Source: Methanomicrobiales archaeon | GTDB lineage: Archaea; Halobacteriota; Methanomicrobia; Methanomicrobiales; Methanospirillaceae | DNA: 53,116 nucleotides | Direction: 5' to 3' | NCBI GenBank assembly: GCA_025350045.1 | Contig: JANXYM010000039.1 | Coordinates: 1 to 53,116 of the forward strand | Shown here: in pieces, positions 1 through 53,116 of the stretch | Layout: the number at the start of each line of letters is the position of its first letter | How positions within the stretch are numbered: the first letter of the stretch is position 1 | Notes under the pieces: model-generated | Database searches by the model: none | What the model saw: the letters and a program-made list of their open reading frames with translations, nothing else | What the model was told of the DNA's origin: nothing | Program-made: the position numbers and the translations under genes

Positions 1-70
1 CTATGATGTCGGCTATGGCTTCCGGATTGGTTCTGCATAAATCCAGAAGCTCTTCGCGGTTGACTGCCAT
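1..70 (-). CDS. N-terminal fragment of an unidentified protein, cut by the window edge
   Basis: An ATG at 68-70 on the minus strand opens a reading frame that stays open to the left edge, giving 23 residues that begin MAVNREELLDLC and continue with CRTNPEAIADII. The charged helical start is reminiscent of the N-terminus of IS66-type transposases found in methanogens, but 23 residues are too few to decide. The neighbouring repeat-rich, gene-poor DNA fits an accessory locus. The family assignment is only a guess; the open frame itself is directly visible. Confidence 0.45.
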   Translation of the reverse strand, partial: MAVNREELLDLCRTNPEAIADII

Positions 71-718
71 CAATTTCTATGAAGAGTTATTAGTATTTTG
101 ATCTGCCGGTTTGTTTGTCAGAAGATATCTGAATAGTTACATCCTTTTTTAGATTGCACTATTTTTCCCGGTTTGGGCATTAACCCGATGTCTATGAAAT
201 ATTTTCAACGAACTTTGACTGACATTTTTTAAGCGTACTTTGCCTGAAAAATTCCAACCGGATCCTGAATGAAATTTTTAGAGCAGACTTTGATTGCAAA
301 ATTTTCATCAAACCCTGATTGATATTTTTTCATCGCGATCACGACCCTGATTGAAAACCAGTTCCGGATCATTCGAACCTTTATTGAAAAATTTCGGGTA
401 AACCTTGCATTGAAATTTCCAGGCAGACTTCGATTTCAAAATTTCAACCGGACTTTGATTGAAATTTTTGAAGCAGATCTTGCTTAAAAAATGTTAAGCG
501 AACCTTGATGAAAATTTTTGAACCGGACTCTGATTGAAAATAACCGGGCTCTAGTTAATCCGCTTTGATAACAGGCCCCCGGCCATCAAGAATCGGACCC
601 CTCGAAAGAACTCGTATATGCATTCCCGGAATTTCCTATGAACCGGTCGATAAAAAAGCGTATTAGAATATTCAAAAAAAATTATAAACCCCCGACAAAA
701 AACTCAAAAAACCAAAAA
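71..718. other. Gene-free stretch containing a 25-bp repeat array
   Basis: I see no credible gene in these 650 bases. The middle (207-545) is a degenerate tandem array annotated separately. The remainder is AT-rich spacer leading to tRNA-Val on the opposite strand. Confidence 0.6.
207..545. repeat. Degenerate 25-bp tandem repeat array, copy 1
   Basis: About 13 units follow one another without spacers. The 25-nt register is exact at 231-330 (four units) and again at 396-545 (six units), with an irregular 65-nt stretch between. A typical unit reads AACCGGACTTTGATTGAAAT followed by TTTTG. Junctions between units give a short AT-rich near-palindrome of the type TTGAAAATTTTCAA. Divergence between units is substantial, so the array is old or under selection for a loose binding motif. 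The same family recurs at 27993-28235. There are no unique spacers, so this is not a CRISPR array. Function is unknown; arrayed protein-binding sites are one possibility. Confidence 0.8.
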
Positions 719-792
719 TGGGCCTGACCGGATTCGAACCGGTGACCTCCGCCGTGTAAGGGCGACGTCATAACCAACTAGACCACAAGCCC
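719..792 (-). tRNA. tRNA-Val (anticodon TAC)
   Basis: Read on the minus strand, the 7-bp acceptor stem GGGCTTG pairs with CAGGCCC (one G-T), followed by an A discriminator. The T arm contains the canonical GGTTCGAATCC loop. The anticodon stem-loop is CGCC-CTTACAC-GGCG, which places TAC at the anticodon and so reads valine GTA codons. The D arm contains AGTTGGTTA. No intron is visible and CCA is not encoded. Confidence 0.97.
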
Positions 793-919
793 AATTTCTT
801 ACTAATGTCACCCTGCTCCCTATTAATGATAGTGGTTTTTTTACAACAATGATATTATATCCTTTAATCTGACGGTACTTGATAAAATATATCCAAAATA
901 AAAAAGAGACTTTCACCAG

Positions 920-1426
920 TTACGGTGCCGGATCAAACTGCAGGATTTTCTTGCTGGTCTTATCGTAGAAGATCAGATGGCTGTTTATGATCGAGTATGT
1001 CTGGGACCATTCAAGATCCGTATAGTATGCGGACTGCTGGCTCATCACGCCGTTGGGTGTCTGGCAGACTTTTTCGGGAACTGTCGGGCGACGGAACCAG
1101 ATCTTCGGGTTCTCGGTCAGTTTATAATCTGTGGTGTAATCACTGCAACCGGAAAAACCGCTCACTTTCCCATCAGCAGAGAAAACGGCGGTGATGGTGC
1201 TGCCGTCAGCAACCTTGGACCACATACCCTTGGTATCATCGAACCAGCCAAGTCGCCAGTTCCTGCCGATAAATCCCTGGCTCGTCGCAGTCATACCAGT
1301 TGTTGGTTGCTGGTCAACAGTTGCAGGAGTCTGGGAGGCAGGAGCAGATGCAGGCTGGCTTGTGCAGCCGCAGAAAATGACGGCCAGGACCACAAGGCTG
1401 GCACAGAGTAAAAAATACGGTTTCAC
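920..1426 (-). CDS. META-domain lipoprotein
   Basis: The protein is a predicted secreted lipoprotein. From the preferred GTG start at 1426 it begins MKPYFLLCASLVVLAV and reaches a lipobox ending at FCGC, followed by a Ser/Ala/Pro/Thr-rich linker. The C-terminal ~100 residues carry META/HslJ-like hallmarks: an NWRLGWF segment, then a SGFSGCSDYTTDY segment matching the family's G-x-x-x-GCN-x-Y pattern. The same frame is open to an ATG at 1525, but that would place about 54 residues before the lipid Cys. A TATA-like TTATATTTAT at 1453-1463 sits about 30 nt before the GTG, suggesting a leaderless message. The exact role is unknown; META-domain proteins are envelope-associated. Confidence 0.75.
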   Translation of the reverse strand: MKPYFLLCASLVVLAVIFCGCTSQPASAPASQTPATVDQQPTTGMTATSQGFIGRNWRLGWFDDTKGMWSKVADGSTITAVFSADGKVSGFSGCSDYTTDYKLTENPKIWFRRPTVPEKVCQTPNGVMSQQSAYYTDLEWSQTYSIINSHLIFYDKTSKKILQFDPAP

Positions 1427-1604
1427 AATAATACGGGAGATCTTTTTCAGGAATAAATATAACGATTTGATTTTTTCTCTTAGTATTCGAAGGGATGGGG
1501 AAAAATACAAAACTTCAAATGGCATGACCCTTTTTTAAGACCCCTGCGCTTATTTGGGGTGCATCTTGGCAGGATGCCCTTTAATCCAAAAATGCTGTTA
1601 TGTA

Positions 1605-1620
1605 CTTTTTTAAAAAAAAT
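1605..1620 (-). terminator. Poly-T terminator after the por operon
   Basis: Immediately past the porB stop, the minus strand reads eight consecutive T residues followed by A-rich DNA. T-tracts of this kind are the usual archaeal transcription termination signal. Confidence 0.45.
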
Positions 1621-1628
1621 TGATGAGA

Positions 1629-2531
1629 TTATTCTTTCTTGGGCGGGAGCTTGATATCGATGCCGAACTTCTCCGCATTCTTGTCAGCGATTGCCTGGAT
1701 GGCGGCGATCTCCGCGTCCTGTCGCGTGGGTTTGAAGAGATGGCGGAACCTCTTCTGGGTCTTTAAATACTCCTCGACTGGCTTGCGCACCACTTTCTTT
1801 ACCTTCGTAACCTTGCCGTCGATCATCTCATAGTTGACCCAGAGCCCGGTTTCTATGGCGAGTTTTGCGATTGCAATGGTCTGCTCGCCTTCAAATCCCC
1901 ATCCTGTGCAGCAGGGTGCATGGATCTGCACATAGCTGGGACCGGGAGTAGCAATCGCCTTTTCCACCTTCTGGAGGAGATCGGCGGGATAGGCAATCGA
2001 CGTGGTTGCCACGTAGGGGGCACCGTGTGCGGCAAGGATTGCCGGCATATCCTTCTTCTGCCGCTTGTTGCCAAAGGAATATTTACCGGCCGGGCTGGTG
2101 GTCGTGCTGGCATCGTACGGTGTGGAACCCGAGCGCTGGATACCGGTGTTCATGTAGGCTTCATTGTCGTAGCAGATGTACGTGAAGTCGTGGCCGCGTT
2201 CGAAGGCGCCGCTGATGCAGATCATGCCGATATCAAACGTTGCCCCGTCGCCGGCCATGATCACGACTTTCTCCTTGCGGCCCTGTTTTTTGAGAGCAGC
2301 CTCGATACCGGATGCAACCGCAGCTGCATTCTCAAAGAGGGAGTGGATCCAGGGGACTTTCCATGCGGTTTCGGGGTACGGGGTGGAGAAGACTTCCATG
2401 CATCCCGTGGATGAGACAAAGATCGACTCTTTGCCAGCCGCCTTGGTTACGAGCCGTGCCGCAAGGGCTGCACCACAACCGCCGCAGGCCCGATGGCCGC
2501 AGTCGAACAGGTCACAGGTTTTTTCTGCCAT
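1629..2531 (-). CDS. porB: Pyruvate:ferredoxin oxidoreductase, beta subunit
   Basis: This is the TPP-binding catalytic subunit of the four-subunit archaeal POR. In methanogens it mainly reduces acetyl-CoA plus CO2 to pyruvate with reduced ferredoxin. The N-terminus carries Cys6, Cys11, Cys16 and Cys19 ([15 protein letters not shown]), and a later CC pair near residue 207; family members ligate a [4Fe-4S] cluster with such cysteines. The TPP/Mg motif is seen as GDGATFDIG at 94-102 and DNEAYMNTG at 122-130. The length of 300 residues is normal. It is the last gene of porC-porD-porA-porB, one base after porA, and is followed by a T-tract. Confidence 0.96.
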
Positions 2532-2532
2532 T

Positions 2533-3687
2533 TCAGATCAGCTCCTTGCGCAGGCCATAGAACATATCCTCCGGTCCTTTTTCGGTTAGTTCGACAATTT
2601 CTTTGATATTCCGTTTCCTGACATCACGGCCGCCAAGCCCGAGCACGTAGCCTTTCACCGGTATGGTGGAACCATAGAGTGCGTCCCTGACTTCCATGAC
2701 GGTTGCTCCTTTTGCACCGAGCGAGATGTTCTTGTCGAGCACCGCAACACGCTTGACATGGGAGAGCATCTTTGCGATCTCTTCTGAGGGGAAGGGGCGG
2801 AAAACACGTATCTTCAACAACCCGACTTTCTTTCCGTCCGCACGCATCTCATCGATGGCATCCTTGACCGTTCCGCAGATGGAACCCATGGCAACGATCG
2901 CGGTGTCAGCATCTTCGAGGCGGTAGCCTTCGATCAGGGCACTGTAGTCCCTGCCGAACATGGCACCGAACTCTTTGCCTGCCTTTGCGATCACGTCTTT
3001 TGCCCGTTTCTGGGCCTGGTCCATCTCGTACCTGAATTCAAGGTAATATTCCGGTGTCGCATACATGCCAAAGCTGATCGGGTCCGCGGCGTCAAGGCGC
3101 TCGGACGGGTTGAACTTCGGGAGGTATTTGTCAACATCTTGCTGGGTGAGCATATCCACCGGTTCGTAGGTGTGGGAGAGGATAAACCCGTCAAAGCAGA
3201 CGAATGCGGGGAGCTGGATCGCATGGTCTTCTGCTACCTTGTAGGCGAGCAGATGCAGGTCAGTTGCTTCCTGGTTGTCCTCGGCATAGAACTGGAGCCA
3301 GCCGGAATCCCTCAGTGCGATGGAGTCCTGCTGGTCGTTCCAGATCGAGAGGGGTGCTCCCATTGCCCGGTTGGCAATGGACATGATGATGGGCAGGCGC
3401 ATGCCGGCAGCATTGAAGCAGACCTCGGCCATCAGCATAAGGCCCTGGGAGGTGGTTGCCGAGTAGGTCCGTGAACCTGCCGCGCTTGCACCCACGCAGG
3501 CAGAGAGGGCGGAGAGTTCATTCTCGACCGTGATATATTCCGCATCGAGCTGGCCGTTGGCCACAAAATCGGCCAGTGCCTCGACGATATGGGTCTGGGG
3601 GGTGATCGGGTAGGCAGAGATCACCTGCGGACGGCAGAGACGGACTGCCTCGGCAATTGCATGTGACCCCTCGGTTATCTCCATCAT
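2533..3687 (-). CDS. porA: Pyruvate:ferredoxin oxidoreductase, alpha subunit
   Basis: This subunit supplies the pyrimidine-binding half of the TPP site and the substrate-binding region of POR. The N-terminus has the family signature [19 protein letters not shown] followed by AYPITPQT. The central [18 protein letters not shown] and [10 protein letters not shown]-like segments (here TTSQGLMLM) are typical. The length of 384 residues is normal. The gene abuts porD (stop to start) and precedes porB by one base, consistent with translational coupling and equal subunit dosage. Confidence 0.96.
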
Positions 3688-3948
3688 TTACTTCTCCTCC
3701 TGTTTCATGGCGATTGCTTCCTTGGGACATTCGGCTGCGCAGATCCCGCAGCCTTTGCAGTAATTATAATCAGGATCGAAAAACCCTTCAGCATCCTCAT
3801 GTACACATCCCTCTGGACAAAGGGTCTGGCACATGCCACATTTCGAGCATTTCTCGTGGTCGAATGCTGGTTTGAATACCCGCCATGACCCTGTCTTGTT
3901 GTCCCGCGCTTTTCCCGGCCGTGCCCGGCACCCTACTGCGAGTGCCAT
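3688..3948 (-). CDS. porD: Pyruvate:ferredoxin oxidoreductase, delta (ferredoxin) subunit
   Basis: An 86-residue 2x[4Fe-4S] ferredoxin-like subunit that passes electrons between the TPP site and free ferredoxin. Two clusters are visible as CSKCGMCQTLCPEGC and CKGCGICAAECPKEA. The start ATG overlaps the porC stop by one base in a TAATG arrangement, so the two are translationally coupled. In the separate-subunit form of POR found in euryarchaea, this small polypeptide is independent rather than fused. Confidence 0.95.
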   Translation of the reverse strand: MALAVGCRARPGKARDNKTGSWRVFKPAFDHEKCSKCGMCQTLCPEGCVHEDAEGFFDPDYNYCKGCGICAAECPKEAIAMKQEEK

Positions 3949-4490
3949 TATGCCGCCCCCTTGACGATATCGAATGCCACTTTGGCAGCAGCGATATTCT
4001 TCGCTGCAAGTTCCTTGGGGAAGCGGTGGTTGAGTGCCTTTTCCAGGGCCGAGAACTGGATCTCGCCTGTTGCTGCTGCAAATGCGCCCATAAGCGAAGT
4101 ATTGGTAATCGGCAGACCTATCGCCTTGAGTGCGATCGTTGTCGCATCGATGGTGATCAGTTTCACTCCTTCAGGCACCGTGTAATCCGGTTTCTTCTCG
4201 GTGTTGACGATCACGATACCACCCTTCCGTACGCCCATGAAGACATTTACATCTTTGATTAAGGTGCTGTCCTGGACAATGATGTAATTGGGTTCATACA
4301 CCTGGCTGCGCAACCGGATCTTTTTGTCATCGAACCTGACAAATGCCTGCACCGGAGCCCCGCGCCGTTCAACGCCAAACGCGGGGAATGCCTGGGAAAA
4401 GACGCCGCCTTCAAAAGCAGCGACTGCAATCAGTTCGGCAGCAGTGACTGACCCCTGGCCACCTCTGCCGTGGATACGTAGTTCTCTCAA
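3948..4490 (-). CDS. porC: Pyruvate:ferredoxin oxidoreductase, gamma subunit
   Basis: This is the 180-residue gamma subunit, first gene of porCDAB. The N-terminus MRELRIHGRGGQGSVTAAEL is the family signature, followed by FPAFGVERRGAPVQAFVR. The gene starts 41 nt downstream of the marker 12 gene on the same strand, so the two may share a transcript. A ketoisovalerate or oxoglutarate specificity cannot be excluded by sequence alone, but the CDAB order and subunit sizes fit pyruvate. Confidence 0.94.
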   Translation of the reverse strand: MRELRIHGRGGQGSVTAAELIAVAAFEGGVFSQAFPAFGVERRGAPVQAFVRFDDKKIRLRSQVYEPNYIIVQDSTLIKDVNVFMGVRKGGIVIVNTEKKPDYTVPEGVKLITIDATTIALKAIGLPITNTSLMGAFAAATGEIQFSALEKALNHRFPKELAAKNIAAAKVAFDIVKGAA

Positions 4491-4531
4491 GGAAAATCCC
4501 TAATAATCTTACATGATAAATCAATATAAAT

Positions 4532-5404
4532 CTAGAGATCCACATCCAGACCGAGGATCTCTCTTCTGCCGGAAAAAACATCGCGGGCAATCCGGGCAAG
4601 GCCCCGCGAAGCGCACCATTCATCATATACAGCCACATCTGTGCCCAGAAGTTTCCAGACCTCAGGCGCAATAGCCGGTGCAAGGCTTCCGGCAAGGGCA
4701 ATGGCAGCGCGGGGATTCAAGAGACGCAGTGCGGCACATTCCATGGCCGAGAACATCGCAACTGCCGGGATACGCTCTTCTTCGGGTAGGGAAAAGTTCA
4801 CCCCCGCGTGCTGGAATGCTTCGTTTGCAGTGTATTCTCCGTCATCGATCTTCCGGATCGCATCCACATCGAGCGCACCATGCATTGTTCCCGGCGCAAA
4901 GATGCACGCATCAAACGCCCCGACCAGTTTTCCCGCGGATACGAGAAGGGAAACGGTATTGGAGCTGACATCGGAGACGATCACGTCCCTTCCCAGGTCA
5001 TGACAGACTTCGTAAGCAATCCCGATCTTCTCCGGGCTGGTCTGGTGGGAATATACTTTAAAACGTGGATCCGTTGGCGAACCCCGGTGCAGTCCCGGGA
5101 TGACAATGGCAGGAATTCCGCTCTTTGCAACTTCATCAAAGACTTTTGTTCCCCCACCAATATGTTTACCCGCACCCTCGCGACTGATGATCCCCCGGTT
5201 CTTCACCTTGCCAATGGAGGTGATGGGCGTGATACCGTCCCCCATGGAATAGCAGAGTGCAATTCCTTCGATCTCGTCAATCGGGCAGAGATGGGAGAGA
5301 GCCTCCGGGGTGAAATCCCTGGCAGCCTCCCGCGAAATTTTAAATTGTCCGCAGTCTCCGGCAAACCGCATGGCGCTCGTGCCGTGATCAATCCCGATAA
5401 ACAT
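4532..5404 (-). CDS. Methanogenesis marker 12 protein (UPF0285)
   Basis: From the ATG at 5404 the protein begins MFIGIDHGTSAMRFA, the conserved start of methanogenesis marker 12 / UPF0285, an actin/ASKHA-like fold family restricted to methanogens. Internal segments such as SREGAGKHIGGGTKVFDEV and a glycine-rich GSLAP near the C-terminus fit the same fold. Function is unestablished. The open frame extends upstream to 5575, but that extension is not family-like and would overlap the divergent epimerase. It lies just upstream of porC on the same strand, which hints at co-expression with POR. Confidence 0.85.
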   Translation of the reverse strand: MFIGIDHGTSAMRFAGDCGQFKISREAARDFTPEALSHLCPIDEIEGIALCYSMGDGITPITSIGKVKNRGIISREGAGKHIGGGTKVFDEVAKSGIPAIVIPGLHRGSPTDPRFKVYSHQTSPEKIGIAYEVCHDLGRDVIVSDVSSNTVSLLVSAGKLVGAFDACIFAPGTMHGALDVDAIRKIDDGEYTANEAFQHAGVNFSLPEEERIPAVAMFSAMECAALRLLNPRAAIALAGSLAPAIAPEVWKLLGTDVAVYDEWCASRGLARIARDVFSGRREILGLDVDL

Positions 5405-5443
5405 AGCAGTAATCCTATAGCATGGATGACATATTAGGTATTG

Positions 5444-6379
5444 ATGTTTGATGTGGTAACAGGGGGGGCCGGGTTCATCGGTTCGCACTTGGTTGACACG
5501 CTCGTTGCACAGGGTAACGAAGTCCTGGTGATTGACTCGCTCTGCGCCGGGCGCAAAGAGACGATTGCACGACACCTTGATTCCTGCAGGGTCCGGTTTT
5601 TACAAAAAGATCTGCTCGCAGATGGCTGGCAGGATTCGATCGAGGGAGCGGACCGGCTCTTTCACCTCGCGGCAGATCCTGATGTCCGCCAGAGTGCGGT
5701 GAACCCGGACCCGACGATACAGAACAATATCATGGCAACCTACCGGGTGCTCGAAGCCATGCGAAAGCACCAGGTTCCTGAACTGGTGTTTACCTCGACT
5801 TCTACCGTGTATGGCGATGCAGCAGTTATTCCCACTCCTGAATCCTATACCCCTCTCGAACCGATCTCTGTATACGGGGCAAGCAAGCTGGCCTGCGAGA
5901 ACCTGATCTCGGCATACTGCCATTCGTTTGGCATGAAGGCATACATATTCCGGTTTGCCAATATCATCGGTTCCCGGAGTGGTCACGGGGTCATCACCGA
6001 TTTCATAAAAAAACTGGAGCAGAACCCCGACGAGCTAGAGATCTTGGGTGATGGAAAACAGACCAAATCCTATCTCGAAGTGCACGAGTGCGTTGCGGCG
6101 ATGCTCTTTGCCGTAGGGCATGCCCGGGGCACGGTCAATATCTTCAATGTCGGGTCCGAGGACTGGATCGATGTGAAGAGTATCGCTGAAATTGTTACTG
6201 AAGAGATGCACCTTCCCGGCACGAAGTTCCGGTTCACGGGCGGCGAACGCGGGTGGGTCGGGGATGTGCCGAGAATGCAACTCTCGGTCGAAAAGATCAA
6301 GGCACTGCGCTGGAAACCCCAGTTGGGTTCCCGTGAGAGTGTACGGATAGCCGTGCAGGCAATGCTGGCAGAGCGATAA
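5444..6379 (+). CDS. NAD-dependent sugar-nucleotide epimerase/dehydratase (UDP-glucose 4-epimerase-like)
   Basis: An extended short-chain dehydrogenase/reductase of about 311 residues. The NAD-binding GGAGFIG motif is at residues 6-12, the catalytic Ser/Thr in FTSTSTVYGDA, and the YxxxK pair in VYGASKLACE. The substrate is most likely a UDP- or dTDP-hexose; the closest general class is GalE. The preferred start is ATG 5444; an in-frame TTG sits one codon earlier. It is divergent from the marker 12 gene and is followed 12 nt later by phosphoglycerate mutase. Products of this enzyme could feed the envelope glycosylation genes further on. Confidence 0.88.
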   Translation: MFDVVTGGAGFIGSHLVDTLVAQGNEVLVIDSLCAGRKETIARHLDSCRVRFLQKDLLADGWQDSIEGADRLFHLAADPDVRQSAVNPDPTIQNNIMATYRVLEAMRKHQVPELVFTSTSTVYGDAAVIPTPESYTPLEPISVYGASKLACENLISAYCHSFGMKAYIFRFANIIGSRSGHGVITDFIKKLEQNPDELEILGDGKQTKSYLEVHECVAAMLFAVGHARGTVNIFNVGSEDWIDVKSIAEIVTEEMHLPGTKFRFTGGERGWVGDVPRMQLSVEKIKALRWKPQLGSRESVRIAVQAMLAER

Positions 6380-6391
6380 CGAGGCAGGAAC

Positions 6392-7543
6392 ATGAAATAT
6401 ATGGTAATTTGCGGGGATGGCATGGCAGATGAGCCCATCGCAGCACTCGGCAACATGACCCCCCTTGAATATGCAAAAACCCCGAATATGGACCGGATGG
6501 CACACGAGGGTGCTTGCGGGTTGCTGCGCACCATTCCGGATAGTTTTGAAGCGGGCAGTGATATCGCCAATATGTCGATTCTCGGCTATGCCCCGGAGAA
6601 GTACTATACCGGCAGGGGGCCGCTCGAAGCGCTGAGCATGGGCGTTGACCTTGCACCGGGCGATGTGGCTTACCGCTGCAACCTTGTCACCGTGGAAGAC
6701 AATACCATGGTGGATTTCTCTGCGGGTCACATCTCCAGTGCGGAGGGAGCAGACATCCTCGCCTCGCTCCAGCAGGAAATTCCGGACGTGATAGTGAAGG
6801 CAGGGGTCAGCTACCGCAACCTGCTCGTTGTTCCTGAAGGAAAAGGGGCAGCAACGACTCCCCCGCATGATATCGTGGGACAGGGAATTTCACCTTATCT
6901 CCCCAAAGGGGGCGACATGGATCTGCTCCTGCAGTGCATGGAAAAAAGCCGCAATGTGTTTGATCGCCATCCGGTAAATGCAGCCAGGAAAAAGGCAGGG
7001 AAACGCATGGCCACCCGGATCTGGCCGTGGAGTGGAGGGCACAAGCCGGCATTTCCCCTGTTCTCTGCAAAATACGGGAAAAAAGGCGGTATCATATCCG
7101 CAGTCGATCTCTTACAGGGCATCGGGCGCTGTGCAGGAATGGAGATTATCCGGGTTCCCGGTGCCACCGGGTTCCTTGATACGGATTACGATGCGAAAGC
7201 GCGGTACGCACTCGAAGCAATGGGGCATCTTGACTTTATCTACCTGCATATAGAAGCACCCGATGAAGCCGGACATATGGGCAGTATTGAGGAGAAAGTA
7301 AAAGCGATCGAGCGCGTGGATGATGTGATTGGCATGATCCTTGAAAATTTTGATGGAGTGGTGGCTGTGCTGCCGGATCATCCGACACCAATACGCGCAA
7401 AGACGCACACCCGGGATCCGGTACCCTTTGCAGTTGTAGGAAAAGGAATGGATAATTCCCTGGAATTCTCCGAAACGGCAGCCCGGTCCGGTGGGCTTGG
7501 TACGAAAAACGCAGTGGATTTCCTGAATTTTTTATTTAGCTGA
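6392..7543 (+). CDS. apgM: Cofactor-independent phosphoglycerate mutase, archaeal type
   Basis: This enzyme interconverts 3- and 2-phosphoglycerate in gluconeogenesis/glycolysis without 2,3-bisphosphoglycerate. It is an alkaline-phosphatase superfamily member. The metal-binding N-terminus reads MKYMVICGDGMADEP, followed by TPNMDRMAHEGACG, GSDIANMSILGY (nucleophile region) and a C-terminal HIEAPDEAGHMG. Its 383 residues match the archaeal apgM family. A GAGG Shine-Dalgarno lies about 9 nt before the ATG. It probably shares a transcript with the epimerase. Confidence 0.94.
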   Translation: MKYMVICGDGMADEPIAALGNMTPLEYAKTPNMDRMAHEGACGLLRTIPDSFEAGSDIANMSILGYAPEKYYTGRGPLEALSMGVDLAPGDVAYRCNLVTVEDNTMVDFSAGHISSAEGADILASLQQEIPDVIVKAGVSYRNLLVVPEGKGAATTPPHDIVGQGISPYLPKGGDMDLLLQCMEKSRNVFDRHPVNAARKKAGKRMATRIWPWSGGHKPAFPLFSAKYGKKGGIISAVDLLQGIGRCAGMEIIRVPGATGFLDTDYDAKARYALEAMGHLDFIYLHIEAPDEAGHMGSIEEKVKAIERVDDVIGMILENFDGVVAVLPDHPTPIRAKTHTRDPVPFAVVGKGMDNSLEFSETAARSGGLGTKNAVDFLNFLFS

Positions 7544-7832
7544 ATAGTGCGGCATCAGTACCCTGCCTCATCACGAATCAGTGGGGGTAACTTTCATCAT
7601 CTGCCGCGTTTACACTCGTTTTTTGTTTTGTTTTTGGGTAGATATAGATTTGTCCTCTGCGGCAACGTAACCGGTCCCCCTCACTTTCAGACCTTTCTCA
7701 ATACATTTGATATAATCGGGAACCAATCCTTTGTCAGCTATTTCAGGACATCTTTTATATGCAGTGGCAGAGATTTCCTGGATTGATACATTCAGATGCA
7801 GTTAATACCGATGCCGCACGAGGTGTAATGAG

Positions 7833-8957
7833 ATGAAAAAGAACCTGCTGATGTGGGATGAAACACTCTTCCGCGACCCGGAGGTGCTGGAGATTGATTA
7901 TGTTCCCGAGCAGTTCGAGTTCCGCGATGCCCAGATGCGTGAACTCGCGTTCCAGATCCGCCCCGCTCTTCGCGGGGGACGGCCGTTAAATACGGTCTGC
8001 AAGGGTTTACCGGGCACCGGAAAGACAACGAGCGTCCGGAAACTCTTTGCCGAGATCGAAGAGACAACAAAAAAACTCGTGCCGGTGTACATCAACTGCC
8101 AGATCGACAACACCAAGTTTGCCATCATCTCGCAGATCTATAAAAAACTCGCCGGCCATCTCCCCCCCTCATCCGGTACCTCGTTCAAGCAGGTGTTCGA
8201 CGCGGTTGCCCGGATACTGGTCAAAGACGAGATTGTGCTTCTCGTAGCGCTCGATGATGCCAATTATCTCCTCTACGAAAACGAGATCAACAAGGTGCTC
8301 TACACCCTTCTTCGTTCTCACGAGGCCTACGAAGGTACCCGCATCGGCGTGATCGTGATCATCAGCGATATGGATGTCGACCTGTCGCGGGCAGTCGATG
8401 CCCGTGTTTCCTCGGTCTTCCTTCCTACCGAGATATATTTCGCTCCTTACGGAGATACTGAGGTCCAGGAAATCATGAGAGCGAGAGTGATGGAGGGACT
8501 GTTCACCAGTGTGCTCAGTGATGACCTGCTCAATCTTGTCGTTGAAAAGACCCTTGCCTGTGGAGATCTCCGTGTGGGTATTGATCTCCTTAAACGGGCC
8601 ACGCTCAGTGCCGAGCGCGCTGCCCGCCGCAGTATCGAACGCGAAGATATCTGCGGTGCATATGAGATTTCGAAATATCTGCACCTTTCCTACACGGTAA
8701 AGACCCTGAAAGATGATGAACGGCAGATCCTCAAATACTTTGCAGAGAGAAGCCTCAAGGAATCAGAGATGAACGCTGGCGAGGTTTATAAATTCATCAA
8801 GGAATCGCTCTCTCTTGGTTACACCCGGTTCTATGAGATCGTAAAGAAGATGGATGCCCTGCGCCTGATCAACCTCCAGTACCGCGAAGGAAAAGGCAGG
8901 ACCCGTATTATCACTCTTCGTTACGAGCCGGTAAAAGTACTTGAATACCTTTCATAA
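7833..8957 (+). CDS. Orc1/Cdc6-type DNA replication initiator
   Basis: An AAA+ ATPase that in archaea binds origins and helps load the MCM helicase. Walker A is GLPGTGKTT (58-66). Walker B is at about 135-142 and reads LLVALDD, so the usual DE pair is DD. A sensor-2 type segment CGDLRVGIDLLKRA follows, then a C-terminal winged helix around residues 290-374. The length of 374 fits the family. The start has a GAGGTG Shine-Dalgarno at 7819-7824, and TATA-like TTTTATATG lies near 7751. Archaeal origins often adjoin such genes, but I see no convincing origin recognition boxes in 7544-7832. Confidence 0.93.
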   Translation: MKKNLLMWDETLFRDPEVLEIDYVPEQFEFRDAQMRELAFQIRPALRGGRPLNTVCKGLPGTGKTTSVRKLFAEIEETTKKLVPVYINCQIDNTKFAIISQIYKKLAGHLPPSSGTSFKQVFDAVARILVKDEIVLLVALDDANYLLYENEINKVLYTLLRSHEAYEGTRIGVIVIISDMDVDLSRAVDARVSSVFLPTEIYFAPYGDTEVQEIMRARVMEGLFTSVLSDDLLNLVVEKTLACGDLRVGIDLLKRATLSAERAARRSIEREDICGAYEISKYLHLSYTVKTLKDDERQILKYFAERSLKESEMNAGEVYKFIKESLSLGYTRFYEIVKKMDALRLINLQYREGKGRTRIITLRYEPVKVLEYLS

Positions 8958-9043
8958 ATTCCTCTCCCTTTTAACGCCCGAGCTTTTGAAAAATATTATC
9001 TATCCAAAGAACCCTCTTTAATGATACACAGGGGTTTTTGTCG

Positions 9044-9988
9044 ATGCTGAGTGTAAACGAACTGGCACTGGAAATTTTTGATAATCTGGCCGATCTGGCT
9101 GAAGAATTCAACGCCTGCTACCATGAACTCGATAATGGGGCACGGATTGTTGACTGTGGTGTAAGTGTACGCGGCGGCTATGCAGCGGGCAGGGCTTTTA
9201 CTGAGATCTGCATGGGCGGTCTTGGCGAGGTTAACTTCCGGATGGGACAGATCAATGAATTCCCCATGCCTTTTGTCGATGTTACGACAGATTTCCCGTC
9301 AATATCCTGCCTTGGTGCGCAGAAAGCCGGCTGGACTATCAAGGTGGGTAACTACTTTGCAATGGGCAGCGGCCCGGCCCGGGCGCTCTCCTTAAAGCCA
9401 AAGCACACCTTTGAAGTCATTGAATATGAAGATGACTACGACAGTGCAGTGATCTGCCTTGAGAGCGACCACCTGCCCAATGCAGAGGTAATGCAAAAGA
9501 TTGCCGATGAATGTCACATTGATGTGGCAAATGTCTGTGCAGTTGTTGCACCGACTTCATCTATTGTCGGCTCTATTCAGGTTTCCGGTCGCTGTGTCGA
9601 GACAGCGATCTACAAACTCAATGAGCTTGGATTTGATACCCGGAAGATCATCGCCGCGATGGGGACTGCACCGGTCCCGCCGGTCCGGGGAGCCAAGCTT
9701 GCCATGGGGGTAACGAACGATGCCACGATTTACTATGGCAGGATCAACCTCACGATGAATGCACCCGAGATCAAGGACTACCTTGCAAAGATCCCGAGCA
9801 GCAGTTCCAAGGGTTACGGCAAACCGTTCAACGACATCTTCAAGGAAGCAGGGTATGATTTCTATAAGATCGATACCTCGCTCTTTTCACCTGCAGAAGT
9901 CATCATCAACGAGCTTTCAACGGGCTCTGTATACCATGTCGGTGCAGTGAACCCCGATGTTACGCTGAAGTCCTTCGGGCTGCAGTAA
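9044..9988 (+). CDS. mch: Methenyltetrahydromethanopterin cyclohydrolase
   Basis: Mch interconverts N5-formyl-H4MPT and N5,N10-methenyl-H4MPT, the third step of CO2 reduction to methane, in the cytoplasm. The sequence is typical throughout: MLSVNELALEIFDNL at the start, DCGVSVRGGYAAGRAFTEIC, GLGEVNFRMGQI, and MAMGVTNDATIYYG-like GVTNDATIYYGR near the C-terminus. The ATG at 9044 is preceded by AGGGG (9030-9034) at normal spacing; an in-frame TTG two codons earlier is too close to that site. The gene stands alone and is followed by a T-rich tract. Confidence 0.97.
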   Translation: MLSVNELALEIFDNLADLAEEFNACYHELDNGARIVDCGVSVRGGYAAGRAFTEICMGGLGEVNFRMGQINEFPMPFVDVTTDFPSISCLGAQKAGWTIKVGNYFAMGSGPARALSLKPKHTFEVIEYEDDYDSAVICLESDHLPNAEVMQKIADECHIDVANVCAVVAPTSSIVGSIQVSGRCVETAIYKLNELGFDTRKIIAAMGTAPVPPVRGAKLAMGVTNDATIYYGRINLTMNAPEIKDYLAKIPSSSSKGYGKPFNDIFKEAGYDFYKIDTSLFSPAEVIINELSTGSVYHVGAVNPDVTLKSFGLQ

Positions 9989-9990
9989 GA

Positions 9991-10007
9991 CTTATTTTCT
10001 TTTTTCT
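9991..10007 (+). terminator. T-rich terminator after mch
   Basis: Directly after the mch stop codon the plus strand reads TTATTTTCTTTTTTCT, a typical archaeal T-rich termination tract. Confidence 0.45.
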
Positions 10008-10255
10008 CTGAATCTTCAAACCAAAAACGGAAATTTCCCAGCGGAATTTTTTCTTACACTCCCAGATTTATCCCCGAAAAAAAGAACAGTCGGGATACCC
10101 GCATAGTGAATACTTATGGACCCGATGATGTTACTTCAGATGTGATTTTTAAAATCATAGGATCCTCGCAGGAAGTGTTTTTTAAGCATGCGCTGTGAGG
10201 TATCATCCTGATAATCACTAAAAAAATCGAATAATTATAATCCGGTTTTTTGGAA

Positions 10256-10795
10256 TTATATGGGGGAAAGGAGATTTTCTGTCATTATTGTTGTCGGCGT
10301 AATACGGCGAATGCTTGTTGGATTACCCGTCGGGGGTTTGAGCAGGATGGTGATAACCTGGTTAGGGACAATCGGTGCTTTAGGATTGATGCGAAGGACA
10401 AACTGCTCTTCGTATTCGATTCGATTATTTGGATTACCCACCTCGTTTTGCACAGAGAGTATCCCCCAAGATCCCGGTGGGGGATTGCCCCGGAAACCCT
10501 CCATGGGTGAGATGGTTTCAGTCCGGATTGCGTCCGCGTATACGATGGCCAGTTTTTCCATATCTATGGTTTTAATATCTGGCGTAAGACCAACGGTCAA
10601 CGTGATGGTATCGACCGTTCCTCGCGGTATCCCCAATCCCGTCACATCCCCGAAAACCTGAAGAACCTGACCCGGTTGAAAGCTGCCTTTAGGGGTTATT
10701 GATGCAGGAACTGATGTGTCCTCTCCCATACAGCCTACAGCAAGAATGCCAGACATCAGCATCAGCGTCAAGAATACATATTGCCATTTTCCCAT
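10256..10795 (-). CDS. Lipoprotein with archaellin-like beta domain
   Basis: A 179-residue secreted protein. The N-terminus has a lipoprotein signal: MGKWQYVFLTLMLMSGILAV followed directly by GCMGED, with the lipid Cys at about 22. The rest contains ITLTVGLTPDIKTIDMEKLA and IVYADAI segments, which resemble the outer beta domain of archaellins and related type IV pilins (L-T-x-G-x-x-x-I-D-M-x-K-x-x). It lacks the class III signal and hydrophobic helix needed for filament assembly, so it is probably membrane-tethered. Similar lipoproteins occur in Methanomicrobiales; the function is unknown. It stands alone between two AT-rich gaps. Confidence 0.65.
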   Translation of the reverse strand: MGKWQYVFLTLMLMSGILAVGCMGEDTSVPASITPKGSFQPGQVLQVFGDVTGLGIPRGTVDTITLTVGLTPDIKTIDMEKLAIVYADAIRTETISPMEGFRGNPPPGSWGILSVQNEVGNPNNRIEYEEQFVLRINPKAPIVPNQVITILLKPPTGNPTSIRRITPTTIMTENLLSPI

Positions 10796-11064
10796 GGATT
10801 ATCCTGCCATCTGGTGTAGAGAAACTATGTGAAGGTACTTAAAAAATGCTATGGTAACAGTCATTAAAAGATGATCGGATGAAGCATCGTCGTCAACTCT
10901 CGTCAAATGGTATGTTTCTCAACGGTTTATAATAGTTGCAAAAGAATCCGATTCAATAATTGTGAACCAACAGGATCTCATTCCAATTTTTTTTACTCAA
11001 ATAAAAATTGTACATTTCTGTTTTTGGAATTTTTGACGCGTTTTATTGTTCTGGATAAAAAGAA

Positions 11065-11700
11065 TTATTCTGACTTTTTCATCACGAGCAGGAAGGGTAG
11101 TAATAAGACGATCGCTATAACTATCCAAAAGTTGCCAAAGAGGTAGAGCAACTGTTCGCGCCACTGGTCATAAAACCGTAGGTCGATCGTCCTGATTTTC
11201 TTCCACTGAACGAGCGTAGTATTGTCAGGAAAGCGCGTAACATTGGCACCCGGACTGATACTGGTGAGCAGGGGATTTCGTACATCGAGTTCTGCCGGGA
11301 GGATTACACTCACGTTATACTGGTTGTCGTACCCTGCCTGCAGGGTATTGTCCTTGAGCGGGGCTGTGTACGATACGGTATAGTTTCCGCGCAAAAACGT
11401 GATCGCCGATGGCCTGCCCCATGCTTTGCTCCAGTTAAACTCGCAAGGGGAACAGTTCCCGGACAGGTTCACATTGCCAACATTGATGGCAACCTTCTCT
11501 CCCAAAAATCCGATATCGGCAAATTCATACCGTTCTGAATTGGAGATCTCAATGGAAGCATTGTATGCAGTCCCGTTGGGAAAAATCTGATAATCTGCCG
11601 ATAGGGCACACGCAGTCGGAAGAGCCGCCAGCAGAATTACAAGTGCAGCGCAGAGAGCAGCGAGGGGAGATCGGCGTCGATCTCGGTCGGGGGTTCGCAT
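11065..11700 (-). CDS. Secreted membrane-anchored protein, DUF5803-like
   Basis: The protein has an Arg-rich N-region (RDRDRRR within the first 12 residues), a hydrophobic signal segment ALVILLAALPTACA, an extracytoplasmic beta-rich domain of about 150 residues, and a C-terminal membrane helix GNFWIVIAIVLLLPFLLV ending MKKSE. Architecture and length resemble the archaeal DUF5803 family, but I name that family from memory. The ATG overlaps the end of thrC by 64 nt. No other ATG, GTG or TTG exists between it and the signal core, so the overlap seems real. The two genes are likely co-transcribed. Confidence 0.6.
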   Translation of the reverse strand: MRTPDRDRRRSPLAALCAALVILLAALPTACALSADYQIFPNGTAYNASIEISNSERYEFADIGFLGEKVAINVGNVNLSGNCSPCEFNWSKAWGRPSAITFLRGNYTVSYTAPLKDNTLQAGYDNQYNVSVILPAELDVRNPLLTSISPGANVTRFPDNTTLVQWKKIRTIDLRFYDQWREQLLYLFGNFWIVIAIVLLLPFLLVMKKSE

Positions 11701-12842
11701 TGTTTGATCACCGTATCCGGATCCTTGAGCAGATGTCCGGTAACAACACAGACAATCTTCTCGTTCCGGTCAATCATTCCCATCTCAACCAGTTTCCGTA
11801 TGCCGGCCACTGATGCAGCCGATGCTGGTTCGACACCAATGCCTTCTTTGCGGGCGAGATCACGCTGCATACGCAGGATCTCTTCATCAGTCACGGTTTC
11901 AGCTAGCCCCCCGGTCATCCGGATTGCTCTTAAGGCCTTTTCTGCATTGACCGGTGCCCCGATTCTGATGGCGGTTGCAATGGTCTCAGGATTCGCCTCT
12001 GGAATCACTTCCTGCAGGTTTTCGCGGATAGCCCGGACAATAGGACTTGAGCCCTGCGCCTGAATGCCGGTCATCATCGGCAGACGGTCGATGAAACCGA
12101 GCTCCTGTAACTCGAGAAATCCCTTGTATACTGCCGAGATATTTCCTGCATTTCCCACGGGAAGTACGAACCGGTCCGGTATTTCACCGAGCTGGTCGAG
12201 CGCTTCAAATCCTATGGTCTTCTGGCCTTCCAGCCGGTAGGGATTGATGGAATTGAGCAGGTACAGTCCATGCGAAAGGCAGAGATCGTGGACCATCTCA
12301 AGCGCACGGTCGAAGTTGCCCCTGATGGAGATGACTTTTGCCCCGTGCATCAGGGCCTGCGCGACTTTCCCGACTGCTACTTTTCCTGCGGGAAGCAGCA
12401 CTACTGCAGGAATGCCCGCTTTTGCAGCATACACGGCAAGGCTGGCCGAGGTATTGCCGGTGCTTGCACAGGCAACACTCTTCTTGCCGAGCTGGATGGC
12501 CATCGATACACCGACCGTCATGCCCCGGTCCTTAAACGAACCGGAGGGGTTCATGCCCTCGTGTTTGGCATAAAGGTGAGGCAGGCCCATTTCCTCTCCG
12601 AGCTTTTTGAGGTGATAGAGGGGTGTACCGCCTTCATGCAGGGTGACGGGGGGGATCGTGACCGGCAGGAGTTCCTTATAGCGCCAGACCGAGAGTGGTC
12701 GCTGGTTCCAGGCTGCCCTTGAGACGGAGATTTCATCCAGTGGGTATTTGACCGCGAGCAGGTGGCCGCATTTTGTGCAATTATAGAGAATCTCGTCAGC
12801 GGGATAGGTGGCTCCACAGTTGACGCATACGAGATGATACAT
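11637..12842 (-). CDS. thrC: Threonine synthase
   Basis: A PLP enzyme that converts O-phosphohomoserine to threonine. The N-terminus holds a four-Cys zinc-ribbon-like segment, CVNCGATYP then YNCTKCG, usual for archaeal ThrC. The PLP lysine is in GSFKDRGMTVG. ACASTGNTSASLAVYAAKAG is the phosphate-contacting loop. I prefer the ATG at 12842 (MYHLVCVNCG) because TATATG at 12867-12872 lies about 28 nt upstream, which would give a leaderless message; that box overlaps the alternative ATG at 12869. From this start the length is 401 residues, normal for the family. DUF5803-like follows with a 64-nt overlap. Confidence 0.94.
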   Translation of the reverse strand: MYHLVCVNCGATYPADEILYNCTKCGHLLAVKYPLDEISVSRAAWNQRPLSVWRYKELLPVTIPPVTLHEGGTPLYHLKKLGEEMGLPHLYAKHEGMNPSGSFKDRGMTVGVSMAIQLGKKSVACASTGNTSASLAVYAAKAGIPAVVLLPAGKVAVGKVAQALMHGAKVISIRGNFDRALEMVHDLCLSHGLYLLNSINPYRLEGQKTIGFEALDQLGEIPDRFVLPVGNAGNISAVYKGFLELQELGFIDRLPMMTGIQAQGSSPIVRAIRENLQEVIPEANPETIATAIRIGAPVNAEKALRAIRMTGGLAETVTDEEILRMQRDLARKEGIGVEPASAASVAGIRKLVEMGMIDRNEKIVCVVTGHLLKDPDTVIKQCEPPTEIDADLPSLLSALHL

Positions 12843-12866
12843 GGAATAGTGTTGATCTGCCAGATA

Positions 12867-12872
12867 CATATA
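12867..12872 (-). promoter_or_regulatory. TATA box for thrC
   Basis: The minus strand reads TATATG centred about 28 nt before the ATG at 12842. This is the distance expected for a leaderless archaeal transcript and is the reason for choosing that start. Confidence 0.45.
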
Positions 12873-12917
12873 GGCGTGCGGTTTTACCGATCCATTAGTT
12901 AAGGTACTATCATGTAA

Positions 12918-13751
12918 TTACGTTTGTTTATCAAGGGAGTAGTAGAGCGCATCCTTATGATCGTTTTCTACCGGAAGAGCTAACCGTGCTGCGGTGACTT
13001 CTGCCGGATTTAGTTCCAGAAAAAGCAGCTGCTCTGCTTCATTGGCACGGCTTATGATAGTGCCATGGGGATCAGCTGCGATGGATACGCCGGAATACCG
13101 GTCCACAGGTGTAGTTCCCGTAGTATTTACCCCTACCACATACATCTGGTTCTCTGCTGCCCGCGCCTGGATAAATAGTTCCCAGTGCCGGATGCGGCTA
13201 GCCGGCCATGCTGCAGGCACGAATACAACCTGCACTCTTTTTTTTGCATAGATCCGGAAAAGTGCCGGGAACCGAAGATCGTAACAGATCGCAAGCCCGC
13301 AGGTAAGAGGACCCAGAGAAAATATACCCGGTCTTGTTCCCGGTAAAAAATGCTTGTCTTCATTTGCCGGGGAAAATAAGTGAATTTTTGAGTAGGTGGA
13401 TAAAATTTTCCCATCGTTTCCAATAGCCACCAATGTATTTTTCGGGTAAGGGGATGCAACCTCGCGGAGCGAACCGATTACCGCAATCCTGTTCGTTTTT
13501 GCACAGGTCTGCAGCCGTGTAATGATGCTCCCATTCAGGGCCTGCACATTTTTTCCCGACAATGGATCCCAGCCAGTGAGAAACTGTTCGGGGAAACAGA
13601 TAAGCTGCGCATCACAGGTAGCCGCATGAGCGATGAACCCTTCTGCTTTCTCTAACGTTTTTTCCGGATCTTCCCATATGCTGGAAATTTGGGCACTGCA
13701 TACCCGGATACTCGAATATGAATCCACGATGGGATCGCTACTTCCCGACAT
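12918..13751 (-). CDS. Carbon-nitrogen hydrolase family protein (nitrilase superfamily)
   Basis: A 277-residue amidohydrolase with the Glu-Lys-Cys triad visible in order: Glu in CFPEQFLTGWD, Lys in YSKIHLFSP, and Cys in GLAICYDLRFP. The region VVFVPAAWPASRIRHWELFI is typical of the Nit2/omega-amidase branch, so an omega-amidase or a damaged-metabolite amidase is likely; the substrate cannot be read from sequence. It overlaps the upstream small membrane protein gene by 14 nt and lies in a minus-strand cluster with MarC. Confidence 0.87.
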   Translation of the reverse strand: MSGSSDPIVDSYSSIRVCSAQISSIWEDPEKTLEKAEGFIAHAATCDAQLICFPEQFLTGWDPLSGKNVQALNGSIITRLQTCAKTNRIAVIGSLREVASPYPKNTLVAIGNDGKILSTYSKIHLFSPANEDKHFLPGTRPGIFSLGPLTCGLAICYDLRFPALFRIYAKKRVQVVFVPAAWPASRIRHWELFIQARAAENQMYVVGVNTTGTTPVDRYSGVSIAADPHGTIISRANEAEQLLFLELNPAEVTAARLALPVENDHKDALYYSLDKQT

Positions 13752-13938
13752 TGGTCTTCTGTTCCCCGTAGATGATCAGGATTGCACTCATGACGATCAA
13801 CAGGGATGTGGTTAGAAGAAGGAACGGCGCAATGCGAATAGTCATTCCTAAAAGCAGCGCCGCAATGATGGTACCTGCAGCAGTTATACTGCATCCTATC
13901 AGTACCAATCCTACCGATGTAAGATCCCAGTTGTTCAT
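13738..13938 (-). CDS. Small two-helix membrane protein
   Basis: A 66-residue hydrophobic protein with two predicted transmembrane segments, LVLIGCSITAAGTIIAALLL and APFLLLTTSLLIVMSAILII, joined by a short loop and ending in a charged tail EQKTNVGK. The frame is between the MarC gene (2-nt gap) and the nitrilase gene (14-nt overlap), so it is held in an operon, which supports its being real. No family recognised. Confidence 0.65.
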   Translation of the reverse strand: MNNWDLTSVGLVLIGCSITAAGTIIAALLLGMTIRIAPFLLLTTSLLIVMSAILIIYGEQKTNVGK

Positions 13939-13940
13939 AG

Positions 13941-14591
13941 TTATCCTCCGGAAAGGAGCGGAAACGCGAGCCGAATTCCATTGATTACAAACTGTACCGC
14001 AATAGCGATAAGCAGCATGCCCATCAGACGGTTGATAGCCCGGTATTCTCTCTGTCCTATTCTCGTCAGGATATAATCTGAATTTAGCATCATATAATAG
14101 GTGAGCACGATAGAGATGGCGAGAGAGACCAGAACGATTCCAATTGCAATAGGTGTCATAGTAGTTGCTTCATTCATCAGCACAATTGTCGTGGTTATAG
14201 CGCCCGGTCCGGCAATCATGGGGATGGCAAGAGGCATGATGGAGATATCGTCAGTATCCCGTGACTCGTACTTCTCTGTTGCAGTCAGTTTTGTCCGCGA
14301 TGTTTTTGCATAGACCATCTCCATACCAATCCCGAATAACAGGATTCCCCCTGCTATCCGGAAGGCCTCAAGCGTTATGCCGAAGAGCTGAAGGATCCAC
14401 GTTCCGATAAGAGCTACGATGAGCAGGATTAAGAATGCAAAACGGCACGCATCGCGGGCAACAGCATCCCGTGCGGACCGATCCATATTCGTTGTAAGGG
14501 AGACATAGATAAGCGTTGCGCCAAGGGGATTGACAATAATGAGTATGGATGAGATGGATAACAGGGCAAAACTGAGGACATCTCCTGCCAT
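13941..14591 (-). CDS. MarC family (UPF0056) integral membrane protein
   Basis: A six-helix membrane protein of about 216 residues. Recognisable family segments are IIVNPLGATLIYVSLT in helix 1, FRIAGGILLFGIGMEM in the middle and LAIPMIAGPGAITTTIVLM in the second half, which is the repeat of the first. The exact function is unknown; the Escherichia coli marC name came from a mistaken link to drug resistance. I prefer ATG 14591; the frame extends to a TTG at 14612. Confidence 0.87.
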   Translation of the reverse strand: MAGDVLSFALLSISSILIIVNPLGATLIYVSLTTNMDRSARDAVARDACRFAFLILLIVALIGTWILQLFGITLEAFRIAGGILLFGIGMEMVYAKTSRTKLTATEKYESRDTDDISIMPLAIPMIAGPGAITTTIVLMNEATTMTPIAIGIVLVSLAISIVLTYYMMLNSDYILTRIGQREYRAINRLMGMLLIAIAVQFVINGIRLAFPLLSGG

Positions 14592-14730
14592 TATGGAATA
14601 GTGCGGTGCCAAAGAGTAATAGAGATTATGGTATTGGATAAACTATGGAAAAATATACTCTTTGATTCTGATTGCCACAAGTGAACAGGCGCAGAAAGTG
14701 GCAAAGCTGCTTTGATTATAAAAATAGGAA

Positions 14731-15183
14731 TTAGTACTCGTATATCACAGATTCGTTAATCCGTGTATACATGAACAGTTCTGCGGCTTTGAAGTGGATT
14801 GCAATTTCGATGGCCGCACTTTCGGGAGCATCCGATGCATGGATAACATTCCGGCCGATATCGATACCGAAATCGCCTCGGATTGTTCCCGGCATAGCTT
14901 CCTGCGGATTCGTTGCACCTATCACCTTGCGGACGATTGCCACAACATTCCTGCCTTCCCAAACCATAAGGAAACAGGGTCCCCCCATGATATATTTCTT
15001 TAGTGACGGGAAGAAGGGTTTCGCAAGGTGTTCCTTATACTGCTCCGTCACTCTCGGTTCAGGAAGAACTTCGAAACGGGCAGCAACCAGTTTTAATCCC
15101 TTTGCTTCGAGCCGGGAAACGATCTCCCCGACGAGACCCCGCTGGACTCCGTCAGGTTTGATCATGACAAATGAACGGTCCAT
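14731..15183 (-). CDS. ndk: Nucleoside-diphosphate kinase
   Basis: Ndk transfers the gamma phosphate of ATP to other NDPs through a phosphohistidine. The sequence begins [19 protein letters not shown]. The active-site His is in [14 protein letters not shown], and the Kpn loop region [14 protein letters not shown] is intact. The length of 150 residues is normal. It follows eL24 by 6 nt and ends the eL8-eS28-eL24-ndk group, an arrangement conserved in euryarchaea. Confidence 0.97.
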
Positions 15184-15189
15184 GGATGC

Positions 15190-15381
15190 TCACTTCTTGC
15201 CTAATGCTTTCTTACCGGCAGCGGTCCACTCAACACGGCGGGGAACCCTGCCGAGTTTCTGGTTGTTCTGGCATTTTGAACTGCAGAAGTACATAACTGA
15301 CCCGTCCTTTTTGACATACATTTTACCGGTGCCGGGTTCAAGCTGACTGCCGCAGAATGTGCAGACGTGTTGTTCTACCAT
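15190..15381 (-). CDS. rpl24e: Large ribosomal subunit protein eL24
   Basis: A 63-residue zinc-ribbon ribosomal protein. The Cys pairs CTFCG and CSSKC bind zinc in this family, and [18 protein letters not shown] is diagnostic. It is 3 nt after eS28 and 6 nt before ndk in the same operon. Confidence 0.96.
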
Positions 15382-15384
15382 TGT

Positions 15385-15594
15385 TTACCGCCTCGACATT
15401 TTCTTTGCTTCGCGCTCAGTTTCGAGGAGCATTATGACATCTCCTTCGCGAATCGGACCAACCGTATTGCGGGTGATGATCCTGCCCTTGTTGTTGCCGT
15501 CGAGGATGCGGCACTTGACCTGCATTGCCTCACCGTGCATGCCGGTTGAGCCAATGACCTCGATCACTTCGGCTGGCGTTGCATCTTCTGCCAT
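15385..15594 (-). CDS. rps28e: Small ribosomal subunit protein eS28
   Basis: A 69-residue OB-fold ribosomal protein. The core GRTGMHGEA-type segment appears as [19 protein letters not shown], followed by the conserved [19 protein letters not shown] and a basic tail ending MSRR. It sits in the operon between eL8 and eL24. Confidence 0.96.
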
Positions 15595-15604
15595 AGTGAT
15601 ATCC

Positions 15605-15973
15605 TCACGCCTTCAGCGCAATGAGCTGCTTTGCAAGGTCGTCGATCGTTTCTTTTGCCTTGCCGGGCTTGACGATTGCTGCTGCTGCCGATCCAACATC
15701 AAGACCGCTTGCTGCGCCAACATCGTTCTGCTTGTTGATGAAGATATAGGGGATCTTTTTCTCTTCACAGAGGGGTGCAAGGTGCATGACGATCTCTTCG
15801 GGTTCGACATCCGCACCAATAAGGACGAGTGCTGCGATACCTCGCTCAATGGCCTTGGTTGCCTCGTTGGATCCTTTCTTGATCTTACCGGTGTCTCGTG
15901 CAACTTCAAGGGCTTCAAGAGCCTTGTTCTGAAGCTCTTCTGGAGCTATTGTTTTAACGTAACCTTTTGACAT
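15605..15973 (-). CDS. rpl7ae: Large ribosomal subunit protein eL8 (L7Ae), kink-turn binding protein
   Basis: A 122-residue L7Ae protein. In archaea it is part of the ribosome and also binds kink-turns in box C/D and H/ACA guide RNPs and in RNase P. The RNA-contacting stretch [16 protein letters not shown] and the segment [20 protein letters not shown] are typical. A GAGGTGAG Shine-Dalgarno lies 4 nt before the ATG. It is the first gene of a four-gene operon driven by the TATA box at 16064-16072. Confidence 0.97.
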
Positions 15974-16063
15974 AACTCACCTCATTCAGGAGTAGCGTCT
16001 CCTTCATTACTCATCAGTCCAGCAATGATGCCATGATGTAGCCATATTATTACGATAAGAACT

Positions 16064-16072
16064 GAAATAAAG
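16064..16072 (-). promoter_or_regulatory. TATA box of the eL8-eS28-eL24-ndk operon
   Basis: The minus strand reads CTTTATTTC within an AAACC-preceded context, about 95 nt upstream of the eL8 start. This leaves a 5' leader of roughly 65 nt. Confidence 0.4.
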
Positions 16073-16137
16073 GTTTGTGCCTGACGGGTCAACAGGTTTA
16101 TTGCCTGCCATTTTTTTAACTGTATAATTGCTGGTAT

Positions 16138-18186
16138 TTATGCTGAAAGACGGTAAATCTCGGTTCCCCTTGCAGAATACACCAACTCCATATCTGAATG
16201 TGATATATTTACCTTATAGCGCTCGCGCTCTGCATCTCCCACGTAGAGGAGCGTAGCCTGGTATTTCTTCATTAAGGGGATTGTCTCATCAGGCTGTTCA
16301 TAGATTTCCCTTATGTCATTGTTCCTCGTGCTGAACCACCCGGTGTCATCCCCGCGCCACATGAACTCGTGGAATGGCATGCCGATAATACCAGGAATCC
16401 CCGTAAATGATGAAACCCGCGAGTAATACGTGTAGTCGCCACCTTCTGCTTCTACAAGTATTTCATCCCCGGGAAGTGAGCGCAGGTAGGCAACAGCAGG
16501 GGCATCAGATGGGTGCGCGTCCCTGAGGTAAGCCAGCCCATCAAGGGTATGGGTTCCATAACTGACCGTAAACGGCACAATAAAGGGCACAACAAACAGC
16601 ATCGCAATAAGTGTGATCGCAATTACTGCTGATTGCCGTTCGGGCATGACCGGAATTTTTCCCCAGTTCTCCAGCCATTTCGCCGCCATTGCAAATGCTG
16701 CAATCCCGAGCAGGATCCATGCAGGAAGGTAACATTTGAAAATTGTGTTCATCCGGAAATAGGTGTCGCCCATGTTATCCTTGAGGTAGAACAATTCGCA
16801 GAAAATTAAGATCACGAGGCCGAGAATTGCCAGCAGCGCGGCGGAGTCCGTCTCTCTCTTTTGTGCCAGACGTGCAACAAAATAAATCACCGGTATCGCT
16901 GCAATCGCTGCTGCTGTATAACCCATGAGTGCAAAAGGGATGGCAACCAGCAGCAGGTACGGGCGCTTTGCGATATCCGGGATAAGAATGACAAAAAAGA
17001 GTGCAATGAACCAGCCGTTTACCAGAAGAAATTCGACCGGGTTCGAGGGTATCTGCACTATGAATAGTCCACCGGTGCTGGTCTTCAATTGCAAGTAGAA
17101 AGGCAGGTAGCAGAGGATGGCTGCAGGAGGCACAATAACGAGTAATGTCCATGCAATGCTTCTGAACCAGTCTTTTCTGCATCGCCAGAGAATCAGTGCA
17201 CCAAAGACAATAGTGATGGGAGCGTAGATCAGCACGTCCCAAGTGTTGAACAGGGGCATGGAACCAAGACTGAGTGCGGCCAGTATGCACAGGAGCCATT
17301 TTCCCCGGGATTCAAGTGACTCCCATCGCTGGTAGGCAAACAGCAGCAGGAAGATCAGGAAGACCTGGTTGAAGATAGAAACAACATGGGCATGGACATC
17401 ACCCCATATAAACGAGAAGAGGGGGTACTCGTTGATGGTATTGGTTATGGTTCGCGTGCTGTCCCACAATACCGTATTCATCGCTTTACCCTGCACGAAC
17501 TGGTAAACAAACGAAGGGTTCGGTAAGAAGAAGATCACCAGCGGGAGCCAGCGGAACCGGTTGAGCACCAGTGTTCCGATAGTGTAAACATTCACTGCTG
17601 CAATACCAAACACTGTGGGAAGTGCGAGATTGAATGCAATGTTTGACGGAACGCCGCTCACAATTGCAAGGCACCCAAACATCCAGTACCCGAGATAATA
17701 GTAGACATTCAATGTTCCCCCGGCGAACCATGGGTCGAGCGGAGGGACAACCGGTGCTCGTATCACGGATGCGAGAAATGCATGGTCCATGAACTTCTCT
17801 GCATAGGAGATGGTTGGGTTGACAAACCGCACATCGAGCATGAGCATAAAGCAGATGAGGAACAGGAGTTCCCAGCGCCACTCTTTTTTCAATTCATCAA
17901 TAGTGTATTCATGGTGCCGGGTATGATACACGAAAAGAGCCAGAAATGGTAACAGGGTGAGTTGAACCGGCAGGTGACTCAGTCCACAGTACCATGAGAG
18001 GATGGTAAAGATAAGAAGCGAGGCTGAGAACGCGGCTGGAAATGCAAAATTCCCAAACGTTTTTTTCAGTGATGGGTAGAGGGAAACCTGGATCAGCGTA
18101 AGGACGAGAAGCCAGCTGATGACTGAAATGAACTGCTGCTCAATGCTCAGGTTTATCCTCTCCGCCGAATTTTGAGTTAAAAACAT
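16138..18186 (-). CDS. DUF2298 (chlor_Arch_YYY) polytopic membrane protein
   Basis: A 682-residue protein with about 15 or more hydrophobic segments and a short C-terminal soluble domain. The tyrosine-rich NVYYYLGYWMFG motif is the hallmark of the archaeal/Chloroflexi YYY family, which resembles membrane glycosyltransferases (GT-C-like). A plausible role is lipid-linked sugar transfer at the cell surface, supported by neighbouring GT2 and flippase-like genes, but no member's reaction is known to me. The ATG overlaps the end of the upstream gene by 47 nt; a non-ATG start near 18150 would shorten the overlap and cannot be excluded. It is the last gene of the operon. Confidence 0.86.
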   Translation of the reverse strand: MFLTQNSAERINLSIEQQFISVISWLLVLTLIQVSLYPSLKKTFGNFAFPAAFSASLLIFTILSWYCGLSHLPVQLTLLPFLALFVYHTRHHEYTIDELKKEWRWELLFLICFMLMLDVRFVNPTISYAEKFMDHAFLASVIRAPVVPPLDPWFAGGTLNVYYYLGYWMFGCLAIVSGVPSNIAFNLALPTVFGIAAVNVYTIGTLVLNRFRWLPLVIFFLPNPSFVYQFVQGKAMNTVLWDSTRTITNTINEYPLFSFIWGDVHAHVVSIFNQVFLIFLLLFAYQRWESLESRGKWLLCILAALSLGSMPLFNTWDVLIYAPITIVFGALILWRCRKDWFRSIAWTLLVIVPPAAILCYLPFYLQLKTSTGGLFIVQIPSNPVEFLLVNGWFIALFFVILIPDIAKRPYLLLVAIPFALMGYTAAAIAAIPVIYFVARLAQKRETDSAALLAILGLVILIFCELFYLKDNMGDTYFRMNTIFKCYLPAWILLGIAAFAMAAKWLENWGKIPVMPERQSAVIAITLIAMLFVVPFIVPFTVSYGTHTLDGLAYLRDAHPSDAPAVAYLRSLPGDEILVEAEGGDYTYYSRVSSFTGIPGIIGMPFHEFMWRGDDTGWFSTRNNDIREIYEQPDETIPLMKKYQATLLYVGDAERERYKVNISHSDMELVYSARGTEIYRLSA

Positions 18187-19111
18187 TTTTTATGCTCGGG
18201 ACCACCCAGTCACCGAAGTAATAGATAGAGACAATGCCCCCGGCGAGAGTCACAAGGTTTTTTATCAGGTGGTCGATCACTGCAATTAGGGTGGCAATGG
18301 CCGGTGAAACCCCGGCCAATCCGAAGGTGATAGCAAGGGCGAGTTCATAGGTGCCAACTCCCCCGGGGGTGAGCGGAACTGCCTTTACCAGGTTTCCGAT
18401 CACAATGGCAAGAACGACAATCGCAAAGGGGATATTCTGCTGGAACATCAATACCACAGCGTAGCAGACAAGGATATCTATGAGCCAGATCACAATGGAT
18501 GAACCCCCCAGCAGAACCATGGATCGCAGAGAGAGTGATGCCCGTTTGATCTCGTGAAGCATGGTGAGGATGATCTGGATATACTTGTTTTTCGAGGAAT
18601 TTTTCCTGACAACTATCAGGAAAACAAAAAAAACTAAGCAGGCAATGATCGGTACGAAAATGATGATGTAAAATTCTGAACGTACATTGAGGACAAACAG
18701 GAGCGATACTGCTCCGAGGAGTGCTATGGTAACAATATCAAAAACCCGTTCCACGACAAGCGAAGAAACACCTTCTGAATAGGAGGTATTGTATTCATGT
18801 TTCAGGATGAATACGCGGACAAAATCCCCAAGACGAGCAGGCACGATCAGGTTCACTGTCTGACTCACAAAGATGCATGCGGTTGCGACAATAACACTTA
18901 CCGGATAATTAAGACTATTGAGGATGGTATGGTAACGCCAGCCTCTCAGCCACCATGCAACAAGGCAGATGAAAATCCCGATTGCCAGATATTTCGGTTC
19001 CAGAAGCTGCAGCGCCTGAATAAGATCTTCCCACACCCGGTAAAGCATATAGGCAATGATTCCGACGGCAATGATCGTGGGTACAAGGATTGCGCTAATT
19101 TTTTTGAACAT
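18140..19111 (-). CDS. Flippase-like / lysylphosphatidylglycerol synthase transmembrane family protein (UPF0104)
   Basis: An integral membrane protein of 323 residues with about eight helices. The segments VSQTVNLIVPARLGDFVRVFIL and VVERVFDIVTIALLGAVSLL are typical of the UPF0104/LPG-synthase TM family, as is the C-terminal VPLTPGGVGTYELAL motif. In haloarchaeal AglD a domain of this kind is fused C-terminally to a GT2 domain; here the GT2 is the adjacent gene (17-nt overlap), so the pair may be a split AglD. The start chosen (MFKKISAILVPT) follows the family; the frame is open to 19159. Confidence 0.85.
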   Translation of the reverse strand: MFKKISAILVPTIIAVGIIAYMLYRVWEDLIQALQLLEPKYLAIGIFICLVAWWLRGWRYHTILNSLNYPVSVIVATACIFVSQTVNLIVPARLGDFVRVFILKHEYNTSYSEGVSSLVVERVFDIVTIALLGAVSLLFVLNVRSEFYIIIFVPIIACLVFFVFLIVVRKNSSKNKYIQIILTMLHEIKRASLSLRSMVLLGGSSIVIWLIDILVCYAVVLMFQQNIPFAIVVLAIVIGNLVKAVPLTPGGVGTYELALAITFGLAGVSPAIATLIAVIDHLIKNLVTLAGGIVSIYYFGDWVVPSIKNVFNSKFGGEDKPEH

Positions 19112-19844
19112 GTATCTGCCACCAGAGACGCAGTATGGATGACCCCATCTCAAAAACATCTTTCACTTTTACCGTTGTTCCTTTACCCGCCCGCCAGTGT
19201 ACCGGGAATTCAGCGACATTAAAGCCATCAAGCTGGGCCCGGACGAGGATCTCTGTATCCCAGAACCAGTGATCCGACTTTATTTTTGGAAGAAGGGGTT
19301 CGATATGAGCTTTGTTAAAACCCTTAAACCCGCACTGGTGATCAAAAACCCTGCTGCCAAGGAAAAGCCTGACAAGAAAATTGTAACTTCTGCTGGCTAT
19401 CTCCCGCCCGCTCGTTCGAACAATATCGCTGGTGGGCATCAATCGCGATCCTGTTGAGATAGCAGCCCCGTTCCGGATTGACGCGATCAGTTCAGGGAGA
19501 TGACGCATATCCGTGGCGAGGTCGACATCATAATAACAGACAATTGCTCCTCTTGCTTCGCGGATCGCACGGTTGAGAGCTTTTCCTCTTCCGAGACGAT
19601 TATCACTGTGGAGAAGTCGTACCCGCATGTCCCGTGTTGCGTAGGCCTGCACAAATTCAGCACTGCCGTCATTACTCCCATCCTCAGCCACAATAATTTC
19701 AAACTCGCCAGTAATTGTTCCGAGCATCTCAATAGAGCGCGGGATGGCAGTCTTAAGTGAATCCCGGTCATTATACACGGGAATGATTGCCGTTACTTCA
19801 GGATTCGTGACGATCACTCCGCTTGTTAATACACGCTGCAACAT
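19095..19844 (-). CDS. Family 2 glycosyltransferase, polyprenyl-phosphate sugar synthase-like
   Basis: A 249-residue GT-A enzyme resembling dolichyl-phosphate mannose/glucose synthases. Motifs in order are TAIIPVYNDRDSL at the N-terminus, AEDGSNDGSAEFVQ, CYYDVDLATDM (metal-binding DxD region) and FKGFNKAHIEPLLPK. It has no C-terminal membrane helices, so anchoring may come from the neighbouring UPF0104 protein. The first ATG overlaps the upstream oxidoreductase gene by 47 nt; a GTG at 19817 with less overlap is possible. It probably charges a polyprenyl carrier for envelope glycosylation. Confidence 0.87.
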   Translation of the reverse strand: MLQRVLTSGVIVTNPEVTAIIPVYNDRDSLKTAIPRSIEMLGTITGEFEIIVAEDGSNDGSAEFVQAYATRDMRVRLLHSDNRLGRGKALNRAIREARGAIVCYYDVDLATDMRHLPELIASIRNGAAISTGSRLMPTSDIVRTSGREIASRSYNFLVRLFLGSRVFDHQCGFKGFNKAHIEPLLPKIKSDHWFWDTEILVRAQLDGFNVAEFPVHWRAGKGTTVKVKDVFEMGSSILRLWWQIHVQKN

Positions 19845-21036
19845 CCAGTCCGGCCCGGATTGATCCTTCCATACTCCGTTCGGGATAATTTGGTTGGGAA
19901 AACATTCCTGCCAGATAAAGTCCTTTCTGTTCGTATGTGGGGATCAGGGAGCGGTAGCCGGTCGTATAGACAGGACCCGCCAGGGGGTCAATGGCCATTT
20001 TATGCCAATGGATCTCTGAGGGTGCCACGGAAAAACGGTTGCAGAAGTCATCGAGCATACGGCGGTCCAGTTGTGCCGGCACAGTGCCGGAAAAATAAGA
20101 TGCCAGGTACACGATATGCTCGCCGTAACGTTCGTGTTCAATAAAATTGGTGTGAGTAACAACTGCCCCATAGGGGGCAGCATCCTTCATATTCAGCCAG
20201 TAAATCCCCCGTGTCACTTCCCGATCCATGCCAAGAGTCATACATGCTGCACCCTGGTAGGGAATCGGTTGCATGATGGGCCCCCCTGCTCTTGCAAGTT
20301 CCTGCGGGGGAATCGTTGAGATAACGGCATCGTAGCGACTGCCATTTATCGTCCAGCAGTTATTTTCATGAATAATCGATGAAACCGGTTGTTGTTTCCT
20401 GATTTTCCCGCCATTTCTTTCAACCGATTGCTCAAGAGCATCAATAAGATGGTGAAAACCTCCATTGAGGTAACCCAGATGTTCTCCTGACACCCCTCTG
20501 TTTGAGCGTATGGCGATCCTGCTCATAAGCCATGCTGCAGATACCTTATTTCTCTGTTCCCCGAATTTACTCTTTAAAAGCGGTTCAAAGAATGAGGTAT
20601 AGATATTCTGTCCGAGATGCTCAATAATATACCGGTCTGCTGGGATGGTATCCAATGCGGTGATTTCGGCGTTTTTAGCAGTCAGGGTGAGATATCCTAG
20701 TCGGGCTTTGTCAAGAATGGAGAGTTCCGGGTAAAGGAGGATCTCCAGGGGTGTGTTGAGGGCATAGATTTTTTCGTGAGCATAATAACCGGTTGTGCCG
20801 TTTTTCCATTCGAGTTTTTCTGATAGACCTAGTTCGCCAATGAGGGAGAAAAGGTGGGTATCTGTGGAAAAACAATGGTGGTAATAGCGTTCAATCCAGT
20901 AATCGTTGATGGGATACGATGAGAGACACCCCCCAAGGAAGGGCATTTTTTCAAAAATCTCAACATCATATTCCCCCGATAGAGCATGAGCTGCAACAAG
21001 CCCGGTCAACCCCCCTCCGATTATGCCGATCTTCAT
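19798..21036 (-). CDS. FAD-dependent oxidoreductase of the amine oxidase / protoporphyrinogen oxidase type
   Basis: A 412-residue flavoprotein. The N-terminal Rossmann motif is MKIGIIGGGLTGLVAAHALS, followed by EIFEKMPFLGGCLSS. A second nucleotide-contacting region near the C-terminus reads LYLAGMFSQPNYPERSMEGS, whose GSIRAG-type ending is usual in this superfamily. The substrate is unknown. Homologues often sit beside GT2 genes, so a role in modifying a lipid carrier or sugar is likely. It is the first gene of a four-gene overlapping operon and is divergent from cetZ. Confidence 0.82.
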   Translation of the reverse strand: MKIGIIGGGLTGLVAAHALSGEYDVEIFEKMPFLGGCLSSYPINDYWIERYYHHCFSTDTHLFSLIGELGLSEKLEWKNGTTGYYAHEKIYALNTPLEILLYPELSILDKARLGYLTLTAKNAEITALDTIPADRYIIEHLGQNIYTSFFEPLLKSKFGEQRNKVSAAWLMSRIAIRSNRGVSGEHLGYLNGGFHHLIDALEQSVERNGGKIRKQQPVSSIIHENNCWTINGSRYDAVISTIPPQELARAGGPIMQPIPYQGAACMTLGMDREVTRGIYWLNMKDAAPYGAVVTHTNFIEHERYGEHIVYLASYFSGTVPAQLDRRMLDDFCNRFSVAPSEIHWHKMAIDPLAGPVYTTGYRSLIPTYEQKGLYLAGMFSQPNYPERSMEGSIRAGLDVAACINKRSDRHES

Positions 21037-21228
21037 AATGAATATTCTATAGTATTTTTCAGGGCGAAATGAAAAATCCTCCGCAATAAAAAGAGAATTT
21101 TTTTTTGTACCCTCGAAGATTTATAAGAAAGTTTTTGTATTGTCGAATTAAAGGTTCATACGAGCAAAAGGACTTAAAAGAATTAAAAGAAAATAATTAT
21201 CTATCAGCCCATTGGATGGTGTCACCAG

Positions 21229-22407
21229 ATGCGTGTATTTTTTATAGGATTCGGCCAGGCGGGCGGCAAAATTGTTGATATGTTTATCGAGCAGGATAAA
21301 AAGCTCGGTACCAACAGTTTTAGGGGTATCGCCGTCAATACTGCGCGAACCGATCTGATGGGATTGAAGAATATCGAGATGAAGGATCGGATTCTCATTG
21401 GTCAGACAATGGTTAAAGGTCACGGAGTAGGCACTGATAACGTGACCGGTGCCCGGGTCACTGCTGATGAAATCGACAGCATCATAAGTGCTATTGATAT
21501 GAGGGGCACTCATGATGTGGATGCATTTGTCATTGTCGCGGGTCTTGGAGGTGGTACGGGTTCAGGAGGGTCACCGGTTCTTGCCCGCCATCTTAAACGA
21601 ATCTACCGTGAACCCGTTTATGCTTTGGGAATTATTCCGGCACCGGAAGAAGGCCGGCTCTACTCTTATAATGCTGCAAGAAGCCTGACAACCCTTGTAA
21701 ATGAAGCCGACAATACATTTATTTTTGATAACAGTGCCTGGAAAAATGAAGGGGAAAGTGTAAAAACTGCGTTTAACCGGTTGAACAATGAAGTTGTCCG
21801 CCGTTTTAGCGTGCTCTTCCGTGCAGGAGAAGTCAGCAGGATGGGTGTGGGTGAGATGGTGGTTGACTCGAGTGAGATCATCAACACTCTTCGTGGCGGG
21901 GGGATTACCTCCGTTGGTTATGCGATCAGCGAAGTTATGAGCAAAAACACCAAAGACAAACGCGGTATTTTCGGTGGGTTAAAGGATAAATTCGGGCCAA
22001 AGAAAGAGGCAAACGAGGAAGTCCTGATGGGAGAGGACAAGTCTGCAAAAATCATCTCCCTCGTGCGCCGGGCGATGCTCGGAAGACTAACCCTCCCCTG
22101 TGATTACTCCACAGCAGAGAGGGCACTGGTCCTCATCGCTGGACCTCCGGACGAGATGGATCGTAAAGGTATAGAAAAAGCCAAGAGCTGGGTAGAAGAA
22201 AATATCGCCGGTGTTGAAGTGCGTGGCGGGGACTACCCGGTGAACAGTGAATATGTTGCTGTAGTTGTTATGCTCGCAACCGTTGGCAACGCGCCACGAA
22301 TCAAAGAGCTTCTTGATATCGCAAAGGAAACAAAGGAAGATGTTATAAAGTCAAAGGAGAAAAAATCGAATATGTTTGAGGAAGGTATTGATCCGTTATT
22401 CGAGTGA
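21229..22407 (+). CDS. CetZ-family tubulin/FtsZ-superfamily GTPase
   Basis: A 392-residue tubulin-superfamily protein. The N-terminus MRVFFIGFGQAGGKIVDMFI and the glycine-rich GTP-binding loop GGGTGSGG at 107-114 are the family signature. The N-terminal GQAGGK differs from canonical FtsZ and matches the CetZ branch, which in haloarchaea controls cell shape and motility rather than division. The middle carries VRRFSVLFRAGEVSRMGVG and the C-terminal domain ends with an acidic tail. The downstream gene starts 8 nt after its stop and may encode a membrane partner. Confidence 0.87.
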   Translation: MRVFFIGFGQAGGKIVDMFIEQDKKLGTNSFRGIAVNTARTDLMGLKNIEMKDRILIGQTMVKGHGVGTDNVTGARVTADEIDSIISAIDMRGTHDVDAFVIVAGLGGGTGSGGSPVLARHLKRIYREPVYALGIIPAPEEGRLYSYNAARSLTTLVNEADNTFIFDNSAWKNEGESVKTAFNRLNNEVVRRFSVLFRAGEVSRMGVGEMVVDSSEIINTLRGGGITSVGYAISEVMSKNTKDKRGIFGGLKDKFGPKKEANEEVLMGEDKSAKIISLVRRAMLGRLTLPCDYSTAERALVLIAGPPDEMDRKGIEKAKSWVEENIAGVEVRGGDYPVNSEYVAVVVMLATVGNAPRIKELLDIAKETKEDVIKSKEKKSNMFEEGIDPLFE

Positions 22408-22415
22408 GGTTGACA

Positions 22416-23522
22416 ATGAAGGGTTTTAAAACGTGGATTATTGTAACAACAATTATTTTATTCTGTATTTCGGCAGCATCTGCATTTTCTGTATCATCGG
22501 TATCAATAGATCCTCAGGGATCATTGATTCCCGGCACTCCTGTAACCGTTTCTTATAAGGTAGAAACATCAGGATTTCCCTCTGCGGATGATCTCCAGTT
22601 CTTCACTGACCTTGAAAGTCCCAAGTGGACATATACGATCATAAAGAACGGTGTTGACAACCCACGCCCGGTTGCGGGGGGAAAGACCCTTACCGTCATA
22701 GGTTTTGAACTTTCCTACAAACCTACGGATGAAGTTGCTGTAAGAGCAACTCTCGAAGGTAAAGTTCCGGCTGTTACTGCTACATCAGATAAAACGATTA
22801 TCCGTATACAGGAGATGGACGCCCAGGGACGACCAATAACCAGCACCAAGGTTGAGCGAATCGCAAGTATTATCAATATTAATGAAGTGCCTAAAGCCAT
22901 CGCCGAACGCAAAACCGAACTCCAGACTTACAAGACACATATTGATGAGAAGGCAGTTCTTGGTATCGATACTTCCGCAGCTGATGCAAAATACAATGAA
23001 GCAAAACAGAAGATTGATGCTGCAGCTGCCCGTCCTGCAAACCAGAATAAGGAAGCACTCGCTGACCTGACTGCCGCACAAACAAGTATGAGCGATGGTG
23101 AAAAAGCTCTTGAGAAAGCGTGGGCGGAGAATGAAGTTGCCGCAGCGCAGATACCTATCAACAATGTTGATACGATAATCGCGTGGTTCAAAGGGAACCA
23201 GAGCACGGTAAATGACCCACAACTTCCCGCTATTGTTGCAAAACGGGAAGTAGCGGTCAGTTATATATCCACGGCAAATGATCAGATTGCCAGTGGAGAG
23301 TATTCACAGGCTCGATCAAAAGCACAAGAAGCCTTTACGAAAGGAAATGAGTCGTATAATGACGCGCTAGCTCGCCAGAAAGTACTGATGACTACATGGT
23401 TTCCCACCCTACCCACGATTCCCGGTGGAATCTTTATTGTATTGGGTGTTGTTGCCGTGATACTGGTTGCTGTGGGGATAGTTATATACCGGAAACGCTC
23501 CCGCTGGGACGAACTTGGATAA
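22416..23522 (+). CDS. Signal-peptide protein with helical stalk and C-terminal membrane anchor
   Basis: From ATG 22416 the protein begins MKGFKTWIIVTTIILFCISA and has a cleavable-looking signal ending near SAASAFS. A beta-rich extracytoplasmic domain follows (about 25-140), then a long Ala/Lys/Glu-rich helical region (about 150-310) likely to form coiled coils. A membrane helix IFIVLGVVAVILVAVGIVIY comes next, with a basic tail RKRSRWDELG. GAGG precedes the ATG. The gene is 8 nt after cetZ, so the pair is almost surely co-transcribed. I know of no named family; a scaffold linking cytoskeleton and envelope is an inference from context. Confidence 0.78.
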   Translation: MKGFKTWIIVTTIILFCISAASAFSVSSVSIDPQGSLIPGTPVTVSYKVETSGFPSADDLQFFTDLESPKWTYTIIKNGVDNPRPVAGGKTLTVIGFELSYKPTDEVAVRATLEGKVPAVTATSDKTIIRIQEMDAQGRPITSTKVERIASIININEVPKAIAERKTELQTYKTHIDEKAVLGIDTSAADAKYNEAKQKIDAAAARPANQNKEALADLTAAQTSMSDGEKALEKAWAENEVAAAQIPINNVDTIIAWFKGNQSTVNDPQLPAIVAKREVAVSYISTANDQIASGEYSQARSKAQEAFTKGNESYNDALARQKVLMTTWFPTLPTIPGGIFIVLGVVAVILVAVGIVIYRKRSRWDELG

Positions 23523-24187
23523 TCCCTATCCTTTTTTCTTATATTGTCATTAGTGGATTTCTTTTGGAAAATGATATTTTCTACTGCCGATTTTTGTATA
23601 TCGGAAGTACCCGTGAGATTGTCTGGCATTATGGATCATTTCAGAGGATGCCCTGTGGAGGGATTTTTATCTTTTATCTCTGTCAACTCTGTGTTCGGGT
23701 TGAAGATTCACCGCGTTTGGAGTAAATATTTATGATGATTAACATCATTCTTCTGTAACCCTTTATGGTAAAGGGAAAAAATGGGAATTGTAGTCAATTA
23801 TTAAAATGTAGACCGATCGCTCTTTTCAATCGGTAATGCAGTTTTTGAGTAGGATATCATGATGAAGCTGATGCATCTCTACCCAAAAATTCGATAAACG
23901 CTGCTGTATCTCCAAAATGATGTGACCTTGGTCTTGTTAAGTAGCAGTTTTCTTCAATCGTGTTCGGAAAAATGCATTAGTTCCACGAGATCCCGATGAG
24001 GAGGCAGAGCGACCCGCTCGGAGAAAACATCATAAACAAATTTATTGTTCCATTTCTTACCCGCATGATTCAGCGAAGAACATTCTTTTCCGGATCTCTT
24101 TGTTCAATATTCTTTGTTAAGGAGATTCAATGGAATATCCATATCAAATCTTTGTCCCGATGCTTACTATTCCCGTAAAAAAGAGAT
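23523..24187. other. Gene-free intergenic stretch
   Basis: This 665-nt AT-rich gap lies between convergent genes. It opens with a T-tract (23532-23537) fitting termination of the cetZ operon. A small hairpin with ACCGAT/ATCGGT arms lies at 23813-23833, and a GC-richer GAGCGACCCGCTC hairpin lies near 24007. I find no credible gene. Confidence 0.5.
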
Positions 24188-25852
24188 TTAGGTGATTTTT
24201 CGAATGGCAAAAACATCTATGTTGATACTCCCCATCTTGCCATCCCTGTGGAGATAGTAATCGATCAATCGCTTCTCATTATCATAGAATGAGAACCAGT
24301 AACTCAGTTTGTAGGTTTTTTTATCATATCCTTCGATAGCCGGGTAGCTTTCGACATCATGGAGAATAATTACACCTGGATTTTTTTCGGTAAGTGTAGG
24401 CTCATCTGCCCGACTGCCATAGAATTGTATCTTATTCCAGCGATCGCCACGATAGTACCACGGGAGTGGCCAATAATCTTTTGATGCAACAACGACGTTG
24501 TTGGATGCGTCAATTAACTGCATAACCTCACGCATATCCTCAGAGTTCTGTACCTGGACAATCGGTTCATTGATATCCGCGGGGATAAATGCGACATGCC
24601 AGGTCATTACGACAAGGAAGATACAACCAATGAGTGCAATAGCGATTTTCTGCCAGTTTAACTTGTAGACCGCGACAAAACACATGGGAAGCAACTGGGG
24701 AATGAGCAGCCAGGGTACTTTTTCCCCGACATACGCATAGAATGCCATGGTCAGGATCATCCAGTAAATGCAGAACCGGAAAAACTCGTCAGATTTTGAA
24801 TGTTCCGGACGAGGATACTGCAATTGATGTAGACTTGTTTCGGCAAGTTGTCCGGTGGTCCGGGTAAGTTTCCGGGTTAACATAATATTTTTCAATCGCT
24901 TGAATGCAAGTGAGAGATCAATTCCTGAAAGAATGAACTGTAGTGTACCGATGATGGCGAGGATAAAGATTGGCAGTTCATACATGAGATAAAAGGGGAT
25001 ATAGAAGTAAAATGGACCGCCAAGACGCTGCTGTTTGTGCATATCTGTCCAGTGGTCCACTGCCTTGTACCACCCGGTTGTATTCATCTCAAAGTGAACT
25101 CCCTGAGTAGTTATCTGGAAGTTCTGGCCGGCCAGTGTTTCGGGATGCGCTCCGAATCCTGTATAGAGCACGCTCATTATGGCAATCACAAGGAGCAGCC
25201 CAGTTATAAGATCGCGTTTCCATGACCCCGGCAGGGTAAAGTTACCTCTCCAAATGGCGAAGATGAAAAACGAAGCGAAGATCAGGATGATCACCGGCAT
25301 CTCTTCCTTACAACTAAGGGCTCCTGCCATCGCCATAGCTGCAATGAGTACAAATTTGATCTGCCCACGTTCAAAATAATACAAGATGGCTACAAGGAGC
25401 AGGAAGGTGAAAAAGAGCATAAAAATATCATGGCGCAGGAACCGGGAGAAGTACACCATATCCGGAGATAGTGCGATAAACAGGGATGCAAGGAGTGTTT
25501 GGTTTTTATTGATATATCCAATACGATAAATGAAATAAACAAGGGGAATTAAGAGTGTGCCAAACAGTGCCGGGAGCAACCGGGCTACCAGATCCGAGTC
25601 CCCAAAGACCGAGAACATACCTGCAGTAACATAATAGAGGAATGGCCCGTGGTAGCTTGGGTCATACATCCATGTGCCTTTTGTAAGAAGTTCGAAGGAA
25701 AACCACGAATGTATGGCTTCATCGTGATGGAGCAGTTTGAGATCAAGTGTCCAGAACCGTAAAAAAATGGTAAAAACAAGGATTAAAAGAAAAATTCGAT
25801 TAAAAGTGAAAATATTTTTGATTTTATCTGAGATGCAAGCGGCTCGCTGCAC
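24188..25852 (-). CDS. Agl23-like membrane glycosyltransferase-family protein (TIGR03663)
   Basis: A 554-residue polytopic membrane protein. The first helix is followed by LLHHDEAIHSWFSFELL, and the segment PSYHGPFLYYVTAGMF is diagnostic of the TIGR03663/Agl23 family, related to GT39 protein mannosyltransferases with a conserved Asp/Glu after helix 1. Members act in archaeal N-glycosylation or lipid-linked sugar handling. Translation appears to start at GTG 25852: an AAGGTG Shine-Dalgarno overlaps the uS10 stop 10 nt upstream. It is therefore coupled to the aEF1A-uS10 operon. Confidence 0.82.
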   Translation of the reverse strand: MQRAACISDKIKNIFTFNRIFLLILVFTIFLRFWTLDLKLLHHDEAIHSWFSFELLTKGTWMYDPSYHGPFLYYVTAGMFSVFGDSDLVARLLPALFGTLLIPLVYFIYRIGYINKNQTLLASLFIALSPDMVYFSRFLRHDIFMLFFTFLLLVAILYYFERGQIKFVLIAAMAMAGALSCKEEMPVIILIFASFFIFAIWRGNFTLPGSWKRDLITGLLLVIAIMSVLYTGFGAHPETLAGQNFQITTQGVHFEMNTTGWYKAVDHWTDMHKQQRLGGPFYFYIPFYLMYELPIFILAIIGTLQFILSGIDLSLAFKRLKNIMLTRKLTRTTGQLAETSLHQLQYPRPEHSKSDEFFRFCIYWMILTMAFYAYVGEKVPWLLIPQLLPMCFVAVYKLNWQKIAIALIGCIFLVVMTWHVAFIPADINEPIVQVQNSEDMREVMQLIDASNNVVVASKDYWPLPWYYRGDRWNKIQFYGSRADEPTLTEKNPGVIILHDVESYPAIEGYDKKTYKLSYWFSFYDNEKRLIDYYLHRDGKMGSINIDVFAIRKIT

Positions 25853-25861
25853 GCCGCACCT

Positions 25862-26170
25862 TCAACTCTCTAATACGATCTCAATACCAATATCTTTTGG
25901 CACCTGAATGCGCATGAGCTGGCGGAGTGCACGTTCATCGGCATCGATATCGATGAGACGTTTGTGTACACGCATCTGCCAGCGGTCCCATGTGGCAGTC
26001 CCCTCACCATCAGGGCTCTTGCGGATTGGTACAACCAACCGTTTGGTTGGGAGCGGTATCGGACCGGCCAGATTCACTCCTGTGCGTTCTGCAATCTCAC
26101 GGATTCTGTCGCAGACCATCTCTACTTTATTAAAGTCTGTACCTGTCAGGCGAATTCTGGCTTTCTGCAT
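25862..26170 (-). CDS. rps10: Small ribosomal subunit protein uS10
   Basis: A 102-residue 30S protein. It begins [20 protein letters not shown] and contains [20 protein letters not shown] and the [18 protein letters not shown] segment typical of archaeal uS10. It follows aEF1A by 19 nt, the conserved end of the archaeal str operon. Confidence 0.97.
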
Positions 26171-26189
26171 AGTATGTCCCCTAAAAAAA

Positions 26190-27467
26190 TTATCTCATTT
26201 GTTTTGCCTTGATGGCAATGCACATGCCAGCGGCAATAGTTGTTCCCATATCACGGACTGCGAACCTGCCCAGCTGAGGGAGTTCCTTGATATTCTCAAT
26301 GACCATTGGCTTTGTCGGTTTGATAACCACAATTGCTGCATCGCCAGTCTTGAGGAACGCCGGGTTCTCTTCTTTGGTCAGACCAGTGCGCGGGTCAAGT
26401 TTCTTCTGGAGTTCCATGAATGTGCAGGCCGTTTGGGTGGTGTGGCAGTGGAAGACCGGGGTATATCCAACGGTCAGTGCGCTGGGGTGCTGGAGCACGA
26501 CGATCTGCGCAGTGAACTCATCAGCTACGGTCGGTGGTATATCTGATGGTCCGCAGACGTCGCCGCGACGGATTTCACCTTTTGCGATACCACGGACGTT
26601 GAATCCGATGTTGTCACCGGGTAGTGCCTGGGGGATCTCTTCGTGGTGCATCTCGATGGACTTGATTTCCCCATCCTTGTTGGCGGGCATGAAGGTAACC
26701 TTCATTCCTTTCTTCATGATACCAGTCTCAACACGACCAACCGGCACAGTGCCGATACCGCTGATGCTGTAGACATCCTGGATTGGAAGACGGAATGGTT
26801 TATCTGTCGGTTTCGAGGGCTCTTTGAACGTGTCGAGTGCCGGGATAAGTGCCAGACCCTTATACCACGGAGTTTCAGGGCTGATGGTCTTGATATTCTG
26901 ACCACCCAGTGAACTGATCGGGATGAAAAGAGTCTCTTCAGGCTTGTACCCTACCATCTTGATAAGATCAGAGAGATCCTTCTTGACCTCATTGAACCGC
27001 TTCTCATCGAATTTTACCATATCCATCTTGTTGATGGCGATGATGATCTGCGTAATACCGAGTGTACGGGCAAGGAAGACGTGCTCTTTCGTCTGGTCCA
27101 TTACACCATCGGGGGCTGCAACCACGAGGATTGCTGCATCGGCCTGTGATGCACCGGTGATCATGTTCTTGACGAAATCTCTGTGTCCCGGGCAGTCGAC
27201 AACGGTAAAGTAGAACTTGGCTGTATCGAACCGCTTATGGGCGATATCAATGGTGATACCTCTCTCCCGTTCTTCCTTTAAGTTGTCCATCACCCATGCA
27301 AATTCAAAGGTGGCCTTGCCTTTTGATGTAGCCTCCTTTCGGTAACCTTCGATGATATGTGCAGGTACTGCACCAGTTTCGAACATCATTCTTCCGACGG
27401 TTGTTGATTTACCGTGGTCAATGTGTCCGATAACAGCCAGATTCATGTGGGGCTTTTCAACTGCCAT
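26190..27467 (-). CDS. tuf: Translation elongation factor aEF1A
   Basis: A 425-residue GTPase that delivers aminoacyl-tRNA to the ribosome. G1 is [15 protein letters not shown]2 is in [16 protein letters not shown]3 is DCPGHRDF and G4 is NKMD. Domains 2 and 3 are complete. A GGAGGGAG Shine-Dalgarno lies 4 nt before the ATG, one of the strongest in the window. It is transcribed from a TATA box at 27545-27553 and is followed by uS10 and Agl23. Confidence 0.98.
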
Positions 27468-27544
27468 TAATCTCCCTCCAAATAAACGTTTAGACTGTCC
27501 GCTTACAGTCAGTTTATGCGAGTATTACATGTATGAGATCCATC

Positions 27545-27553
27545 TATATAAAG
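27545..27553 (-). promoter_or_regulatory. TATA box of the aEF1A operon
   Basis: The minus strand reads CTTTATATAG preceded by AAAATG (BRE-like), about 80 nt upstream of the aEF1A ATG. This fits a leader of about 50 nt carrying the GGAGG site. Confidence 0.6.
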
Positions 27554-27578
27554 CATTTTGATTGACGGAATTTTGCTT

Positions 27579-27590
27579 TTTAATATGAAA
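27579..27590 (+). promoter_or_regulatory. TATA-like box for the small Cys-rich protein gene
   Basis: TTTTTAATATG is centred about 32 nt before the ATG at 27617, so the message would be leaderless or nearly so. It supports the reality of that short gene. Confidence 0.4.
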
Positions 27591-27616
27591 AATCTACATC
27601 GATATTATCATATCAG

Positions 27617-27934
27617 ATGGTTGAATATCTTTTCTGCATGAAAACCTTGCCGTTTGAGCGAGATGAGAAAAAAAACCGGGTGCTTGTTCCGTGTGCTGAT
27701 GGGGATGTTTCGGTATACAGTCATTGCGCATACTGCCGGTACTGTAAAGGTGTGTGGGTGGAAAAACGTCTGACTCCGACACCCCAGCGTCAGGCACTTA
27801 CAGATATAAAGAAGGGGTCTGCATCAGATGATAATCTGATGAATGCTGCAATGTTGTTCAATACATTAATCCGTGACGGTTCGTCAATCGAATGCGAGGA
27901 TGATGCAAATAAAGGATTTGCGGGAATGTATTAG
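27617..27934 (+). CDS. Small Cys-rich protein of unknown function
   Basis: A 105-residue protein divergent from aEF1A. A cysteine cluster, SHCAYCRYCKGVWVE, gives C-x2-C-x2-C near residues 36-42, and further Cys occur at about 7, 26 and 94; metal binding is plausible. The N-terminal half is basic and the C-terminal half acidic. I do not recognise a family. The TATA-like box at the right distance and the sensible amino acid composition favour a real gene. A degenerate 25-bp repeat array begins about 60 nt downstream. Confidence 0.6.
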   Translation: MVEYLFCMKTLPFERDEKKNRVLVPCADGDVSVYSHCAYCRYCKGVWVEKRLTPTPQRQALTDIKKGSASDDNLMNAAMLFNTLIRDGSSIECEDDANKGFAGMY

Positions 27935-28569
27935 ACCCTTTTAACGTATTCTTCAGTTTAATTTTTTTATCGATGTCCGCCTAACCTTTTTCAATCAAAG
28001 TACGGTTGAAAATTTTTAAACCAAGGTTTGACGGAAAAATTTCAAGCAATGTCTGCTTAAAATTTTTCAATCGAGGTTTAATTGCAAAAAGTTAACCCTT
28101 TCTCTCTCAAAATAATTAGCAGACTTACGTCGGCATCGTGTTCGCAGTCACGGATTTTCAGTCAATATCAGCCTAAATTTTTTTTCAATTAAAGTACGGT
28201 TGAAAATAATAAATCAGGGTTTGATTGTTCCGGTTCAGGTTTTCAATTGCGATCACTATCGCGTTGAAAATGCAGAATACTGCGAAGCTGTTCCTGCATG
28301 AAGAGATCGGAATACTCGCGTTTTCAAATCAGTTTATAAAAAATGATGGGAGAGCCTTTTGAGATTTTTTCTGGGAACGTATGGTTTCTACAGATCCATA
28401 TTATCCTTGGATTTCCCGAAACGGCGTCTATTAAGCGGTGTACAAATAATCCTGTAATACCCTGCACGCCTTTACATGTAGTTGATAATATTTGCTATAG
28501 CGTGAATTATCGGCATTTTATTTTCACATCATCAGCGGAAATTGATTTTTTATGAGTTGGTAAAAAATA
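27935..28569. other. Gene-free stretch containing the second 25-bp repeat array
   Basis: Between the small Cys-rich gene and cobS lie 635 bases with no supported gene. The repeat array at 27993-28235 occupies the first half. The rest is AT-rich spacer. Confidence 0.55.
27993..28235. repeat. Degenerate 25-bp tandem repeat array, copy 2
   Basis: Five consecutive 25-nt units run from 27993 to 28118 with one extra base, followed by an irregular 41-nt segment and three more units to 28235. Units such as AAGCAATGTCTGCTTAAAAT (28044 on) closely parallel AAGCAGATCTTGCTTAAAAA (471 on) in the first array. The shared features are AA-N-C at the unit start, a central TTGATTG-like core and an A/T run at the end. 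The first two units have flanking arms TCAATC and GGTTGA that form a dyad. Function unknown. Confidence 0.7.
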
Positions 28570-29280
28570 TCAAAATATCACCAATGCTAGGATGGCACAC
28601 GCTCTTGTAATCTCATTTGAGGCACCCACAACATCGCCATTCACTCCTCCAAACAAACGGTTAGAAATAAGGAGCAGTATTGTTGGGCACAAAAGTGCTG
28701 CTAGGATCGCACCCATCAATTTGAGAGGTGCAATAGGAATGAAGAGAAGTGGCATACACAAGAGTGCCGCAATGAGCGGGAAATGGGGTTGTGAGAACTC
28801 GTGGAGATAACTGTGAATACCCTGCCTGAATGGAGTACCATAAACGGTAAGGAGAGACATTGAAAATTTTGCACAGACTTCACCAATAATTATTGCAAAC
28901 ACAAGAGAAGTTGATGCCTGAAATCCCGCAAACAGGAGCAGTGTTATCACTATACCGGCAGCAACACCCCCCGCACCTATATACCGGTCGGTGAGCGCCC
29001 TGATCCGCTTCTCGCGGTCACCATGTGCCATCAGTCCATCCCCGAAATCCAGCAGTCCGTCAAAATGATGGGCACCTGATATCAGCATGATCAGGGAAAC
29101 GGCAACAGCCGCTGCAATCGTATGGTCTGCAATAAAAAAAACAGGGAGTGCGACAAGTGTCCCAATGACGTACCCTGAAACCGGGTAGAGGTATGAATGG
29201 CGGGCAAATGGTTCGAGATCCTGCGATTTACCCAGCGGTAGAATTGTGGTAAATTGCAGGAGGGAAAGGAGAATTTTCAT
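28570..29280 (-). CDS. cobS: Adenosylcobinamide-GDP ribazoletransferase
   Basis: A membrane enzyme that joins adenosylcobinamide-GDP and alpha-ribazole (phosphate) in the last steps of cobamide assembly. The motif SGAHHFDGLLDFGDGLMAHG matches the family's conserved HxDGxxD region, followed by RYIGAGG. Five or more hydrophobic helices are present. The ATG at 29280 overlaps the cobZ stop in an ATGA arrangement, which decides the start; the frame extends ten codons further upstream. About 236 residues is normal. Confidence 0.93.
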   Translation of the reverse strand: MKILLSLLQFTTILPLGKSQDLEPFARHSYLYPVSGYVIGTLVALPVFFIADHTIAAAVAVSLIMLISGAHHFDGLLDFGDGLMAHGDREKRIRALTDRYIGAGGVAAGIVITLLLFAGFQASTSLVFAIIIGEVCAKFSMSLLTVYGTPFRQGIHSYLHEFSQPHFPLIAALLCMPLLFIPIAPLKLMGAILAALLCPTILLLISNRLFGGVNGDVVGASNEITRACAILALVIF

Positions 29281-29711
29281 ACGCATTCGCTGTAGAGTCG
29301 GGATGTGCACCCGGCAATCAAACCTGCGACCGCGTCATCGAGAAACGGTCCGAGCTTTGCAAGGATCCCCGGTTTTTTCTGGTCATACCGGGTGAATTCA
29401 AATCGTGCATAGGTACCCCCGATACATTCTGCGATCGCCATACCGATGATCTCATCGCTTAACAAAAAGACCGGGTCATCGGCGATTTCTGAATTTTTTC
29501 GCTTATTATAGAGTTCGTCTTCGAGAAGGATTGCTCCAAGCAGGAGCGAAGCGACATTGGGATCAGTTAAATATTTCTTGATTTTGCGCATGATCTCTTC
29601 TGCCGCTTCTTCCTCCGGCATGCCGTGGGATACATAGAGTCCCATTGCGGCATTGACAATATCTTCAAGTGTGATGCCGTTTTCGCGCAACCGCTGTTCA
29701 ATTTCAAACAT
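29277..29711 (-). CDS. cobZ: Alpha-ribazole phosphatase, CobZ type
   Basis: CobZ is the archaeal, non-orthologous replacement of CobC and dephosphorylates alpha-ribazole-5'-phosphate or adenosylcobalamin-5'-phosphate. The protein is related to the phosphatidylglycerophosphatase A fold. It starts MFEIEQRLRENGITLEDIV and contains LSDEIIGMAIAECIGG and GPFLDDAVAGLIAG, the conserved acidic C-terminal motif. It is 144 residues long, coupled to cobS by ATGA, and divergent from cobT. Confidence 0.88.
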   Translation of the reverse strand: MFEIEQRLRENGITLEDIVNAAMGLYVSHGMPEEEAAEEIMRKIKKYLTDPNVASLLLGAILLEDELYNKRKNSEIADDPVFLLSDEIIGMAIAECIGGTYARFEFTRYDQKKPGILAKLGPFLDDAVAGLIAGCTSRLYSECV

Positions 29712-29807
29712 ATGAATAGGTGTTGTACCGAATGGACTATTATATCGTTGCGGATTTTTACCGATATCTTCAAACTGGGCCGCAGAGAAATATATGAGTT
29801 GATACTT

Positions 29808-30818
29808 ATGGGATTCCTATCGGAAATACCAGATTTCAAGTTTAAAACCCCCCTCTTCTGCGCCATTCTGGGAAACACCCTGCTCTCCACTGTGCCGGGA
29901 GTGTCTGGGGCAGGTTCAACTCCTCAAAATACTCTGCTCACCCCTATTCTGGATGCGGAGCTTATAGTTCAGGGAGCAATTACGAGTTATCCGATAAAAC
30001 CGAATACTCCGACAGGTTGTCCTACACCGGCATCGATTACCCGGTCGATGATGGAACTGTGTGATCTGCAGCCATTATTTATCAACGCCGGGCTCCGCCA
30101 CAGTCCTACAGTTCCTTGCCTCGATGTGTATGGACATATCGGTGAGGATCCCCGGTTCCGCGATGCAGTTGCGCAGGCAGAGAAACTTTTTGAACAGGGG
30201 AAATGGATTGGAACATTTCTTTCAGCATCCAACGATCTTCTCGTACTGGGAGAATGTGTACCTGGTGGGACAACTACCGCACTCTGTGTCCTGCGTGCAC
30301 TCGGGTATGATGCATCGGTAAGCAGCAGTTTTGTTAATAATCCGGTTTCTCAGAAAGAAGAGATCTGCCGGATGGTGCTTGCACGAATCCGGGCCGATCA
30401 TATCACAGCCCCACTAGACGTACTACGATATACCGGAGATCCGATGATGCCCATTGCGGCCGGAATTTCCAGCACCTATACCGGGCACCTTCTCCTTGCC
30501 GGAGGTACTCAGATGCTTGCCGTGAGCTCAATAATTAAAGAAATGGAGTTACCCCCCCCATCTGTGGTCACTACATCCTATGTTCGGGACGACCCCTCGG
30601 CGAATGTCGAGCAAATAGCCCGGCAGATTGGGGTGAAAATCTTCTATGTTGACCCGGGTTTTGGGAATATAGGTCATTTAGGTCTTGCAAGGTATTGTAT
30701 TGGTGAAGTAAAGGAGGGAATGGGTGCTGGTGGAGCGATGTGTCTCGCCCATCTCATGGGGCACATACCTGAGGAGATACGTGCAAAAATCCTAAGTACG
30801 GTAAATGTGTACAGCTGA
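29808..30818 (+). CDS. cobT: Archaeal CobT-like nicotinate-nucleotide phosphoribosyltransferase (TIGR00303)
   Basis: This family supplies the alpha-ribazole phosphate moiety of cobamides. From the ATG at 29808 the protein begins MGFLSEIPDFKFKTPLFCAI and continues with LGNTLLSTVPGVSGAGSTPQ, ECVPGGTTTALCVLRALGYD and FYVDPGFGNIGHLGLARY. The length of 336 residues fits. An in-frame extension to 29625 overlaps the divergent cobZ and is not family-like. It forms a compact cobalamin-tail locus with cobZ and cobS. Confidence 0.88.
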   Translation: MGFLSEIPDFKFKTPLFCAILGNTLLSTVPGVSGAGSTPQNTLLTPILDAELIVQGAITSYPIKPNTPTGCPTPASITRSMMELCDLQPLFINAGLRHSPTVPCLDVYGHIGEDPRFRDAVAQAEKLFEQGKWIGTFLSASNDLLVLGECVPGGTTTALCVLRALGYDASVSSSFVNNPVSQKEEICRMVLARIRADHITAPLDVLRYTGDPMMPIAAGISSTYTGHLLLAGGTQMLAVSSIIKEMELPPPSVVTTSYVRDDPSANVEQIARQIGVKIFYVDPGFGNIGHLGLARYCIGEVKEGMGAGGAMCLAHLMGHIPEEIRAKILSTVNVYS

Positions 30819-30851
30819 ACAGAATTATAGTACATCAAGACAAACTTCACC

Positions 30852-31418
30852 ATGATGCGTCCTATCTATGTAGTCAATAATTTCGGCCAGTTCAATCATC
30901 TCATCCACCGTGCATTAAGGGATCTGGAAATTGATGTGGAACTTGTGCCCAATTCCACTTCAAGAGAACAAGTTGCGGAAGGATGCAGGGGAATAATTCT
31001 GGGAGGGGGTCCGTCCATTGAGCGTGCCGGGAACTGCGGCCAGTATCTCGATCTTGGATTACCGGTGCTGGGGATATGTCTTGGGCTTCATATCATCGCA
31101 AAAAAATTTAATGGGGATGTGAACCCTGGGCGGAGCGGAGGATACGGCCCGGTTGAAGTTGAAATATGCAAACATGATGATATCCTCGCAGGTTACCCGG
31201 GAACCGTGTGTGTATGGGCATCACATGCCGACGAGGTATCGCGATTGCCGGATGGATTCACCCTGCTAGCCTATTCATCGATATGCAATCATGAAGCAAT
31301 AGCCCATCTGGATAAACAGATCTTCGGGCTCCAGTGGCACCCGGAAGTGAGTCATACTTTCGAGGGGAAACGTGTTTTTGAAAATTTCAACCGGCTCACG
31401 CTTGAGAAGCAGGGATAA
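30852..31418 (+). CDS. guaAA: GMP synthase, glutamine amidotransferase subunit
   Basis: The class I glutaminase half of the two-subunit archaeal GMP synthase; it supplies ammonia for XMP to GMP conversion. The nucleophile Cys is in LPVLGICLGLHIIA, and the His-Glu of the triad is in GLQWHPEVSHT. It starts MMRPIYVVNNFGQFNHLIHR, a near-invariant archaeal motif. The length of 188 residues is normal. The ATPase subunit gene (guaAB) is not in the window. Confidence 0.95.
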   Translation: MMRPIYVVNNFGQFNHLIHRALRDLEIDVELVPNSTSREQVAEGCRGIILGGGPSIERAGNCGQYLDLGLPVLGICLGLHIIAKKFNGDVNPGRSGGYGPVEVEICKHDDILAGYPGTVCVWASHADEVSRLPDGFTLLAYSSICNHEAIAHLDKQIFGLQWHPEVSHTFEGKRVFENFNRLTLEKQG

Positions 31419-31546
31419 TTCGGTTGGTATCGGTGCAGTCTGGAATATGAATAATTCACGATCTCATCCTGGAAATCTTTTCTGATACTAGGGTGTGTTT
31501 CAAAGGCCGACCTCTGTTTTTTCGAACCGCTTTGGTGGTTGTTAAA

Positions 31547-31555
31547 TTTATATAC
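31547..31555 (+). promoter_or_regulatory. TATA box for the DUF3821 protein gene
   Basis: AAATTTATATACG is centred about 26 nt before the ATG at 31577, so transcription would begin at or just before the start codon. Confidence 0.5.
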
Positions 31556-31576
31556 GAGTAGGAAAGATGGATAAAT

Positions 31577-32605
31577 ATGGTAAGCAAAAACGCAAAATGC
31601 TGTGTTTTGTTGATTTTTGGGATCTTTTTTTTGATTAATCCTGTGTTTGCTGCAATCAACACTGTCCGTCCCGGTGAAACGGTTTTTATTGGAGAACAGG
31701 GTCTTGACATAACCCTTGCAATGGAAGGGAATACACAGATTGGATGGTGGGCATCAGCAGCGCCGATTAGCACTAGCTCTCCTACCGAGGTTATTGCTGT
31801 TTCAAACCCTGCCAGTTTCACCATCTCCCCAAATATATTCGGATCTCGGACCGGTGTGTGGTACCACCTCAACCCTTCGGGAGTTGCAAATGGGGCTGCA
31901 TTCAATATTGCCAATCCACAACTGGATATAGGTATCGAGGATACTACGGTAAATGTTGATGTAACTGACAAATGGGTACCAACAGACGATGAGCTTCGTT
32001 TCAGGATTGATTCGAATCTGTATTCGATATCCGGAAGAACCGGTCAATCATCGACCCCAATTACCATCAGAGTCCAGTCTCCTGATGGAGCTTTATTCTC
32101 CTCTCTGATCAGTAATTCCGGAGTAACGACATCCATAGTCAACTATCCTGTCACCACGACGCCCGAATATACAGGTTCAATCTGGGGTACCGCAAATCGT
32201 GCCACGTATCCCCCTGGAACGTATACCATTTGGGCGGAGTGTAATGTGAACAACATGAAAGATAATTATGGTGAAGTGGGAAAGACAATAAGCAAAAAAG
32301 TCAGCCTTCTCAACCAGGATCAGAACCCTCTTATCCGGGGAAATGTGCCGACAGCAAATCCCACTCAACTGTCGAGTACTCCAACTAAAAAAGTTACAAC
32401 CTTTTCCACTCCGACACTGACAACTTCTAAAAACACACCCCTTCCTACACTGACAGCACTCCCGGTAATCTCTGTCCCTCCCACCACTGCAGAAATTGTA
32501 GCAACCCCCCAACCGTCCCCCATAAAAACAAAGTCTGCTGGATTTGAAGCCATGCTGGCGGGTTTTGCTCTCATAGCGATGCTTGTATTCTGCACAAAGA
32601 AATAA
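31577..32605 (+). CDS. DUF3821-domain surface protein with PGF-like C-terminal anchor
   Basis: A 342-residue secreted protein. The signal peptide CCVLLIFGIFFLINPVFA is followed by INTVRPGETVFIGEQGLDIT and AFNIANPQLDI, hallmarks of DUF3821, a domain common in Methanomicrobiales surface proteins. A Thr/Pro-rich stalk (about 250-320) leads to a C-terminal hydrophobic segment AGFEAMLAGFALIAMLVF and basic end CTKK. That tail resembles PGF-CTERM archaeosortase signals, with AGF replacing PGF. It is probably an S-layer-associated protein anchored to lipid. Confidence 0.8.
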   Translation: MVSKNAKCCVLLIFGIFFLINPVFAAINTVRPGETVFIGEQGLDITLAMEGNTQIGWWASAAPISTSSPTEVIAVSNPASFTISPNIFGSRTGVWYHLNPSGVANGAAFNIANPQLDIGIEDTTVNVDVTDKWVPTDDELRFRIDSNLYSISGRTGQSSTPITIRVQSPDGALFSSLISNSGVTTSIVNYPVTTTPEYTGSIWGTANRATYPPGTYTIWAECNVNNMKDNYGEVGKTISKKVSLLNQDQNPLIRGNVPTANPTQLSSTPTKKVTTFSTPTLTTSKNTPLPTLTALPVISVPPTTAEIVATPQPSPIKTKSAGFEAMLAGFALIAMLVFCTKK

Positions 32606-32664
32606 TAAATATTCTTTTTTGCTGGTTTGCAACCATTTATTAGCTTACTTTCCCATTCCAGTGT

Positions 32665-33171
32665 ATGAACGTTGTAACTACTGTGATCAAATCCCGTCAT
32701 AGCGTACGGAAATTCAAACCTGAAACTATCAGTGATATTGTAATAAAAGACGTGCTTGAATGTGCTGCGCAGGCTCCGACAGCAATGAACATACAGCCCT
32801 GGTTGTTTGGTGTTATAAAAAATAAAGAAGTACTTGCAAAAATTGCCGCGACTGCGGATCATGGCAAATTCATTGCAGAATGTCCTTTGTGTTTTGCAGT
32901 TTTTGGCGAGAAAAAAGAGACCTACTATCTTGAGGATTGTTGTGCTGCAACAGAAAACATTATTCTGGCTTTACAGGCTCACGGTGTTACGTCATGCTGG
33001 GTAGCTGGTGATAAAAAAGCATATGCTGAACATATACGAACAATGCTGGATGTTCCGGGCACCTACACATTAGTCTCACTCATTGCTGCTGGTATACCGG
33101 CAGAGATCTCGATTACAAAGAAAAAAGAAATGAAAACGATTGTTTTTTATGAGGGTTTCAAAACCGATTGA
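32665..33171 (+). CDS. Nitroreductase-family flavoprotein
   Basis: An FMN-dependent NAD(P)H-type oxidoreductase of 168 residues. The FMN-binding SRHSVRKFKPETIS at the N-terminus, AAQAPTAMNIQPWLFGVI, and the C-terminal GVTSCWVAGD are typical. The substrate is unknown. It is a stand-alone gene after the DUF3821 gene, with a 59-nt gap. Confidence 0.9.
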   Translation: MNVVTTVIKSRHSVRKFKPETISDIVIKDVLECAAQAPTAMNIQPWLFGVIKNKEVLAKIAATADHGKFIAECPLCFAVFGEKKETYYLEDCCAATENIILALQAHGVTSCWVAGDKKAYAEHIRTMLDVPGTYTLVSLIAAGIPAEISITKKKEMKTIVFYEGFKTD

Positions 33172-33693
33172 ATCTCGTTAATCTGTCATCGATCAAAGAA
33201 AAAAATATCGAAAGATAGAGATATATTTCATACAATTTTTGTAATATCCTGATAAGAATTTCTCGATGTTATTATAATTCACCTCAGAAAAATGGAGACC
33301 TGGGAATTCGGTTCAGGTTTTTTGGAGTAAAATAATGTTCCAGTTATTTAAAATGGGGCTTCTCCATTTATTTTTCGCCATTCAATTCATCTCAATAATT
33401 TTCATGCGTTGGACCTGTTGATACACATCTCAAAAGGTGTTTTGAAAAAATTTTGTAAATTTTTCTCAAGGTAAAAACGATTTTTTTGCCAGTAGGATAT
33501 TTCGATGTTTCTCTAATAGATGACAGGTATATCCATTTCAAATCATTTTTTCTGGTGGAATATCATAAAAAAACGATATTTAGAAAAACTCGCTTATCTG
33601 CAAGTCAAATGTTGTATGATCTGCATTTATCTCTTTAATTGCATTTTCCTGACAGGATATGGTTTTTGAGGATCTTTCCCAAAGTACCAAAAA
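33172..33693. other. Gene-free intergenic stretch
   Basis: A 520-nt AT-rich gap between convergent genes. I see T-tracts near 33475-33490 that could serve as terminators, but no gene or clear repeat. Confidence 0.45.
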
Positions 33694-34974
33694 CTATCCT
33701 GAACACAAGTTATTAGCAATCTCTGGTTGTAAAAGTCCGCGGTCGTATAATGATACAGCGCCAATATTGCCTCCGAAGTAACTATAGGGATCGCCATTCT
33801 GCCTTCCTATAGTGACATCGTTACCCACATTTTTAAGATGGACCGTCTGGATTCCTGTGGGTGTATAACCGGGAATATTGCCTGAGTAATAGCTGAGCTC
33901 TAAGGGAACACCATTTTTGTATATTGCCAGCTGGCCATTATTTACTACTACATTGATTTGGCTCCACTGACCTGCTGTAATACTTCCTGCTGGTGTCAAC
34001 ACATTATAGTGGGTGGCGGGTGTTGTTGATGTATCACCCCATTCAAAACCCACCCTGTCTCCCAGCAGGGAGAGCTGGTAATTATCATTCTCGACGCCCC
34101 CAACAATCTGACCTTTGCCAACAATCGTTTGCCAGTTAGCCGCAGATGTGTAGGTAAAAGGCGCGGTTGTGGTTGGTTGGATCGAGACTCCAATTGTCAT
34201 ATCACCGGTATATTTTAGTGTCGGATCATCCGGGAAGGTGATATAGTTGTTTCCGCTGAACTTTGAATAGGTCTTGTTGCAGGGACTGGTGTTATACTGA
34301 GGGGGACACGTACCTCCGCACATCCCGCTTGACACAGAACAATCTGCTCTGTAGGATTTCCCACCAATTCCCGTTCCTTGGAGAATCGTGACTGGGAGTG
34401 AGGTTGTTCCTTTGGTAAATGTCGTGGTATAGGTATCGGCAAGGATGTGGATTTTCTCATCAATCAACTGGATTTTCCAGTTACCTTTTACCATTGCTGG
34501 GACTCCCGGGGGTACAGGAGGCACTGTATCTTTAACAACATATTCGCATGCGTTTGAGGCATCAGGCTTTTGATAAATATACAAGGTTTTTCCGTACAAG
34601 GAACCGGTAAGTCCACTTGTATCTGGTGTAAGGTTTCTTCCATCCGGACTGAGAAGTTTCATAGTTACCGGAGTTCCCCGCCCCTGTTTCTGACCTACAA
34701 GGTAGAAGTCATCACCCGCTTTGGGTAAATATGTCAACACGTTATCCAGATTGCTAAGAGGGATAATTGCCGAATCCCCTGCAATATATACGGATTTCTG
34801 CATGTACTTTGGGTCGAGTTGTCCAGATAGTAATGCATATACCACAATTGTAAGGACAAGCATTAATGCAATTACAAGAATCACTGATACCACTTCCGAG
34901 ACACCATCAGAACTGTTGGATCGTGATTTTATCAATTTTCCACGCCTTTTATATTGCGAATCCGGAATCATCAT
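33694..34974 (-). CDS. Type IV pilin-like protein with LamG/concanavalin-like C-terminal domain
   Basis: A 426-residue protein that starts with a basic segment and a class III (prepilin) signal: SSDGVSEVVSVILVIALMLV followed by a hydrophobic helix to about residue 52. This is the archaeal Pilin_N pattern cut by EppA. The middle is a Gly/Pro/Thr-rich beta domain with CSVSSGMCGGTCPPQYN. The C-terminal ~180 residues form a LamG-type fold (NYITFPDDPTLKYTGDMTIG, GQWSQINVVVNNGQLAIY, VTIGRQNGDPYSYFGGNIG). A pilus-tip adhesin or surface sugar-binding protein is likely. Confidence 0.8.
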   Translation of the reverse strand: MMIPDSQYKRRGKLIKSRSNSSDGVSEVVSVILVIALMLVLTIVVYALLSGQLDPKYMQKSVYIAGDSAIIPLSNLDNVLTYLPKAGDDFYLVGQKQGRGTPVTMKLLSPDGRNLTPDTSGLTGSLYGKTLYIYQKPDASNACEYVVKDTVPPVPPGVPAMVKGNWKIQLIDEKIHILADTYTTTFTKGTTSLPVTILQGTGIGGKSYRADCSVSSGMCGGTCPPQYNTSPCNKTYSKFSGNNYITFPDDPTLKYTGDMTIGVSIQPTTTAPFTYTSAANWQTIVGKGQIVGGVENDNYQLSLLGDRVGFEWGDTSTTPATHYNVLTPAGSITAGQWSQINVVVNNGQLAIYKNGVPLELSYYSGNIPGYTPTGIQTVHLKNVGNDVTIGRQNGDPYSYFGGNIGAVSLYDRGLLQPEIANNLCSG

Positions 34975-35245
34975 TAACCCCTGAATAATAATTACACTAA
35001 TTGCATATTCATGTTTATAAACATAACTCGAGTTCTCTCTATCCGGATCTCTATTTTTTAGTGTTTTTATTCATTAGTATTCTTATTTTAATTGTCGATC
35101 CGTATTCCTACACAATTGCATCGAATTCATATTTTTTGCAGCAATCCCTTGGCGAAAAACGGACCGTAAGTCATGAGCGGCTCAAAAAAAATGAACCCTA
35201 AAAAACTCGGAATTATTAAGCATCAGGCCAATCACATCATTGATC

Positions 35246-36532
35246 ATGAAAAAAGCGGTTCTGCAAGTGGCACTGGATCTTCTGGAATTAAAAAGGGCTT
35301 TGCAGATCGCCCAGGAATCTGTTGATGGTGGTGCAGACTGGATTGAGGTCGGGACCCCGCTTATAAAAAGCGAAGGAATGTCTGCAATCCGATCGATGCG
35401 GGATCGCTTTCCAGATTCGGTGATTGTTGCCGATATGAAAATTGCCGATACAGGCACTCTTGAAGTGGAGATGGCTGCCAAAGCGGGTGCCAATATTGTA
35501 TGTGTCCTTGCGGATGCAGACGATGCGGTCATTGAAGAGGCTGTTCGGGCTGCTAGGCTGTACGGAATCCGGCTGATGGCGGATCTGATAAATGTCAGGG
35601 ATCCGGTGTCCCGGGCCTGCCAGCTTGAAGCAATGGGAATCGATATTCTCTGTGCTCATGTCGGCATTGACCAACAGATGACTGGGAGGAACTCGATTGA
35701 ACTCCTCGCAACTCTATCAGGGACTGTCCATATTCCTCTTGCAGTTGCAGGTGGAATCGATTCCGGGAGTGCCGGAGAGGCGGTGCAATATGGGGCAGAT
35801 ATTGTCATTGTGGGTGGAGGAATTGTTCGTTCGGCTGATGTTACCGGCTCAGCAAAAAAGATCCGTGCAGCAATGGACCATCCATCAATCAAATCTATGG
35901 AAAAAAAATCCGCGGACGAAGAAATTCGTTCCCTTTTAATGCAGGTGTCTGCACCCAATATAACCGATGCCATGCACCGCAAAGGGGCTATGACAGGGAT
36001 TTTTTCCGTATGCGGCAATGTGAAGATGGTGGGACGAGCGGTAACCGTCCAGACGCTAGCCGGGGACTGGGCAAAACCTGTAGAAGCCATCGATGTTGCC
36101 CGAAAGGAAGATGTGATCGTGATAAACAACGATGGATGTACGCATGTTGCCCCATGGGGAGAACTGGCTACCCTGAGTTGTGTGAAAAAAGGTATCTCCG
36201 GGGTAGTTATCGATGGGGCTGTAAGGGATGTTGATGATATCCGGGCAATGAAATTCCCCATTTTTGCAAAAGCAATCGTGCCAAATGCAGGAGAACCCAA
36301 AGGGTTCGGTGAGATCAACGCAGAAATCCTGTGTGCAGGACAGTATGTGAATCCGGGTGACTGGATCATTGGTGATGAAAGCGGCGTTGTGGTAATTCCT
36401 GCAAAGCGAGCGTATGAAGTGGCACGTAGGGCAATGGAAGTGAGGAAGAACGAAGAACGAATTCGGGAAGAGATCCGCAGAGGAAGCACACTTTCTGAAG
36501 TGGCAGAATTAATAAAGTGGGAAAAACAGTGA
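35246..36532 (+). CDS. Bifunctional hexulose-6-phosphate synthase / RraA-like protein
   Basis: A two-domain fusion of 428 residues. The N-terminal ~210 residues are a TIM-barrel of the OMP-decarboxylase superfamily (3-hexulose-6-phosphate synthase), with VALDLLELKRAL, the catalytic ADMKIADTG motif and AVAGGIDSG. The C-terminal ~200 residues are RraA/demethylmenaquinone methyltransferase-like (GRAVTVQTLAGDW, GVVIDGAVRDVDDIR). In archaea lacking an oxidative pentose pathway, HPS makes ribulose-5-phosphate from hexulose phosphate. The role of the RraA-like half is unclear. The start is ATG 35246; an in-frame TTG lies two codons upstream. Confidence 0.9.
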   Translation: MKKAVLQVALDLLELKRALQIAQESVDGGADWIEVGTPLIKSEGMSAIRSMRDRFPDSVIVADMKIADTGTLEVEMAAKAGANIVCVLADADDAVIEEAVRAARLYGIRLMADLINVRDPVSRACQLEAMGIDILCAHVGIDQQMTGRNSIELLATLSGTVHIPLAVAGGIDSGSAGEAVQYGADIVIVGGGIVRSADVTGSAKKIRAAMDHPSIKSMEKKSADEEIRSLLMQVSAPNITDAMHRKGAMTGIFSVCGNVKMVGRAVTVQTLAGDWAKPVEAIDVARKEDVIVINNDGCTHVAPWGELATLSCVKKGISGVVIDGAVRDVDDIRAMKFPIFAKAIVPNAGEPKGFGEINAEILCAGQYVNPGDWIIGDESGVVVIPAKRAYEVARRAMEVRKNEERIREEIRRGSTLSEVAELIKWEKQ

Positions 36533-36539
36533 TGCAAGA

Positions 36540-36974
36540 TCAGTGGAACACACTTCGTTCCAGAAGCGTTGCACCAGAATTTTTGATCTTTTTTATAGCT
36601 TCTTCAACCAAATCAACCCGAAGGATGAGTACTGCACCTTCTTTTCCGGAATAGGCATAGGAATATTCGATATTTATCCCCGCATCCCCCAGAATTTTTG
36701 CCACTTCATAGAGACCTCCTGGTTGATCTTTCATGTGCACTGCGATCACATCGGTAAATGCAATGTTGAATCCCAGTGAAAGCAGTTTGTCATGTGCTTT
36801 TTCCGGGTGATCTACCAGTGCTCTCACTACGCCAAAACCATTTGCCTCTGCGATGCTGAATGCAAGGATGTTGATCTTCTCCTCTCCAAGGGCATGAGCA
36901 ATAGCTGCGAGCCTGCCCGGGCGGTTTTCAGAGAATATCGAAATCTGTTTGATCACATATTTTTTCGTGTCCAT
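36540..36974 (-). CDS. Tandem ACT-domain protein
   Basis: A 144-residue protein made of two ACT domains: QISIFSENRPGRLAAIAHAL at the N-terminus and HMKDQPGGLYEVAKILGDAG in the second half. ACT domains bind amino acids or similar ligands and regulate partner enzymes. It abuts paaK (TAAATG), so it most likely senses an aromatic amino acid or a related metabolite for the two CoA ligases upstream in the operon. The ligand is an inference. Confidence 0.86.
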   Translation of the reverse strand: MDTKKYVIKQISIFSENRPGRLAAIAHALGEEKINILAFSIAEANGFGVVRALVDHPEKAHDKLLSLGFNIAFTDVIAVHMKDQPGGLYEVAKILGDAGINIEYSYAYSGKEGAVLILRVDLVEEAIKKIKNSGATLLERSVFH

Positions 36975-38273
36975 TTACATCGACCTCTTATCGATTACCT
37001 TCTTTGATTTACCCTCAAATCTGGGTAATGAGCCCGGTTCGACTAGTTCGATATCTACATTCACATTCAAAGAATTCCTGAGCCGGTGTTCAAGCTTCTG
37101 CCGTACCTGCATAAGATCATTGATTTTATCACTGAATGATTCCTTATTCAGTTCGACCCGAACAAGCATGTCGTCAAGAGCTCCTTTTCGTGTAACCACG
37201 ATCTGGAAATGCTCCCCAACCTCAGGAATTGCCATCAGTGCATATTCAATCTGCGATGGGAAGACATTGATGCCCCTGATAATCAACATGTCATCGACCC
37301 TTCCCTGAATCCGCTGGATCCTCGGGTGAGTTCTGCCACAAGCACAAATGTCTTCCTCCATCGTGGTAATATCCCCGATGCGGTACCGTATCATAGGGAG
37401 GGCTTCTTTCTGCAGGATGGTGATGGTGAGTTCACCCTTTTCTTCGGCTTCCAGTGATTCTCCGGTCTTGGGATCGATAATCTCCACCAATGCGATATCT
37501 GACCAGATGTGGAATCCTTTTTGTTCGGCACATTCAGTAAACATGGGCCCGGACAATTCGGAGGTGCCATAGATATCATAGGCCCTGATACCCAGCCATT
37601 CCTGGATGCGGTTGCGCATCCCCTCAGTCCATGGTTCAGCACCCAAAATTCCGGTACGCAGCAGAGTATCTTTTTTGATGTTAATTCCCATCTTCTCTGC
37701 AACTTCTCCTATATGGAGGAGATAGGAAGGCGTGCAAGCAATGGCTGTAGCTCCAAGATCTTGCATCAGTTCGATCTGGCGCTCTGTGTTCCCCACGCTG
37801 GTAGGAAGTACCGTTGCCCCAATGCGCTCGGCGCCATAATGCATACCGAGTCCTCCGGTGAACAGGCCATATCCATAACTTACCTGGATTACATCGCCCC
37901 TGCCGAGTCCGGCAGAGGTGAGACCCCGGGCAAGCGATGTTGTCCAGTTGTTTAAATCGTTTTGTGTATAACCAACAACCGTTGGTTTTCCTGTAGTTCC
38001 CGAAGACACGTGATAACGGACGAGTTCGTCTTTGGTTGCAGTGAAGATCTTATCCGGATAATTATCCCGCAAATCACGCTTGAACATGAACGGGAGTTTT
38101 TGCACATCAGAAAGTTTACGGATGTCATCCGGGTGGACTTTCTGCTCTTTCATCCGGTCATGATAAAATGGAGAGAAACTGTACAATCGGTACACCAGAC
38201 TTTTTAGCAGTTTGTACTGCATGCGCTGGAGATCTTCCCGGGGCATTTCTTCAATTCGTGGATCCCATCTCAT
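36975..38273 (-). CDS. paaK: Phenylacetate-CoA ligase family protein (first copy)
   Basis: A 432-residue AMP-forming CoA ligase. The ATP-binding P-loop is seen as YHVSSGTTGKPTVVGYT, followed by YGTSELSGPMF and a C-terminal RIQGRVDDMLIIRGINVFP motif. It probably activates phenylacetate, indoleacetate or another arylacetate. In methanogens such ligases can reverse the indolepyruvate oxidoreductase pathway to salvage aryl acids into aromatic amino acids. It is in the operon paaK2-paaK1-ACT, with start and stop codons abutting. Confidence 0.9.
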   Translation of the reverse strand: MRWDPRIEEMPREDLQRMQYKLLKSLVYRLYSFSPFYHDRMKEQKVHPDDIRKLSDVQKLPFMFKRDLRDNYPDKIFTATKDELVRYHVSSGTTGKPTVVGYTQNDLNNWTTSLARGLTSAGLGRGDVIQVSYGYGLFTGGLGMHYGAERIGATVLPTSVGNTERQIELMQDLGATAIACTPSYLLHIGEVAEKMGINIKKDTLLRTGILGAEPWTEGMRNRIQEWLGIRAYDIYGTSELSGPMFTECAEQKGFHIWSDIALVEIIDPKTGESLEAEEKGELTITILQKEALPMIRYRIGDITTMEEDICACGRTHPRIQRIQGRVDDMLIIRGINVFPSQIEYALMAIPEVGEHFQIVVTRKGALDDMLVRVELNKESFSDKINDLMQVRQKLEHRLRNSLNVNVDIELVEPGSLPRFEGKSKKVIDKRSM

Positions 38274-39563
38274 TCAAATCGTCTCCCTTCGGTCAATTAC
38301 TCGCTTCGCCTTTCCTTCAAAACGAGGTAATGATCCCGGCTCCACGAGCCTGACGGTTGTTCGCAGCTCCAGAGAATCGCGAAGTTCTTTTCCTACTTTT
38401 TTCTGGATATTAGCCAGATCCGTGAGTTCGCCACTGAAAAAGTCTCTGTTAATCTCGACTTCGACAGTCATTTCGTCTAGATGATTAATTCTGTCGATAT
38501 ATACCATAAACTGATTGCCGACTTCAGGGATCTTAAGAAGCACATGTTCTATCTGGGATGGGAAGACATTGATGCCGCGGATGACCAGCATATCATCGCT
38601 TCTTCCGGTGATTCTGGCGATCTTCTGCGCTCTTTTACATAGGCAGCCGTCTTTCATCAGCATCGTGACATCCCCGGTGCGATATCGCAGGAGTGGCATT
38701 GCTTCTTTGACCAGCGGAGTCACTACCAACTCACCCCGCTCTCCATCAGAAACACGCTCTCCGGTATTTGGATCTATGATTTCGACAAGATATGAATCGT
38801 GCCAGATATGAAGCCCATCTCGTTCTTTACATTCGAATGCAACACCCGGGCCGAAGAGCTCACTCAGGCCGTATGAATCGTATGCAGTCACTCCTAATCG
38901 CTTTTCAAGAGTATGCCGTACACTTTCAGACCAAGGCTCAGCTCCGAAAATTCCTGTTTTGAGACTATCGAGGGATTCACCCATCTCTTCTGCAACTTCT
39001 GAAAGATGCATGGCATAACTTGGTGTGCAATGGATTGTCGTCACGCCAAAATCCCGTATCATCTCGATCTGGCGTTTGGTATTTCCGGTAGCGCTGGGAA
39101 TAACCGTCATACCAATTTTTTCTGCACCATAGTGGAAACCCAGCCCTCCAGTGAACATGCCATAGTTGACCATGTTCTGGAAAATATCCTCTTTTCCAAC
39201 CCCAACCATGGTCATATTGCGTGCAATCAGGTCTGCCCAAACATCTAGGTCTTTTTTAGTATATCCCACGACAGTAGGTTTCCCTGTTGTTCCCGATGTC
39301 GTATGGATGCGGACGATCTCTTTTAAAGGAACTGCGAACAATCCAAATGGATATCCGTCACGAAGATCCTGCTTTTTGGTAAAGGGTATTTTCTGGATGT
39401 CATCCAGTGTTTTTATCGATGATGTGGTGACTCCTGCATCAGACAAACGTTTTTTGAAAAAACCAACTTTTTGTGCCTGACTGATCGTTTTCTTCAAACG
39501 TTTGAGCTGAAGTGACTGTAATTCATCAGTTTTCAGGGTTTCAATCTTCTTATCCCAGAACAT
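38274..39563 (-). CDS. paaK: Phenylacetate-CoA ligase family protein (second copy)
   Basis: A 429-residue homologue of the adjacent ligase, with HTTSGTTGKPTVVGYT, YGLSELFGPGVAFEC and ARITGRSDDMLVIRGINVFP. The two differ along their length, so this is an old duplication with likely different aryl-acid preference. It is the first gene of the three-gene operon (abutting TGAATG with the next ligase). Proteins begin nearly identically in design: W-D-x-x-I-E-x-x-x and a long charged helix. Confidence 0.9.
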   Translation of the reverse strand: MFWDKKIETLKTDELQSLQLKRLKKTISQAQKVGFFKKRLSDAGVTTSSIKTLDDIQKIPFTKKQDLRDGYPFGLFAVPLKEIVRIHTTSGTTGKPTVVGYTKKDLDVWADLIARNMTMVGVGKEDIFQNMVNYGMFTGGLGFHYGAEKIGMTVIPSATGNTKRQIEMIRDFGVTTIHCTPSYAMHLSEVAEEMGESLDSLKTGIFGAEPWSESVRHTLEKRLGVTAYDSYGLSELFGPGVAFECKERDGLHIWHDSYLVEIIDPNTGERVSDGERGELVVTPLVKEAMPLLRYRTGDVTMLMKDGCLCKRAQKIARITGRSDDMLVIRGINVFPSQIEHVLLKIPEVGNQFMVYIDRINHLDEMTVEVEINRDFFSGELTDLANIQKKVGKELRDSLELRTTVRLVEPGSLPRFEGKAKRVIDRRETI

Positions 39564-39783
39564 CTCTGACCTCTGTTATGCTATCGCATGACAAAATATG
39601 TTCTGGCTACGGTATATATCCACCGAAATATCCGGTGGCTTTATCCAATGTCTGTTGGTAGGATACGGATAATAAGTAAAAATGACTTTGAGTATGCCCA
39701 TTCTGAAGAGAAAAAACGAGGTTTTTTTTTAAAAAAAAAGGACTTTGCATTACATAAAGAAGCAACCAAAGGAGATCAATTGT

Positions 39784-40785
39784 TCACGTTTGAAAAATAT
39801 GATAACTGGATTTGATCAAGGAGATTCTTCTATTGATCAATGATTTTTTTGCTCTGTAGAAACCCTCAATCCATACAAATTGTATGAACCTGTCAAGGTT
39901 AGCGAGAATGATCTTACAAGAGATTTCCTTCTTCTGGATCTGGAATAAACGGGATTTGAGATCCGCCCCGAACCTTCTTTTCAAGATAGAGAATTTGGTT
40001 TCGACCAGGAAGCGTTTACAATACCGGACAAAGTCAAAATTATCGGTCATCTCCTTTCGATATTTTCTCCAGACATTCGTGGTGCCCTGATGTGTCCGAG
40101 CGGGAATAATCGAATCCGCTTTAAGAGTTTCACGGATAAATCGGTGCATTTTTTCCGAGTCATATCCCCGGTCCATGATATAACACTCAGATTTTCGTGT
40201 TTTTTGAAATTTCTTCAGAAGTATGAACGCGTGTTTTGAGTCGTGAACCCGGCTTTTTGAGATCGTGAATCCGGTAATTACCTGCATATCGGTATCAAGA
40301 GAAATCGATGTTTTCAGGAAGTATTTTCGGATTTTTCCGGTTCTTTCAGAGTAATAACGACTACAGTACCCGCTGGTAAAACCGGATGAATCGATGGCGG
40401 TGATAGAGAGCATATCGTCATCCGAATAGAATTGTTTCAGGGTTTTTTCAAAAGGAGATTGAAATATAGGGGTTTGATACGACATAGAAATTTTTGGAGG
40501 GTTGTGAAATGGGGAATAGCTGTGTGACCTAGTTCTGCCCGGATACGATCTTTTCTTCAAGGTTCAGATGACTGTGCGGTAGTCTTCTTTTCGATATTCT
40601 TTGAACAGAAGTAGTGTCAATAGCTGATGTTGGGTGTAATCCTTTCTCGAATATTTACAGGAATACGGAGTGAGTCGGGTTGACTGGACAAGGGAATATG
40701 CATGTTTGATAAAACTGATAAACCGGCATGACGATTTCTCTATTGTCTCCTTATTCGTTACTAGCATAACATTGTAAGGAGACAC
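39784..40785 (-). pseudogene. Frameshifted IS5-type DDE transposase
   Basis: The N-terminal part (40785-40564) encodes CRFISFIKHAYSLVQSTRLT and KDYTQHQLLTLLLFKEYRKE, then stops at a TGA. The +1-shifted frame then reads DRIRAELGHTAIPHFTTLQK. Near 40490 the frame returns to a long open stretch with DSSGFTSGYCSRYYSERTGK, DRGYDSEKMHRFIRE and the ET in FLVETKFSILKRRFG, which fit DDE transposases of the IS4/IS5 group. So at least two frameshifts separate the halves. The open frame also runs past the terminal inverted repeat into flanking DNA. It is therefore a dead copy. Confidence 0.85.
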
Positions 40786-40857
40786 CGTTCCTTAGATCTT
40801 TCGGTTGTTTTTTACTAGGTCTCTTCGATAGGAAATCATTTCTACAGAGCAGAAATT
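39845..40857. mobile_element. Degraded IS5-like insertion sequence with inverted repeats
   Basis: The transposase remnant is bounded by inverted repeats: GCTCTGTAGAAA at 39851-39862 and its complement TTTCTACAGAGC at 40839-40850, extended a few bases outward by T/A runs. The interval of about 1.0 kb fits an IS5-type element. I cannot see a clear target-site duplication because both flanks are A/T runs. The element lies between the paaK operon and the orphan cas1 gene. Confidence 0.75.
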
Positions 40858-41000
40858 TTTAAGCAGGTTTTGCCAAGAAAATGCGTCTTGACCCTTAGCA
40901 ATCTTGATTTCTCTTAATATTCCTAAAAATGTACAACGATGAATTAATCTGTCAAAATGTGGTAGTAATTATCTGAATTGTGTTGCATCATACGGGGTTT

Positions 41001-41933
41001 ATGGAAACTGATTATCCTTGGTTGTCGGTAAGTGGGTTTGGCTCTCATATCAAATCGACAAAGACAAAGTTAATTGTCCAGAGCAAAAACAGCGTTGAAG
41101 AATACCCTATTGAATCGATAAAAAATCTCCTCGTTGTTGGTGGACATACGATAAGTTCGGCAACTATTTCCCAGCTAATAAAAAAGGGTGCAGTAATCTC
41201 GTTTTTTGAGCCTGATGGCAATCCAATTGGGATTATTAGCCCATTTGGCTACCATAGTGATCCGGCGTTTTATCAAGCCCAGCAAAACGTATCACGCCAT
41301 CGTTATGCGATAGCAATTGCTCAGGGGGCATTGAAGTCACGCCTCGTTGCCATCAACCGCCTGCAGGAGAAGCAGAATATATTGCTCTTTTATGAAGGGG
41401 AGTCGGATTTCCTTCACAAATCCTTAGAAGAAATGGCATACTTGATCAAACTCGATGAAGTCCGTCGGCTTCACCGTATGACTTCTGATATGTATTATGA
41501 GATTATGTCGCGTAATACCAAGCCAGATCTTGGATATCGAAGACGGACATTGCGCCCTCAGACTGATCCTGTCAATGCAATGCTCTCATTTGGTTATGCA
41601 ATGCTGTTTGGCAATTGTTGTGTCTCAGTAATTGGGGCGAGACTGGATCCGGATATTGGCCTGTTGCATGAAGGTAATGGCTGTCTGGTAAGTGATATTG
41701 GGGAAGCGCTGAAATCTGAAATGATCGATGAAGCAGTTTTTAGAATTGCACGAGAGTCCATAAAACCTGCTGATTTTGAACTCACCCATGACAGATGTAT
41801 GCTCTCCGATGAATTTGTCAGAAATCTCATTAAAACATTTCATGATACGATAAATAACAAGGAAATTGATGAACTGGTATTCAGTTTCTCGAATGCAATA
41901 AAAAATAATGGAGAATTTAAAGCCCTGTACTAA
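41001..41933 (+). CDS. Orphan Cas1 homologue (solo Cas1) with altered active site
   Basis: A 310-residue protein of the Cas1 endonuclease/integrase family. The N-terminal beta domain (PIESIKNLLVVGGHTISSAT) is followed by the helical catalytic domain containing RRRTLRPQTDPVNAMLSFGY, GLLHEGNG and SDIGEAL. By alignment with A. fulgidus-type Cas1, the second and third metal ligands are kept (His223, Asp232), but the first ligand (Glu in the IEG-x-x-R-x-x-YY motif) is His158 (LHRMTSDMYY). No CRISPR array, cas2 or other cas gene, and no PolB of a casposon, is in the window. An in-frame GTG start seven codons upstream is possible; ATG 41001 follows GGGG. It ends by overlapping the convergent acylphosphatase by 17 nt. 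Confidence 0.85.
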   Translation: METDYPWLSVSGFGSHIKSTKTKLIVQSKNSVEEYPIESIKNLLVVGGHTISSATISQLIKKGAVISFFEPDGNPIGIISPFGYHSDPAFYQAQQNVSRHRYAIAIAQGALKSRLVAINRLQEKQNILLFYEGESDFLHKSLEEMAYLIKLDEVRRLHRMTSDMYYEIMSRNTKPDLGYRRRTLRPQTDPVNAMLSFGYAMLFGNCCVSVIGARLDPDIGLLHEGNGCLVSDIGEALKSEMIDEAVFRIARESIKPADFELTHDRCMLSDEFVRNLIKTFHDTINNKEIDELVFSFSNAIKNNGEFKALY

Positions 41934-42210
41934 TACGTCCTTCTCCTTTGATAATAGAAAAATCGTCAAAGTGTTTTAATGCGATTTCCGATTGTCGGAG
42001 GTCCCGGATTACTGCTCGGGGACAACCATACACCATTGATACAAATTTCTCTAGAATCATCAGTTCACCGGTTGCATAAATGTGAACTCTTCCGTCAGGA
42101 AGATTCATGACTGTTCCGCTTACCTTTAAATCGGTGGCGATTCGTCGAATGCATGCTCTAAATCCTACTTTCTGGACCCTACCCGTGATGAAAATTTCTA
42201 TTGTTTTCAC
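41917..42210 (-). CDS. acyP: Acylphosphatase
   Basis: A 97-residue ferredoxin-fold enzyme hydrolysing acyl phosphates. The motif ITGRVQKVGFRACIRRIA carries the catalytic Arg, and LKVSGTVMNLPDGRVHIYA carries the conserved Asn-x-x-x-G. It begins with GTG (42210), two bases after the solenoid gene's stop, so it is the downstream member of a two-gene operon. Its 3' end overlaps the end of the convergent cas1 gene. A housekeeping role is likely, but the company is unusual. Confidence 0.9.
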   Translation of the reverse strand: MKTIEIFITGRVQKVGFRACIRRIATDLKVSGTVMNLPDGRVHIYATGELMILEKFVSMVYGCPRAVIRDLRQSEIALKHFDDFSIIKGEGRISTGL

Positions 42211-42212
42211 CG

Positions 42213-45200
42213 TCAGATCTCCTGCATAATTTTTATCGCAAGCCCGAGTTCATCGAAGACTTCTTCACGTAATGTTGACTGGCGGATATTTGTCGCTGCA
42301 TCGATGGCGCAATCAAGTACTTCCTGAGCTGCGCTTTCACAACCCGCAGCATGGCTCTTCATTGCAATATCACACATAACAAAAGCCCTTCGGGAAAGGG
42401 GCCGGATTATCCTCGCCTCTTTTATCGCACTTTGCATCATGCGTTTTGAGAGTTTTCCATTGCCCTCCCTTCTGAAAAGAATTGAAAGGTTACAGAAAAA
42501 GGTTGCTTCTTTTCCACGATCAGCAACTGAACGGATAAGACGTTCAAGTGACGCGATCTGATTGGGGTGAGCTCCATCATCAATAATTTTTTCCGACATT
42601 GCTTTGATTTTGGAATATTGAGGGGGAATCTCATAGGTATCTTTTTGCCCCAATTGCTTGAGACGGTGAAGTCTTAACCCATCATCGTCAATGGTTCTAG
42701 TTGTGTCGATTGCGAAGTTGAGGTATTTCTCATTATGTCGCGTTGCGTAAAGCATTGAATATACCTGAGCAACATTGTCACGGATTGTATCTGCAATATA
42801 TTGAATGTTTATTTTTTTTGTTAGTGCATCTGCCTTTTTTAGTAAAGGCATAAACGCATCATCTTTACTACATTGCAGTGCGAGGGGGGTAATCTCCAGA
42901 AGGATCGATGCCCTTTCATAGGGAGAGGGTATTTTTTCTGCAGCTTCTTCCATCAAAGTGAGTAATTCAGTACTGTGATCATTATTATCGCTTGCCATCC
43001 GAGATATTGCAATGAGTGAATTGATGTAATCGATCGGCTCTTTGATTTTGGATACAATATTGAATGCAATACTGACTAAGGAATTGTCGGGTGTGGTTGT
43101 ATTAAGGCTGACGATTGCATAAACAATCTGCCTTCTGGCTATCGCGCTATTGGGGAATTCTACGGCATTGAGAATTTGAATCCCTTCATCAAGGCATTTT
43201 CTTGCCATTTTCTGATCAATATGGCAAAATAATGTGGCCAGATCCGCTAAAACCATCACTTTTTGAGATACTGTGGGAAGATGTTTCAATGAATCAAAAA
43301 CTTCTTTGAGAATTTCAGATGAACGTTCCGGATCACTTGATTTATACGACGAATCGGCAAGATTTAACAATCCAGTGAGTCGGTTGTAAGGATCCTGTAT
43401 CAAAAGGAGGATGCGGTATGTTAGATTGATAATAACCAGATTTGATCGTGCCTGTTCATCTCTTAAAAGAAGGTATGCCATAATTTCATAGGGATCTGTT
43501 GAACCCGGAAGAGGTGTATCATCGTTGAGGTTTGAGATAATTCTGGATACCATCGCATCCCGTTCTAATGAATTGGCGATCTCAACTGAGTACATAGCGA
43601 GAGGGATAATAAAATCCGGATTATCGCTCGTTTTAGAGTAAGAGATAACGACATCAATTAATCCAGCAATCTTAAGGGAGATCTGGGATGTTTTAACACT
43701 TTTATTAATTATCTCCAGAGCACGTTCGAATGGAGATACCGCAACTGATAACTCTTGAATTTGCGATTGAAGCTTCGGTTCTATGAGTAGAATACATCCT
43801 ATTTTAATAAAATACTCAACAATATGTTCGAATAATTGTTCTTTTAATATGGGATCATCGATTTCTTGTGCGATCAGATACGCTTTTTCGAGTGCATCAG
43901 ATGATCGGTTATCAATTGCATATTTTAGTACACCTTCAATGATGGTTGCCATTGCGAACGTAGCCAGTTCTTTTTGAAGAAGGGAATGGCTCCATTCTTT
44001 CATCCGTAACAGGAGATCCAGATCTCCCTGCTGAGCTGCAAGGATTGCCGCTTCATCAATAATCCTGCTCAACGTGGCAGATCTGGTGTTCTGTCCATCA
44101 ATCTGACAGGTAAGGCCGACAGCTCTTTGAAGTAAATCACGGTTCTTTGTCAGTACTCCCATTTGGGCAATTTTTATTACAATATTTGAGATAGCTCGTT
44201 CTTTTAATGGTAATTCTTTGATAGAATCCGCAAGTTTAATCAGAATACTCGGTTCATGGGAATTGAGGAACCCCCTGTCCACAAGAAGAGTTATGCAATC
44301 GAGGAAGAGTGTATCCCGTCGCGGATGTAATAAAATCAGTTCTTTCATGGAATTAATATGTACGACAATCTCATCGAATGAAGCATCCTTGGAAATTTCA
44401 ATGATTGCCCGGGAAATCGCATTATGAGAAATTTCTGCAGGTAACTTATGGAGAGTTGAACTGTTTATTTTCTCTATACTATTCTTTTTCACTCCAGTAA
44501 TCAGGAGGTAGGTTAAGCAATCAGTATAGGCTGAAATATTTTCTGATTCATGATTGACTTTTTCAAATATTGTGAGCGATGATTCGAAATTTCCCGAACT
44601 AATCATAATCTGCGAAAACTGAAGATAGATATGTGATAAATACACGGTATTACAGTTTTTCTCAATAAGGGGTATCAGATCAGAAAGCACTTTTATTTCG
44701 TTTGAGTGACGGGCAACCGAAATACCGGCTTTAATTATCTCCCGTATTGGGTATTTATCAGGATTCGAAATAATCTGTTGAAGTTTCATTGCAGATTCGA
44801 AATACCAAATATCTCCAGATTTATCCGCTTTCATGAGAAGATCAATGACAAGGGTTCCCGTAACAAAGGGCAGGGAATAACAGAGGGACTGAAGAACTTT
44901 GTCGATCTGTTTTTTATCCTTTTCACGCTCGAGGAGCTGATCTATCATAGCACTGATAATCTCAAGCTGCTTTTCAGAATTAATATCCTTAAAGTTGCTT
45001 ATAAATACTGCAATATCGGACAGATCTCTGGAAAAATGAGATTTTACCCCTTTCTCAATAATTGAATTTACACAGTTCTGTCTGCGAATTTTCTGGGGGA
45101 TATCAGTCGCAATTATGAGACTCTCAAGAAATAATGGGCGATTTTTTTCTAAAATTGCTATTGTCGCAATTGCTTTTGCAAGTTCAGAATGAAGGACAGC

Positions 45201-45770
45201 ACGTTTTGAGATATCGCTGATATCTTTTATGAGATTAAGTGAAGTACGGAGACGTTTTTCATCACGCGTTGTGATAGCCCACACAATCAACAGGGGAATG
45301 ATATCAATCATAATATCAGATCGGTATTTACGGAAGCTGATACGATCGAGCATAATCATACCCTGTTCGATAAATGATGGATCGGAAAGAGAAACTCCTT
45401 TTTCAATGAGATCCAGTGCCATCGATGCAAACACGCGTGACTGATAACTTTTTTTACCTAATAAATCGGACAGAAAAAAAAGTGATTTTAACCAAGCATC
45501 ATCCTTTGTATTGATGAAATTAGAAAGAATGACAGAGAAGAAATCTTCCATTTCATTACTTGGAATATCGGGAATGGCGTAAAGGATAGCCGGCCTGTTT
45601 GCTTTGATAGCTGTATCCACGAGAAGATGGTTAATATCTGAGACAATTGTTTTTCTGGCATGTCGTCCCCGATTCAGATCCAGATCATCAATACTATTCT
45701 TAACTACTTTCCAATCCTCTGGTGATAGCACCTGCTGAATATTATCGATTATTTCGGTGGGTTTAACCAT
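42213..45770 (-). CDS. Giant alpha-solenoid repeat protein of unknown function
   Basis: A 1185-residue cytoplasmic-looking protein without a signal peptide, membrane helix or catalytic motif that I can see. Most of it consists of degenerate helical repeats of about 35-40 residues with a pattern such as ALEKAYLIAQEIDDPILKEQ and ALTKKINIQYIADTIRD; units typically show a hydrophobic helix, an I-x-D turn and an A-x-x-L-x-x-I-A helix. This resembles TPR/HEAT-like scaffolds. The C-terminal third is better conserved in pattern (CNLSILFRREGNGKLSKRMM, CDIAMKSHAAGCESAAQEVL). It precedes the acylphosphatase by 2 nt and points toward cas1. A binding platform is likely; the partner is unknown. Confidence 0.85.
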   Translation of the reverse strand: MVKPTEIIDNIQQVLSPEDWKVVKNSIDDLDLNRGRHARKTIVSDINHLLVDTAIKANRPAILYAIPDIPSNEMEDFFSVILSNFINTKDDAWLKSLFFLSDLLGKKSYQSRVFASMALDLIEKGVSLSDPSFIEQGMIMLDRISFRKYRSDIMIDIIPLLIVWAITTRDEKRLRTSLNLIKDISDISKRAVLHSELAKAIATIAILEKNRPLFLESLIIATDIPQKIRRQNCVNSIIEKGVKSHFSRDLSDIAVFISNFKDINSEKQLEIISAMIDQLLEREKDKKQIDKVLQSLCYSLPFVTGTLVIDLLMKADKSGDIWYFESAMKLQQIISNPDKYPIREIIKAGISVARHSNEIKVLSDLIPLIEKNCNTVYLSHIYLQFSQIMISSGNFESSLTIFEKVNHESENISAYTDCLTYLLITGVKKNSIEKINSSTLHKLPAEISHNAISRAIIEISKDASFDEIVVHINSMKELILLHPRRDTLFLDCITLLVDRGFLNSHEPSILIKLADSIKELPLKERAISNIVIKIAQMGVLTKNRDLLQRAVGLTCQIDGQNTRSATLSRIIDEAAILAAQQGDLDLLLRMKEWSHSLLQKELATFAMATIIEGVLKYAIDNRSSDALEKAYLIAQEIDDPILKEQLFEHIVEYFIKIGCILLIEPKLQSQIQELSVAVSPFERALEIINKSVKTSQISLKIAGLIDVVISYSKTSDNPDFIIPLAMYSVEIANSLERDAMVSRIISNLNDDTPLPGSTDPYEIMAYLLLRDEQARSNLVIINLTYRILLLIQDPYNRLTGLLNLADSSYKSSDPERSSEILKEVFDSLKHLPTVSQKVMVLADLATLFCHIDQKMARKCLDEGIQILNAVEFPNSAIARRQIVYAIVSLNTTTPDNSLVSIAFNIVSKIKEPIDYINSLIAISRMASDNNDHSTELLTLMEEAAEKIPSPYERASILLEITPLALQCSKDDAFMPLLKKADALTKKINIQYIADTIRDNVAQVYSMLYATRHNEKYLNFAIDTTRTIDDDGLRLHRLKQLGQKDTYEIPPQYSKIKAMSEKIIDDGAHPNQIASLERLIRSVADRGKEATFFCNLSILFRREGNGKLSKRMMQSAIKEARIIRPLSRRAFVMCDIAMKSHAAGCESAAQEVLDCAIDAATNIRQSTLREEVFDELGLAIKIMQEI

Positions 45771-46052
45771 TATTAATTTCCCATTTACAGAAATTCAGGT
45801 TATTTATCTCAATTTGACCAAATTAGTTAATAAACTTTATTATTTTATTTACGCATAATTTTATATTTTTTTTGAATACTAAAGCAAATTCATCGGTTTT
45901 TTACCCGATATCTCAATAATTCGACCTTCATTTTAAAGAAACTACAATATTTTCAATTATTCCCTTATTTTACAAAAAAATCCCCTTTTTTTGATAATTA
46001 CACGCTGTACTACAAAAAATCTTTTGTTAGTTTTTTTGCTTCAGGACCGGTT

Positions 46053-47414
46053 TCAAGTAACTTTCTGGATCGTCTCCATAAGTTCATCCAAGAGTGTCCT
46101 GCCATGCTCTTCATCTTCTGCATCAATGATTATCCTGATCAGGGGTTCTGTTCCTGATGCTCGCACCAGAGCCCATGAGTTACCCTGAAAAATTTTTACT
46201 CCATCTCTTTCATCTGTGATCCCATGAGAATATGCAGATTTGAGCGCATCGAGTATTGCCGGCCCTCTGGCCGCAGAGATCTTATTTTTCTTCATGTGTC
46301 GTTTGGGTAATTGTGCTAATAACCGCGATAATTTCTGTCTGCGTGAAGCAAGAATTGCTACCATCATTGCAGCGGTCATACCCCCGTCACGGCAGAACTG
46401 ATGGTCTGGGAAGATAAGTCCACCGTTTCCCTCACCTCCAAAAATTACAGGGTGTCCCGAATCAATAAGCGACCTCATCGTGCGGGCAACATAGATGCTC
46501 CCGACAGGTGTGTAGGTTACCGTACAGTCGTTCTTTTTTGCTATGATCTCAATCATCTGTGAGGTACTGACAGGAGTAACAATTACACCTTTTTTCTGGC
46601 GACAGATATGGTCTGTAACAAGCGCAAACTCCTGGTTTTCCTCAACAAATTGTCCATTTTCATCAATGAACACTGCACGATCTGCATCACCATCGTGAGC
46701 AACACCAAATTCAGCGCCACTGCTCACAACAAGATCCGCTAATTCTTTCAATCCATCTGGGGAGGGTTCGGGAAGTCTTCCGGGAAATGTACCATCCATC
46801 ACTCCATTGATCGTCAGTACTCTGCAACCTAAACGTGTTAGAATCTGGGGTGTTGTTGCACAGGCAGGACCTGAACCCGGGTCCACAACAACGGTAATTC
46901 CCATCCCTGGTTTGTCGGGAAAAAGATTAGCAATTGCAGTGATATAGTGTTCGATGAGATAGGGTGCAATGGTTTCCTTTCCAATGTGTTCCCAGGATTT
47001 TGGGGAATAGGACTGATCGAATATCCTTTGTTCGAGTTTGAGGGTTTCTTCATCTCCCATTTCGGTTCCATCAGATTCGATGATTTTTACACCGTTATAT
47101 TCCGGAGGATTATGTGATGCGGTGATCATCGCCCCGCCATCAAAATGATCCTTCACCAGGTACTGGAGTGCTGGTGTTGGAAGTATGCCACAGTCTGTTA
47201 CATCGCATCCTACTGCTAGGAGACCCGATTTAACTGCATTGATGAGTGTTTCACCGCTGGTTCTCGTATCTCTGCCAACAGCAATCCGACCTTTTCTCAT
47301 AGTTCCAAAAGCTTCTCCAATAGAAAGGACAAGTTCAGGTGTCAAATCTTTTCCGACAATCCCTCTTACACCATTGGTACCGAACAATCGTTTCTGGATC
47401 TTTTTTGTTTCCAT
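46053..47414 (-). CDS. glmM: Phosphoglucosamine mutase / phosphohexomutase, GlmM type
   Basis: A 453-residue alpha-D-phosphohexomutase that interconverts hexosamine 6- and 1-phosphates, or phosphomannose, toward UDP-GlcNAc or GDP-Man. The N-terminus LFGTNGVRGIVGKDLTPEL, phosphoserine loop ITASHNPPEYNG, Mg loop HDGDADRAVF and sugar loop GGEGNGGLIFP are complete. C-terminal phosphate binding is seen in RASGTEPLIRIII. The archaeal substrate (glucosamine versus mannose) cannot be fixed here. It follows mobB by 22 nt. Confidence 0.93.
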   Translation of the reverse strand: METKKIQKRLFGTNGVRGIVGKDLTPELVLSIGEAFGTMRKGRIAVGRDTRTSGETLINAVKSGLLAVGCDVTDCGILPTPALQYLVKDHFDGGAMITASHNPPEYNGVKIIESDGTEMGDEETLKLEQRIFDQSYSPKSWEHIGKETIAPYLIEHYITAIANLFPDKPGMGITVVVDPGSGPACATTPQILTRLGCRVLTINGVMDGTFPGRLPEPSPDGLKELADLVVSSGAEFGVAHDGDADRAVFIDENGQFVEENQEFALVTDHICRQKKGVIVTPVSTSQMIEIIAKKNDCTVTYTPVGSIYVARTMRSLIDSGHPVIFGGEGNGGLIFPDHQFCRDGGMTAAMMVAILASRRQKLSRLLAQLPKRHMKKNKISAARGPAILDALKSAYSHGITDERDGVKIFQGNSWALVRASGTEPLIRIIIDAEDEEHGRTLLDELMETIQKVT

Positions 47415-47436
47415 GTTTTCCTACTCCTGCAACGTT

Positions 47437-47853
47437 TTAAGGACAAAAATCTTCAAAAGCATTGAGTGATGCAAGGACTTCATCAGGACAAGGATTGTTA
47501 AGAATACAGTAGTCCGTCTGGAGATCGCCGATAACAATTCTGGGAAATGCTTTCTGTTTGAATCCTTCGATAATGGTAAAATTCATACCTTGGTCAAAAA
47601 GTAGCCGTAACGCGCTCTCTAATGAGTTGTTACGTATCGCAGCTACTGATTTATCTGCATCGATTCCTACTGAAATATCAGCACCAACATCAAAAAAACC
47701 GGTAGTATCTTTTCCTTCTTCAAGTTCATAGTCATGGTCTCCGAGGTGTTTGATAACAGCAACGCGCCCTTGTGTTTTGAGTTTAGGGATAAGCTGTTTG
47801 ATAAATGTGGTTTTACCGGAATTTGATCTACCCACAACCTGAATTATTTTCAT
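47437..47853 (-). CDS. mobB: Molybdopterin-guanine dinucleotide biosynthesis protein B
   Basis: A 138-residue P-loop GTPase that assists delivery of the guanine dinucleotide form of molybdopterin or tungstopterin to oxidoreductases such as formate or formylmethanofuran dehydrogenase. The P-loop is VVGRSNSGKTTFIKQLI; a Walker B-like IIEGFKQKAFPRIVI lies in the C-terminal half. It starts in an ATGA overlap with the upstream gene. Confidence 0.92.
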   Translation of the reverse strand: MKIIQVVGRSNSGKTTFIKQLIPKLKTQGRVAVIKHLGDHDYELEEGKDTTGFFDVGADISVGIDADKSVAAIRNNSLESALRLLFDQGMNFTIIEGFKQKAFPRIVIGDLQTDYCILNNPCPDEVLASLNAFEDFCP

Positions 47854-48746
47854 GGGGTTCTGTCTCCTGTAATTTCAAGTTCATCATTATTGGGATTTTT
47901 TTCTTTTATCGTTTCTTCTTTAACGGATACCATAATGGGGGTTGTGGGTAGATGGGAAATGCTTTCTGGCGCACGAATAATTGGTACTGTAGCACTTGAC
48001 GGTATTTTTACGATTGAGACGGTCACGCCTTGTGTAGCTGATGATTCTGTAATTATTGGAATAACTTCTACAGTTTCAGATGGTTCAGATCCACAGGGGG
48101 GATTCTTTGAAGTATCCATGATGCTTTTTTTCTTAATTTTTTTTATTTTTTGCGGATTGGAAATATCCGTTTCTATAGGACCCGGTATATTTTTGGGTAT
48201 ACCTTGCCCTTTGCTTTGAGATATGTTTCCTGCTCCGCTCTCTTCTCCTCTTGTGCGAAGTATTGTTTTTGCAGCTTCCCCTACACTTCTCATGACTTGG
48301 GTGATTCGATCCTCAATATCAATCTCTTCATCAATATCCAGAGTTGTCCCTTCAACTTCAAGTAAAAATCGTGCGACTTCACTTGCTTCAAAGAGCAGAT
48401 CATCAAGTTCGTCAGTGGTGAAGAACCCGCACATAGCCCCATAAAAAAAAGTTGCGCTAGATTTCCGTACCTTTTTTTTAAAGGAATTTCGTGCCTGGTT
48501 CACTGCTTGGGGGGTGTAGGTATCCTCCATAAAGGGGACGAGTTCCGGCAGATGGTTTCCAATAAAAGTCATTTCAGCTCCGCCAGATGTGCGGAAATCT
48601 GTGCATAAACGTGCGAGTGCCCATTCCCTTGCAGTGATGTACGTTCTCTTGCGTAAAAACTGGTTTACTTTACGATATGTTGCACCATCAACTTTCTTAA
48701 ATTTTTTATATTTATTGATCTCCTGCTGGATGTTTGCGCTGTCCAT
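47850..48746 (-). CDS. DUF5806-like protein with disordered tail
   Basis: A 298-residue protein. The N-terminal ~150 residues (KKFKKVDGATYRKVNQFLRK, ITAREWALARLCTDFRTSGG, LPELVPFMEDTYTPQAVNQA, FYGAMCGFFTTDELDDLLFE) match a domain known from haloarchaea as DUF5806. The C-terminal ~130 residues are Ser/Pro/Thr/Lys-rich and look disordered, with a basic patch KIKKIKKKS. The function is unknown. A GAGGTG Shine-Dalgarno (48753-48760) precedes the ATG. It is first in an operon with mobB (ATGA overlap) and glmM. Confidence 0.75.
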   Translation of the reverse strand: MDSANIQQEINKYKKFKKVDGATYRKVNQFLRKRTYITAREWALARLCTDFRTSGGAEMTFIGNHLPELVPFMEDTYTPQAVNQARNSFKKKVRKSSATFFYGAMCGFFTTDELDDLLFEASEVARFLLEVEGTTLDIDEEIDIEDRITQVMRSVGEAAKTILRTRGEESGAGNISQSKGQGIPKNIPGPIETDISNPQKIKKIKKKSIMDTSKNPPCGSEPSETVEVIPIITESSATQGVTVSIVKIPSSATVPIIRAPESISHLPTTPIMVSVKEETIKEKNPNNDELEITGDRTP

Positions 48747-48823
48747 TATCGTACACCTCTAAATAATTGGTCTATCCCGATTTGGGAACCCTCTCCAAGA
48801 TATTGTTGATTATTTGGTCGCTT

Positions 48824-48832
48824 TATTTATAG
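48824..48832 (-). promoter_or_regulatory. TATA box for the DUF5806-mobB-glmM operon
   Basis: The minus strand reads CTATAAATA within a palindromic GCTATAAATAAAGC, about 80 nt before the start at 48746. Both strands of this palindrome resemble a TATA element. Confidence 0.4.
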
Positions 48833-49980
48833 CATTATGTGGTTTATTGTTTGCCTGCACTACGTCGGGGGGTGATGTGGTAATCGGTCAATTAGAGGTG
48901 CAAAATCGAATAGATTTAAAAAAAAATCACGCATTGGGTTTTTCCTATCTCGCGTCTATCGGATCGTTGCGAGTCTTTTTTGGGTTATTTCTACTATTGC
49001 AGGTGCATTAACATGCTCGCAATTTTTAGGAATTTGATAAATTTTCTTTTGAATACAAGAAATTCCGGGTTGGGATTTGAATGGTCGGTCTGTCATAATT
49101 TTTTGGTGAAAACTATCGACAATTTGTAGTTTTGGAACCTGATTGAAAAGTTACGTAACTATTCCTAATTTGCCTGAAACACTGCTGAATATATTGAGAT
49201 ATTGGTTAGAAGTGATGTTTTTCACTCTATAAATCATATCGAGATTCGCCGGATTGTTTATCCCTATACTCTGCACATAGGGAATTTCTGCTGATCTTTC
49301 ACATTGTCCTATCTTTAGATTATTTTTATATTCGAGTGACACGGGTATCCCTCATTGGTTTTTGCTTGTATCACTGCCTGATAGCACCGGTCTGTAAGTA
49401 AAACGGTTCATTTAAGGAAGTTCAGATGTATGTCTTCCATAACTGCTTTTATTCATGATATGTTTACGTTTTTTTCTTTGAATTGTCAGGGTAAATTAGT
49501 AACCGGGTATTGGAAACCGTCATAAATTTCTCTTTTGGATATAGCATCATATGGTTTATTTAAACGCGGTGTGGGTTATTTGAAAAATTTTCAAAATGCT
49601 TAAAATGGATTCTATTTTAGATAAAAATCCTATGGTGGAGGTTTTTAATACATTTCTGCAGGTATGTTTTTTACATTGATTATTATTAATTCTGGTTTTA
49701 ATTAGTTTCTGAAATCACAGAAGTCCGAATCACTTCTCTCAAAATGACTTTGCAGGTTTCATTATTCAGATAACGAGTAGAGCTGGATGGTTGAGGAACA
49801 AGAGAAGTGCCCTCGCCCTCATTCGTCCTTTGTGTTTTCTGATGGTGTTATAATTATGTGTTTGTCGTAACCCCGCCGTTCGAGAGGGTAAAAATCCGTA
49901 AGGATTCCTTTATTTTGGACATTTCTGCAAACCGGTAATAATTATTTTCCTAGTTTGGTAAATTCACAATGGCAACTGTC

Positions 49981-50000
49981 TTATTTTATTTTATTTTATT
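49981..50000. repeat. Microsatellite, four copies of TTATT
   Basis: Four perfect TTATT pentamers in a row, followed by a T-run. This is a simple-sequence repeat within the gene-free region. Confidence 0.7.
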
Positions 50001-51236
50001 TTTTATCATGAACCTGTTTTTTTCCGTAGGTTAACGGATTTGGTTTTTCCCAATATATCCTGGTGTATTTGATATGAGTATTCATGAACAATGGGCCTGA
50101 CCTTGTGGGTAAAAGCGACAAGGTACGTTTGATGAAATAAATCGCTTTTTATCCCAGTGTATCTCAAGTACAACTGATTTCTGACTGATGAAAATCATCA
50201 AAACATGGGGGAACCCTGGCGGCCTGTTGAAGGAGATTTTTTTCACTTAAAATGCCAGGAGAAAATGATCACTTTGAATCATATAAATATCCGTGGAATA
50301 AGGATTTTTTTGGCGCAAAGTAAAATCCCGACCGCGGAGCTTGCTGTATCAAAACTCCTTTAATTTTTGTGCAATTGAAGGTTGTTTCAAAGTATTCTTC
50401 CGTAGTATGGACTTTTTATTTGGATTAAGACAAAACCCCATTCCTGCGGAATATGGTTTCAACAACATTGTTTCAGCAGGATTTTGCGGGATTGTTAATA
50501 TTTTTCCATGGTTCATCTGATCTTTGTCACCAGTTTATAGATAAATGCAGACGATTTCGTGTGAATAGTGACTCACTTCTCAAATTTATATCTCAAATGG
50601 TCAACACTCTTCGTTGTGCATCCCTGCATGAAGAGGTAATAATAATTTACATCCAATTTCAGTAAATTGTCTATAAGAGAAAAGTAAAATGAACACTTAA
50701 TAATCAGAATTGCGGTCAAAACCAGAGAGGGTATAAATCCCGTTTGATCGTTAAAAATTGACCCTATATCAGAAAATTTCCCTGTACAATTATTTCTTAA
50801 GGTGTTCCGTATATTGTCCGCACTTTCAAATGCAAATTTGGGAATAATTTACAATACAACAGATGTACATGCAGGAAAAGTTATTATCTATTCACAATTT
50901 ATAAATTTTTCAAGGTAACCCACTTAAAAAAAAGAGAATATTTGTTGAAGGTGGATTTTGTTCAGTCATCAAAATGAACAAAAATTAAGGTTTTTTCAAA
51001 CCCTCTATTCTATATTTTAACGGATCCTTGAAAAGTGTTTTAACATAATTTAAATCTATATTGTTATGGTGAAGGCTTCATCGACGTTAGTTCTTTTCAG
51101 ATGGCAATAGCGGGCTTCTGGTCGATGATCTCATGTATGCTGGATGGTCTGTACCCTCACGCGGAAAAAAACCCCCCTTTTTGGGACAGGTGCCCTTTGA
51201 TATTTCTCCCTTGAATAGCGAGCGTAATAAAAAACA

Positions 51237-51244
51237 TTTATATG
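51237..51244 (+). promoter_or_regulatory. TATA box for a structured RNA candidate
   Basis: TTTATATG in AT-rich DNA immediately precedes a GC-richer segment. With usual archaeal spacing, transcription would start near 51265-51270. Confidence 0.4.
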
Positions 51245-51264
51245 GAACTATACCCATCAACGAT

Positions 51265-51420
51265 TAAGCACGCGATGATTTGAGCAGCGCCGGATTAATT
51301 ACCTGAAACTGTTCTGTGACCCGGCCTGGTCCAAGTAAAAGTAATTCGCTGCTCATGAACGCACCGTGCCAAAGGTGTTTGGAAGAGTACCGATTCCACG
51401 GAAAAAGAAGCAAATTTCCA
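51265..51420 (+). ncRNA. Candidate structured noncoding RNA upstream of the recombinase
   Basis: A GC-rich segment in an AT-rich gap, behind a TATA box. A 9-bp perfect stem TGAGCAGCG (51281-51289) pairs with CGCTGCTCA (51347-51355). An inner 6-bp stem AATTAC (51297-51302) pairs with GTAATT (51341-51346) directly adjacent on one side, leaving a 7-nt bulge on the other. A small GACC/GGTC hairpin lies inside. The 3' part has a second weaker helix, CCGTG/CACGG. I recognise no known RNA family; the GC contrast and stems are seen directly, transcription is inferred. Confidence 0.4.
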
Positions 51421-51423
51421 AAC

Positions 51424-51447
51424 TTCGCAGAATAGGTATTCTACGAA
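51424..51447. promoter_or_regulatory. Near-perfect dyad beside the recombinase promoter
   Basis: TTCGCAGAAT and ATTCTACGAA are inverted repeats matching at 9 of 10 positions with a 4-nt spacer AGGT. The dyad ends four bases before the TATA box region of the recombinase gene. It could be an operator or a recombinase-binding site. Confidence 0.55.
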
Positions 51448-51451
51448 AACC

Positions 51452-51459
51452 TTTATTTA
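51452..51459 (+). promoter_or_regulatory. TATA box for the tyrosine recombinase
   Basis: TTTATTTA lies 24-31 nt before the ATG at 51483, so the message is predicted to be leaderless. Confidence 0.5.
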
Positions 51460-51482
51460 TACGAGATAAGATAGAATAGAGC

Positions 51483-52403
51483 ATGGAAAGCGGGTATTTT
51501 TCGGAATGGCTCAAAAGCTACCGGAACTATCTGCGGATGCGCAATTACTCCCCCCGCACTCTTGACAGTTATGAGCAGGTGATCAAACACTTTGCATATT
51601 ATGTCTGGCTTCGCAGGAATACTGAAAAGACCAAACTTGTCATTTATTGGAAGGATTTTGAGAATGCCCGTCTTGATACTGGTGTAGAAGTAACTCCTCT
51701 CATTGTCACAGATTTCCTCTCGTTTGTCTCGTCAATGCAAACGTATAAGCCGAAAACGTTTCATCGGATTATCTCGACCTTGAGTTCTTTTTATCGCTTC
51801 CTCTATACCCAAGGAGCAGTCAGTACAAATCCCCTTACGGGTATTGAACGACCAAGAATTAAACAACAGGAAGTAAAATACCTCAAACATAACCAGGTGC
51901 TCAGGCTGATCGATTCAATAGATGATCAACGTGACAAACTCATTGTTCGGACCATATATGCCACAGGTGTCCGTGTATCAGAACTGTGCGAAATGAATAT
52001 TGAAGAGATTGATTTTGATGAGCACACAATCCGAATCCGGGGTAAAGGGGATAAGATCCGGATTGTCTTTGTTGATGATGACACTCTTGCTGATATTCTA
52101 AAATTTATAGGTAACCGGATCGTTGGTCCTCTTTTTATTGGTCAACAGGGGAAGCATATATCCCCTCGTGCTATTCAGCATATTTTCAAGCATTATGCTC
52201 CTGCAGGTATTACACCTCATAAGATACGTCATAGTTATGCAAGCGAACTCTATAAACGCTCAAAGAATCTTCGGGTTGTTCAGGAAAATCTTGGTCATAC
52301 TTCAATTAAAACAACTGAGATCTATCTCCATACCGATATTGATGAGCGCCGGCAGGTCTACCAGCAATTTTTTCCTCTCTCTGGGAATAATGAGAAATTA
52401 TAA
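51483..52403 (+). CDS. Tyrosine recombinase (XerA/integrase family)
   Basis: A 306-residue site-specific recombinase. An N-terminal SAM-like DNA-binding domain (RNYSPRTLDSYEQVIKHFAY) is followed by the catalytic domain. All catalytic residues are present: Arg164 in TGVRVSEL, Lys188 in RGKGDK, His246 and Arg249 in HKIRHSY, His272 in LGHTS, and the Tyr281 nucleophile in TTEIYLHTD. The length matches both XerA-type dimer resolvases and small integrases. No neighbouring phage or plasmid genes are seen, so a chromosomal or element role stays open. It is flanked by gene-free AT-rich DNA and has a leaderless promoter. Confidence 0.9.
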   Translation: MESGYFSEWLKSYRNYLRMRNYSPRTLDSYEQVIKHFAYYVWLRRNTEKTKLVIYWKDFENARLDTGVEVTPLIVTDFLSFVSSMQTYKPKTFHRIISTLSSFYRFLYTQGAVSTNPLTGIERPRIKQQEVKYLKHNQVLRLIDSIDDQRDKLIVRTIYATGVRVSELCEMNIEEIDFDEHTIRIRGKGDKIRIVFVDDDTLADILKFIGNRIVGPLFIGQQGKHISPRAIQHIFKHYAPAGITPHKIRHSYASELYKRSKNLRVVQENLGHTSIKTTEIYLHTDIDERRQVYQQFFPLSGNNEKL

Positions 52404-53068
52404 AATTGCTTTCTGATTCTATCAATTTTTATGAAAAGTATCCTGCTCTGAAGACATTTTCAAGTAAATACGAAAAAATCATTAATAGAGATCATGGAAT
52501 AAAGCCTGTTCTCCCGACATACTTGAGATTTTTTATAGTGCCATGTTAGCGGTTCAGGAATTGATGCATTGTGATGGAGAAGTCATAATGGTTTGAAGTG
52601 AAAATTCCTGTAAGTATTCAGGTTTTGTGAGTATTGCAAAAAAATATGTTACGTTTTTATTGATCATTGATGAGTATACAAATTCTGGATATAGCTTTTC
52701 ATATGGATTAATTATCCTAAAATTCTTGTTGTTTTCGCGTTTAGTCGTTAAATCATGGATTATTTGGATTTTTTATACATTAGGTCGTCTCTTAATATAA
52801 ACCGTATGATGCTATATTATAGCGCATATCATTTTTTAATATGATCAATCAGTATGGATGACTTCAGTCCTTGATCATTTTATCATTGTTTTTTTCGATA
52901 ATTGAAAAGACGGTGAACCTGTTCAGGTATTTTAATAAAAAACTGAAATATTGTGGGGCAAGTTATGGTAATTAAATGTAACGTGCCAGTATTTCTGTCC
53001 TAAAATAGTGACATAATTTATGTCCGCTTTCAAGAGCACCAATCAGGTGCTTGCGGGTGAAAGCGACA
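52404..53068. other. Gene-free stretch with an insertion-sequence-like terminus
   Basis: This 660-nt AT-rich stretch shows no gene. Near its end, a perfect 7-bp palindrome GACATAATTTATGTC lies at 53009-53023. A GCTTTCA/TGAAAGC stem enclosing an AGCACC/GGTGCT hairpin follows (about 53027-53063), leading into the ribosome-binding site of the last gene. Confidence 0.45.
53009..53023. repeat. Palindrome GACATAA-T-TTATGTC
   Basis: A 15-nt perfect palindrome with 7-bp arms sits about 45 nt before the start of the terminal gene. Together with the preceding TGTCC and following TGTCC it resembles ends of IS21-like elements, although that assignment is tentative. Confidence 0.5.
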
Positions 53069-53116
53069 ATGGAAATCAGGACCAAAGCAGTTGTATTCTA
53101 TGAAGAAGGGATACGA
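53069..53116 (+). CDS. N-terminal fragment of an unidentified protein, cut by the window edge
   Basis: An ATG at 53069 opens a frame running off the right edge and encoding MEIRTKAVVFYEEGIR. GGGTGA about 8 nt upstream is a good ribosome-binding site. The start resembles HTH-leading transposase subunits (IstA-like) found in IS21 elements, and the upstream palindrome would suit an element end, but 16 residues cannot prove it. Confidence 0.5.
   Translation, partial: MEIRTKAVVFYEEGIR

Follow-up and report, generated by a model that had tools for sequence, protein, structure and literature searches.

The gene at positions 41001-41933 of the window, the whole 53,116-nt stretch of DNA analysed here, probably encodes a non-catalytic, vertically inherited Cas1-solo group 1 protein, most likely acting by binding and not by metal chemistry. 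Decay of its active site was accompanied by the gain of new fixed residues and of a private upstream element, and the solo Cas1 therefore appears to have been kept for a non-CRISPR job.

The gene and its surroundings

An uninterrupted open reading frame of 310 residues occupies 41001-41933 (+), with comparison to relatives favouring ATG at 41001 over GTG at 40980 as the start. A sequence-only reading of this DNA had described a Cas1-fold protein with His158 in place of the first catalytic Glu, and both points were confirmed. The protein matches Pfam Cas_Cas1 (E 7e-51) and TIGR00287 (E 3e-41), while its AlphaFold2 model (mean pLDDT 85.8) has Archaeoglobus Cas1 4n06 as the best solved-structure match for the predicted fold (Foldseek, E 8.5e-18, TM 0.71). 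His158 falls on the first catalytic Glu position in phmmer alignments to solved Cas1 chains, and again in a MAFFT alignment with 12 CRISPR Cas1 sequences from the same order. H223, D232 and E235 are retained, meaning that three of the four canonical active-site positions are kept, where that reading had counted two of three metal ligands. The features of the gene are as follows:

41001..41933, + strand: Cas1-solo group 1 protein, 310 aa, with Pfam, NCBIfam and Foldseek matches, in one clade with other solo orthologues (support 100/100)
41451..41513, + strand: helix 151-171; its solo-specific conserved polar face (E153/R156/D163/E167/R171) lies across from the former catalytic one
41472..41474, + strand: His158 codon, at the position of the first catalytic Glu in Cas1 alignments
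41667..41705, + strand: segment with H223, D232 and E235, the other three canonical active-site positions, of which D232 alone is invariant in the family

Comparison of the 41 main ORFs of the window with Pfam identified no other cas gene and no PolB, and no CRISPR array was found by searching for tandem repeats over the whole window and direct repeats within 36000-53116, in line with the initial impression of 53 kb free of cas genes, arrays and casposon polymerases. The solo cas1 is the sole Cas1 of its genome (95.9% complete), the whole of which yielded no Cas2. Hence neither the Cas2 partner (genome-wide) nor the CRISPR array (within the window) expected of an active Cas1 is present, and the window protein lacks the set of features that marks a casposase, namely PolB/HNH neighbours, a C-terminal extension and the catalytic quartet.

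Downstream, two genes are recurrent neighbours:

41917..42210, - strand: acylphosphatase, convergent, with a 17 bp overlap with the cas1 3' end; the commonest conserved neighbour (36/44 loci)
42213..45770, - strand: 1185-aa protein without a Pfam match, adjoining solo cas1 in 33/44 loci

A functional link through these neighbours was rejected, as both are conserved in position and neither forms an operon with cas1. The 1185-aa protein, found in 16 of the 109 sampled phylum genomes, all from the same order, is further weakened as a functional partner by its absence from several families there.

On the upstream side, tandem AMP-binding (phenylacetate-CoA-ligase-like) genes at 36975-39563 are oriented divergently to solo cas1 and are a conserved feature of Methanoregula. 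Between this CoA-ligase pair and solo cas1, at about 39630-40925, lies a degenerate DDE_Tnp_1 insertion sequence, consisting of two ORF pieces (39784-40560 and 40564-40785) with inverted repeats at 39846-39862 and 40839-40855, and ending roughly 10 bp short of the upstream element of cas1. Relatives L033 and L035 are without this insertion sequence, and three further partial copies occur in the window's genome. Near the window end, a tyrosine recombinase of the phage integrase family (51483-52403) is possibly the edge of an integrated element.

Distribution, inheritance and decay of the active site

Relatives of the solo Cas1 come from Methanoregula and other Methanomicrobiales. A profile built from 18 orthologues located the gene in 217 of 232 Methanomicrobiales genomes and in 133 of the 135 good-quality ones, these same 232 genomes of the order also making up the class as sampled. 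The two absences from good genomes look like assembly gaps, because in one (G134) the neighbouring gene lies no more than 2 bases from the end of its contig and in the other (G005) the neighbouring gene is missing too. In 296 genomes sampled across the phylum, solo matches were confined to the order, and a sharp gap separates solo proteins (E-values of 1e-84 or below) from everything else (1e-31 or above). Viral contigs gave no solo cas1 and, among the plasmid matches listed, there were only CRISPR-type Cas1 proteins below 30% identity. One contig titled Geobacter sp. UBA4074 (L045) has a Methanoregula-type solo cas1 locus and is likely mis-binned.

In a tree built from 24 solo sequences, 19 of CRISPR Cas1 and 2 of casposases, the last two taken from casposons of the same order, the solo set forms a single clade apart from both CRISPR Cas1 and casposases (support 100/100), and solo Cas1, with its conserved neighbouring genes, is inherited vertically within Methanomicrobiales. 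The window gene is a new member of Cas1-solo group 1, an assignment based on its taxon, its active site and the absence of a CRISPR context, the tree having held no sequence that publications assign to group 1. The sequence-only reading, which had noted CRISPR-independent Cas1 lineages in methanogens and proposed a tree including solo groups and casposases, was sound in this respect.

In 19 of 70 near-complete genomes, the window's included, the solo protein is the only Cas1, and its role therefore does not require CRISPR adaptation. These genomes weigh against a dominant-negative or accessory subunit acting on host CRISPR Cas1-Cas2 or casposases through mixed dimers, as does the lack of Cas2 in the window's genome. 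Retention of the Cas1 fold and of shared invariants would suit such a subunit, and many genomes of the order also have CRISPR Cas1 or casposons, but on balance this explanation is highly improbable.

The canonical active-site positions vary widely among the orthologues. In 102 sequences, position 158 is His in 58, Ser in 15, Phe in 10, Tyr in 6, Gln and Glu in 4 each, Asn and Ala in 2 each and Leu in 1; position 223 is His in 56 and otherwise Y, R, S, N, T, K, F or A; position 235 is Glu in 58, Asp in 36 and otherwise G, N or A. D232 is the only fixed member of the four. Plain parsimony counts on the tree give 18 changes at 158 (43rd percentile of all sites), 26 at 223 (63rd) and 15 at 235 (34th), and site rates on 63 sequences agree in placing all three at about the average. 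The quartet is incomplete in 104 of 105 orthologues, and the conserved E-H-D-E/D metal site of active Cas1 is thus lacking from the family. Glu158 is seen in seven of the 105 sequences, from three genera, and the full E-H-D-E in one orthologue (L146), a qualification of the published claim that every member lacks the full set. The three congeners of L146 have N, N and K at 223, so even a complete quartet looks like drift.

The idea that His158 serves as a substitute metal ligand finds no support in this variation, the position being occupied by H, S, F, Y, E, Q, N, A or L among the 105 distinct orthologues. An active metalloenzyme, with H158, H223, D232 and E235 binding metal and supporting nuclease or integrase activity in this lineage, is accordingly rated as very unlikely: H158+H223+D232+(E/D)235 is the commonest combination (35/105) and D232 is invariant, but positions 158 and 223 change about as often as the average site, and to residues as varied as S, F, Y, A, L, N, R and K. 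Activity may persist in a subset of orthologues, for which the sequences leave room, with H-H-D-E retained in 21/105 and E-H-D-E in L146.

While the metal site has decayed, the gene itself is under strong purifying selection, with dN/dS of 0.08-0.16 among close relatives. Random variation at 158 had been named as a sign of simple decay, which is true of the metal site but not of the gene, retained across the order at a dN/dS of about 0.1; the suggestion of a probably repurposed protein whose active site is altered is borne out. A decaying relic without function would explain the eroded active site, but is scarcely credible in view of that dN/dS, the 13 sites that are invariant across 102 sequences, the near-universal retention of the gene and its conserved upstream element.

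New constraint, charge change and the upstream element

The 13 invariant sites are G47, H49, Q94, E134, R156, Y165, Y166, E167, R171, D232, D243, R265 and C266. The CRISPR Cas1 sequences compared are likewise constant at Q94, Y165, D232 and D243, while H49, R156, Y166, E167, R171, R265 and C266 are fixed in the solo family and are not the CRISPR majority residue; at E134, likewise fixed in solo, the CRISPR residue is mixed. In this alignment, eight fixed solo residues thus differ from the CRISPR majority, a feature not found in the published accounts consulted. Along helix 151-171, the conserved side lies 26 degrees from residue 158 in CRISPR Cas1, on the catalytic face, and 193 degrees from it in solo Cas1. 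Each pattern alone reaches only about p 0.05 and the CRISPR-solo difference p 0.003, with 12 CRISPR sequences in the comparison. Constraint on the catalytic helix, as judged from these sequences, has moved to the opposite face, which was again not found in those accounts.

Charge differs as well. Median pI is 6.24 in solo against 8.90 in CRISPR Cas1, the CRISPR set being limited to 12 sequences, and wherever a genome has both proteins (12 genomes), the more acidic C-terminal domain is that of the solo protein. Relative to CRISPR Cas1, the protein has lost about 12 units of positive charge in this domain. The basic charge of CRISPR Cas1 has, by these calculated values, been lost in the solo family, and the accounts consulted were not found to mention it.

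A conserved element precedes the gene:

40933..40949, + strand: conserved element specific to this gene (consensus AAACGATGnnTTAATS), lying 66 nt upstream of the ATG, with the exact core AACGATGAATTAAT at 40935-40948

The exact core AACGATGAATTAAT is present as a single copy in the window's genome. When the upstream DNA is aligned, the block AAACGATGnnTTAATS stands out, in most cases 53-90 nt ahead of the start codon, in families with flanking DNA that does not align. Exact copies of the core CGATnnnTTnAT occur in 70 of 102 solo upstream regions versus 3 of 843 other genes, and of 314 genes whose upstream region is free, the 24 with a match are all solo cas1. Across 60 whole genomes the 12-base AACGATGnnTTAAT has 14 matches, 11 of them 53-90 nt before solo cas1, with about five for the reversed control. 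The element is thus essentially private to solo cas1, likewise a feature not found in the accounts consulted, although it is missing in some lineages, amounting to about a quarter of orthologues.

A common general promoter motif was rejected, as no other gene among the 314 free upstream regions has the element, and a start-stop mini-ORF (ATG-NNT-TAA) was rejected because one family lacks both the ATG and the stop. A search for RNA elements gave no convincing Rfam match. One of the three other exact genomic matches lies 31 nt before an ORF (L179), so that a promoter role for solo cas1 is possible, and the element may control expression of the gene.

Since the element is essentially private to solo cas1, its reader is probably dedicated to this gene. 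Solo Cas1 might itself bind AAACGATGnnTTAATS upstream of its own gene as a sequence-specific autoregulator, as its main function or part of it, although this is considered unlikely. Near-exclusivity of the element (11/14 exact matches in 60 genomes, one copy in the window's genome), the DNA-binding nature of the Cas1 fold and new conserved Arg residues at 155, 156, 171 and 265 speak for it. Against it stand the roughly 12 positive charge units lost from the C-terminal domain, the quarter of orthologues without the element, and the possibility that the element is an unusual core promoter or is read by another protein; the charge loss argues against strong general DNA binding, not against specific binding. 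It is similarly doubtful that a single conversion of a dead Cas1, in the common ancestor of the Methanomicrobiales, produced a sequence-specific DNA-binding regulator that reads one genomic site, the element upstream of its own gene, by means of new arginines around the former active site.

Under the preferred reading, that of a non-catalytic protein working by binding, a Cas1-fold protein would have been domesticated in the Methanomicrobiales ancestor and then passed on vertically, losing metal-dependent integrase or nuclease activity. Scaffold and D232 are retained, and the metal site is free to vary. The new conserved polar face (E153, R156, D163, E167 and R171, with R265/C266 and H49/E134) may be an interface, whose partner would be a protein, a nucleic acid or a second copy of solo Cas1, while the dedicated, gene-specific upstream element would drive solo cas1. 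The conserved face could instead reflect intramolecular salt bridges.

Relation to known Cas1 systems

Cas1-solo group 1, described by Makarova et al. (2013) as cited in PMC4046053, was reported as confined to Methanomicrobiales, without horizontal transfer and with no member having a full active site, and was set aside in 2014 once the active site proved incomplete (Krupovic et al., 2014; PMC4046053). No published function for the group was found in the literature. The family described here resembles it in restriction to Methanomicrobiales, absence of any sign of horizontal transfer, incomplete active site and location away from CRISPR loci. To this are added near-core status, drift at three of the four active-site positions, Glu158 in seven sequences from three genera, new fixed residues, the charge change and the gene-specific upstream element.

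Casposases (Cas1-solo group 2) are similar in having a Cas1 fold outside CRISPR, and casposons occur in the same order. Two casposon-like loci (L115 and L116) lie in Methanomicrobiales genomes, one in the window's genus; their Cas1 has a C-terminal extension, and PolB-, HNH- and HTH-like neighbours were named by eye from length and sequence. Casposases keep all four catalytic residues (PMC4046053). They reside in islands alongside PolB, often accompanied by HNH and HTH genes, family 2 having a C-terminal HTH, whereas the window protein has none of these and belongs to another clade.

CRISPR Cas1 of the same order shares with solo Cas1 the fold and the invariants G14, Q94, Y165, R182, P186, N192, Y199, D232 and D243, but in the 12 sequences compared it has, unlike solo Cas1, an invariant E-H-D-E and a basic C-terminal domain. 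A near-universal, strongly selected and catalytically decayed Cas1 represents a clear case of a CRISPR integrase turned to other cellular use, and its fixed residues, together with the single-copy upstream element, provide specific, cheap experimental handles on the function of the group.
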